A stretch of 40,557 nt of DNA from a virus, in the IMG/VR virus record IMGVR_UViG_3300002835_000422, positions 1 through 40,557 of that record; one strand, 5' to 3'. The translations under genes and the position numbers were made by a program. Below the pieces are notes generated by a model that was not told the DNA's origin, made no database searches, and was given only the letters and a program-made list of their open reading frames with translations. Within the stretch, counting starts at the first letter, position 1, and each line of letters starts with the position of its first letter. Of this stretch, positions 1-40,557 are shown piece after piece.

Positions 1-113
1 GGTCCCCATTGAAAGGCTCCCGAAAATGCTCCAGCAGAAGTTGCTACCGCGGGAACAACCGTACTTTTATCTTCCTCGGTAACTAAAACGCCAGGTGAAA
101 GCTGAAATGCCAT
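1..113 (-). CDS. gp18: Tail sheath protein gp18, N-terminal fragment (runs off the window)
   Basis: Only the first 37 codons are present, beginning MAFQLSPGVLVTEEDKST and running off the left edge. This opening (a Pro-Gly-Val turn followed by a VxEED-type stretch) is typical of contractile-tail sheath proteins of marine T4-like phages. Its place directly downstream of gp17 on the same strand is the T4 order. An AAGGAG ribosome-binding site lies at about 117-125 and a TATAAATA late promoter at 165-172. The protein would polymerise around the tail tube and contract on infection. The identification rests on a short fragment plus synteny. Confidence 0.85.
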   Translation of the reverse strand, partial: MAFQLSPGVLVTEEDKSTVVPAVATSAGAFSGAFQWG

Positions 114-164
114 CTTCTTCTCCTTGATAATTTTATAGATAGCTCTATAATATGATTTTCTATT

Positions 165-172
165 TATTTATA
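165..172 (-). promoter_or_regulatory. T4-type late promoter for the tail sheath gene
   Basis: The minus strand carries a perfect TATAAATA octamer, the T4 late promoter -10 element recognised by gp55 with gp33 and the sliding clamp. It lies between the gp17 stop and the gp18 start, about 50 bases upstream of the sheath ATG. A separate strong promoter here makes sense because the sheath is needed in many copies. Confidence 0.8.
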
Positions 173-183
173 AGTATGTTCAT

Positions 184-1869
184 TTAGACATTTTCAAGGA
201 ATTTTCTTTGCATTTCGTGAATCTCATCTGGAGATTTGGATGATGCTGTAAACCATATTTCGTCAGTTGTTATTACTGGAGCTTCGTGTTCTGGAACTCC
301 CCTATCAACAATACCAAACGGAGTCAGATTTTCTTCAATCTGTTTAAATTGTTCTTCGTACAGGGCTTTTCTTAAATTGCTATCAGTTAGGTCTTTAAAA
401 AATGATTCGTTAGTTGCCCATGCAAACAGTACCAGAGTCATAACCAAATCGTCATGATACCCCTCGTCTGCTTTGTGTGTTCCCCGAACTTCAATAAACG
501 TAGAAATTTCGTTTATAATATCTGGATCATGAATTAGTAATTTTGTGCCCTCAACTAAACTCTTGAACGATGTACATCCCAATCGTTTAACTTGTTTAGT
601 TGTTCTTACACCAAGGGTTGCCCCATTTGAAAATCCGCCAGACAGATACTGTCCCGATTTACTGTTATTTCCGACAAAGAATACATTTTCATATTCTAAG
701 TCCATGTATAATGTATCAGCCACTTGTTGACCGTTATCATTAATCTCAACTAAGCAATATGCTTTGTTGTAATCTTTTGCTACTTTATATATTATATTTG
801 GAAAAAGCAAAGGACTTATCTTGTTGTTTCTATACTTGGCAACTACGGAATACGGGTATGCTGTGATATCCAATACTGTAAATGCTGAGTAATCTCCCCC
901 TACTCCTCTGGATGTATCAGCTACAAGCATATACACCTTGTCCTCTTCTGGTTCCACAAATACATCTAAACCATCTTTACTATAGATATAGGGCTTAACC
1001 GACATTCTACCAATTGTGTCTGGATTGACTAGGGTATTAGAAGATCCAAGGAATCTACATAAAACTTCTTGGTTGAACTTGAGTTCGCCCAGCATAGCTT
1101 TTTGTTCTGCGGCCCATTTATCATCTCTACCAGGTATTTTGCTATATGGAATAAACAATGGAACAAAGCCATTCAATTCTTGTTCAGCCTCATTCCAGAA
1201 TTTCCAGAAGTGATTGTAACCAAGCGGTGTAGATGTTAATAAAATCTTTGTGGTATTACCAGCAGAAATTGTTGGATAAACAGATGTGAAGAAATCTTCT
1301 GCAACATTATTAGGAATAATTGCTGCCTCGTCAATGTACAACCAGTTTACAGATTTACCTCGAATACCGGATGAGCTTGTTGCTGCTGTGAATACTTTAG
1401 AACCATTCTCAAGTTCAATGTCACCTTTGTTAAATGTCTTTACACCTTGTTGCATCCATATTGGAAGCATCTCATACATTAGTTCGTATCTAGAAAGTAC
1501 TTCTCGAGCAGCTGAAGATTTATTTGCTAGGATGGCGACTGTCTTATTTTCTTGAAATAACGTATACCAAAGAATACAGGCGGCGGCAGTAATTGTCTTG
1601 CCTTGTTGTCGACCTTCCATCAGTATAACTTTACGATTATTAAGTATAATGTTTACTTTTTCTTTTTGACAATCGTATAATTTAAAAGGGATTAGACCTT
1701 TATCCAATGAAACAATTTTACAATAGTTCTCAATAAAGTAAATTGGATCTTGACTGCATTTTATAATTTCTTTAACCTGTTCCGAAGAATATGATATGAC
1801 CGTACCAATCTGTTTTAGATTGGGGTTACCATTGTAGGATAATTTTTTATTGGTCGATGATGTTGTCAT
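184..1869 (-). CDS. gp17: Terminase large subunit (packaging ATPase and nuclease) gp17
   Basis: 561 aa, near the 610 aa of T4 gp17. It powers DNA translocation into the prohead and cuts the concatemer. The N-terminal ATPase has a Walker A at residues 86-92 (GRQQGKT, Lys91) and a Walker B ending in YIDEA (Asp180, Glu181). The C-terminal RNase H-like nuclease shows the expected acidic residues: Asp318 (VADTS), Asp326, Glu375 (VEIND) and the HDDLV motif near 472-476. The start overlaps the gp16 end by 23 bases and is preceded by AGGTAAAAAAG. Every catalytic element is present, so the enzyme looks intact. Residues were counted by hand. Confidence 0.97.
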   Translation of the reverse strand: MTTSSTNKKLSYNGNPNLKQIGTVISYSSEQVKEIIKCSQDPIYFIENYCKIVSLDKGLIPFKLYDCQKEKVNIILNNRKVILMEGRQQGKTITAAACILWYTLFQENKTVAILANKSSAAREVLSRYELMYEMLPIWMQQGVKTFNKGDIELENGSKVFTAATSSSGIRGKSVNWLYIDEAAIIPNNVAEDFFTSVYPTISAGNTTKILLTSTPLGYNHFWKFWNEAEQELNGFVPLFIPYSKIPGRDDKWAAEQKAMLGELKFNQEVLCRFLGSSNTLVNPDTIGRMSVKPYIYSKDGLDVFVEPEEDKVYMLVADTSRGVGGDYSAFTVLDITAYPYSVVAKYRNNKISPLLFPNIIYKVAKDYNKAYCLVEINDNGQQVADTLYMDLEYENVFFVGNNSKSGQYLSGGFSNGATLGVRTTKQVKRLGCTSFKSLVEGTKLLIHDPDIINEISTFIEVRGTHKADEGYHDDLVMTLVLFAWATNESFFKDLTDSNLRKALYEEQFKQIEENLTPFGIVDRGVPEHEAPVITTDEIWFTASSKSPDEIHEMQRKFLENV

Positions 1870-2272
1870 CTTTTTTACCTAACAATTTCATTAGTTCGCT
1901 AGTAGAACCAGCAAATACTACATTATTTTGAGTACCAATTTGAACTGGATCGTCAGCTTGCAATTCTTTAACTTGTTTCTGTAATCCTAATAAATCTTTT
2001 GAGACATCAGATAAGGTTTTAATAAATTGCCCTGTTACCTCATAACTTCTAGGATGCTCAGAATTTTTAGATAAACTAATTAATTCTTCCAAAGTATCCT
2101 CACCTTTTAGCAACAATTTTCTCATTGTTTGTCTGGCCAATTGGTAATCATCTTCCTGATCCATTGCTTTTGTTGCATTTAAATTTTCAGGAATTGAGGG
2201 TAAATTTGTATTTTCAGTTTCATCCATTGGATTTATATTAAAAATATCATTCAAATTTTCTATATTTTTCAT
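1847..2272 (-). CDS. gp16: Terminase small subunit gp16
   Basis: 141 aa, slightly shorter than T4 gp16 (164 aa). The N-terminal third is acidic and low in structure. The centre (about 40-115) reads as two or three amphipathic helices, as expected for the helical oligomerisation core of small terminases, including a stretch like NSEHPRSYEVTGQFIKTLSD that is typical of marine T4-like gp16. It lies immediately upstream of and overlapping gp17, the conserved order. It would recognise DNA and regulate gp17. The call depends on both this motif and position. Confidence 0.88.
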   Translation of the reverse strand: MKNIENLNDIFNINPMDETENTNLPSIPENLNATKAMDQEDDYQLARQTMRKLLLKGEDTLEELISLSKNSEHPRSYEVTGQFIKTLSDVSKDLLGLQKQVKELQADDPVQIGTQNNVVFAGSTSELMKLLGKKDDNIIDQ

Positions 2273-2274
2273 AT

Positions 2275-3024
2275 TTAAAAGTCTTCAAAGTTTTCAATAT
2301 ATCCAAACGAATCAGTTACATTTGCAGTTACCGGATCAGGTTGTACTGTTATTATTTGTTGCTGAGATGTAAGTTCCGCATCATTAAAAATATTAGATGT
2401 TGTCTTTTTAATGATACCTTGTTTATTAACAGGACCATAAAAATTAAGTTTCATCACAAAACTTAATGTCCATATAATAGATCTTCTTGTAGTTAAGTCG
2501 CCCTCATAATCATCTTCGAATCCTATAGAATTCAAAATTATAGGCAAATCGTTTTTAATGTTAAGTTGCGGTACAGCTTTAATAGTTAAATTATAATCAG
2601 GATTAAAATAAGGTAGAATTTGTTCTATTACTTGTAATGCATCATCTTGATTTTTTGCATATACATATAAAATTACATTTATATTATACGGGGTAGGAGC
2701 ATATTGTGCGTTTGCTGCAGTTGAACTATTAATTGTTCTTGATTGTTGTATTGGACTTATTTTTCTGTTAGGATCATAGTCCAACGAAATCATTTCAAAT
2801 CCCATTCTAGGCAATAGAACTTGTACGTTTTGAACGTCTACATTAGGTTGTTGTCTTATCTTAGTTAAGAATTTTTGTTTAGGTGAATATGACAGCGGTA
2901 CTTTTTGTAGTTGCACTACATTGCCATCAGCATCTACTCTTTGTATGGTAATATTATTAAACATATTACCAAACGCAACGATTGCTTTACGTATTGTTCC
3001 CCAATAAAAACGTTGGTCTAACAT
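2275..3024 (-). CDS. gp15: Tail terminator / sheath-stabilising protein gp15
   Basis: 249 aa against 272 in T4. The N-terminus (MLDQRFYWGTIRKAIVAFG) is the conserved opening of gp15, which caps the finished tail tube and sheath and docks to the neck. It ends 2 bases before gp16 begins and overlaps the gp14 stop by one base, so neck and terminase genes form one block. The C-terminal 30 residues are polar and probably flexible. No unusual features were seen. Confidence 0.9.
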   Translation of the reverse strand: MLDQRFYWGTIRKAIVAFGNMFNNITIQRVDADGNVVQLQKVPLSYSPKQKFLTKIRQQPNVDVQNVQVLLPRMGFEMISLDYDPNRKISPIQQSRTINSSTAANAQYAPTPYNINVILYVYAKNQDDALQVIEQILPYFNPDYNLTIKAVPQLNIKNDLPIILNSIGFEDDYEGDLTTRRSIIWTLSFVMKLNFYGPVNKQGIIKKTTSNIFNDAELTSQQQIITVQPDPVTANVTDSFGYIENFEDF

Positions 3025-3773
3025 TATTTACTAACCTCACCAAAAGGATTTCTTTCAGAAAAATCCAAAACGTTATCTGCTTCTGCAGTAAAATAATCAT
3101 TGTCTGCAGCACTAGGATCATTATTTGTAGTCTGTGCTTCATTAATTATTGGAGACAAAGAATTCGATTCTGTAACTAGAGTTTCGCCGTTTTCTTGTAG
3201 CATTTCAAAATTATCCAATGGATCAGCAAATTGATTAAACAGGTTATCTATTTCTTCGACACCGGTTTCAAACACCTCATTGGAATATTGCATTAATTCA
3301 CAACTCATTCTAAAAACAAATAATTTACCCACTTGGAAAAACGGTGTTTGGCTGTCTACTTTTCTAATCTCAAATAAAGATTTTGTTAAAGGCATATAAA
3401 TTATATCACCCTCAGCTGGTCTAATACTCAATACCGAATTGCCAGTTGAACCAATTGTTTCGACCCACCTTTTTCTAGAAACAACAAAATTCGCCTGGTC
3501 TCTGATTTCCAAACCGAATTTAGTAATTATTTCATCGTCACCATCGTAACCCGAAACATTTTCCATATACATCTCAATCGGATAAGCGTATTCATAACTG
3601 TTGTAAGGATCTTCTGTTAATATAGGATCAGGGTTGAAAGGTTTTCTAGGCAAATAATAGACTTCTACGCCGTAAATCTTCATGGATTCGATAATCAACT
3701 CTTCGTATAAATTCTGTTCAGAGCTACGACCTATCGTTTTGCCTGACTGAAAATAATGATTAACTGTTGCCAT
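3024..3773 (-). CDS. gp14: Neck protein gp14
   Basis: 249 aa (T4: 256). It opens MATVNHYFQSGKTIGRSSEQ and continues with a NLYEELIIESMKIYG helix, the signature of T4-like gp14. With gp13 it forms the neck that seals the portal after packaging and connects head to tail. The last 60 residues are rich in Asn, Asp and Glu. The upstream GGAAG is 10-15 bases from the ATG, a rather weak ribosome-binding site. About 70 bases separate it from gp13. Confidence 0.93.
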   Translation of the reverse strand: MATVNHYFQSGKTIGRSSEQNLYEELIIESMKIYGVEVYYLPRKPFNPDPILTEDPYNSYEYAYPIEMYMENVSGYDGDDEIITKFGLEIRDQANFVVSRKRWVETIGSTGNSVLSIRPAEGDIIYMPLTKSLFEIRKVDSQTPFFQVGKLFVFRMSCELMQYSNEVFETGVEEIDNLFNQFADPLDNFEMLQENGETLVTESNSLSPIINEAQTTNNDPSAADNDYFTAEADNVLDFSERNPFGEVSK

Positions 3774-3841
3774 TTTACTATTGACTTCCTATTGACATGA
3801 TGTTATCATCATCTATGTACCGGTTTAATAAAGCCTACAAA
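3774..3841. other. Short gp13-gp14 intergenic spacer with a small hairpin
   Basis: This spacer holds a perfect 6-bp inverted repeat at 3797-3812 (ATGATG, four-base loop, CATCAT). No T-tract follows on either strand, so it does not look like a standard terminator. It could be an mRNA stability or processing element, or chance in AT-rich DNA. No TATAAATA motif was seen. Confidence 0.35.
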
Positions 3842-4585
3842 TTATCCAGTAAACATATCCACTGGTAATTCAAATCTAGATTGCATCTCTGCTTCAATCT
3901 TGTTAATTTCCTCTAACGCATCTTCATATATTTTATCGGCATTAAGTGTAACTCCCCCCGGAAGTTGTACACCTGCAAACTTTTTAAGATTCTCTCCCCA
4001 TTGTCTTTTAAATAGGGCAGTAGTATATTGCTTTAGAAATCTATCGTTATATACGTCTCTATATGTGTCTGGATCTAATATTCTGTAACATTCAACAATA
4101 ATGTAATCACCGACATTAGCATCTGCGCCCCAATCCATATCTACGTATAATCGATTCATATGCCTATTAAATCTAATTGGTTTAGTACCAACTAATACTT
4201 GATTAATTAATTCTAATTCTTGTTTAACCTGATAGTAATAAATCAAATTAGTAGACATTAAGCTATAAAGGTCATTAATTAAAATTTGGTATCTAATACT
4301 AAACATATTAGTACCATCTGATCTATCAGAAAATGGTAAAATTCTGTTGATACCTACAACAGTATCGGGTACCGAAATATATTGATTAGTTAAATCTTGT
4401 GCAGTAAATTGATGTTTTAGATAAACCATTTCTACAGCATCATAATGATATTCTCTGTAGAATTGAAACGCGTCATCTATACGATCTTCAATTTGATCAT
4501 CATCTACATTTATCTCAATAACAGGCGCACCTAATCTGCGCAGGCAATAATCTTTAAGTTGTTCTCTTGTTGTTACGGTTGCCAT
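3842..4585 (-). CDS. gp13: Neck protein gp13
   Basis: 247 aa (T4: 309; marine relatives are shorter). It begins MATVTTREQLKDYCLRRLGA and then has the VDDDQIEDRIDDAFQFYREYHYDA segment characteristic of gp13, followed by the conserved GADANVGDYIIVECYRILDPD region. It binds the portal with gp14 after DNA packaging. An AAAGGA ribosome-binding site lies 6-11 bases upstream. The preceding gene on this strand is the collagen-like fibre, in the position T4 uses for its fibritin and fibre genes. Confidence 0.95.
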   Translation of the reverse strand: MATVTTREQLKDYCLRRLGAPVIEINVDDDQIEDRIDDAFQFYREYHYDAVEMVYLKHQFTAQDLTNQYISVPDTVVGINRILPFSDRSDGTNMFSIRYQILINDLYSLMSTNLIYYYQVKQELELINQVLVGTKPIRFNRHMNRLYVDMDWGADANVGDYIIVECYRILDPDTYRDVYNDRFLKQYTTALFKRQWGENLKKFAGVQLPGGVTLNADKIYEDALEEINKIEAEMQSRFELPVDMFTG

Positions 4586-4612
4586 AATAGTCCTTTAAAT
4601 ATATATCTACTT

Positions 4613-7600
4613 TTAAAATGTAGATAACGCGTATCTAACCCAATAATCTTGTTCTACGCATAAGTATACATAATTTGCGTCTGCAATTATAGAACCTTGT
4701 GCACCTCGACTAGATGATGAAGTTGGTATAGCTGGTGAATATTTATTTGTAGATGGCGCAAAATTGCAACCATGTGTCAACACGGGCCACAAGTTGCTGC
4801 CATTGGATAATGTTTTTCTGGCGGCATCTTCTGAAAATCCTGCGGCAGGCCACCAGCCACAACCAATAAATGATATTGGAAATACAACAGATGAATCAGA
4901 TGCTTCCAATGCTACCCAATGTGAAGAAATAGTACCAGGTATACCATTAAAGCTACACCCAGTAAGAATTCCTGTTAAGCCTGGTCTGCTTACAGTTTGT
5001 TCTACCCAACATTGTGCTTTACCGCCATTGTGTTCAAAGTAAACTCCGTGTAGCGCAAAACCATTCGATGATTCTTGTCCACCTACACTGTCTCCACCTG
5101 AATTAGTTAATCGCAATCCCCATTTAGATGTGGATAAATCTGTACCCGTACCATTGCCTTCAAAACTGCCGCCTATATAATTAAATGTACCTGCTCCTAC
5201 TACCCAACCACCATAAAAATAATTGTTACCTACAGTACAACCTATCATAGTAATAGCATTTGGGCTAGAATTAGGTGTTGAAGCTGCATTTCTTTCAAAT
5301 CTAAATCCATTATTATTAAATGACAATGTTGCTCTTTGTATATGGCTGCTTAAGAAATTAGACGCATATATGCCTGTACCAAACCCTTTAATATTTACAT
5401 CATCTATTTCAAAATATGCAAGTTGATTCATTGTCAGCCCTGCGCCAAACCCTGATGCGGTTCCAAGTATACCCATTTTTCTTATAGCGGAATAACCGCC
5501 AAAAGAACTAGCACTAGCACCAGTAAAATTAATACCATTTTGCCCTGAAGTTTCTTGGTAAATATAACTTGAAGCAGAACCTTCACCTTCGAAATTTACC
5601 ACTTTAATAGGATCAAGTCTAAATGGCACTGATACATTTATTGGAGATGTTATTTTATAAGTGCCTGCGGGGAAAAATATTGTGCCGCCATTTGCTGCTA
5701 AAGCTGCCGCTACTGCAGCATTGATTGCAGCAGTGTCATTAGTTGTACCATTTCCTACAGCGCCATAAGTTTTTACATTATAAGTAAAACCAACTCCGGT
5801 TGCACCTACCGCCCCCGACGCGCCGGTTGAACCAACTGTACCTATACCCGTCGCACCCGTTGCACCATTTTGTCCACTAGCGCCGGTTGCACCTGTTGCC
5901 CCGACTGAGCCTGCACCCGTGGCGCCTGTTGCTCCGACTGAGCCTGTACCAGTAGCACCAGTTGCACCAGTTGCACCGGGAATAGTACTTGCCGCTCCCG
6001 TAAGACCTGTAGAGCCTCGTACACCTGTAGCACCAGTAGTGCCTAATAGTCCTGTTGCACCGGTCAACCCTGTTGCGCCAATTACACCTGAAGAACCAGT
6101 TGCACCTACAACACTAGCTCCTGAGGCTCCTGTTGCACCAATAACACTTAAACCAGACGCGCCTGTTAGTCCAGTTGCACCTTGGACGCCAGTAGCACCT
6201 GTTGTCCCCGCTCCTGTTCCACCGGTCAATCCTGTTGCACCGGTTAATCCTTGTACACCTGTGGCGCCTCTCAATCCTGTTGCGCCTAATCCAGTAGCAC
6301 CAGTCGCACCCAAATTTCCTGTGGCTCCCGTAGATCCCGTTGGACCTATTAATCCTGTTGCGCCTGTGGCGCCAGTTCCACCTATACTTCCAGGTGTGCC
6401 CGTTGCTCCTGTTAAACCAGATGCGCCACTAAACCCTGAGGCACCAGTTGCCCCAGGTAAACTTAGTCCAGACGCACCAGTTAGTCCTGTTGCTCCGGTT
6501 AATCCTGTAGCACCAGTTGATCCTATTCCTGTTGCTCCTGTAGATCCCGTTGCGCCTGTCGATCCGGGTATTACAGACGCAGCACCAGTTGAACCGGTCA
6601 ATCCTGTTGCGCCAGTTGATCCTATTCCTGTGGCTCCCGTAGATCCAGTTGGACCTGTTAATCCTGTTGCACCTGTTGGGCCACCTGAAGGACCTGTTGC
6701 GCCGGTTGCACCATCAACACCAGCACTACCTGTGGCACCTGTTGGACCACCCGATGGGCCTGTGGCACCTGTTAATCCTGTTGCGCCAGTTGTTCCTTCG
6801 CCGGTTGCGCCTGTTAATCCTGTGGCTCCCGTAGATCCCGTTAAACCTTGTATACCTGTAGCACCTCTGAAACCTGTTGCACCAGTTGCCCCTGATGACC
6901 CATCTATTCCAGACGTTCCCATATTTCCTGTAGCACCTGTAGCACCATCTGAACCAGTGGCGCCAACTAAACCTGTGGCTCCTCTTAGCCCAGTTGAACC
7001 AGTTAAACCAGTAGATCCCTGTGTGCCTGTAGCACCAACTGATCCTATTCCTGTTGCCCCTGATGCTCCTGTTGCACCCGAACCTGTGGCGCCTGTTAAT
7101 CCTGTTGATCCTCGTAGTCCGGTTGCACCAATTAATCCTGATGCACCGGTTGAACCTTGTATACCTGTAGCACCATCAATCCCCGAGACACCTGTTGCAC
7201 CAGGTATTCCTGTTGAACCTCTGCTACCAGTTAAACCAGTTGCTCCAGTTAATCCTGTAGCGCCTGTTAGACCAGTTGAACCATTAATTCCTGATGCACC
7301 AGTTAAACCAGTGGCGCCTGTTGAACCAGTTGCACCATTTGGTCCTCTTATGCCTGTTGCTCCAGTAATACTTTGTCCTGTGGCACCAACAGATCCTGTA
7401 GCACCTTGTAATCCAGTTGCGCCTGAAGCACCAGATCCTGTAGCGCCTGTTAGACCAGTTGATCCTGTTGCACCTGTTAGACCAGTTAAACCAGTAGCAC
7501 CAGATGGGCCTGTTGCACCATCATATAAGAATATTGCGTTTTGCGATATAGGTGTGCCTGGGACAACTATAACATTACCAGTTTGTCCAGGTTCAACTTC

Positions 7601-7906
7601 AACGATACCTTCTGCTATTCTATAACTTGTAGTTGTGTTTGCAGCATCTACATAGTAAATATATCTACCAACATTAATATTTGCTGTACTAGAATTACTC
7701 AATCCTATAGCAATTACACCATTTGATGCATCAATTACTGTAGTTATAAGTGCTGCTACAGCATTCGCAGTAGTATAAGATTTTTTAACGTAACCGTAGA
7801 CATTAAACCCATTTAAATTTATGGGTTGTTTTTGATTGTCAACAAACGTTATTTGGTCCGAATACGTCGTACCTTGAATTACTGTAAAATTAACAACTAT
7901 TGACAT
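4613..7906 (-). CDS. Collagen-like tail fibre / adhesin with BppU-like N-terminus and pectate-lyase-type beta-helix tip
   Basis: 1097 aa in three parts. Residues 1 to about 127 form a beta-rich domain resembling the N-terminal domain of baseplate upper proteins (BppU), a likely virion anchor. Residues about 128-703 are an almost unbroken Gly-X-Y collagen-like repeat, mostly GAT, GLT, GST and GPT triplets, roughly 190 in number. From about 704 the protein opens with [19 protein letters not shown] and FFPAGTYKI, the start of a Pectate_lyase_3 right-handed beta-helix, and ends [10 protein letters not shown]. It would be a trimeric fibre with a receptor-binding or polysaccharide-binding tip. It starts in a TAATG overlap with the gene upstream. 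Receptor and enzyme activity are unknown. Confidence 0.88.
5797..7524 (-). repeat. Collagen-like Gly-X-Y coding repeat
   Basis: About 1.7 kb of degenerate 9- and 18-base repeats encode the collagen-like shaft of the fibre. Plus-strand units look like variants of CCTGTTGCACCAGTTAAT. Units differ mainly at third positions, so they are old or diversified, yet stay in frame throughout. Base composition is richer in G and C than in the flanking genes. Such tracts can expand or contract by recombination and may be misassembled from short reads. Confidence 0.9.
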
Positions 7907-8100
7907 TATAGACCGTTATTTTTTATTTCATTATCAACTAATGTCATCAAATCATCGTTTATTGTCGTGTGGATTCCTGATAAAATAACTCGTACTTTAT
8001 CTTTAACTTTTTGTAATGACCCCACAGTTTCATAAATTTCTGCAGTAATAGTTGTAGTATCTGCAACATGATCTGCTGTAAGTTGTGTAATATTGATCAT
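7906..8100 (-). CDS. Small hypothetical virion-region protein (64 aa)
   Basis: 64 aa beginning [20 protein letters not shown]. It has no recognisable domain. It looks mainly helical with a heptad-like middle ([20 protein letters not shown]), so it may be a small helical accessory or chaperone. Coding is supported by tight coupling on both sides: its ATG overlaps the stop of the 160-aa gene (ATGA) and its stop overlaps the fibre start (TAATG). It may be a fibre-associated assembly factor, but that is only position. Confidence 0.7.
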
Positions 8101-8579
8101 TTGAATCTTCCGTAATAAATTCTATATGCTAAGTTAATAATCTCATCGCCTGTAATATTAGTAAATCCTTGTCTGTCAAACTTGTGCTTGCATACTATTT
8201 TTAAAATTCCAGGTTCAACTATTGTTGTTATTATAGATGAACCAAGATACAACCCTGTACTAGGTTGTATAATTTCTCTGACCATAACTGAACCAGACCC
8301 ACTAATTACAGAACTTCCCGAATCTGCAATACCGCCATTTATTTTATAAAATGGCATAACAAAATAGTCATCAGTATTTATTAAAGAATTATTAATCAGA
8401 ATGAATTCGTCAGAACGATCTACATACTTAGCAGTTGGACTTAACGCTAATACTTTTGGAATACTAATAACACCAGGTGTGTTATACAATATGTGGGGCA
8501 TTCTTTTATCTAAAGAAAACTTAGTATTTCCCGACCTATCGGTTATATTGAATGCGCCAGAATTTAAAGAAATACCCAT
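8097..8579 (-). CDS. Hypothetical virion-associated protein (160 aa)
   Basis: 160 aa, not recognised. It is rich in beta-prone residues, Gly and Ser, with no membrane segment or signal peptide. The first 30 residues (SGAFNITDRSGNTKFSLDKR) resemble the beta-hairpin openings of phage fibre accessory proteins. It overlaps both neighbours by a few bases, inside a run of adhesion genes between gp13 and the structural protein at 12049-13767. A minor tail or fibre component is likely by context only. Confidence 0.65.
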   Translation of the reverse strand: MGISLNSGAFNITDRSGNTKFSLDKRMPHILYNTPGVISIPKVLALSPTAKYVDRSDEFILINNSLINTDDYFVMPFYKINGGIADSGSSVISGSGSVMVREIIQPSTGLYLGSSIITTIVEPGILKIVCKHKFDRQGFTNITGDEIINLAYRIYYGRFK

Positions 8580-9721
8580 TATTGAATTCCAAGATAAACT
8601 AAATTACCCGTTACCTCTACGCTTCCGTTTAGGAAATAATTAGTTGTATTATATTTGTATGTTAAAGACGAACCAAGACCAGCAAGAGTTTCTCCTTGAG
8701 GCCAAATGATACTGTCTGTCTGTAATGTAACTGCACCATTTCGTTCATCATATAAACCACCAGTTTGCGGATCTTCGCTACTAGCATTTTCTATAGTTCT
8801 ACCCTCATTATAACCAGTTGTTATATAGTGAATAGTTGCATTATAAGTATCATATCCATACAACGATCTAATATCTGCATATTTGTTTAAGTACGCAATA
8901 GGATCAAAGGTAATTGTGCGATCTCCCTTTTCATTTGCATAATGTAATTGGCCTTTATTATAATCTGACCCATACGCAAGTATTAAATCTGCATAACTAG
9001 CAATATATCTTAATGCATCTGCGGGAGAAATATAAAATAAGTTTATTGGCAAAACACCGTTTGTTCCTTCGGGTTCTCCCGGAATACTATTTAAATATGT
9101 GTTAGGATTTATAGTTGTCGGTATCGAAGTTATTTCCTCATTCCCCGTCAGTCTTCTTAAGAATAGATTTAATTGTGTTGGTATATACTCATATACGCCA
9201 TTTACTAAATTTGCAGTATACAATAAGTTTTTGCTAATTTCTATAGCATAACCTAAATCATTTGGTTGTTCTGTATAAACATACTTGGAACCAACTCTTT
9301 CCCAATTATAATAAGTATATTTTGTTTGTTTAGTAACTAATCCTGTAAATGTTTGACCACCTACAAAGAATTGAAAAAATCCTGTTCTAACAGGTGGCTT
9401 ATCTAATAGTAAAAGATTGATAAATGTATTGGTATTCAAATCACCGTTAACAGAATAGTTTTCTATAAATGGACCTAATACTGGAACATCGGGTCCAATA
9501 TTTTCTCTTTTAGATATTTGGCTGTAATCTGTAATCTTTATACCGTTTTGCGTTTCTTGATATAGTCTTAAATCATTAGACTGTAAAGTTTTAGTAAAAG
9601 CATAGTTTGCCGCAGATGAATATTGAGCAGTATTTTTGTAAAGATAACTTTTATCTGTACTAAATACATTACCCATAGACACAAAATCTTGGGTTAAATT
9701 TAAAAGATAAACATTAGCCAT
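8579..9721 (-). CDS. Virion-associated protein with two HY..G...GR-type repeats (380 aa)
   Basis: 380 aa. The middle (about residues 230-310, bases 8790-9032) contains two imperfect units of roughly 40 residues. Both follow the pattern YI/YL..YADL/I...YG.D...A..HY...G, and the second ends YNEGR. I associate this repeat with large secreted and surface proteins of bacteria. The N-terminal half is Asn/Tyr-rich and beta-prone, with a conserved-looking DKPPVRTGFFQFFVGG stretch. The C-terminus (LGSSLTYKYNTTNYFLNGS) looks like a fibre strand. Start and stop are coupled to the neighbouring genes. A tail-fibre or baseplate accessory role is inferred from location. Confidence 0.65.
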   Translation of the reverse strand: MANVYLLNLTQDFVSMGNVFSTDKSYLYKNTAQYSSAANYAFTKTLQSNDLRLYQETQNGIKITDYSQISKRENIGPDVPVLGPFIENYSVNGDLNTNTFINLLLLDKPPVRTGFFQFFVGGQTFTGLVTKQTKYTYYNWERVGSKYVYTEQPNDLGYAIEISKNLLYTANLVNGVYEYIPTQLNLFLRRLTGNEEITSIPTTINPNTYLNSIPGEPEGTNGVLPINLFYISPADALRYIASYADLILAYGSDYNKGQLHYANEKGDRTITFDPIAYLNKYADIRSLYGYDTYNATIHYITTGYNEGRTIENASSEDPQTGGLYDERNGAVTLQTDSIIWPQGETLAGLGSSLTYKYNTTNYFLNGSVEVTGNLVYLGIQ

Positions 9722-9722
9722 A

Positions 9723-10226
9723 TTAGAAAGATGGTACCGATGCTGTATTTTCGAATGTTAACAAAGTATATCTTCTTGTCAGTGTCGTCAATGAATCTGT
9801 GTTAACAATATTTCGTTCTTTGATGTAAAATTTAGTACTATCCATTGCCAATGATACAATTCTAAATGAATTATTATTTACAATTTGCGCATATGTGTGT
9901 CCTGCTATAATTTCTCTTGTGTCATAATCTATTAAAATTGCAGCTGGTACATATCCAAAATTATGTATTGATATGGTATATTCGTTGGTATTTTTAGTTG
10001 TAACACTTGGATCGGGATCCGCAGTAACTAAAGAATAATTTTGAACAAAATCTGTTTTCGATAAAATATTTAGATAATCAAATCTAGTATCAAAATATAT
10101 TCTATTCAAATATGTTGTAGGATTTGTCAATGGTAAATTACTACCCTGTTGTCCCGTGGGGTTATTAAAGATAGATACTACCTTTTTGCCCCCAGTTGTG
10201 CCCGCCCACAAAACATTAGTTGTCAT
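9723..10226 (-). CDS. Hypothetical virion-associated protein (167 aa)
   Basis: 167 aa starting MTTNVLWAGTTGGKKVVSIF, with no family recognised. It is beta-rich, with a central IHNFGYVPAAILIDYDTREI segment that resembles the short beta-sandwich domains seen next to phage fibre genes. The ATG overlaps the 537-aa gene stop (ATGA), and the stop lies one base before the next ATG, so it belongs to the same translated unit. Probably a small structural or fibre-tip protein. The function is not known. Confidence 0.62.
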   Translation of the reverse strand: MTTNVLWAGTTGGKKVVSIFNNPTGQQGSNLPLTNPTTYLNRIYFDTRFDYLNILSKTDFVQNYSLVTADPDPSVTTKNTNEYTISIHNFGYVPAAILIDYDTREIIAGHTYAQIVNNNSFRIVSLAMDSTKFYIKERNIVNTDSLTTLTRRYTLLTFENTASVPSF

Positions 10227-11836
10227 AATTCAATTCTGATAAATTTACTGTTTAAATCAATAACCATTCTACCATCAGTTGATCTTAAAATTCCTGAAGT
10301 AATAGTACCAGCATTTTGAGAAACTTCTGATAATGCGTTTGCCGTTACTGTGATACCAGTAAAAATATTTGCAACCAATTGAGATCTAGTAATAGTACCA
10401 CTTACAATTTTTGTTCCGCTAATAGAATTGCTAGCAATTTCTACCCCTGTTATTGAACCGGGTTGTATTTTACCTGTCGTAACAGCATTTGCGCCTAATT
10501 TACTAGATGTTACCGCTCCGTTAAACAACTCTCTTGTTGTTATAGTATTACTTACTAATTTTTCTCCAGTAATAACATTTGCTGCAATTTTAGATGTTAT
10601 TATTGCATTAGATGCTATCTGTACATTACCTACTTGGCCTGCATTTAGAACAATATTTGTTACAGTGCCACTTACACCTGGAGAATAAAAATCCCAACTA
10701 GTTTTAGTTGTATTTAAAATATAGCTAGTACCACCTACAATAATTAAATCGCCCGGATTAAATAGTGTTACATCTGATGGCAATGATGCCAATGTTCTAA
10801 CTCTTGCGGTGCCAGTATTTGCTGTAAATTGTTGTATTGTATTCCATGTACCGGAATAGATATATAACCCTTGATCTATACCAGATGTTTTTCTAAACAA
10901 CTCAAATGCATTTGCTGTTGCTGGTAAAGAACCACCCGAAGAAATTCCTCCGCCTGCACCAGAAGAACTAGAAACATAATCACTTAAATTTTTCCATGCA
11001 TTATTAATAAAGATATAAGCAATTGACCCTACAACAACTGTTCTACCTGAATAATTTCCTGCATCGCCTACTACAGGCAACGTAACTAATACTTCTAGAC
11101 CCGACGGTGCGCTAGATGTTATAACACTTGATAATGTTTTCCATTGACCAGAAATAAACAAATACGGTATAGCATTTGCTGTTTCATAAAAGACTGTGCC
11201 TTCTGGCGCTGTCTGCGGTTTAACCGCACCTATAGCAAATGCTGTATCGCCTCTAAATCTTACCCATCTAGAATCGGAACCAGCTAATCTTGCAATTGCA
11301 GAATCTGCCGGTAATCCTGTACCATTGCCTACGGGGTATTTAGAGAATACCCAAACATCTCCAGAATTAAATACAATCCTGCCTTCATAGTTACCCAATG
11401 TCGGTAAAGATGAAACTACAGGAATACCATTAACAGTTACATTTGCCGTACCTGAACCAGTGACAACAGTAATGTTTGCGCCGCTTATACCGCCAGTAAA
11501 TGCGGCTAATCTAGCTAACACATAATCTTGTGTTGCTAATTCATTTGTATACCATTTAATAGTGCCATTCTCATTCAATATTAAAGAATCTGCGCCGTTT
11601 AAAGAAAAGCCAATAACACCCGAGGCTTGTCTGTACATTCCGGTGTCTTTATCACCTTGCCAAGCATATCCTGGTAATATTTTAGAATCAGATCCATAGC
11701 TTACAACTTGCCCGCCAGTATAAAGCGAATTAAAATTGTCGTTTACTTTGATGAAGGCATCGCGAAGTAAATCGCCGTCTCCACTATTCGGTGTTGTTCC
11801 TACAAGAACATTTGGTAGATTTTTTGGGGCAGCCAT
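10223..11836 (-). CDS. Fibre-like structural protein with SxKI repeats (537 aa)
   Basis: 537 aa. The opening NLPNVLVGTTPNSGDGDLLRDAFIKVNDNFNSLY is the short N-terminal module found on many fibre and baseplate proteins of marine T4-like phages. A following GYAWQGDKDTGMYR segment is a typical fibre beta-motif. Residues about 400-510 contain tandem short repeats of the form NAI(I/T)(T)S(S/T)KIxxN, a stacked beta-strand pattern like that of trimeric tail-fibre shafts. The central part is Gly/Ser-rich with several LPxxxxYxGRxVxxxG units, probably repeated small beta domains. No catalytic motif was seen. A host-contact or baseplate role is likely. Confidence 0.72.
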   Translation of the reverse strand: MAAPKNLPNVLVGTTPNSGDGDLLRDAFIKVNDNFNSLYTGGQVVSYGSDSKILPGYAWQGDKDTGMYRQASGVIGFSLNGADSLILNENGTIKWYTNELATQDYVLARLAAFTGGISGANITVVTGSGTANVTVNGIPVVSSLPTLGNYEGRIVFNSGDVWVFSKYPVGNGTGLPADSAIARLAGSDSRWVRFRGDTAFAIGAVKPQTAPEGTVFYETANAIPYLFISGQWKTLSSVITSSAPSGLEVLVTLPVVGDAGNYSGRTVVVGSIAYIFINNAWKNLSDYVSSSSGAGGGISSGGSLPATANAFELFRKTSGIDQGLYIYSGTWNTIQQFTANTGTARVRTLASLPSDVTLFNPGDLIIVGGTSYILNTTKTSWDFYSPGVSGTVTNIVLNAGQVGNVQIASNAIITSKIAANVITGEKLVSNTITTRELFNGAVTSSKLGANAVTTGKIQPGSITGVEIASNSISGTKIVSGTITRSQLVANIFTGITVTANALSEVSQNAGTITSGILRSTDGRMVIDLNSKFIRIEL

Positions 11837-11840
11837 ATGG

Positions 11841-12047
11841 TTAACTTAAATTTAGATGGTTTTTAATTTTATCAATTTCCGCTTTTAACATATTTATTTC
11901 GTCTTTCATATCCTGAATTAGTTTAGTCTGTTTTCTTTTTTGCTTATACTCAATTAACGCATGAGTATTAGTATTAAGAATTGCAGAACTTGCTGGGTCT
12001 ATAACATACCCAGGATCGTTTTCTACGGGAATATATCTTGAATTCAT
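11841..12047 (-). CDS. Small coiled-coil protein (68 aa)
   Basis: 68 aa. The first 30 residues carry YIPVENDPGYVIDPASSAILN. The rest is a strongly charged coiled coil (KQKRKQTKLIQDMKDEINML then KAEIDKIKNHL). It lies between two structural genes with almost no intergenic space, and small proteins of this make-up occupy the same place in related marine phages. Its coiled coil could trimerise or bridge fibre components. Coding is supported by the tight spacing and the clear heptads. Confidence 0.72.
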   Translation of the reverse strand: MNSRYIPVENDPGYVIDPASSAILNTNTHALIEYKQKRKQTKLIQDMKDEINMLKAEIDKIKNHLNLS

Positions 12048-12048
12048 T

Positions 12049-13767
12049 TTATAATAATGAAGTTGCTACTAAGTTTTTAATCTTAGGTAAATAAACTGGA
12101 TTGTTTGCGTAGAACACAATCTTAACTTGATAATTTGCAAAAGTTTCATATGTAGATGTTATTGCAACATTTGAAACTAAGTTTGCAGAGTTTGAATATG
12201 TCAAAGCAGGTTCTAATAGTCTGTATGTTTCCTCCGTGAATAAATCGTCATTTGTTCCTGCATAAGATTTACTCACAGGCGAAACTAATGGAAGTTTAAT
12301 AAAAGGTCTTGCTACTATACCATTGACAAAACTTTTATCGTTTCTAGATAATACTCTAACAAAAACTTCGATATCTGTACCAATTTTTCTATTGACATTT
12401 ACTTTTACTTCCATGCCTGTAGAGTCAAATTGGTCTGCAAGCGATACAACTTTACTAATATATCTTGCCTTCGCTGTTCCGTGATTTGCAGCTAATTCAG
12501 ATGTAGAAATATCTGCACTATAAGGCAATACGTTATTTCTAAATATTTGAGCTTTCATCAACTGTTTATCTAAAAATGGCGCAACATCTTTAGATTTTGT
12601 TGTTAATGATACTTGTAATTTTAAATCGCCGTTTTCTCGTAAAGATTGTCTTCCTGTTAAATTCAATTCCGAACCAGGAACAATATCGGTAAATTTTGTT
12701 TTATCTCTAGAGTTAGTATCTTCAGTTGTTTGTATTTTATATGTAACTTGTGCGGTATCACCCAAAGCAACTTCTGTACTTAACAAACGAATTCTATTAT
12801 AATCTATTTCAGCAAGAGCAGGGGTTGTCATTTCAAAAGTTACTGTGCCAGGATCAAATTTTGCTTTACCTAACATAAAAGTTAAATCCTCATTCTCATC
12901 ACCCAGCCAATCTGTAGTATTCTGTGCTTTAAATAACCTACCAGCAAACGGTTGCTTAACTGTTTTACCATCGCCTGTTTTTGCGGACAATAATTGATAT
13001 TTGTCCGATTTAGTATATACACAGAATGCATATTCGCCAGGCTTCAAATATATTGGATTTGCGAATACAAATGTTGTTGCTTTTGCCCCTGCTGTTGCGT
13101 CATATACGTTTATATCTGTAGGTGTCTTTGTTGATACTGTACCAGACATATATTCTGTTGTAGACGGTTTGCTACCAGACATAGGTCTTAATTCTATACT
13201 TACAGGTAACTTATCGTCTTTAGTATAGAAGAATAAATTAATATAAGTTAAAACAATACCCAATGGATATGTCCCTGCATCTATTGTGAATGTTTGCGAT
13301 AACGGATCCAATCTTTTCTGAGTATTATTTGCATCCGCGGAAGATCCTAACGGAGAAGTTCTAAATTTTTCCGTTGTTCTTAGCGCAATTGTACCACCTT
13401 GTTCTGGATCTACGATATTTAACCCGTGATTCATTAAAGTGGTTTCAGAAATATACTTACATTTTTCTATACCATCTGCACTATCACCAAATGTTAGACG
13501 AATTTCACCTGCATTAAATTTGTATTTGCCTTCGGTGCTAGGTATATACACAAAACCAAGTGCACTACCTAATTGATCTGTAGTAATAGTATCACCTAAT
13601 AATGCGCCAGTTGTTACCGGTGCTGTAAAAGGAGTTATATTAACACCATTTACATAAGTATAAATTTTTATACCAGGTGGCATTTGAGCCACCGTAAAAG
13701 ACATAACCTCAGATCCCGCATAAATCGGTATTTCTGCATCTCTGGTTGATGTTATATTTGTCGCCAT
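12049..13767 (-). CDS. Conserved marine T4-like virion structural protein (572 aa)
   Basis: 572 aa. It contains the distinctive segment DPLSQTFTIDAGTYPLGIVL followed by INLFFYTKDDKLPVSIELRP, near residues 155-205. I recognise this from virion proteins encoded next to the large DUF4815 protein in marine T4-like phages. The remainder is beta-rich with no enzyme motif. It starts just downstream of the 1544-aa gene, with AGGAAT ahead of the ATG. In T4 terms it fills the place of the gp9/10/11 short-fibre and baseplate periphery genes, none of which are recognisable here. A baseplate or fibre-attachment role is inferred. Confidence 0.8.
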   Translation of the reverse strand: MATNITSTRDAEIPIYAGSEVMSFTVAQMPPGIKIYTYVNGVNITPFTAPVTTGALLGDTITTDQLGSALGFVYIPSTEGKYKFNAGEIRLTFGDSADGIEKCKYISETTLMNHGLNIVDPEQGGTIALRTTEKFRTSPLGSSADANNTQKRLDPLSQTFTIDAGTYPLGIVLTYINLFFYTKDDKLPVSIELRPMSGSKPSTTEYMSGTVSTKTPTDINVYDATAGAKATTFVFANPIYLKPGEYAFCVYTKSDKYQLLSAKTGDGKTVKQPFAGRLFKAQNTTDWLGDENEDLTFMLGKAKFDPGTVTFEMTTPALAEIDYNRIRLLSTEVALGDTAQVTYKIQTTEDTNSRDKTKFTDIVPGSELNLTGRQSLRENGDLKLQVSLTTKSKDVAPFLDKQLMKAQIFRNNVLPYSADISTSELAANHGTAKARYISKVVSLADQFDSTGMEVKVNVNRKIGTDIEVFVRVLSRNDKSFVNGIVARPFIKLPLVSPVSKSYAGTNDDLFTEETYRLLEPALTYSNSANLVSNVAITSTYETFANYQVKIVFYANNPVYLPKIKNLVATSLL

Positions 13768-13768
13768 A

Positions 13769-16700
13769 TTAAATTCCTACTAAAGAATAGTTTACTGATT
13801 TATATCCGTTATTTTCAATTTGCACAGCTTTAGGATAACGCTTTTCAACTTCGTGAGCCATATATCCTTCAAACACGCCATGTCCTGCAATATCTTTAAA
13901 TTCTTTTCTATATTCATATTGATATAGATTTAACCCGTTTGGCATTTTTCTAACAAACTTGACGTTTGTTTTCATTCTTTCATCTGAGAATAATTTTTTA
14001 AGACCCTTCCATACAACTTTTACTACTTTAACTGCAACATATGCAACAGCAACAACTGCCGCAACTTGAATAAGTACGGGTGCGGTACTAATATATGCAG
14101 CAAATGTAGTAGCACCAGATGCAATTGCTGCGGTTGCAGCTCCTAAAATAGGCACGCCGGTGGTTGCTGCAGCTAATGCACTCGCCCCCTGTGCAATTCC
14201 AGCAAAGACAAATGTTGCAGACGCTGATACAAGTTGTGTTAATCCTGTTTGCAATCCTGATAATGTAGTACTAAAAGAATTTGAAAAGATGCCGCCCAAT
14301 GTGTCTGTTAAACTGGTCAATGCTGTACTAAAATTGGCAGCTCCAGAAGTTAATAGTTGAGAATTTAATAAAGATAACTCAGTCGCAGTAGCCAATCCTG
14401 CAGTTGTGCTTGGTATTACGCTACTACTACCTGTTAACCAATCGGATACAAAACTTGTCATGTCTTTCAAAGTTGTAAAACCAGAATTTACAAATTTAGA
14501 TAGTCCATCTATAGAACTTATTGAATTATAAAAATTCAAACCAATATCTCGAACCGCTCCCCACGCTACAGATAATATACTTTCTCCATAAAATGCTGCC
14601 GTATTTGCGAATCCCCCAATTCCGATGCCATCCGCAAGGGCAGCAATACTATATGCTGTAATTACTTTTGATGCAACTAACCCACCAAATAATAACAGGC
14701 CTCCGGTTAACCATATATTAATATTAAAGGAATTTTTCTTTGAAATTTCTGCTCTACCCACACCATCATTAATAGCACCAGGATTTACATTAATAAAACT
14801 ATTTGCTTCTAATTGTGATGCAAATACTTCATTTACATATTTCATAGTAATAAGATCATTTATTTCTAAAATGTCTATATCTGCTACCACATTTAAATCT
14901 ACATTATATACTGCAAAACCGGGGAAACATTCTTGTTCGTCAGTATCAACAGCAACACCAAAATAACCACTTGTAAGATCAGCTTTATCTGTGTCGGTAA
15001 AATCTTCAACTAAAATGCCAGATTTCAACAATGTATCGCCGTTATCATTTGTTACAATGGATCTCAAATTTGCAATTTCAATACTTTGTAATTTTACTGC
15101 TTTATCTAAATTAATTGCAAGAGTTTCAATTTTGCCTATGTCTCGCATAGTGAAGCGTTTATTATCATCATATGTTATTTTAACATCAAAAGAACTTCTT
15201 GCATATGGTGGTATTTCTAAAACTGCAAGACTCAATTTGCTAATATCCGAGATATCGTTAATTTCTTTTGGGTTAGCGGATTCGATACCTTGTTGTACAT
15301 AGAATTTATTATACGGAGAATCATAATTTTGTAACGTATTAGTCACATAAATTCTATCTTTTCTGCCAAGATAATAAGTAACATCTGCTTCAGTGTTAAC
15401 TGTAGATGTTGGTATGATTGAGGCCGCAAAATTATAATAAAGACTATCATCAATTCTTCTTGGTCTAAAATCTATTGCATCTCTCAAATTAAATTCATTT
15501 GAATCTACAACCGATCTATAGGTTGGTATTCTAGAATAGTATGAAGCTGGATATGATTGTACTGTAGCTGGTCCTTCGCCCGTATGTGTAAAATAATCAA
15601 ATAACACTAAAACATTTCCAGGAGGATTTGCTGCAGAAATAAATTTAACTGTTCCATGATCATAGAAAGTATCTCGTTGACCATTATCTAAAATATAATT
15701 GGTGTTAGTCTCAGAAATCAACGACGTCCATGCATTGGCATTTACTGGCGAAATATTAGACGTTGGTGCAATTGCAATATATGCGGTACTATCTAAAGTT
15801 ACTATGTCATTATAATTATATGATGTTGTAGAAATCCAAGATCCAAGATATTTTCCAACATTTGATAATGCATATAAATTCTTAAACGATGTAATATCGG
15901 ATTTACCTAACGAATACGCATAATCAGCCAATGCAACATTTACAATTTTTGCATGATTCTCAACTAAAGTTTTTGTTCTTGGTTGTAAATCGTCGCTTTC
16001 AATTTTTAAAGATACATCAGCAATTCCGGTGAATGACGGATCATTCATATTAATAGTTAATGTAGCGGAATCACCGGCAATTGTTGTTGTGCCTCTTTCA
16101 AAATTATAAGCACCTAAATTTGTATTGCCTGTTGCTCCACTTTTTACCAACACAATAAAGTTTGTTCTTGCAGTACTTGCAGGAATTATACCATCACCCA
16201 ATGCAAATGTTTCTGGTGCAGATAATGTCTTTGAAAATACCCCAGAACTAAACACAGCATTATTAAAAACTCTTATATACTCACTTCTAATAGTATCAAC
16301 ATTTTTTACATATGTTTTATTAATAGGAAATAACAATCGTTCTGCTGGTCTATTAGAATCAAATATTGTAGTTACGCCAGATGTAGCAATACCATCACTT
16401 GCAATATCTGCATAGAAGAAAGGTGAAGAATATGTAGCCGCAGTACCATGTGATGTAAGACCATTTGATACACCGACTACACTTCGTATTTGTTTTACGT
16501 TAATTAAACCATCATAGAATGGACTACCGTTTACAACTTCTAAATATGCTTTAACATTAGTTAATGATCTAGCTTTATCAGTTGGATCCGCGGTGGCCGA
16601 AGATACTGCCGCAACTACCTCAGCCCTGACTTTTTCAATGTCTTTATTATTATTGATCCAAGTGTTGTACCAAAAATATACGCCTTCAACATCAGGCTCT

Positions 16701-18403
16701 CTGAATAATCCATAATATGGAGTATTTGCTGGACCATATCGCCCCCAAAGCTCATTTGATGTATAAATTACGTTTGCAATATATTGCCCATCGGCAACTG
16801 AAACTCCATATTTCGTGGACCAATCTGCCCACGATGCTGGCACTTCTTTTACTGGGGAATATAAGTGATAGAATAATTTATATTGAGGTGCAACGTTGAC
16901 TCCTCCAATATAACTATCATATTCAATGTTTTTATATGCAAGTGTACCAACTAATGTATTTGCACCTGTTGGATTTTTTACACTATGTAATTCCAAAAAC
17001 AACGAGCTTGCAGTTAGTTCTGTAGGTGAAATAATCTTATACTGCAAATTAGCTAATTTAAAATAATTACCCTGTGTAGTATTAATATTATAACCAGTCT
17101 TTGTTTCTGTCAAAGTAGACTTAGGAACAGAAACTTCTGTAGCACCTACCGTTCTTACTGGCAATCCCCCGACATATGCTTTACCCTCAGACAAAGAGAA
17201 TTTTAAATCTGCATCAGTTTCTAGCCCAACAATTGGCGAAATCTTAAATTGATTTACTACATAGCTTCCAGATTCATCGTATGTTCTTTCTGCTAATTTT
17301 TTATCTAAATCGGCATCTGCAGTTAACTCTGCAAGGAATTCAATTTGCCCTTTATTGTAATTTAATAAAGGAATTACATCGCCGGCAACGGTACCTTCAA
17401 CTTTACCATCGTCATTGACATCTAAACTTACGAGGTTTAGATCTACTTTTAATCTATCAGCACCCGTTGCAAAATAATTTGAACTACCAAACGCAGGATC
17501 TAAAAGTGTATTATCATCCTCACTTGTAATAATTTGTTGATCACTTAAATAACCAACCAATTTTGTTGGGTAAGCTGTGTTTTTATCCGGTACAATTCTT
17601 TGTAATGATGCTTTAACAAAAAACCCATATTTGTAAAAGATTGCATCATCCTGTGATACTATAGTTGTTGGATTTGTTGGTTTGGTAACATAAGCAACAT
17701 TTTGCCCACCAATAACAACATCCGGTGCATCACTAATTTCTATTTCTAAAGTATTTACAATTTTAGTGACATACAGTTTCTTTGTTATAGAAGGATGTAC
17801 TAATAAATCACCCACTTTAATAATTGTACTTGGGTTTGTTAGGACAACCGTTTTAGAAAATTGTTTAAGTGTAGATATTGCATTTTTTGTAATATCGGTT
17901 GTTGCAATTGCAGTGTAGCTAGGTGTTGCTTTGTTTAATGCATCTGTATAATCAGTATAAAAATACAGTTCATCGTTTTCTGTAAACATACCATCATTTT
18001 CTATATTGTATTTCTTTAAAGAAATAACAATACTAATAGGGTCACCTAATTCAGGATCATCTGCTTCATATACAAACTCTACATAACCTAAAACTTCTGA
18101 TGTTGCTGTAGTAACATACGTGTTCAATAAATTTGAAACAGTAATAGGTGTGCCGCGCGAATCTGTATTTTTTAAACGAATTGTTCTTGCATCAAGATTA
18201 ACTGACGGGGCAGGGCCTGAAACTTTACTACCATCTTTGAATAGAAAATTACCTACAGACTTAATTTGATTTTGTAATATTGTCTGCGATTGAGTTAGTT
18301 CTCTTGCTTGTACCGCTACACCGGGTTTGAATAACACTCGAACGAAGTTTTTATCTTCATCGAAGTCATCAAAATATGGTGAAACATTTGTTAGTACAGT
18401 CAT
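13769..18403 (-). CDS. Large DUF4815-type baseplate/fibre protein with C-terminal S74 chaperone domain
   Basis: 1544 aa. The N-terminus (NVSPYFDDFDEDKNFVRVLF, then KPGVAVQARELTQSQTILQ) is the DUF4815 signature, a large virion protein of marine T4-like phages. The long central part is beta-rich. Residues about 1200-1470 are hydrophobic and Ala/Gly/Ser-rich, and the last 70 residues are a Peptidase_S74 intramolecular chaperone starting at SDERMKTNVKFV, with YEYRKEF and GYMAHEVEKRYP motifs. In that family the chaperone trimerises the fibre and then cleaves itself off before the Ser of SDxRxK. An AAGGAAAA ribosome-binding site precedes the ATG. It probably forms the peripheral baseplate or a long fibre. 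Confidence 0.88.
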   Translation of the reverse strand: MTVLTNVSPYFDDFDEDKNFVRVLFKPGVAVQARELTQSQTILQNQIKSVGNFLFKDGSKVSGPAPSVNLDARTIRLKNTDSRGTPITVSNLLNTYVTTATSEVLGYVEFVYEADDPELGDPISIVISLKKYNIENDGMFTENDELYFYTDYTDALNKATPSYTAIATTDITKNAISTLKQFSKTVVLTNPSTIIKVGDLLVHPSITKKLYVTKIVNTLEIEISDAPDVVIGGQNVAYVTKPTNPTTIVSQDDAIFYKYGFFVKASLQRIVPDKNTAYPTKLVGYLSDQQIITSEDDNTLLDPAFGSSNYFATGADRLKVDLNLVSLDVNDDGKVEGTVAGDVIPLLNYNKGQIEFLAELTADADLDKKLAERTYDESGSYVVNQFKISPIVGLETDADLKFSLSEGKAYVGGLPVRTVGATEVSVPKSTLTETKTGYNINTTQGNYFKLANLQYKIISPTELTASSLFLELHSVKNPTGANTLVGTLAYKNIEYDSYIGGVNVAPQYKLFYHLYSPVKEVPASWADWSTKYGVSVADGQYIANVIYTSNELWGRYGPANTPYYGLFREPDVEGVYFWYNTWINNNKDIEKVRAEVVAAVSSATADPTDKARSLTNVKAYLEVVNGSPFYDGLINVKQIRSVVGVSNGLTSHGTAATYSSPFFYADIASDGIATSGVTTIFDSNRPAERLLFPINKTYVKNVDTIRSEYIRVFNNAVFSSGVFSKTLSAPETFALGDGIIPASTARTNFIVLVKSGATGNTNLGAYNFERGTTTIAGDSATLTINMNDPSFTGIADVSLKIESDDLQPRTKTLVENHAKIVNVALADYAYSLGKSDITSFKNLYALSNVGKYLGSWISTTSYNYNDIVTLDSTAYIAIAPTSNISPVNANAWTSLISETNTNYILDNGQRDTFYDHGTVKFISAANPPGNVLVLFDYFTHTGEGPATVQSYPASYYSRIPTYRSVVDSNEFNLRDAIDFRPRRIDDSLYYNFAASIIPTSTVNTEADVTYYLGRKDRIYVTNTLQNYDSPYNKFYVQQGIESANPKEINDISDISKLSLAVLEIPPYARSSFDVKITYDDNKRFTMRDIGKIETLAINLDKAVKLQSIEIANLRSIVTNDNGDTLLKSGILVEDFTDTDKADLTSGYFGVAVDTDEQECFPGFAVYNVDLNVVADIDILEINDLITMKYVNEVFASQLEANSFINVNPGAINDGVGRAEISKKNSFNINIWLTGGLLLFGGLVASKVITAYSIAALADGIGIGGFANTAAFYGESILSVAWGAVRDIGLNFYNSISSIDGLSKFVNSGFTTLKDMTSFVSDWLTGSSSVIPSTTAGLATATELSLLNSQLLTSGAANFSTALTSLTDTLGGIFSNSFSTTLSGLQTGLTQLVSASATFVFAGIAQGASALAAATTGVPILGAATAAIASGATTFAAYISTAPVLIQVAAVVAVAYVAVKVVKVVWKGLKKLFSDERMKTNVKFVRKMPNGLNLYQYEYRKEFKDIAGHGVFEGYMAHEVEKRYPKAVQIENNGYKSVNYSLVGI

Positions 18404-18412
18404 ATCTTTTCC

Positions 18413-19711
18413 TTAAAATTCTATTACAAGATGTAAATTATCTGTTTGATCTATTGTTCTAGTTACAGGTTCTCTATTTTCCAAATAAAGTATTTCACCG
18501 GTGTCTTGCATTACTTCTGATAATAAAGATTGTGTAACTATTGCTGTTGCTCCGGAAGTCCTGCCTATCACAGACTCTCCGATTGTAAATGGTTTATAAT
18601 TTTCTGTTGTTCCAAATGATTGAATATATCTAATATATCCGTTTCCTGAAACCACATTTGATGTTACTGCATAAGCATTTGCTTTACTAGTAATACCAAC
18701 AAGGTATTCGTTGTTTATAAATGTGCCATTTACGTTACTTACATTTATACCAACCAATCCAGATAATGTTGCAGCATTTGCCAAAACATTGCCTGTCTGC
18801 ATTGGATTTTTAACTATACCCACTTTTCTAAAAGAAAATCCTGTAGGGAAATCTCCGTATCCTTCATTGTATTCGGCTTTTACATTTAACATAACATAAT
18901 ACGCACCTAATTCCGATACAGGATCATATCCATGCCCATTAACAGGACTCAATATTGCTTTAATGTTTGCTAACCTGCCTGTGCCTTGATTGTCTGAAAT
19001 ATATGCATTTGCAAATCTATATTTTGAACCAGCATTGGTATATACAAAATCATAGATAACGCCTAAATTTTGTTTGGCTGAAATATTTGCATTTATGCCG
19101 TCGCCCTCTATTGTAACTTTTGAGAATACTGAATAATCTAAACCGCCATTATAAATTTTAATATTTTCTATAGCACCATCTTTTGCAACAGTTGCAACAT
19201 CTGTATTTGTTCTTACGGGCATCCAATTGTCTGTTAAGAACTTTAATTTGTCTGATGTAGATACAGTATATAAGTATTTCCACTTATAACTATCAGAAGT
19301 AGTAAATATATTTAAACTTTTTCCCGTTGGTTCTACTGTAGATGCAGATCCACCTACATTGTCGATACACTTATATACATCAAAATCTCTATTGATTACA
19401 TAGAAATTTTTTGTCAATAATTCTGTGTCCTCGTGGTCATATTCAGCATATATTGTTTGAGCCTCCCAATTTATACGCTTAATAACATTAACCATATTAG
19501 TAGGCACTATGCGTTTTAAACTAACAATTTCATCCCATGTTTTAGAATAATTTTGTTGTGAATCTTTAGGGTCTGGCGGAAAATCGCCCTCACCCCAGGG
19601 GTCGGGTTTTGCTAAGAACATATATAATGTGTTTTCTCCGGAAACAGTATAACTGTCCAAGAAACTCTTAGCATTACTGATTTTAAATTTGTTAGTTACT
19701 ATGTTAGGCAT
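18413..19711 (-). CDS. gp8: Baseplate wedge protein gp8
   Basis: 432 aa, longer than T4 gp8 (334 aa). The N-terminal part has VTNKFKISNAKSFLDSYT and a FLAKPDPWGEGD segment matching the gp8 family. The C-terminus (TGEILYLENREPVTRTIDQT, then a short beta-tail) matches the T4 gp8 ending GEMIYMENRPPI...DQTEEIN closely. About 100 extra residues in the middle include an IKIYNGGLDYS unit of the GGxxY type seen in wedge proteins of marine relatives. It is one of the proteins that form the baseplate wedge arm. There is no clear Shine-Dalgarno sequence, only AT-rich DNA. Confidence 0.92.
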   Translation of the reverse strand: MPNIVTNKFKISNAKSFLDSYTVSGENTLYMFLAKPDPWGEGDFPPDPKDSQQNYSKTWDEIVSLKRIVPTNMVNVIKRINWEAQTIYAEYDHEDTELLTKNFYVINRDFDVYKCIDNVGGSASTVEPTGKSLNIFTTSDSYKWKYLYTVSTSDKLKFLTDNWMPVRTNTDVATVAKDGAIENIKIYNGGLDYSVFSKVTIEGDGINANISAKQNLGVIYDFVYTNAGSKYRFANAYISDNQGTGRLANIKAILSPVNGHGYDPVSELGAYYVMLNVKAEYNEGYGDFPTGFSFRKVGIVKNPMQTGNVLANAATLSGLVGINVSNVNGTFINNEYLVGITSKANAYAVTSNVVSGNGYIRYIQSFGTTENYKPFTIGESVIGRTSGATAIVTQSLLSEVMQDTGEILYLENREPVTRTIDQTDNLHLVIEF

Positions 19712-19721
19712 CTATTATTTA

Positions 19722-22700
19722 TTATAAGTTAAATAGCGATGTTACGGAATCGGCTGTCAAACTATTGGATGCATTGCTTGCACGCAATGCAGGATTATCT
19801 ATAGTAATTGCCGAGAACGTATCTATTTCTGTATCGTTTGTTACTTTCACTTCTAACGACTTTGCATTATATGGCATTGTTTCATTATTTATTTCGCTAA
19901 AAACACTCAATCCTGCAGGATGTAGTACAGAGCGAATACTGCTACCCCATTCTTCTATAGACTTAGATGAACGTATAACATACGAAAATGGTTGATAAAA
20001 TGCAATCGAATCTTCTGTTGCATATTGGGTCTTGCCTTGCAGATACATATTTTCTGATAGCTGTCCCGATGTATCTTTCCAATATGATTTTGCAATAGCC
20101 ATACCACCTATGTTGGCACGCAATGTTGCAGTATCTAAAAAGCGAAGGACTATATTTCCAGTATGCGTAGCAGCCGAAGATAAATATGTGTTTCCAGAAT
20201 CTATAATTTCAATTAAAGGTGATGATGTATTCCTATTTGGTATTTCTATATAGAAAAATTCAGCTTGCTCAAACAAATAATCGTCTCTAATTTCAAGAGT
20301 TATATTTGCAATGTTTGAACTAATTGCAGGAAAATACCCGTCTAAAGAACTTATTCTATCAAAATCACCTAAAGTAATATCACCCTTTTGACCTATAATT
20401 CTCCAAGGAATTATAGTACCGTCAGGTATATTTGAAGTGACTAATGATAAAGTAACATTGCTACCTTCAACTACCCTGGTCCTATTTGCGTTAATAACAA
20501 AATCGGGTCTGGTTGTAACTGAAGTATCTAATACTGTTATTGTACTTGATACTTGTAAAGAATATGGAAAAGTAGGATCTAATAATAAAACTATTGTTTC
20601 AAGCCCTTCAGATTTTTTATCATCTAAAACAGTTAACGTAAGATTTGCTTGTGTTTGGTTTGCTGTTCCTGTAGGTAAAAATGTAAGAACTCCGGTAAGA
20701 ACACCTTCTGCAATATCATCTGCTTGTATACCAAATATTCTATATGGCACAACTGTACCAGGAGTTAGATCTACTGCCTTTATAAAGAAGTTAGCATAAC
20801 TACCTTCATATATTGCAGAAGAAACAGATGTTATACTAAATTTAACTACTATATTTGACGTTGTAGTTGAAGTATCTTTTACGATGACGCCTATGTTTTG
20901 ATTTGCGCCCGTACCTGTTAAAGTTAAATAAAATGTTTCATCAAATTCTGTTTTTAAATCTTTTTTAAGATCCAGTGTTATTCTGCCTTGATTGCTACGA
21001 ACATTAAAATTTCCAGACAACGAAGTTAATCCGGTAAAATCATCTGTACCAATACCAGTTCCCGTAATTGTAAATGGCACCAATGTGTTATTAGGTATAC
21101 CGCTGGTATCCAATATAATCGTTACATTGGAGCCTTCGTTTACCGTAGATGAAGTTGTTGATAGGGTATACGTTGGCACCACAATAGGATCTACAGATTT
21201 AAGTTTCACAGAAATATCATCATTGCCAGTATTAATATACAACGTGTCTATTAATGTAAGATAACGATTGGGCGACCCCTGCAAACTAAAAAGGTCATTA
21301 GCACCTCCAGCAGTGTCTGGAATTTGATTTAATTTAGCATTTGCTATTATAAGATTTCGAGCAGCACTATGAGATAATGTCGGCGATGCTTCTAACGCAC
21401 ATGCCAACATGCCGGTGACCTGCGGCGCAGCCATACTCGTCCCACTAAGTTTTGCTATATAATAAGCGCTGTTTCTTGGATCAGGTACAGGAGTAGTACC
21501 TGTCGTGGCGCCGGTAGTTGTAAGCCACGCACTGGCAATAAGTGCTCCGGGTGCATACAAATCAACTCTTGGACCACAAGAGCTCGTGTCTTGTTTTCTG
21601 TCTGCACCTGGACTTGAAATTGAAGATGATATATTACCTACACATATGACAGTCGATGTGGAACCCGGTGAAGAACCTTGGTTAAAATATATAGGATTAC
21701 CCGAATTAATTCCCGATGCTGTCACAGTATTGTTATAATCAATATCGGTGGGATCGGTTGTTATTTTAACACTATCATTACCAGCGCAGGCTACCATAAT
21801 AATGCCAGCATCAATACAAGCTTGTATATCAGCATCCATCGCAGCATTTCTTAGTCCAATAAGAACATTATTGCTGGAGTTAACAATAATGCCATACGTT
21901 GCCAGCTGATTAATAGTAAATGGGCCAGACACAGTTGAGCCACGATATGTCAGAGAAGTGATATTACCATATGGGATTGTGTAGCGAGAATACCAACTAC
22001 TGTTTACGATTGTTGGCGTCATGTTGCCAACTGAACGTTTTTGGTTGTGCCACTCTAATATGTATTTGTACAAATAGGTATATTGTACGCCACCTGTTAC
22101 ATATTGAGGACTTATGTTATAGATGTTAGCATTAGGCGCCCAACCTTGCGTATTTCCCGCAGCAATACCTGCCACGTGTGCTGCATGTCTGCTATCATCA
22201 GAAGAAGAAGTACGATTAGTTGTTATTGGAGGATTATATACACTGCCATATGCGGCATCACCGGGTATGTTTAGATTATACCAATTAAAATACTTTACTC
22301 TACTGCCGCCAGTGCCATCTGAATTCACAGCAAATTCAGGATGAGATGGATCTAAGACCCCATCTACGATAACTATATCAACGTTTTTACCACTGGCTTT
22401 AAGCGCAACTGTACCAGACAAGTTTGAAGTTGCAGTGGCTGGCGAAGATCCCCAATTGTTATTAGGATTAGACCCATACCAAGACCTATATAATCCCCAA
22501 TTGCGGTCTAAATTAGTCACAGTAAATGACTTGCTCCAACTGCCAGATGTTCTAGACCAAGAAATCAAATTAGTTGAGTCAATCAAAAGCCCACCTGCAA
22601 CGCCAGATAGTCTCAATACAAATGTTTCATCTGATTCTGTTTTTAAATCGTTCTTAATATTTAAAGTTATTCTACCTTGATTATTGAGAATAATAAAGTT

Positions 22701-22868
22701 ACCAGACAACGAAGCTAAACCTACAAAATCGTCTGTATCAATACCTGTACCAGTAATTGTATATGGCACAAGTGTATTATTCGGTATACCTACAGTATCC
22801 AATGTAATTGTTACAGCGGAACCTTCGTTTACTGTAGATGATGTTGCTGATAGAGTATACGTTGCCAT
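19722..22868 (-). CDS. Virion-associated subtilisin-like protease with Calx-beta repeats and gp7-type C-terminus
   Basis: 1048 aa. Residues 1-90 are a Calx-beta-type module. Residues about 150-540 are an S8 subtilase with an apparently full active site: Asp169 (VIVDGVLDPSHPEF), His228 (SRHAAHVAG), oxyanion Asn364 (CAGND) and Ser478 (GTSMAAPQVTG). Three more Calx-beta-like modules follow (about 565-665, 680-780, 790-890). The last 130 residues (SIAFYQPFSYVIRSSKSIEEW, then HPAG) look like the C-terminal domain of the gp7-position wedge protein in marine T4-like phages. There is no signal peptide. It sits between gp8 and the gp7-like N-terminal gene, so it is probably part of the baseplate and might degrade host surface protein. 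Residue numbers are hand-counted. Confidence 0.85.
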   Translation of the reverse strand: MATYTLSATSSTVNEGSAVTITLDTVGIPNNTLVPYTITGTGIDTDDFVGLASLSGNFIILNNQGRITLNIKNDLKTESDETFVLRLSGVAGGLLIDSTNLISWSRTSGSWSKSFTVTNLDRNWGLYRSWYGSNPNNNWGSSPATATSNLSGTVALKASGKNVDIVIVDGVLDPSHPEFAVNSDGTGGSRVKYFNWYNLNIPGDAAYGSVYNPPITTNRTSSSDDSRHAAHVAGIAAGNTQGWAPNANIYNISPQYVTGGVQYTYLYKYILEWHNQKRSVGNMTPTIVNSSWYSRYTIPYGNITSLTYRGSTVSGPFTINQLATYGIIVNSSNNVLIGLRNAAMDADIQACIDAGIIMVACAGNDSVKITTDPTDIDYNNTVTASGINSGNPIYFNQGSSPGSTSTVICVGNISSSISSPGADRKQDTSSCGPRVDLYAPGALIASAWLTTTGATTGTTPVPDPRNSAYYIAKLSGTSMAAPQVTGMLACALEASPTLSHSAARNLIIANAKLNQIPDTAGGANDLFSLQGSPNRYLTLIDTLYINTGNDDISVKLKSVDPIVVPTYTLSTTSSTVNEGSNVTIILDTSGIPNNTLVPFTITGTGIGTDDFTGLTSLSGNFNVRSNQGRITLDLKKDLKTEFDETFYLTLTGTGANQNIGVIVKDTSTTTSNIVVKFSITSVSSAIYEGSYANFFIKAVDLTPGTVVPYRIFGIQADDIAEGVLTGVLTFLPTGTANQTQANLTLTVLDDKKSEGLETIVLLLDPTFPYSLQVSSTITVLDTSVTTRPDFVINANRTRVVEGSNVTLSLVTSNIPDGTIIPWRIIGQKGDITLGDFDRISSLDGYFPAISSNIANITLEIRDDYLFEQAEFFYIEIPNRNTSSPLIEIIDSGNTYLSSAATHTGNIVLRFLDTATLRANIGGMAIAKSYWKDTSGQLSENMYLQGKTQYATEDSIAFYQPFSYVIRSSKSIEEWGSSIRSVLHPAGLSVFSEINNETMPYNAKSLEVKVTNDTEIDTFSAITIDNPALRASNASNSLTADSVTSLFNL
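20910..21180 (-). repeat. Calx-beta coding repeat, copy 2
   Basis: This is the second, closely related Calx-beta module, directly after the protease domain. By eye, most aligned codons with copy 1 (22598-22868) are the same, and differences fall largely at third positions. The remaining two Calx-beta-like modules of the protein are much more diverged. Confidence 0.75.
22598..22868 (-). repeat. Calx-beta coding repeat, copy 1
   Basis: This DNA encodes the first Calx-beta module of the subtilase. It is strongly similar at the base level to copy 2 at about 20910-21180, sharing runs such as CCAGACAACGAAG and ACCTTCGTTTAC. The two copies flank the protease domain, which suggests a fairly recent duplication or insertion. 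Confidence 0.75.
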
Positions 22869-24245
22869 TTAAAATCCAGGATATTTGTATCTAATTGATC
22901 TTACATTTGGAATAGATGTAATTGTAGCATTATGTGAGGTATTGTCAATTGGACTAAACACATTTCCAGTATAATATGCGTTTATATTTTTACCTCTGAC
23001 TAAACCGTGTTGTATTGGAAATGTTAAGGTAACTTGTCCATTTTTAACAATATAAGTTCCTGTTAAAGATTCAGTTGGTAATCCGGGATCAATTATTGTC
23101 TTTGCGCTATAATTTAATCCGGGTTCAATAATTTCTATATTTGTGATTGCGCCAAATCTATTCACACTATTAATTTTTGCTCTTCCAAGAATACCCGCCT
23201 CGTCAGTAATATTTATTGCATTATTCTTTTTATATCCTAACCCACCGTCGACGATATCTATTCTGCTAACAACTGAATATAGTCTTGCTGTTAATTTGGT
23301 TGTTGTAAAATTTTCACCTGTGAGTAATATAGTTTTTGTTGCAGATATTTGTTCGTCTGCTAAAAATTCTCCAGTAATACTAGTTGTATCTAACATTAAT
23401 TCATATACATCAAATCCGTTCAAATCAATTTTAATTACTTTATTAACAATTGCTTTTGCTTTTGACGTTATACCAACTATTTCAGTATTTTCAAAATCAA
23501 AAATGTTTTGTCTACCGGTAATTTGCTTAACTCTTAGAGCTCTAGGAGTAACCAATTTTCCATCAGATGATTTTAAAACAATATCATACGGATAGAAGAA
23601 ATCAATAGATTCTCTGTAAAGAACATTGAACAATAATCTATATGCGGGCTCAGTGCCTTTTTTACTATAGATTTCTCTTATTTTCTTTATCAGCAACCTA
23701 TTATTTGCGCTGCTAGAAACAGTTAAATCGCTTGCATAATTTTGAATAAATCTAGTAACTAAATTTTCTGTTGTCTCATCGATGTCTGCATATTTAGAAA
23801 TATCCTGTAATATCTCTTGTGCTTGATTATTTTGTTCTAAAAATTCATAGTATGCTTTTATGAATGTGACAAACATACCATAATCAGATTGTATGAAATC
23901 TGGTAACTGATCCTCAACTAAAATTGATAATCTATTTTGTATTCTTTTAAAAGGATTCTCTGCACCATTACCGTTATGCAAGGTATAAATTAAAGGATCT
24001 CTTAATTGTGCTAAATTCTTAAAACTATCTGGTATATAAAATTCACCCGTTCTACCATAAAATGTTAGTGTCTGATAAATGCCTTTGCCGGCTCTATCTA
24101 TATCTGCTTGTATTGCTTCTTTACGTGTAGTGTATAACGGATAAAACCATCCTTCTAGATAACCAGCAAAAGATTCGGGTCTAGATGTTCCGTATAATTT
24201 TAAAGGACCCAATAAAGTATCGGGCGCAAAAATATTTTCTGCCAT
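22869..24245 (-). CDS. gp7: gp7-position baseplate wedge protein, N-terminal portion (458 aa)
   Basis: 458 aa. Residues about 110-230 carry DQLPDFIQSDYGMFVTFIKA, KIREIYSKKGTEPAYRLLFN and YRESIDFFYPYD, which I recognise as the N-terminal module of large wedge proteins encoded between gp6 and gp8 in marine T4-like phages. The C-terminal half has GGLGYKKN and PGLNYSAK units, small beta modules common in these wedge proteins. It is far shorter than T4 gp7 (1032 aa). The missing C-terminal domain appears to be at the end of the adjacent subtilase gene. Assignment to gp7 rests on synteny and these modules, not on visible similarity to T4 gp7. Confidence 0.72.
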   Translation of the reverse strand: MAENIFAPDTLLGPLKLYGTSRPESFAGYLEGWFYPLYTTRKEAIQADIDRAGKGIYQTLTFYGRTGEFYIPDSFKNLAQLRDPLIYTLHNGNGAENPFKRIQNRLSILVEDQLPDFIQSDYGMFVTFIKAYYEFLEQNNQAQEILQDISKYADIDETTENLVTRFIQNYASDLTVSSSANNRLLIKKIREIYSKKGTEPAYRLLFNVLYRESIDFFYPYDIVLKSSDGKLVTPRALRVKQITGRQNIFDFENTEIVGITSKAKAIVNKVIKIDLNGFDVYELMLDTTSITGEFLADEQISATKTILLTGENFTTTKLTARLYSVVSRIDIVDGGLGYKKNNAINITDEAGILGRAKINSVNRFGAITNIEIIEPGLNYSAKTIIDPGLPTESLTGTYIVKNGQVTLTFPIQHGLVRGKNINAYYTGNVFSPIDNTSHNATITSIPNVRSIRYKYPGF

Positions 24246-24246
24246 T

Positions 24247-26091
24247 TTATTGTGCGGTTACTGTTACTGTTAACCCAGCTAAACGCTTGGATGTTGTATC
24301 TAATGTGCCATCATCTATAATAAGTATTAAATCTTTTGTTGCGTTAATATCTAATTCTTCAATTTTAGCATAAAATCGAATGTCACTTGTGTTTTCAATA
24401 TATCCTGCAGGATTTAAACTTGCTATAGATATTGTTCCATTGACATAATCAACGGTTCCTAGTGATGATACTAATAAACTATCTGTATAAAGATCATATA
24501 AATTTAAACTACTAGTACCGTTTGTTGTTAAAATATCTTTAATGTATACTGCTTTTATATCATCATTTATTTTATAAAAAAATCCTGTAGACTGTATGCT
24601 TCCTGATAATAATTTATTTGCAAATTTTATAGTTGTTGCGCCGGTATAACTATTTGATATATTAACTACAGGCGTTATTCTTTTATGAATTCTAAAATTT
24701 GTTACGTTACCAACAATGGATGAGTTAATTGAATCTATTGTCTTAGATAATTTAGAATATACAAAATCCTTATCAAATTGTTGTAGTTCTGTAGAAAAAT
24801 ATTCTTCAATTTTTGCTTTAGCTAAGATTTGTATTTCGGGTGTGGTATATCTTGAATTTGCTGGATCAAATTTTACTTTTGTTTCCAAAGTAATATGTAA
24901 GTAATTTGGATCAACAAATTCAGGTATAATAGACATTATTTTTTTATCTTGTAAAATGTCTTGCAATATTTTATTTTTAAGTTCTGTATTAATAGTGTAG
25001 CCAAAATATGGCTTCAATGAAATAATAACCTTACCATATTTTGGTGGAATGTTTTCTTCTCCTCCCCAAACAGATACAGATTCCACTAACGGATAATTGG
25101 ATTCAATAATTGCTTTATAATCTTTTGCTGTCACTGCTCTATTAAATGAAGATAAGAAACGAGGAGCTTTAAATTTAATGTCTTCTAATGTGTCTGGTTC
25201 AGCACCACCCGTTGAGTTTGTTGCCGCTATTATAGTAGACCCTAAATTAACACCGCCTACAAGTGCGCCCAACGAAAATCTTTGTTCTATCTCCCCAGAC
25301 ACATTGCAAACGGAACCATTACTAATTAAGTATTCAATTTTTACTAAATTACCAGATACTAATTTTTTGCCCAAAATATTGTCACCAAAAAATATTTCAT
25401 AAAATCCAGAAGGATTTTCTTCTAAGAAAAACACTTTTGATTCGGCTGTCAATGCTTCTAAATTGTCTGTTAGACTATAACTTTGTGTTGTTAGATCAGT
25501 GTACGAATTTTGAACCGTTACCCTAATTGTGGTTGTATCTATATTTTTATTTGGTATTGTATATTTTTCTTCAGGTCCAGAAACATCAACTCTATAAACA
25601 TAACTTAATGATTCACCCTCTACTATGTCAATATCTGTGAATGTATAGACACCATTTGTTGGTTTAATTGTTACTGAATCTAAGTTTGAAAACGTATACT
25701 GAGTATTATTAATTGTTGTGGTAAAGGGTGAAAACTTAGGTAGTGTTAAAGTGGGCGGCGTATCTACCGGATCATTAATTGTGAATGAAACTTTTGCTAT
25801 AGCGCTTCTATAAGACAATGGTCGATATCCCAAATGTTTTGCAATTGATACCGCAGATTCTCTTTTAACGACAGAATCTAAAAACATTTCATTCGCAACC
25901 ATATTTGCTAAGTAAGCATTATAGTGTGTATTGTATGATAACAAATCTATTAGTATAGATAAACTAGATGCTTCAAAATCATAATCTTTAAAAATAAGAT
26001 TATTATCTTTATCTCTATAGTTTGTTAAAAATTGTTTGAGATTGACTTTAATATCATCAAAGTCTAATTCTGCTAATCTGTAATTTGCCAT
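24247..26091 (-). CDS. gp6: Baseplate wedge protein gp6 (Baseplate_J-like)
   Basis: 614 aa (T4: 660). The N-terminal segment (FLTNYRDKDNNLIFKDYDFE, SILIDLLSYNTHYNAYLANM, NEMFLDSVVKRESAVSIAKHLGYRP) is the conserved gp6 signature. The middle contains a baseplate J-like region with RFLSSFNRAVTAKDYKAI and VWGGEENIPPKYGKVIISLKP. gp6 dimers join the wedges into the inner baseplate ring. It lies one base from gp25 and one from the gp7-like gene, as in T4 order. It looks intact. Confidence 0.96.
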   Translation of the reverse strand: MANYRLAELDFDDIKVNLKQFLTNYRDKDNNLIFKDYDFEASSLSILIDLLSYNTHYNAYLANMVANEMFLDSVVKRESAVSIAKHLGYRPLSYRSAIAKVSFTINDPVDTPPTLTLPKFSPFTTTINNTQYTFSNLDSVTIKPTNGVYTFTDIDIVEGESLSYVYRVDVSGPEEKYTIPNKNIDTTTIRVTVQNSYTDLTTQSYSLTDNLEALTAESKVFFLEENPSGFYEIFFGDNILGKKLVSGNLVKIEYLISNGSVCNVSGEIEQRFSLGALVGGVNLGSTIIAATNSTGGAEPDTLEDIKFKAPRFLSSFNRAVTAKDYKAIIESNYPLVESVSVWGGEENIPPKYGKVIISLKPYFGYTINTELKNKILQDILQDKKIMSIIPEFVDPNYLHITLETKVKFDPANSRYTTPEIQILAKAKIEEYFSTELQQFDKDFVYSKLSKTIDSINSSIVGNVTNFRIHKRITPVVNISNSYTGATTIKFANKLLSGSIQSTGFFYKINDDIKAVYIKDILTTNGTSSLNLYDLYTDSLLVSSLGTVDYVNGTISIASLNPAGYIENTSDIRFYAKIEELDINATKDLILIIDDGTLDTTSKRLAGLTVTVTAQ

Positions 26092-26490
26092 TTATCGTAC
26101 TCTACTTAGTAAAGTTGTAATTGTTATTGGATTGTCTGTATTCTTTAAAGCAAATACTATATTCACAAGTAAATCGTTATCCTCAACTGTTTCCGAAACA
26201 TTTACCTCTATTAATCTAACTCTTGTTTCAAATTTTGTTATTGATTGCTGTATAGTTCTTTCCATTGCAAGTTTTACTGCTGGCGAAAAGTTTTCAAAAA
26301 GCAATGAATGTACTTGTGTACCTATTTCGGGATGAAAAGGTCTTTCAAAATTTCGTGTTTGTATTAGATGTTTTAAAGCTGTTTTAACTGCTTCCTCATC
26401 TGTTTTTAAATACAGGTCTTTCGTAAAAGGGTTAACCTTAAAAGAAAGATCTAAATCTACAAACTTTTTTATCGATTTTTGTGTTGCCAT
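26092..26490 (-). CDS. gp25: Baseplate wedge protein gp25
   Basis: 132 aa, the same length as T4 gp25. It has the family pattern with DLSFKVNPFTKDLYLKTDEE at the start and RNFERPFHPEIGTQVHSLLF in the middle. In the baseplate gp25 forms the wedge core with gp6 and gp53 and starts sheath assembly. It is the first gene of a gp25-gp6-gp7 run, and the gp5 hub gene ends 12 bases upstream. Confidence 0.96.
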   Translation of the reverse strand: MATQKSIKKFVDLDLSFKVNPFTKDLYLKTDEEAVKTALKHLIQTRNFERPFHPEIGTQVHSLLFENFSPAVKLAMERTIQQSITKFETRVRLIEVNVSETVEDNDLLVNIVFALKNTDNPITITTLLSRVR

Positions 26491-26502
26491 AATTGATATT
26501 TA

Positions 26503-29034
26503 TTAACCTAGATTTACCAATTTATTGTATTTAGATTGATGGTTCACAAATGTTTGAACACTTGCGCCCCTTGATTGTACCAATGCGCCTTTGTCAGATA
26601 AGAACGCAACGTGTATCCATGCAACTCTAATTTTATCTGTGCCGGCATATGTTTCATATTCTAAAAGAACTTGTCTGTGAGGAACATTTGCTGTAATCCA
26701 TGCGGCAATATCTTTAATATCGCTAATTTTTCTATTTGGCCAAACTAAATCTGCAGCAGCACCTATTCCATGATCACTACCATTTGTGCCAATTCTAAAA
26801 CCGCTACTAATAATCATACCTGGATATTTTGCATTAATCGGCTCTAAAACATTTTCCGCCAACTGTATTAGATTACAAACAATATCTTGCTCCTGTAATC
26901 CTCGTTGTGCTTGTAAGGCTGGTCCAAATTTCCCAACTAACAAATTACCAAGTGTAAACGATTTTGATAATTTAAATGATCGAGGAAAACTGTTATTAAA
27001 CTTAGTGCATATCTCACAATCTGCTTGTAATATTTTTGCGTTTGATACTACACCAATGCTTCTAGCAAACAAGTCTCCTGCTTTAGGAGTTAGTTGAATA
27101 TTATTTGATATTTCACCTGCCGCTTCTCTTTGTTTATTATATGCATCTGCTTCTGGCTCGCCGGAATCTAATAAGAATGAATCATCATTTAAAGCTTTTC
27201 TTTGTAATACTGGTATTTGTGTAGTGTTGGGTGTCTTCTTTGTTGGTGGTGTTAATACACTTAATGCAATTGCTTTTATAATATTTGCACCCATTTTTGT
27301 TTTTACTATTGCAGCATCAATTAATACTGTTAATCCACCCTTCAAACTTAATGTGCCAGTAGAACTAGACTGAAGATTTAAATCTGAACTAGATTTAATA
27401 TTAATTGCTCCACCACTAGATCTCATACTTATGCTTTTGCCTTGTATGTTGATAGCTCCTTCTGATGCAATATCTAAACCTTTTTTTGCAGTTACAATTG
27501 CTGTATCTGCAACTACAGCTATGTTGCCTGCGGATTGAACTAAAGTATCGCCGCGCCCTGTTACTGACAAATCACCTTCTACTTCTATAACAGCATTGTC
27601 CTTAACTAATATACTTGTTTTGCCTTCCACGGTTAAACAATGCGCACCCTTAACATAAACAAAATTATTACGATCCATTATCTCATAATTTTCGCCTACT
27701 GTTTTCCTGACCATTGACCCATTTACATCTATTTCAATATAGGTTCCTTTTTTGTGGAATACCTGTATTCTTTCAGCGTTAGGTGTACTATCTATTTCTA
27801 TAACATGACCAGCTTCTGTTTCTATTACTTGATTATATGGGTAATTGCCCGCAAATGCTGGATCAGGCTCATCCCAAGTTTGAGATGTTCTAGCCAATTG
27901 TATATTTTCTATCTTATTATTTTCTTTTACCTGAAAAGATAAATGAGACCTATCACCTACTGCAAGTTTATTAACATCGGATAACCCGGCATACTCAAAT
28001 TTTGGATATTTTTTATTGGGATCTTCAAACCCCTTTGCCTTAGCTAAATCTTCATTATTTAATGTAGATGTATTTGGTAAATAGTTACCCGCTTCTTCAT
28101 ATGTTCTAAAAAACTCTGTAGAGTCACCGCCCAATATAGAATTGCCAACGATAAAAAAGTCTCTTGCCTTTGTACCAGCATATGTTTTTTTATCTAACTT
28201 GTCAGAATTTTTTGCTCCCATTACGTGAGCAGATGCTAACAACCCACCTACAACTTGATAGTTATCTGTTTCTTTTACCTTGCCCAATCTGACTAACGTA
28301 TCATAGTTACTTTTCGTATAATCAAACATTGCTGTTTCTTGAACACTTGTACTAGCTAAAAAATCACTTTTAGATTTTATGCCGCCTTTGTTTGTCCAAT
28401 TTAAATTGTTGTCTGCTATATCACTAGTGATAATTCCCCCAGGCGGTCTTCGTAAATATCCAAGATCAATTAGCGTAGATAGTGATAACTGATATTTTCC
28501 CAATTCTCCACTATCACCAACTTTAGTGTAAACACCCGCTGATAAAGTATCGCCTATTGCTTTAGTTAATTTTGTTAAGTCTTGAGACTTTAAAGGTAAT
28601 AAAGTTTCCGTGGCATCTAATTGTACTGCATCATTCTTAATAGCATTGCCCAATGGATCATATACTATATTATTTCTACTGTCTTTTAGTGTGTTTGTTT
28701 CTATACTTGCTTGAACCTGTTTTGCTTTTGTTTCTGCATTTGACGATGGTTTGCCTGCAATCGTTCCCATCATTACAGGTTGTTGTGCCTCCTCACCATC
28801 TAAAAACCAACCCACAACCCAAGAGCCAGTTACTATTCCTATCGGTGTTGTTCCAACTCCTGATGCTGCCGCCGAAGTTATTGGTTGTATAGGTATAGCC
28901 CATGGCAAGTCTTTTGTCGGTAATATTGTTATGTCATCAGTGTGGTATCCAAATATTCTAACTCGGCAACGACCAAGTTTTTCGGGATCGTCTCTACTCT
29001 CAACAACACCTGACCACCAAACCATTTCTTTCAT
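26503..29034 (-). CDS. gp5: Baseplate central spike gp5 with C-terminal M15-like peptidase
   Basis: 843 aa (T4 gp5: 575). Residues 1 to about 95 are the gp5 OB-fold (VWWSGVVESRDDPEKLGRCR, then GTIAGKP). Residues about 170-340 form a helical region at the position of the T4 lysozyme domain, but I do not see a clear T4 lysozyme motif. Residues about 375-610 include ETEAGHVIEIDSTPNAERIQ and a VTAKKGLDIASEGAINIQG-type beta-prism spike. The last 150 residues resemble a zinc M15 peptidase, with SDHGIGAAADL near 755 and WIHVAF near 805. Its start overlaps the gp27-like gene by 4 bases and follows AGAGGTG. It would pierce the outer membrane and cut peptidoglycan peptides. Confidence 0.9.
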   Translation of the reverse strand: MKEMVWWSGVVESRDDPEKLGRCRVRIFGYHTDDITILPTKDLPWAIPIQPITSAAASGVGTTPIGIVTGSWVVGWFLDGEEAQQPVMMGTIAGKPSSNAETKAKQVQASIETNTLKDSRNNIVYDPLGNAIKNDAVQLDATETLLPLKSQDLTKLTKAIGDTLSAGVYTKVGDSGELGKYQLSLSTLIDLGYLRRPPGGIITSDIADNNLNWTNKGGIKSKSDFLASTSVQETAMFDYTKSNYDTLVRLGKVKETDNYQVVGGLLASAHVMGAKNSDKLDKKTYAGTKARDFFIVGNSILGGDSTEFFRTYEEAGNYLPNTSTLNNEDLAKAKGFEDPNKKYPKFEYAGLSDVNKLAVGDRSHLSFQVKENNKIENIQLARTSQTWDEPDPAFAGNYPYNQVIETEAGHVIEIDSTPNAERIQVFHKKGTYIEIDVNGSMVRKTVGENYEIMDRNNFVYVKGAHCLTVEGKTSILVKDNAVIEVEGDLSVTGRGDTLVQSAGNIAVVADTAIVTAKKGLDIASEGAINIQGKSISMRSSGGAINIKSSSDLNLQSSSTGTLSLKGGLTVLIDAAIVKTKMGANIIKAIALSVLTPPTKKTPNTTQIPVLQRKALNDDSFLLDSGEPEADAYNKQREAAGEISNNIQLTPKAGDLFARSIGVVSNAKILQADCEICTKFNNSFPRSFKLSKSFTLGNLLVGKFGPALQAQRGLQEQDIVCNLIQLAENVLEPINAKYPGMIISSGFRIGTNGSDHGIGAAADLVWPNRKISDIKDIAAWITANVPHRQVLLEYETYAGTDKIRVAWIHVAFLSDKGALVQSRGASVQTFVNHQSKYNKLVNLG

Positions 29035-30377
29035 TTCTGCACCTCTTTACTTAGAAAAGAATTTCTAGTAACATCCATTGTAATATAATGCGTTCTAAGA
29101 TTGATTTTATGTGATAAACTTGTAATCAAATAGTAACCTGAATACAACAGATCATCTACATATTCAGTTTTATCTTCTTCAGTTAAGGCTCCGCCTTTTT
29201 TCTTTGGCACTCTAACTTGTATAATGTTACCTGCTTCTACATCTGTTCTTCCGGGTATTACCAGTTCCATTTTTAAATTATCCAGTTCTACCAAATTTGA
29301 TCGTCTATTACCAAAGATATTTTTATATTTTACATCAAAATTTTCTGGATTATCATTGTGTAGTTTTGAATAACTAAAATTTATATCGACATATGATAAT
29401 GCGTTTCTTACAATTGCTGGATCAAATATTGGTGTAGATTTTGTCCCATCCATATGATTGTATTTTGAGAATTCTGTGCCGTGATCGTAATCAACATTTG
29501 TAAATTTTTTATTATATAAATCCACATCGATTATTCTATTGGACAAATAACCAGACATAGAATTATCTAACTGATCAAATGATTTACTAACACTTAAATT
29601 TTTAATTGCGTACATAGATTTATGCCGCTCATCAGTTGTAAGTGAATTAATAAAAGACTGAGAGTAAATATATTCGCCTATACTTAATTCTGCGGGGTTT
29701 TTAAATAACGCGCCAATGTTACCAAAATAAAATCCTTTGGTAGTTTCCCAAAATAAGTAATTTGCTGGTTCATTATTCTTAGGAAAAGTTTTGCTCGCAA
29801 TCCAATTGATACATTCTACGGGTGTCCATCCTGGACTTACAAATTTTATAGTATTTGATGACTCACCAAATATTACTAAAGGTGTTTTTACCTTACCAAG
29901 TTCAGAAGTATCTAACGCAACATTTCTATCAGCTTGCATATAATCTAGATATATTCTCGCAACCAATTCTTCAGGTGTACCTTCAAATCCTTTAAAGATT
30001 GGATTGAGTACATCATTAAATGTTTCTATAGATGCAAAATTTAATTGGTATACCAAAGTACTACCATCATTATAATATTTTTTGTCTTCTAATCCATATA
30101 CTTTAAATGCTTTAGATATTGCATCTTTATCATCTAGACTAGGAGTTTTTACTGTTATAATTAAATACTCTTCACCCAACAACGCAAATTCTTCTGCAAG
30201 ATTTCTGCTGTCAGATAAAGTTAACGTACCAGATACACCTGGTGCAAATATACTTTCGTAAATATTTAATTCAATCAAGTAATCTGTGAGATTGACATAC
30301 TTACCTTGTGTAATAGATACTAGAACAAGATTTTGTATTAATACTTCACCAGGTGTTTGTAGAACTTCTTCAAGCAT
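29031..30377 (-). CDS. gp27: Baseplate hub protein, gp27-like
   Basis: 448 aa (T4 gp27: 391). The N-terminus (LVLVSITQGKYVNLTDYLIE, then IYESIFAPGVSGTLTLSD) and the region around GWTPVECINWIASKTFPKN are typical of hub proteins of the gp27/VgrG N-terminal type. The C-terminal part has IPGRTDVEAGNIIQVRVPK, a beta-barrel motif shared by such hubs. It is directly coupled to gp5, its expected partner: the gp27 trimer holds the gp5 spike. The name comes from this architecture and neighbourhood. Confidence 0.82.
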   Translation of the reverse strand: MLEEVLQTPGEVLIQNLVLVSITQGKYVNLTDYLIELNIYESIFAPGVSGTLTLSDSRNLAEEFALLGEEYLIITVKTPSLDDKDAISKAFKVYGLEDKKYYNDGSTLVYQLNFASIETFNDVLNPIFKGFEGTPEELVARIYLDYMQADRNVALDTSELGKVKTPLVIFGESSNTIKFVSPGWTPVECINWIASKTFPKNNEPANYLFWETTKGFYFGNIGALFKNPAELSIGEYIYSQSFINSLTTDERHKSMYAIKNLSVSKSFDQLDNSMSGYLSNRIIDVDLYNKKFTNVDYDHGTEFSKYNHMDGTKSTPIFDPAIVRNALSYVDINFSYSKLHNDNPENFDVKYKNIFGNRRSNLVELDNLKMELVIPGRTDVEAGNIIQVRVPKKKGGALTEEDKTEYVDDLLYSGYYLITSLSHKINLRTHYITMDVTRNSFLSKEVQK

Positions 30378-30985
30378 TATGTTTGTATTAATTTCTTATA
30401 GTTAGTTAAAACTTCTTGCACAATTTCCGGTTTTAATATTTTAATATTTCTATAACCTTCATTTTTATTTTGTTCAATTTCAAAATTACTTTCAAATTGA
30501 ACTATTGTATTTGAGGTTTGATATGATATTGGTGTATTAATTGCATCAGGATCTGTATCTTCAAATAGTATTCTAATTGGGTCTTTATGTGTAGATTCTT
30601 CATCAAGAACAAAAAATGTTTCTACCTGATATCCTTTTGCATTTACCGCTCTATTAATAGTAAAAACATTTTGATCTGATCCATATTTGTCGGAAACAAC
30701 TTTAAATAAATTTTCTTCAGACAACGGCCATTCAAATCTAGGATCAATTACATTATTAACCATTAATATTAGCCAATGTAAATTTTGTGTACCATAAAAT
30801 CTATATGAAATATCTTCGGGAGTTTCGCCGTGAAGAACTTCATAAGTTTCATAGAACGAAGAGTTTTCTTGATATTCTTTAGATAGTATAACTCTTTTAA
30901 AAATGTCTACTACAACCTGTTCGCTGTCATAATCATCTAGTGTATATGATATCCTTGGGAAGCTTTCGAAAAAATTAGTAGCCAT
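30377..30985 (-). CDS. gp53: Baseplate wedge protein gp53
   Basis: 202 aa (T4: 196). It starts MATNFFESFPRISYTLDDYD and has the LysM-like core HGETPEDISYRFYGTQNLHW followed by LILMVNNVIDPRFEWPLSE, the hallmark of gp53. gp53 is the last wedge protein to join and lets wedges assemble round the hub. It overlaps the upstream gp48-like gene by 11 bases and the downstream gp27-like gene by one. Confidence 0.96.
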   Translation of the reverse strand: MATNFFESFPRISYTLDDYDSEQVVVDIFKRVILSKEYQENSSFYETYEVLHGETPEDISYRFYGTQNLHWLILMVNNVIDPRFEWPLSEENLFKVVSDKYGSDQNVFTINRAVNAKGYQVETFFVLDEESTHKDPIRILFEDTDPDAINTPISYQTSNTIVQFESNFEIEQNKNEGYRNIKILKPEIVQEVLTNYKKLIQT

Positions 30986-32117
30986 TTTCTTCTATTCCTT
31001 CAGAAGTCATTTGTTCTAGTTCTTTGAATGTTAAATTAATACCAACTTCAACAGGAGACCCATCTTCAAATGTTGCAAATTGATCGCCGCCATACTCTAC
31101 CGACATATCTGTTAATGCACATTTGGCAAATTTATTAATATAATTATTTTCTTTGTCTTTAAAATAATATTGAATATCAAATTCCGATGGATAAATGTAG
31201 AATAATTTTCCGCTAGTCAATTCCGGATGCATATGTATTTTAAGCATCTCAATTATTTTAAATACTTTTTGACTTTCACTTTTATTCTTTGGGAAAAATT
31301 TATATCTAAAGTTAAATGTTCTATAATCTACAGATTCAAAAAGAACTTCTCTAAAAGGATTTGTTTTTGTTCTTGAAGATAACTCTCTCAAATCATTTAA
31401 AGTTCCACCAGCACGATTACCTAATTGTGGTAGTTTAACTAATTCGCTCAAGAACCTTGCTTGTATTTCTTTTGACATATCGCCAAGAGCACCCCTTGTT
31501 GCTGCAGCAGACCCTTCGACTAACATACCTGTTAAGGCGCCCATATCCATATCACCATAATTTACACCATATTTTACAGATGGTCTTTCTTCAACGTGTA
31601 ATGTAATTACTTCTTTTAGCCTTAGTGTTGATCCAGATGAAAATGGTTCATAATTCATTTTATCTATCATATTAGTAATAAGCCTTGCACCGCCACCTGC
31701 AATTGCCGATCTTTTTAGTGTGTCAAATATTTTAGATCTCATACCAACACTTGCCAAAAAGGCACCTGCAGCCGCAATCTTACCCGCGTTGTCTTTTACT
31801 GTTGTTACCCCTGCCTCTGCCGCAGATTGCGTTATTCTAGAAGTATTTTCATTTAACGCATCTATTCTTTTTTGTTCGTCTATACTTACAAGATGATCGG
31901 AAAACTGTGCTCTTTTTCCCTGGGTGCTTTTTTCACGTACATTAATGTAAAATGCAACATAATGCTGTAAATCCGGTTTTACTCGCAACCCTTCCGGATA
32001 TTCAAAGGTACCAATATTGTACCCTCGTATTTGATCTTGATTCTTATACGGTGCTTCATTTTGTTTTCTACCCTCAGATACTACATCAGAAGGGGGAGTA
32101 AATTGAGATTGGGCCAT
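30975..32117 (-). CDS. gp48: Baseplate tail-tube cap protein, gp48-like
   Basis: 380 aa from the ATG at 32117 (MAQSQFTPPSDVVSEG). An in-frame start at 32174 also exists, but it lies upstream of the TATAAATA promoter at 32150-32157 and would overlap gp4 on the other strand, so I prefer 32117. The N-terminal 170 residues contain LQHYVAFYINVREKSTQGKR and a hydrophobic Ala/Gly segment. The C-terminal part (FREVLFESVDYRTFNFRYKF, FPKNKSESQKVFKIIEMLKI, then a tube-like beta barrel) fits the gp48/tube cap family (T4 364 aa). It would cap the hub and start the tail tube. It heads the long hub-baseplate transcription unit. gp48 versus gp54 cannot be settled from sequence alone. Confidence 0.78.
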   Translation of the reverse strand: MAQSQFTPPSDVVSEGRKQNEAPYKNQDQIRGYNIGTFEYPEGLRVKPDLQHYVAFYINVREKSTQGKRAQFSDHLVSIDEQKRIDALNENTSRITQSAAEAGVTTVKDNAGKIAAAGAFLASVGMRSKIFDTLKRSAIAGGGARLITNMIDKMNYEPFSSGSTLRLKEVITLHVEERPSVKYGVNYGDMDMGALTGMLVEGSAAATRGALGDMSKEIQARFLSELVKLPQLGNRAGGTLNDLRELSSRTKTNPFREVLFESVDYRTFNFRYKFFPKNKSESQKVFKIIEMLKIHMHPELTSGKLFYIYPSEFDIQYYFKDKENNYINKFAKCALTDMSVEYGGDQFATFEDGSPVEVGINLTFKELEQMTSEGIEENGY

Positions 32118-32126
32118 GTCTGTGGT

Positions 32127-32134
32127 AATAAATA
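32127..32134 (+). promoter_or_regulatory. Candidate late promoter for gp4 (one mismatch)
   Basis: AATAAATA on the plus strand differs from the late consensus by one base and lies 26 bases upstream of the gp4 ATG. It would face away from the minus-strand promoter at 32150-32157. The plus-strand operon needs some promoter in this roughly 45-base gap, and this is the best candidate I see. Confidence 0.4.
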
Positions 32135-32149
32135 TTGTTGGATCATAAT

Positions 32150-32157
32150 TATTTATA
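32150..32157 (-). promoter_or_regulatory. T4-type late promoter for the gp48-gp53-hub unit
   Basis: A perfect TATAAATA on the minus strand lies 33 bases upstream of the chosen gp48-like ATG (32117). Transcription would start near 32143. It is between divergent genes and is the only exact late-promoter octamer I found upstream of the long minus-strand baseplate cluster. Confidence 0.75.
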
Positions 32158-32160
32158 TAG

Positions 32161-32616
32161 ATGACGTATACCAAAACCTACAAGGGCAAATTTAGAGTCG
32201 ATAATCCCGGCAAATATAAGGGCGATATAAGCAATATTGTTTATAGATCTCTATGGGAATTGCGATTTATGAAATGGTGCGATAAGAACCAATCTGTAGA
32301 GGAATGGGGCTCTGAGACCGTGATTGTGCCCTACATATCGCCGATTGATAGGAAAGCACATAGATATTTTGTTGACTTTTATGTTAAAGTTAGGAACAAA
32401 AATGGTGCTCTTCAGAAGTATCTAATAGAAATTAAGCCCGAGAGGTTCACAAAACCTCCGGCAATACCAAAGAAAAAGACTAAAAGATTTATAGACGAAG
32501 TCTTTCAATATAGCGTAAATGACGCAAAATGGAAAGCTGCTTTTGAATTTTGTAAAGATAGAAACATGACTTTTATGATATTAACAGAAAAAGACCTAGG
32601 GATAATTAATGGCTGA
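32161..32616 (+). CDS. gp4: Head completion protein gp4
   Basis: 151 aa, almost the same length as T4 gp4 (150 aa). It matches that protein along its length: YKGDISNIVYRSLWELRFMK, then WGSETVIVPY, RYFVDFYVKV, LIEIKPERFTKPP and WKAAFEFC near the end. The pattern of Glu-Asp-Glu-x-Lys residues (WELRF, FVDFY, EIKPE) resembles a restriction-endonuclease-like fold. gp4 acts late on filled heads before tail joining. It overlaps the next gene by 8 bases. Confidence 0.96.
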   Translation: MTYTKTYKGKFRVDNPGKYKGDISNIVYRSLWELRFMKWCDKNQSVEEWGSETVIVPYISPIDRKAHRYFVDFYVKVRNKNGALQKYLIEIKPERFTKPPAIPKKKTKRFIDEVFQYSVNDAKWKAAFEFCKDRNMTFMILTEKDLGIING

Positions 32617-33184
32617 TAACATTTTTAAAACAGTTAATATGAAAGCTGGCGATGCCCAGAAATCATACACTTGGTATAGAAATCAGGTCAGAAACTTAGG
32701 TTCTGGCGTGTCGGGTTTACAGTTAATACGTAACGAAACTTTAACTAATAGAATAAAACCGGGTGAAATGTACTTGTTTATGTATGATCCAAAGCATAAA
32801 GATACGTTGCCATACTATGACACAATGCCATTGGTACTTCCTTTTAAACAATTACCCGATGGTTTTTTAGGTATTAATTTACACTATTTGCCTTATCTAG
32901 CTAGATTTAATTTATTGGGCGCACTCAGTAAATTAGCAACAGATAAGAACATGGATGAAAAAACACGAATACAAATTTCGTGGCAAATATTAAACAGTTC
33001 TACAAAATATCTAGCCGCAACTGCGTGCGTGAAGCATTATCTAAACGATCATTTAAGAACAAGATTTTTAAAAATAGATTATCGCGATTGGGTAACAGCG
33101 GCAATGTTGCCAGTTGAAAACTTCAAGAAAGCAAAGAAAGAAGTTGTATGGCAAGAAACAAAAAACAAATTCAAGTGGTATTAA
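32609..33184 (+). CDS. Conserved T4-like morphogenesis protein of unknown role (191 aa)
   Basis: 191 aa. It contains MYLFMYDPKHKDTLPYYDTM and GFLGINLHYLPYLARFNLLG. I recognise these segments as a conserved protein of marine T4-like phages but cannot tie them firmly to a T4 gene. gp2 (DNA end protector) and gp3 (tail completion) are both possible from the neighbourhood, since T4 places gp3, gp2 and gp4 together. The C-terminus is Lys-rich (KKAKKEVVWQETKNKFKWY). An AGGGAT sequence precedes the ATG inside the gp4 end. Confidence 0.75.
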   Translation: MADNIFKTVNMKAGDAQKSYTWYRNQVRNLGSGVSGLQLIRNETLTNRIKPGEMYLFMYDPKHKDTLPYYDTMPLVLPFKQLPDGFLGINLHYLPYLARFNLLGALSKLATDKNMDEKTRIQISWQILNSSTKYLAATACVKHYLNDHLRTRFLKIDYRDWVTAAMLPVENFKKAKKEVVWQETKNKFKWY

Positions 33185-33892
33185 ATGGCTAATTTTTCTC
33201 TAAAACGATTTCAAGCGGAAGTAAGACAACGAGGTCTTGCTAAACAAAACAGATTTGAAATACTGTTTCCTATACCTGCAGGATTACAAAGAGTATTTAA
33301 AGATATTCAAATTGTAAATATGTTCTGCGAATCTACAAGTTTACCGCCTCAAAATATAAGCGTTAAAACTCAAAGAATTTACGGGCCGGTTTATCAGAGG
33401 CCTGTTAGTGCGGACTACGGCGGAGAAGGTATAACTATGACCTTCTTATTAGATCAGCAAATGGATATTAAAGCATTATTTGACGCTTGGCTGGGAATCG
33501 TTGTTGATCCAAAACAATACTTTGTGCACTATCAAAGCGATTATGTTGTACCTATTGAAATTATGCAACTTAACGAAAAAGATGAAATAACATATTCTGC
33601 ATTGTTAGAAGATGCTTTTCCTAGAAACTATACGTTACTCGAATTGAATCAAAGTTCAACAAATAGCTTTCATAAACTAAGTGTAACCTTTGTTTATAGA
33701 AGATGGTCGCCTAACCACAGAATAACAAATGGTATAACATATTCTGATATTATGGCTTCAATCACACCTACAGTAATTGGATCTGTACCAAATCCTGCAT
33801 ATGGTTTAGAGAAAGAACAGGGATGGTATTCAAGCTCAAGAGTAACTGCACCTAAACCGCAAACTGAAGATATGATAAATGGACTTTTATAA
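33185..33892 (+). CDS. gp54: Baseplate tail-tube initiator, gp54-like
   Basis: 235 aa (T4 gp54: 320). It begins FSLKRFQAEVRQRGLAKQNR and then FEILFPIP, the opening of tail-tube-fold proteins. It continues with FCESTSLPPQNISVKTQRIY and GPVYQRPVSADYGGEGITMT, strands and loop typical of gp19/gp54-type tube barrels, and ends its fold with HKLSVTFVYRRW. It would be the platform for gp19 polymerisation. It starts one base after the upstream stop. It could instead be the gp48 counterpart, with the 30975-32117 protein serving as gp54. Confidence 0.7.
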   Translation: MANFSLKRFQAEVRQRGLAKQNRFEILFPIPAGLQRVFKDIQIVNMFCESTSLPPQNISVKTQRIYGPVYQRPVSADYGGEGITMTFLLDQQMDIKALFDAWLGIVVDPKQYFVHYQSDYVVPIEIMQLNEKDEITYSALLEDAFPRNYTLLELNQSSTNSFHKLSVTFVYRRWSPNHRITNGITYSDIMASITPTVIGSVPNPAYGLEKEQGWYSSSRVTAPKPQTEDMINGLL

Positions 33893-33908
33893 TTAAACTG
33901 GAGAAATT

Positions 33909-34601
33909 ATGGCATTACCTAAATTAGAAACCCCAACATATGAATTGATTTTACCCTCTAGCGGAGAAAAAATTAAATACAGACCATTCTTAGTTAAAGA
34001 ATATAAAATACTTCTTACGGCTTTAGAATCAGATGGTGAGGAGATACACAGGATTATAACAGAGTTGGTTGATGTTTGCACATTCAATAAACTAAAGATA
34101 GACACACTACCAAATTTTGATATTGAATATATTTTCTTAAATTTAAGAGCTAAGTCTGTAGGTGAAAATACTAATCTAACATTACAATGTAATAATTGCG
34201 AAAACAAAATAAATTTTGAATTGGATATTACCAAAGCAGAAGTTAAAAAAGATCCAGCACATACTACAAAGATATTGATATCGGATAAAATTGGATTGGA
34301 AATGCGATATCCAAAATTTGACGAAATGATTATAATATATCAAAATTTTAAATCTGAAAGTGTTGTTGAGCTTCTTTGCTCTTGTATTAAGTCTGTTTAT
34401 ACTGACGAACAATTATACGATGATTATACTAAAGAAGAATTAATAGAATTTGTTAACTCTTTTTCAAAGAATCAATTTTCAATGCTAGAACAATTCTTTA
34501 TCACTATGCCAAAAGTAGTACAACATATTGAACAAGATTGTCCAGCATGCGGTGCCCACAACGAATTAAATCTGGAGGGCCTGCAGAATTTTTTCGTCTA
34601 A
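33909..34601 (+). CDS. gp26: Baseplate hub / tape-measure chaperone gp26
   Basis: 230 aa (T4 gp26: 208). The start MALPKLETPTYELILPSSGE and IKYRPFLVKEYKILLTALES matches the T4_baseplate (gp26) family, a hub assembly chaperone. Two CxxC pairs (Cys94/Cys97 and Cys211/Cys214) suggest a zinc ribbon. A GGAGAAATT ribosome-binding site precedes the ATG. The last codons run across TTTTTTC, a -1 slippery site, into a 61-codon extension in the next frame, as in the G/GT tail chaperones of many long-tailed phages. The probe-like position just before a tape-measure gene supports that reading. Confidence 0.88.
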   Translation: MALPKLETPTYELILPSSGEKIKYRPFLVKEYKILLTALESDGEEIHRIITELVDVCTFNKLKIDTLPNFDIEYIFLNLRAKSVGENTNLTLQCNNCENKINFELDITKAEVKKDPAHTTKILISDKIGLEMRYPKFDEMIIIYQNFKSESVVELLCSCIKSVYTDEQLYDDYTKEELIEFVNSFSKNQFSMLEQFFITMPKVVQHIEQDCPACGAHNELNLEGLQNFFV

Positions 34602-34617
34602 CTCTTTCACACGAAGG
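34574..34617 (+). promoter_or_regulatory. Probable programmed -1 ribosomal frameshift signal
   Basis: In the gp26 frame, codons AAT-TTT-TTC give the heptamer T TTT TTC (34589-34595), a classical XXXYYYZ slippery site, four codons before the stop including TAA. A Shine-Dalgarno-like GGAGGG (34574-34579) ends 9 bases upstream, close to the spacing that stimulates dnaX frameshifting. A 5-bp stem (CTTTC, loop ACAC, GAAGG; 34604-34617) follows 8 bases downstream. All three elements of a bacterial -1 frameshift are present. Confidence 0.72.
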
Positions 34618-34780
34618 TCTGGTTAACTATTATCAATTAAATTTTTCGCTTATCAATAATCACAATTATTCGTTATCCGAATTAGAAAATATGATTCCGT
34701 GGGAAAGAGATATTTACGTTACTATGTTAATAAATTATGTCAATGAACAAAATGAGAAACTTAAACACAAAAAAATCTAG
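34595..34780 (+). CDS. gp26 frameshift extension / gp51-like short frame
   Basis: This is the -1 frame downstream of the slippery site: 61 codons beginning RLTLSHEGLVNYYQLNFSLI and ending YVNEQNEKLKHKKI, with the conserved-looking block SELENMIPWERDIYVTMLIN. Its own possible starts (TTG 34538, ATG 34547) lack a Shine-Dalgarno sequence and lie inside gp26. A frameshift would give a 290-aa gp26 fusion (229 + 61). The position before the tape measure corresponds to gp51 in T4 order, although T4 gp51 is much longer. The short frame is certainly conserved-looking; how it is expressed is inferred. Confidence 0.72.
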   Translation, partial: RLTLSHEGLVNYYQLNFSLINNHNYSLSELENMIPWERDIYVTMLINYVNEQNEKLKHKKI

Positions 34781-34788
34781 GCAAATAA

Positions 34789-36342
34789 ATGTTACCTCAA
34801 AACTCGTTAAGCAATTCTGATAGACAAATATTAGATACAATAAAATCTCAGAATACGCATCTTGATGCTCAGACTAGAGTGTTGCATACTTTGTCTGATT
34901 CTATAATGAGCTTTAAACGAGATCAAAAGAAAGATTATAATTCTTTGCGTAATGATATAAAAACTATGCAAAGAGAGTTCTTTACTGGCAATGCAAAGGG
35001 AATGACTGATATTAAGAAATATTTTGAAAAGACTAAGAATACCAGACCAGAAACATCATTCAATAAAGAAAAAGATACTGATAAAGGTTTCTTCAAATCT
35101 GCAATAAACAAGTTATTTGGACCATCTAAGTATCAACAAAAGATGATGGATGAAATTTCAATGGTTAGAGAAATTTCTGAAATACAAGCAACAGACATTG
35201 GTTTTATTAAAAAACAATATGAAGAAGGTCCTCGCGCGCGAGAAAGAGAATTGTTGGCACAAGCTATTGCTAGTAAATTAGATTTAAATGGTGGCGACAG
35301 CAGTAAGGGTATGTTGGGAATGTTAGGCGCTGGTATTATAAGTGCTCTTGGTGGTATTTTAGGAAGTCTTGGTGGTATCATTACGGCAGCAATTGCAGCA
35401 GGTTTTGCAATACTAAAAGGATTAATTGAAGCATTATTAGGATCTAAAGGATTGCCTGGAGGGTTGCCCGACGACGCTGATCGTAATAAAAAGGGAAAAG
35501 ATGGCAGAGGCCCAATACCCACGGAAGAACCTGGTAAAGTGCCTACACCTGGCGGCCCTATACCTTCACCTACACCTGGTGGTGGTTCTTCTTCTCCTAG
35601 ATTACCTGGCCCTAACGTTCCTCAATTACCTGGGCCAGAAAAAACCGGTAACCCAATAGAAGACAGAATGCGAGAACGTGCACAGCAAAGAGCAGGTGGA
35701 GTCACGGACGTAAAACAAAAAATGCCGGGTATGCCTGGTAAGGCCAAGTTAGCATTAGGTACAGGCATACTGTCAAGATTATTTGCGGGTTTGTATTCTG
35801 GCGATTTGAATGCAAATGATGAAGAAGAATTAAGAAAACGTCAAGAAAAAGGACCAACAATTGATCCAGCTAGCTTAGCTGCCACAGAAGATTTAACCGG
35901 TATACTACAAGCAAATACTGAAAAGACAGTTGAGAGTTCAGATAATATTAATGGCGCCCTAAAGACTGTCATCGAAGGTTTAATAAATTTTGAACAGCAA
36001 GTAGAAGAAGTGGCTGAGGCTTTTGGTAAAGGTGTAATGGAAAAAGCAATACCTTTTTTGGATAAAGCTGGAGAAATTACTTTATCTAATGGTCAGTCTA
36101 TAAATTTATTACCAAATTTAGGAACATCTGCTGCTGAAGTATTAGACCAAATGTATGAAGAAACAAAAGGCTATGCCAAGGCAGGTATGGAGGCAACGGC
36201 ACCCATTATCAATAATATAGTAAATCAAATGACGCCAACCAGCCCAGTATCAATGCCAATGGTTGCGGCAACAGCAGTCGCGGCAGGTGCAGGTATAACA
36301 GCTATATCTCGATATCGCAACCGCGGTGGCCGTATAAGATAG
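34789..36342 (+). CDS. gp29: Probable tail tape-measure / hub protein, gp29-like
   Basis: 517 aa (T4 gp29: 590). Residues 1 to about 160 are helical and coiled-coil with many Lys/Glu. Residues about 174-215 are a Gly/Ala-rich hydrophobic stretch (MLGMLGAGIISALGGILGSL onward), as tape-measure proteins have. Residues about 220-285 form a Pro/Gly linker (PTPGGPIPSPTPGGG). The rest is helical again. It follows the gp26 chaperone pair directly, where tape measures sit. No enzyme motif was seen. The identification depends on architecture and order; another internal virion protein is possible. Confidence 0.6.
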   Translation: MLPQNSLSNSDRQILDTIKSQNTHLDAQTRVLHTLSDSIMSFKRDQKKDYNSLRNDIKTMQREFFTGNAKGMTDIKKYFEKTKNTRPETSFNKEKDTDKGFFKSAINKLFGPSKYQQKMMDEISMVREISEIQATDIGFIKKQYEEGPRARERELLAQAIASKLDLNGGDSSKGMLGMLGAGIISALGGILGSLGGIITAAIAAGFAILKGLIEALLGSKGLPGGLPDDADRNKKGKDGRGPIPTEEPGKVPTPGGPIPSPTPGGGSSSPRLPGPNVPQLPGPEKTGNPIEDRMRERAQQRAGGVTDVKQKMPGMPGKAKLALGTGILSRLFAGLYSGDLNANDEEELRKRQEKGPTIDPASLAATEDLTGILQANTEKTVESSDNINGALKTVIEGLINFEQQVEEVAEAFGKGVMEKAIPFLDKAGEITLSNGQSINLLPNLGTSAAEVLDQMYEETKGYAKAGMEATAPIINNIVNQMTPTSPVSMPMVAATAVAAGAGITAISRYRNRGGRIR

Positions 36343-36343
36343 G

Positions 36344-36366
36344 AATAGGGCCATAAAGGCCCTATT
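36344..36366. terminator. Convergent-gene hairpin, possible bidirectional terminator
   Basis: A perfect 9-bp inverted repeat (AATAGGGCC, loop ATAAA, GGCCCTATT) begins 2 bases after the plus-strand tape-measure stop and ends 20 bases before the minus-strand gp32 stop. It is in the right place to end both converging transcripts. Neither side has a real U-tract, so it may act by stabilising RNA 3' ends or with other factors. Confidence 0.6.
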
Positions 36367-36385
36367 GGTAATTAGACTTAACTAA

Positions 36386-37315
36386 TTAATCTTCAGCTAA
36401 TTTAGCGAAGTAGGATAAAGACTCGTCGTCATTATCAAAGTCGATATCTTTAGGAGGCGCTTTAACTGGCGCCTTTTCTACGACTGGTCGATTTGCTTTG
36501 GGTGCAGACTCAACTTGTTCGTTCAAGTCTGTTTCGTCAGCCCGCTTGCCTGGTGCAGTGCCACCTGCTAGTCCCATGACCATAACAAATTTCTTTTTCA
36601 ATTCGTCATAAGATTTAAAGTGCTTCTCATCTAAGAACTGTGTCAAAGAATGTTGCTTGCCCCAAATGCTTTCGATGATGGAATCATCTTCAGAGATGGC
36701 GCTTGCAGCTTCGAACTCAGACTTATCATAATTACGATAGCCTTCAACATTGCGAATCTTCAACTTGAAGTTTGCGCCTGTATCAAAGTCAAATACATTG
36801 ACTGGCTTTTCGTCTTGAAACTGAGGCTCAGCCATATCTTTAATTTTATCAAAGATTTTCTTACCGAATTTATAAAGGAATACTTTACCTTCATTTTCGG
36901 GATGTGCTGGGTCTTTAATTACTAAGATGTTAGTAATATAACTTAGCTTGCGCTTTTGTTTACGAGCAATTTCTTTATTTGCTTCTGAACCGGAATTCCA
37001 GAGTTCTGTGTTAAACTCAGAAACAGGATCTGCTTTACCTAATGTGGTCAAAGAATTCTCGATGTACCATTTACCACCTGGGCCTTGGAATCCATGATTC
37101 CAAACGCGAACCCAGGGTAGATCTTCGCCTTGAGGTGTTGGCAAGAATCGAATAACAGCATAGCCGTTACCTGCCTTGTCCACTTCCGGAGACCAGTAAC
37201 GATCATCCGCGCCTCGAGATTCCGATTGGGGGTTTGCGATCTTTTCTACCTCTTTCATGAGGCTGTCAAATCCGCCGCGGGATTTTCTAAGATCAGATAG
37301 TGAGTTGATTGCCAT
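36386..37315 (-). CDS. gp32: Single-stranded DNA-binding protein gp32
   Basis: 309 aa (T4: 301). The core matches gp32: GYAVIRFLPTPQGEDLPW, NHGFQGPGGKWYIENS, ITNILVIKDPAHPENEGKVF, LYKFGKKIFDKIKDM and NFKLKIRNVEGYRNYDKSEF. The N-terminus supplies the Lys/Arg cooperativity segment (LRKSRGG) and the C-terminus is acidic (IDFDNDDESLSYFAKLAED), the partner-binding tail. The protein has no cysteine at all, so the T4 zinc site (one His, three Cys) is lost; only His74 of NHGF remains. This is also my recollection of gp32 from other marine T4-like phages. An AAAGGAAAT ribosome-binding site precedes the ATG. Confidence 0.97.
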   Translation of the reverse strand: MAINSLSDLRKSRGGFDSLMKEVEKIANPQSESRGADDRYWSPEVDKAGNGYAVIRFLPTPQGEDLPWVRVWNHGFQGPGGKWYIENSLTTLGKADPVSEFNTELWNSGSEANKEIARKQKRKLSYITNILVIKDPAHPENEGKVFLYKFGKKIFDKIKDMAEPQFQDEKPVNVFDFDTGANFKLKIRNVEGYRNYDKSEFEAASAISEDDSIIESIWGKQHSLTQFLDEKHFKSYDELKKKFVMVMGLAGGTAPGKRADETDLNEQVESAPKANRPVVEKAPVKAPPKDIDFDNDDESLSYFAKLAED

Positions 37316-37359
37316 AATATTTCCTTTTCGTATTTACGGTGTATAAAAGTATGTTTGTA
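37316..37359 (-). promoter_or_regulatory. gp32 leader: ribosome-binding site, no clear promoter
   Basis: The 44-base leader contains AAAGGAAAT close to the gp32 ATG and a weak TTTTATACACC that could serve as a -10 element. I do not see a matching -35 or a TATAAATA. In T4 the gp32 message is autoregulated through a leader pseudoknot; this leader is too short for me to claim one. Confidence 0.3.
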
Positions 37360-37554
37360 TTAACGTCGTTTAATTTTAATATAATTCGCATATTCATAAT
37401 CAAAGTCATCTTCAGTATCATCCAATTTTTTAGATGATGCTATATTATATATAAGTTTTTTATGCTTGTCAATAGCAGTTTTCTTAGATATATTCTTTAT
37501 TTTGCCTTCTCGATAGTCATAATCGGAAGACAAATTTCGTTTTTTAATACTCAT
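37360..37554 (-). CDS. Small basic hypothetical protein (64 aa)
   Basis: 64 aa, rich in Lys, Asp and Tyr: MSIKKRNLSSDYDYREGKIK, a Lys-rich middle, an acidic DDTEDDFDYEYAN block and a basic IKIKRR tail. No domain was recognised. AAGGA occurs upstream but about 15 bases from the ATG, which is far. Position between gp59 and gp32 suggests a replication accessory, but nothing in the sequence shows it. Confidence 0.5.
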   Translation of the reverse strand: MSIKKRNLSSDYDYREGKIKNISKKTAIDKHKKLIYNIASSKKLDDTEDDFDYEYANYIKIKRR

Positions 37555-37580
37555 ATTAAAAAGTGAGGTTCCTTTTACCT

Positions 37581-37802
37581 TTATGTTTCGTCATTCTTAT
37601 TTGAATGCACTACAATGTACGGCCAATGTGAAATTTTCTTCGTTAATTCGGCTTGGTTGTACGCCATCTTCATTAAATATCTCTGTGTCTCTTTTAGGGA
37701 CTCAATTGTATTACCTAGTAATTCTCGAGTAATCAATAATTCTTTTTCAAGAGTTTGAATCTTCTGTGTTGTTATGTCCAACTCTTCGTCTAAATATTGC
37801 AT
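37581..37802 (-). CDS. Small coiled-coil hypothetical protein (73 aa)
   Basis: 73 aa from the ATG at 37802 (MQYLDEELDITTQKIQTLEK). An in-frame TTG at 37820 is less likely because AAGGAAAAATTCG lies just before this ATG at ideal spacing. The protein is an almost continuous heptad coiled coil (TLEKELLITRELLGNTIESL), then a short KISHWPYIVVHSNKN tail. It overlaps the gp59 3' end by 56 bases, so it is translated from within that gene. The function is unknown. Confidence 0.62.
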   Translation of the reverse strand: MQYLDEELDITTQKIQTLEKELLITRELLGNTIESLKETQRYLMKMAYNQAELTKKISHWPYIVVHSNKNDET

Positions 37803-38376
37803 CGAATTTTTCCTTATCAAACTTTAAAAACGGTTTGTATTTTCTAATTAGTCTTGATATATCTGGCCACATAATTTTGTCTTGTATTTCAGAATCAAAT
37901 GTGTCTAGATACGGTCGTATTTTTTCAAGAATAACTAGAGTCTCTAAACTGATAGTTTTTCTAAGAAATGCTTTTATTATATATGGATGGTATGCTTTTG
38001 TGATTTTAAAGGAATCGTCGAAAGTTAGCTTCTCTGAGTCTAATTCTTCAATCAACCTATCAATATCGTTAGTAAAGATGTATGACAAACTCTCTACTCG
38101 CTTTTTCCAATCTGTATATCTTTGATTTGCTTCTGAGTCAAACATCCCGCCCCATCGATCACCAGACACGAAGTTAGCTATTAAGAAATTAGCTACTTCT
38201 TCGTCAGAGTAGGTTTTAGAAACTTTTTTAATAGAGAACAAATCTTTTCTCTTCGCAAAAGCCTGACGACTTGCTCTCACTCTTCCGCGCTGTTGAATCG
38301 CATCATAATTTTCTGTAGTGAAATGTAACTTTAATGCCAAGTACATTTTATACACTGAATATTCGTCCATAATCAC
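37747..38376 (-). CDS. gp59: Replicative helicase loader gp59
   Basis: 209 aa (T4: 217). The start MDEYSVYKMYLALKLHFTTE, the central VANFLIANFVSGDRWGGMFD and the C-terminal KYKPFLKFDKEKFDAIFRRR agree with the helical gp59 family, which loads the gp41 helicase on gp32-coated DNA. The likely starts are GTG 38376 (overlapping the gp33 stop as GTGA, GGGGA about 11 bases ahead) or ATG 38370. The order gp33, gp59, gp32 is conserved from T4. Confidence 0.9.
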   Translation of the reverse strand: MIMDEYSVYKMYLALKLHFTTENYDAIQQRGRVRASRQAFAKRKDLFSIKKVSKTYSDEEVANFLIANFVSGDRWGGMFDSEANQRYTDWKKRVESLSYIFTNDIDRLIEELDSEKLTFDDSFKITKAYHPYIIKAFLRKTISLETLVILEKIRPYLDTFDSEIQDKIMWPDISRLIRKYKPFLKFDKEKFDAIFRRRVGHNNTEDSNS

Positions 38377-38639
38377 AATGGTAGTTTTCCCCGTTTTTTA
38401 AAATAATTTTGATCTTCTGCTTCTGATTGAATCTTATCTTTCAGAGACTGATTAATTAATTTAGACACAGACTCAATATCAATGTCTACTTCATTACAAT
38501 ATTGTATAACAGCATCCATATAACCGATCTTTTCTCTAAACACTCGTTCTTCTATGTGTAGTGAAAATTCATTAGGTGATCTAAATTTTTTAGTAATAAT
38601 CAAACTATCAGTTAAAATATATTGTACTTCTTCGTTCAT
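38373..38639 (-). CDS. gp33: Late transcription coactivator gp33
   Basis: 88 aa (T4: 112). It carries FRSPNEFSLHIEERVFREKI and GYMDAVIQYCNEVDIDIESV, then SKLINQSLKDKIQSEAE, the helical core of gp33, and ends KKRGKLPL. The short C-terminal hydrophobic tail is where gp33 contacts the sliding clamp. gp33 bridges host RNA polymerase and the clamp at late promoters, consistent with the TATAAATA sites in this window. Its ATG overlaps the bilin reductase stop (ATGA), so the two are translationally coupled. Confidence 0.92.
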   Translation of the reverse strand: MNEEVQYILTDSLIITKKFRSPNEFSLHIEERVFREKIGYMDAVIQYCNEVDIDIESVSKLINQSLKDKIQSEAEDQNYFKKRGKLPL

Positions 38640-39307
38640 TGTGTTTCCGGGAAAAGAACCTCATCCATAAAATTCATAAACACATCTTTATCTACTCCGA
38701 AGTTAATCATCATCGCAGGTGTATGTGGATTTAATTTTTGGTTCTTACAGTAATTGTTATGTGCTTCTTTATAATTGTCTTTTGACTCTATACCTACATT
38801 ATATAGGTAATAGTCTAGATTGTCAATAACCGTAGATGCTAGTTGATCAAATTCTTCTTGAGTTTGAATGTTTCCCGCCGCCAGCATATTTGGACTGAAA
38901 ATGCGCTTAGCCCAATCTGGTAATTCTCTTGGTTTGTTCCAAGTAATTTTTGACATCTTATCCTGGTACCAATCATATGTTTTTGAGTCGCCAGTATGTG
39001 AGAAATCGTGGAATGCACCTGTAATTTTGTTTTGTCCGCATACTATGTCAAAACCAAAAATGGGGTCTGAGGAATTGTGATGCGGGAAGATACACATATG
39101 CATGACCCACATCTTTTTATGTTTCGTGGCATCTACAATCTCAATGTGTGCTCTACGAAATTTGTCAGAAGTCCAAATATAATTTTCCCACGTAAAATTA
39201 TCAGACTCGTGTCTATATTCTGGCTTCAAATCTTCAGGTGTGTATGACTCTAATTTTTTAATAATATCTTTTGCAAGCTTGTTGGCCTGCGGCCACACTT
39301 CAATCAT
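38636..39307 (-). CDS. pcyA/pcyX: Ferredoxin-dependent bilin reductase (PcyA/PcyX-type)
   Basis: 223 aa, the length of viral members. It reduces biliverdin IXalpha with electrons from ferredoxin. Compared with PcyA, FRRAHIEIVD aligns with FRKMHLELAK, WVMHMCIFP with ILHCVMFP and IFGFDIVCG with LFGCDIVAG. The PcyA catalytic positions are therefore kept: Glu56 (Glu76 in PcyA), His70 (His88) and Asp87 (Asp105), plus His54 (His74). RELPDWAKRIFSP and the FMDEVLFPETQ end also match. It is clearly PcyA-side rather than PebS-side of the family. Marine viral PcyX makes phycoerythrobilin and PcyA makes phycocyanobilin; the product here cannot be read from sequence. It overlaps ho1 by 8 bases. Confidence 0.92.
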   Translation of the reverse strand: MIEVWPQANKLAKDIIKKLESYTPEDLKPEYRHESDNFTWENYIWTSDKFRRAHIEIVDATKHKKMWVMHMCIFPHHNSSDPIFGFDIVCGQNKITGAFHDFSHTGDSKTYDWYQDKMSKITWNKPRELPDWAKRIFSPNMLAAGNIQTQEEFDQLASTVIDNLDYYLYNVGIESKDNYKEAHNNYCKNQKLNPHTPAMMINFGVDKDVFMNFMDEVLFPETQ

Positions 39308-39833
39308 TATAATCTTTCAACATATTAATATTATGAGTAAATGCCACATTGGCTTCTTCGGCTAATGATACATTTAATTTCTGTCTCACATTTGCAATTA
39401 GTTGTGGTAAATTTTCAAACTGAAACATTCTATTACTACCAGGTAATAATTTAGCTAACATTTGTCCGCCGAACATATCGCCCATATGTCTTACATATAC
39501 ATGAGCTAACATTTTAGTTGTATCGTCTTTAATTGTTTCTAAATAATTAATATAATTAATTGTTGACGCATTTAACTTGCCACTGGATGCCCCATCGCCT
39601 ATTAATTCATTGTAGTCTAATTCGATTGCTTTTGCTCTTTTAATATTGTCTATACCTTTAAAAATACCTAGTCGTGAACCATGCCACTCTAAATTTTGAT
39701 ACAGTACTAGCAATTGATACAAATAGTCAATATATTTGTCTCTGTCAACTTGACCTTTGAAAATTGATTTAATAAAAGGTTGCTCTTCAGCTTCCTTGTG
39801 TTTTTCCGAAGTTAATTCTTTTAATGTACTCAT
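39300..39833 (-). CDS. ho1: Heme oxygenase (HO-1 type)
   Basis: 177 aa, shorter than cellular cyanobacterial HO-1 (about 240 aa) but complete. It opens heme to biliverdin IXalpha, iron and CO using reduced ferredoxin. The proximal heme ligand is His12 (SEKHKEAEEQPF) and the distal helix carries HVYVRHMGDMFGGQ with the flexible Gly118-Asp and Gly122-Gly123. GGGAGG sits just before the ATG, inside the end of the 2OG oxygenase gene (ATGA overlap). It is followed directly by the bilin reductase, so biliverdin would pass to it. I see no truncation in the core. Confidence 0.95.
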   Translation of the reverse strand: MSTLKELTSEKHKEAEEQPFIKSIFKGQVDRDKYIDYLYQLLVLYQNLEWHGSRLGIFKGIDNIKRAKAIELDYNELIGDGASSGKLNASTINYINYLETIKDDTTKMLAHVYVRHMGDMFGGQMLAKLLPGSNRMFQFENLPQLIANVRQKLNVSLAEEANVAFTHNINMLKDYND

Positions 39834-40438
39834 AAACCTCCCATTCCACCGCTAGGTGGCGGAAATCCCAAATATTGTCTGTGGTCATATTTGTAATCTC
39901 TATACTTACCAAATTTATCTACATAATGTAGAAACGCTTGTGTTTGTCTTTCGCCTTTGTATTCATCTCGCCAATGTGGTAAGATATCACCCTTGTAAAC
40001 AATAAGATCTCCTGGTTCTAAAAAGATAGGAAAACGCTCACCTTTTAAATTATCAAACCAAATTTCCCAAGGTTCAGGATCTACAGAAATATTAACAGTG
40101 GTTGAAAATTCGCAACTTGGTCTATCAGTATGTTCTGTCATTACTGCACCTTTATAATATATCCTCGCATAGGTATAAGTATTATAAAGTTTTTTACCTG
40201 TTATATCTTCCATCATTGGTAACATTTGTACAGATAATGTTTCGAAACAAGCCGCAGAATAATAAGCAAAACTATTTGTTACTTGGGTATCACCAAACAT
40301 AAATTTGTTTTCCTCACTTTGACCACCCTTCATATAAGTTACTCTTTTTAGTAACTCAAATTCCAAATCTAGATGTTCTACTAATTGAGGTTGAATTGCG
40401 CCTCTTACAACTTCATATAGATTGTCTTTAAATGACAT
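39830..40438 (-). CDS. 2OG-Fe(II) dioxygenase
   Basis: 202 aa. A double-stranded beta-helix fold is indicated by ARIYYKGAVMTEHTDRPSCE with the His103-x-Asp105 iron pair, PGDLIVYKGDILPHWRDEY with His155, and a following Arg (probably Arg164) for 2-oxoglutarate. It resembles the prolyl-4-hydroxylase-like oxygenases frequent in marine T4-like phages. The substrate is unknown; nothing links it chemically to bilin synthesis beyond the operon. The ribosome-binding site AAGGAATAAT precedes the ATG, only 13 bases from the terminator-like hairpin. The C-terminus is Pro/Gly-rich (FPPPSGGMGGL). Confidence 0.88.
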   Translation of the reverse strand: MSFKDNLYEVVRGAIQPQLVEHLDLEFELLKRVTYMKGGQSEENKFMFGDTQVTNSFAYYSAACFETLSVQMLPMMEDITGKKLYNTYTYARIYYKGAVMTEHTDRPSCEFSTTVNISVDPEPWEIWFDNLKGERFPIFLEPGDLIVYKGDILPHWRDEYKGERQTQAFLHYVDKFGKYRDYKYDHRQYLGFPPPSGGMGGL

Positions 40439-40451
40439 ATTATTCCTTAAT

Positions 40452-40487
40452 AAAAAAAGTAGGTTATTCTGTTACGAGGAAACCTAC
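40452..40487 (-). terminator. Intrinsic terminator after the tmRNA
   Basis: On the minus strand GTAGGTT (40487-40481) pairs with AACCTAC (40465-40459) over a 15-base loop, followed at once by seven T residues (40458-40452). This is a standard rho-independent terminator shape with a rather long loop and only moderate GC. It would end the tmRNA transcript. The 2OG oxygenase ribosome-binding site begins immediately after it. Confidence 0.72.
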
Positions 40488-40557
40488 CGAAACCCTAAGC
40501 AGCGTTTAGGCTGCTAAAGCGAACTGTTCGTCGTTTGCATTTACGTTTTTTGCTTCT
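40488..40557 (-). ncRNA. ssrA: tmRNA (ssrA), 3' part with resume codon, tag ANDEQFALAA and helix H5; runs off the window
   Basis: The minus strand reads GCA AAC GAC GAA ... GCT TTA GCA GCC TAA, encoding ANDEQFALAA then stop (resume GCA at 40538-40536, TAA at 40508-40506). This is nearly the E. coli tmRNA reading frame (ANDENYALAA) base for base. After the stop, GCTGCTTAGGG (40503-40493) pairs back with CTTTAGCAGC (40519-40510) to form the tmRNA helix H5, also with the U-U mismatch of E. coli. A terminator follows directly and no T-arm or CCA end is present before the next gene. The gene is therefore probably the permuted, two-piece type with its acceptor half upstream (beyond 40557), or else truncated. 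Confidence 0.85.

Follow-up and report, generated by a model that had tools for sequence, protein, structure and literature searches.

Our analysis establishes that the window (the whole stretch of DNA analysed, 40,557 bases, which is the entire virus record) ends inside the coding piece of a circularly permuted tmRNA gene that belongs to a T4-like phage and is complete, not a remnant, in contigs identical to the window. Permuted phage tmRNAs are already known; the unexpected and more surprising part, which lies outside the window and was invisible to the earlier note made from the window's letters, is that the intervening segment (IVS) between the two pieces of this gene codes for protein. 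We consider the overall picture highly probable: a complete permuted tmRNA with a selected PF09791 frame across its IVS in the window's phage, other, swappable open reading frames (ORFs) in the IVSs of related phages, and a precursor that would act as a dual-use transcript.

The earlier note had recognized a phage tmRNA at the end of the window, and this was borne out by both model searches and longer contigs. The window end (Table 1) matches the Rfam models beta_tmRNA (50.7 bits, E 1e-14) and tmRNA_permuted (34.0 bits, E 2.6e-5), each match being marked as cut at its 5' end, and a chance origin is excluded. Both matches fall under the gathering scores (84 and 47, respectively) because the 5' half of the gene lies beyond the contig end. 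From the window alone, no tmRNA was returned by ARAGORN, by Rfam at the gathering score or by the one-piece model, and the fold energy of the last 118 bases is only slightly better than that of shuffled sequences (z -1.43), which is no proof alone. An INPHARED nucleotide search with the window end gave no match. The hairpin at the 3' end of the coding piece, with its run of T, likely doubles as a terminator, and the distance from the tag stop codon to the start of the neighbouring gene (ATG at 40438), previously given as 68 bases, is 67 bases. The 202-aa product of this neighbour matches no Pfam family at E<=1. The next gene downstream (39300-39833), second from the tmRNA, encodes a heme oxygenase (PF01126, 79.1 bits). 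The genes of the window are T4-like by comparison with PHROGs (scan of ten proteins, nine of which the window encodes) and include baseplate wedge subunits (phrog_438, phrog_219), a tail tube cap (phrog_230), an ssDNA-binding protein (phrog_224) and a terminase.

Table 1. Features of the tmRNA coding piece and its neighbour at the edge of the window.
Feature	Positions	Strand	Basis
3' (coding) piece of circularly permuted tmRNA, truncated 5' at the contig end	40452..40557	-	beta_tmRNA and tmRNA_permuted matches, 5'-truncated; identical contigs hold the whole gene
Reading frame of the tag, ANDEQFALAA, with stop codon TAA	40506..40538	-	Sequence; ARAGORN tag in L019
H5-like hairpin GCAGC...GCTGC containing the tag stop codon	40499..40514	-	Coordinates by eye; paired in predicted fold
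Coding-piece 3' hairpin, stem GTAGGTT/AACCTAC, then seven T	40452..40488	-	Sequence and fold; first post-tag hairpin in the beta_tmRNA model
Downstream neighbour gene, 202 aa	39830..40438	-	Phage annotations of relatives: 2OG-Fe(II) oxygenase or ferrochelatase

Because the window is the whole record, the missing half of the tmRNA was sought in other sequences, and contigs that continue past its edge were found with the 202-aa neighbour protein as an anchor and with searches for the tag DNA (L-numbers denote loci, i.e., stretches of contigs, and several loci may be cuts of one contig). Three contigs (five loci) are exactly identical to the window end over 2,973 to 10,022 bases and then continue: L013 matches over 10,022 bases, L005, on a contig of 119,376 bases, over 6,652, and L008 over 2,973, with L019 and L020 being other cuts of the L005 and L013 contigs (5,725 exact bases). 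A fourth contig (L017) is 99.8% identical over 2,279 bases, exact for the last 364, and also continues beyond the edge. In the identical contigs, an acceptor piece with T-arm and CCA is followed by a 115-nt IVS and then by the coding piece, and ARAGORN reports a permuted tmRNA* with the tag ANDEQFALAA. In L019, positions 4618-4933 score 121 bits with tmRNA_permuted and 101.5 bits with beta_tmRNA, both above the Rfam gathering scores. Extension past 40557 and renewed searches with the tmRNA models, as the earlier note had proposed, therefore recovered the acceptor, IVS and coding piece in full, and of the two options it had left standing, a gene permuted with its acceptor half upstream or a remnant, the permuted and complete gene with intact tag is the correct one. 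The acceptor stem joins the two pieces (GGGCCTG with CAGGTCC-A-CCA, by eye; paired in the predicted fold) and contains G3.U70, the alanine identity pair for charging. Compared with RF04321 and RF01850, the coding piece with tag and stop codon is present (truncated and sub-gathering in the window, full in L019), the acceptor piece with T-arm and CCA lies upstream of it in L019 and the identical contigs, and the two-piece acceptor stem carries the G3.U70 pair. The phage tmRNA would presumably be processed into two mature RNAs and act in trans-translation.

The ANDExxALAA tag had also been read as proteobacterial and as a hint at the host. The first part is fair, as tag-bearing contigs agree with it: 17 of 20 GTDB contigs with this tag sequence have an ARAGORN tmRNA (16 of the 17 one-piece), and titles of the tag-bearing contigs include Rhodocyclaceae, Uliginosibacterium, Limnobacter and Actinobacillus. 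The hint leaves the host unfixed, and we rejected a host assignment from the tag since it is present in several groups. One 3-kb contig binned as an uncultured gammaproteobacterium (L066), perhaps a phage contig, has a permuted tmRNA with the same tag. In INPHARED, nothing matched the whole gene or its acceptor beyond short stretches of acceptor, tag or tRNA.

In the window's phage, a 60-codon frame spans the IVS. In L019, it opens with an ATG at 4624 inside the acceptor piece, runs past the CCA (which ends at 4679) and across the IVS, and closes with a stop codon ending at 4806 in the coding piece, which starts with GGGCCTG at 4795 and holds the stop in its 5' strand. The nested frame belongs to PF09791 (Oxidored-like; 44.8 bits against a gathering cut-off of 24), a domain that is small and Cys-rich here. 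We collected 30 distinct nested versions from 57 loci, several of which are cuts of one contig. All 30 keep the same frame relative to the CCA, with an IVS of 115 or 109 nt, and their diversity by codon position is 0.116/0.145/0.302, the third position being the most variable; the median pN/pS is 0.29 over 401 pairs. The nested frame is thus under purifying selection and evolves like a protein. No ATG, GTG, TTG or CTG occurs between the CCA and the cysteine (CC) motif in any of the 30 versions, and since the IVS offers no usual start codon before the domain, the protein most likely starts at the acceptor ATG, with about 20 residues encoded by the tRNA-like domain. This ATG is present in 29 of the 30 versions, L097 having an in-frame ATG further upstream instead. 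It is also found in most phage tmRNAs without the PF09791 gene, among the matches listed, and no Shine-Dalgarno sequence was seen before it. We considered the open frame through the acceptor piece as a sign of selection and rejected it, as the frame is open in most tmRNAs without the gene too. In L086, the acceptor ATG overlaps the stop codon of an upstream thioredoxin-like frame (by eye). Upstream of the acceptor in L099, we noted by eye a TTGACT-17 nt-TATAAT motif ending 14 nt before the acceptor ATG, which suggests a transcript with a very short leader. A relative with a 92% identical flank (L024) is without the IVS gene, and the existence of such close relatives indicates that the gene is dispensable. 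The AlphaFold model of the 60-aa product is poor (pLDDT 54), with only one helix confident, and the nested peptide had no match in INPHARED. The one solved PF09791 relative that we found is 7zm7 chain o, from fungal complex I, and the accession PF09791 is named in no paper of the open-licence literature searched.

A profile search identified 67 viral PF09791 loci, 50 of which are nested in an IVS by a motif test; L254 is also nested but cut by the contig end, making 51. Another 11, each with an ATG of its own, are found immediately upstream of the tmRNA acceptor or its remnant, several of them reading into the acceptor, which brings the linkage to a permuted tmRNA acceptor or remnant to 62 of the 67. 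Among the 11 upstream-type loci, Rfam confirms the tmRNA at six (L235, as L125 of the same contig, L260, L264, L266, L268 and L269); L224, L265 and L267 lie near a contig edge without an Rfam match over gathering, their acceptors being judged by eye, and L262 and L263 have a degraded acceptor with an intact tmRNA about 1.4 kb on. An adjacent tmRNA is absent at five loci (L242, L244, L249, L251 and L253), and the records of L242 (as L126) and L251, both searched, have a permuted tmRNA elsewhere. PF09791 and a permuted tmRNA co-occur in all five PF09791-bearing phage records tested. Across 150 genomes of Limnobacter's order, PF09791 passes the cut-off in 32 and was never found beside a permuted tmRNA, though only five genomes pass the permuted model, one of these being one-piece by ARAGORN.

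Beyond PF09791, the IVSs of related phages hold many small ORFs without detectable mutual similarity. A search for ribosome sites behind the acceptor (SD-ATG), with the pattern CCACCANAAGGARRTTTRATG, gave 72 viral sites, 70 of them with a 5/5 T-stem, and 53 distinct frames, three of which are open at the contig end and some of which enter the coding piece. With frames under 30 codons excluded, 50 distinct complete cargo DNAs formed 21 BLAST clusters; no tmRNA acceptor precedes one of them (L409). The acceptor-linked ORFs number 70, in about 20 BLAST families with no similarity between families. In two sets of cargo loci, 11 of 12 and 15 of 15 exceeded the gathering score of tmRNA_permuted; the remaining locus of the first set (L362) escaped the fast filters and scored 81.4 bits once these were relaxed. 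The IVS of L417 encodes a whole thioredoxin (75.4 bits) and that of another locus a protein of PF03692 (29.4 bits, the cut-off being 23), which was found at two loci across viruses, one of them on a contig already in the set. None of the 20 typed cargo proteins passed a Pfam cut-off besides these two, ten cargo proteins searched against PHROGs gave nothing below 0.001, and a 122-aa cargo had no match in INPHARED; we do not claim a GNAT identity for the latter, as its AlphaFold and Foldseek matches are weak (best E 0.035). For the most diverged pairs, pN/pS is 0.17, 0.10 and 0.15 in three cargo families and 0.18 and 0.19 in two others; one family has 0.40, five more, with few or saturated changes, have 0.68-1.03, and in two cargo pairs every change is nonsynonymous (4 and 1). 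Contigs of cargo-bearing tmRNAs also contain GOLLD RNA, with tRNA genes nearby (L324, 10928-11336; L433, 9451-9914).

A second sample was drawn without regard to what the IVS holds, by a pattern that matches the coding piece at its 5' end, and comprised at least 120 stretches. Among the matches listed, 119 loci were analysed and the 112 with a recognisable acceptor were kept, seven being dropped; these contain 93 distinct IVSs with a median length of 94 nt and a maximum of 382 nt, 43 of them under 90 nt. Among these matches, 50 IVSs are at least 90 nt long; in 23 of them a forward ATG frame exceeds in length those of 95% of 200 shuffles, where 2.5 would be expected, and 15 reach p<0.01; the 23 are partly related and hence not independent events. 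Forward ORFs in the same 50 IVSs sum to 1437 aa and reverse ORFs to 411. The other 27 have no ORF beyond chance, ten of them being PF09791 cases, whose frames the shuffle test leaves out as their start lies outside the IVS; a PF09791 frame is present at at least 10 of the 112 loci, including L329, again among the matches listed. Many IVS frames start 9-12 nt after the CCA, behind AAGGA or a similar motif, and stop a few bases from the coding piece.

The ends of the IVS pair with one another. Over the 93 IVSs among the matches listed, the mean run is 10.0 bp as compared with 5.4 bp for swapped partners, and pairing of at least 7 bp occurs in 83 of the 93 against 22% when swapped. In predicted folds, this helix stacks under the acceptor stem, and at many cargo loci, as judged by eye, one of its strands holds the ribosome-binding site and the other the final codons. 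Compared with shuffled sequences, the precursor has the better fold (z -3.84; part of L282, z -2.95). In 43 locus pairs, which are not independent, the ends of the acceptor and coding piece are more than 93% identical and the IVS lengths differ by more than 20 nt (e.g., L309, L280 and L298). Taken with the relatives that share a 92% identical flank and are without the gene, these near-identical ends around different IVSs show that cargo is exchanged or lost and the tmRNA kept. We propose that the phage ssrA precursor is a dual-use transcript, each molecule of which would serve either as message or as tmRNA precursor. Ribosomes would translate the IVS gene from the unprocessed precursor, whereas RNase P and 3'-processing enzymes would excise the IVS to give the two-piece tmRNA, such that translation of the precursor would compete with its processing. 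Both the translation of the IVS ORFs and this trade-off are inferred. The balance could be set by the helix of the IVS ends, which closes the acceptor stem and in many cases includes the ribosome-binding site. Ten phage records, possibly fragments, yielded no SmpB, and host SmpB is assumed on that account; the phage tmRNA would most likely use it to rescue ribosomes and tag products during infection.

How far the IVS gene and the tmRNA are coupled admits several readings. A more ambitious form of our proposal holds that the IVS is a swappable cargo bay with the closing helix as a switch, that the tmRNA itself supplies the start site of the small protein or its first 20 residues, and that the state of translation sets the tmRNA supply during infection; we regard this as possible and put it forward tentatively. 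Nearly an even prospect, and the strongest competitor, is that the IVS is merely a spot that tolerates insertions, where phage passenger genes are translated without any coupling to the processing or function of the tmRNA. The roughly 20 cargo families that share no BLAST similarity, the swapping and loss of cargo and the many IVSs shorter than 90 nt (43 of the 93 distinct IVSs, among the matches listed) are what such a spot would produce, but it does not readily explain why PF09791 is tied to the permuted tmRNA in two arrangements at 62 of 67 viral loci, why two records without adjacency keep a permuted tmRNA elsewhere, or why the same bases make up both the closing helix and the start site of the cargo. 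That same linkage of 62 of 67 loci to a permuted acceptor or remnant, together with the co-occurrence in five of five PF09791-bearing phage records tested, could instead mean that the PF09791 protein is a dedicated partner of the phage tmRNA, with a role such as maturation or ribosome rescue, and that its gene accompanies ssrA on that account. We find this doubtful, as most phage permuted tmRNAs are without PF09791 (at least 10 of 112 have it, among the matches listed), and as the only solved relative found, 7zm7 chain o, is from fungal complex I; the 32 of 150 genomes of Limnobacter's order that have PF09791, never beside a permuted tmRNA, point the same way, weakly given how few permuted genes that order has.

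Two further readings can largely be set aside. The strong helix of the IVS ends and the fold of the precursor (z -3.84; z -2.95 for part of L282) would fit IVS frames conserved as RNA structure and not as protein, yet the variation of PF09791 at third positions, the low pN/pS of PF09791 and five other families and the recognisable thioredoxin, PF03692 and PF09791 domains make this very improbable. Mycobacteriophage DS6A has a tag-less inhibitor of host tmRNA, and the window, which alone shows just the 3' piece, might be taken for a similar inhibitor or for a remnant; with a full-scoring gene and an intact tag in the identical contigs, hardly any weight is left on this reading, and the complete above-gathering gene in L019 refutes the remnant outright.

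Several known systems come close to this locus. The gene shares the acceptor-IVS-coding order, T-arm, CCA, tag with stop codon and above-gathering scores with the permuted tmRNAs of Rfam (RF04321, RF01850 and RF01849), from which it differs in that the phage IVS bears a protein gene. Two-piece (permuted) ssrA is reported for the OM43 bacterium phage Melnitz and two-piece structures for 53 of 133 phage tmRNAs (PMC9004378), a phage tmRNA list is available (PMC4131195) and islands are described that integrate beside tmRNA (PMC12595487). Melnitz and other aquatic phages are thus a likeness, a phage-encoded permuted tmRNA in an aquatic myophage; the portion of the Melnitz report available to us describes a glutamine riboswitch at ssrA and makes no mention of a gene in the IVS (PMC9004378). 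Homing endonuclease genes in the group I introns of tmRNA, counted in 36 of 883 intron forms, are likewise protein genes inside a segment removed from the precursor (PMC11915505), whereas the cargo here lies between two mature pieces, varies widely and includes no homing endonuclease among its recognised members. It sits after the CCA and before the coding piece begins, and no intron family was detected in Rfam scans of the cargo loci, which do not have the form of the self-splicing T-loop intron. The 2025 tmRNA database describes a tRNA gene in the IVS of the permuted tmRNA of GCA-2688965 and calls it unique (PMC11915505); that too is a second gene in an IVS but an RNA gene, and here we have protein genes in many phages. 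Judged from the accessible portions of the open-licence literature, protein genes in the removed spacer of a permuted tmRNA are undescribed so far. Such cargo could help to explain why phages retain the permuted form and offers a natural test of translation versus RNase P processing on one RNA, and the uncharacterised domain PF09791 is now linked to tmRNA loci. Finders of tmRNA can miss such genes, as in L098, where ARAGORN gives no tmRNA* and Rfam 124 bits.

Cargo of this kind was not convincingly seen in the bacterial genomes checked. Of 190 genomes of Sulfitobacter's class, the Alphaproteobacteria, 174 have a permuted tmRNA over the cut-off, with matches that mostly span about 185-270 nt (among the matches listed), and the SD-ATG cargo pattern occurs in none of the 190. 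The nine bacterial stretches with the longest spans, among the matches listed, hold no convincing cargo; frames of 66 and 67 codons enter the coding piece in L399 and L407 and were judged unconvincing by eye, and the long IVS of L399 has an internal repeat (by eye). The cultured phages Rb1, X1 and Mosig have no such cargo ORF and QDWS359 no SD-led cargo; the latter has a 76-codon frame from the acceptor ATG across the IVS, in GC-rich sequence where such frames arise easily. The permuted tmRNAs of Stenotrophomonas phage vB_Sm_QDWS359 (L474) and Xanthomonas phages Rb1 and X1 (L393 and L394) are, in the stretches examined, unannotated as tmRNA or lie under an antisense hypothetical gene. Several phage tags are unusual: L417 has, at about 28-123 (-), a long tag frame of about 31 codons ending ANESRFALAA (by eye), ARAGORN gives 27-aa tags ending ALAV or SLAV in L096 and L131, and tags without the usual LAA end are found in L044, L100, L429 and L430 (ANDNSYRMVA, ANDSQFRIAA, ANDSQFRVAA and ANDEKFLMAA), where the altered ends may change the degradation of tagged products.
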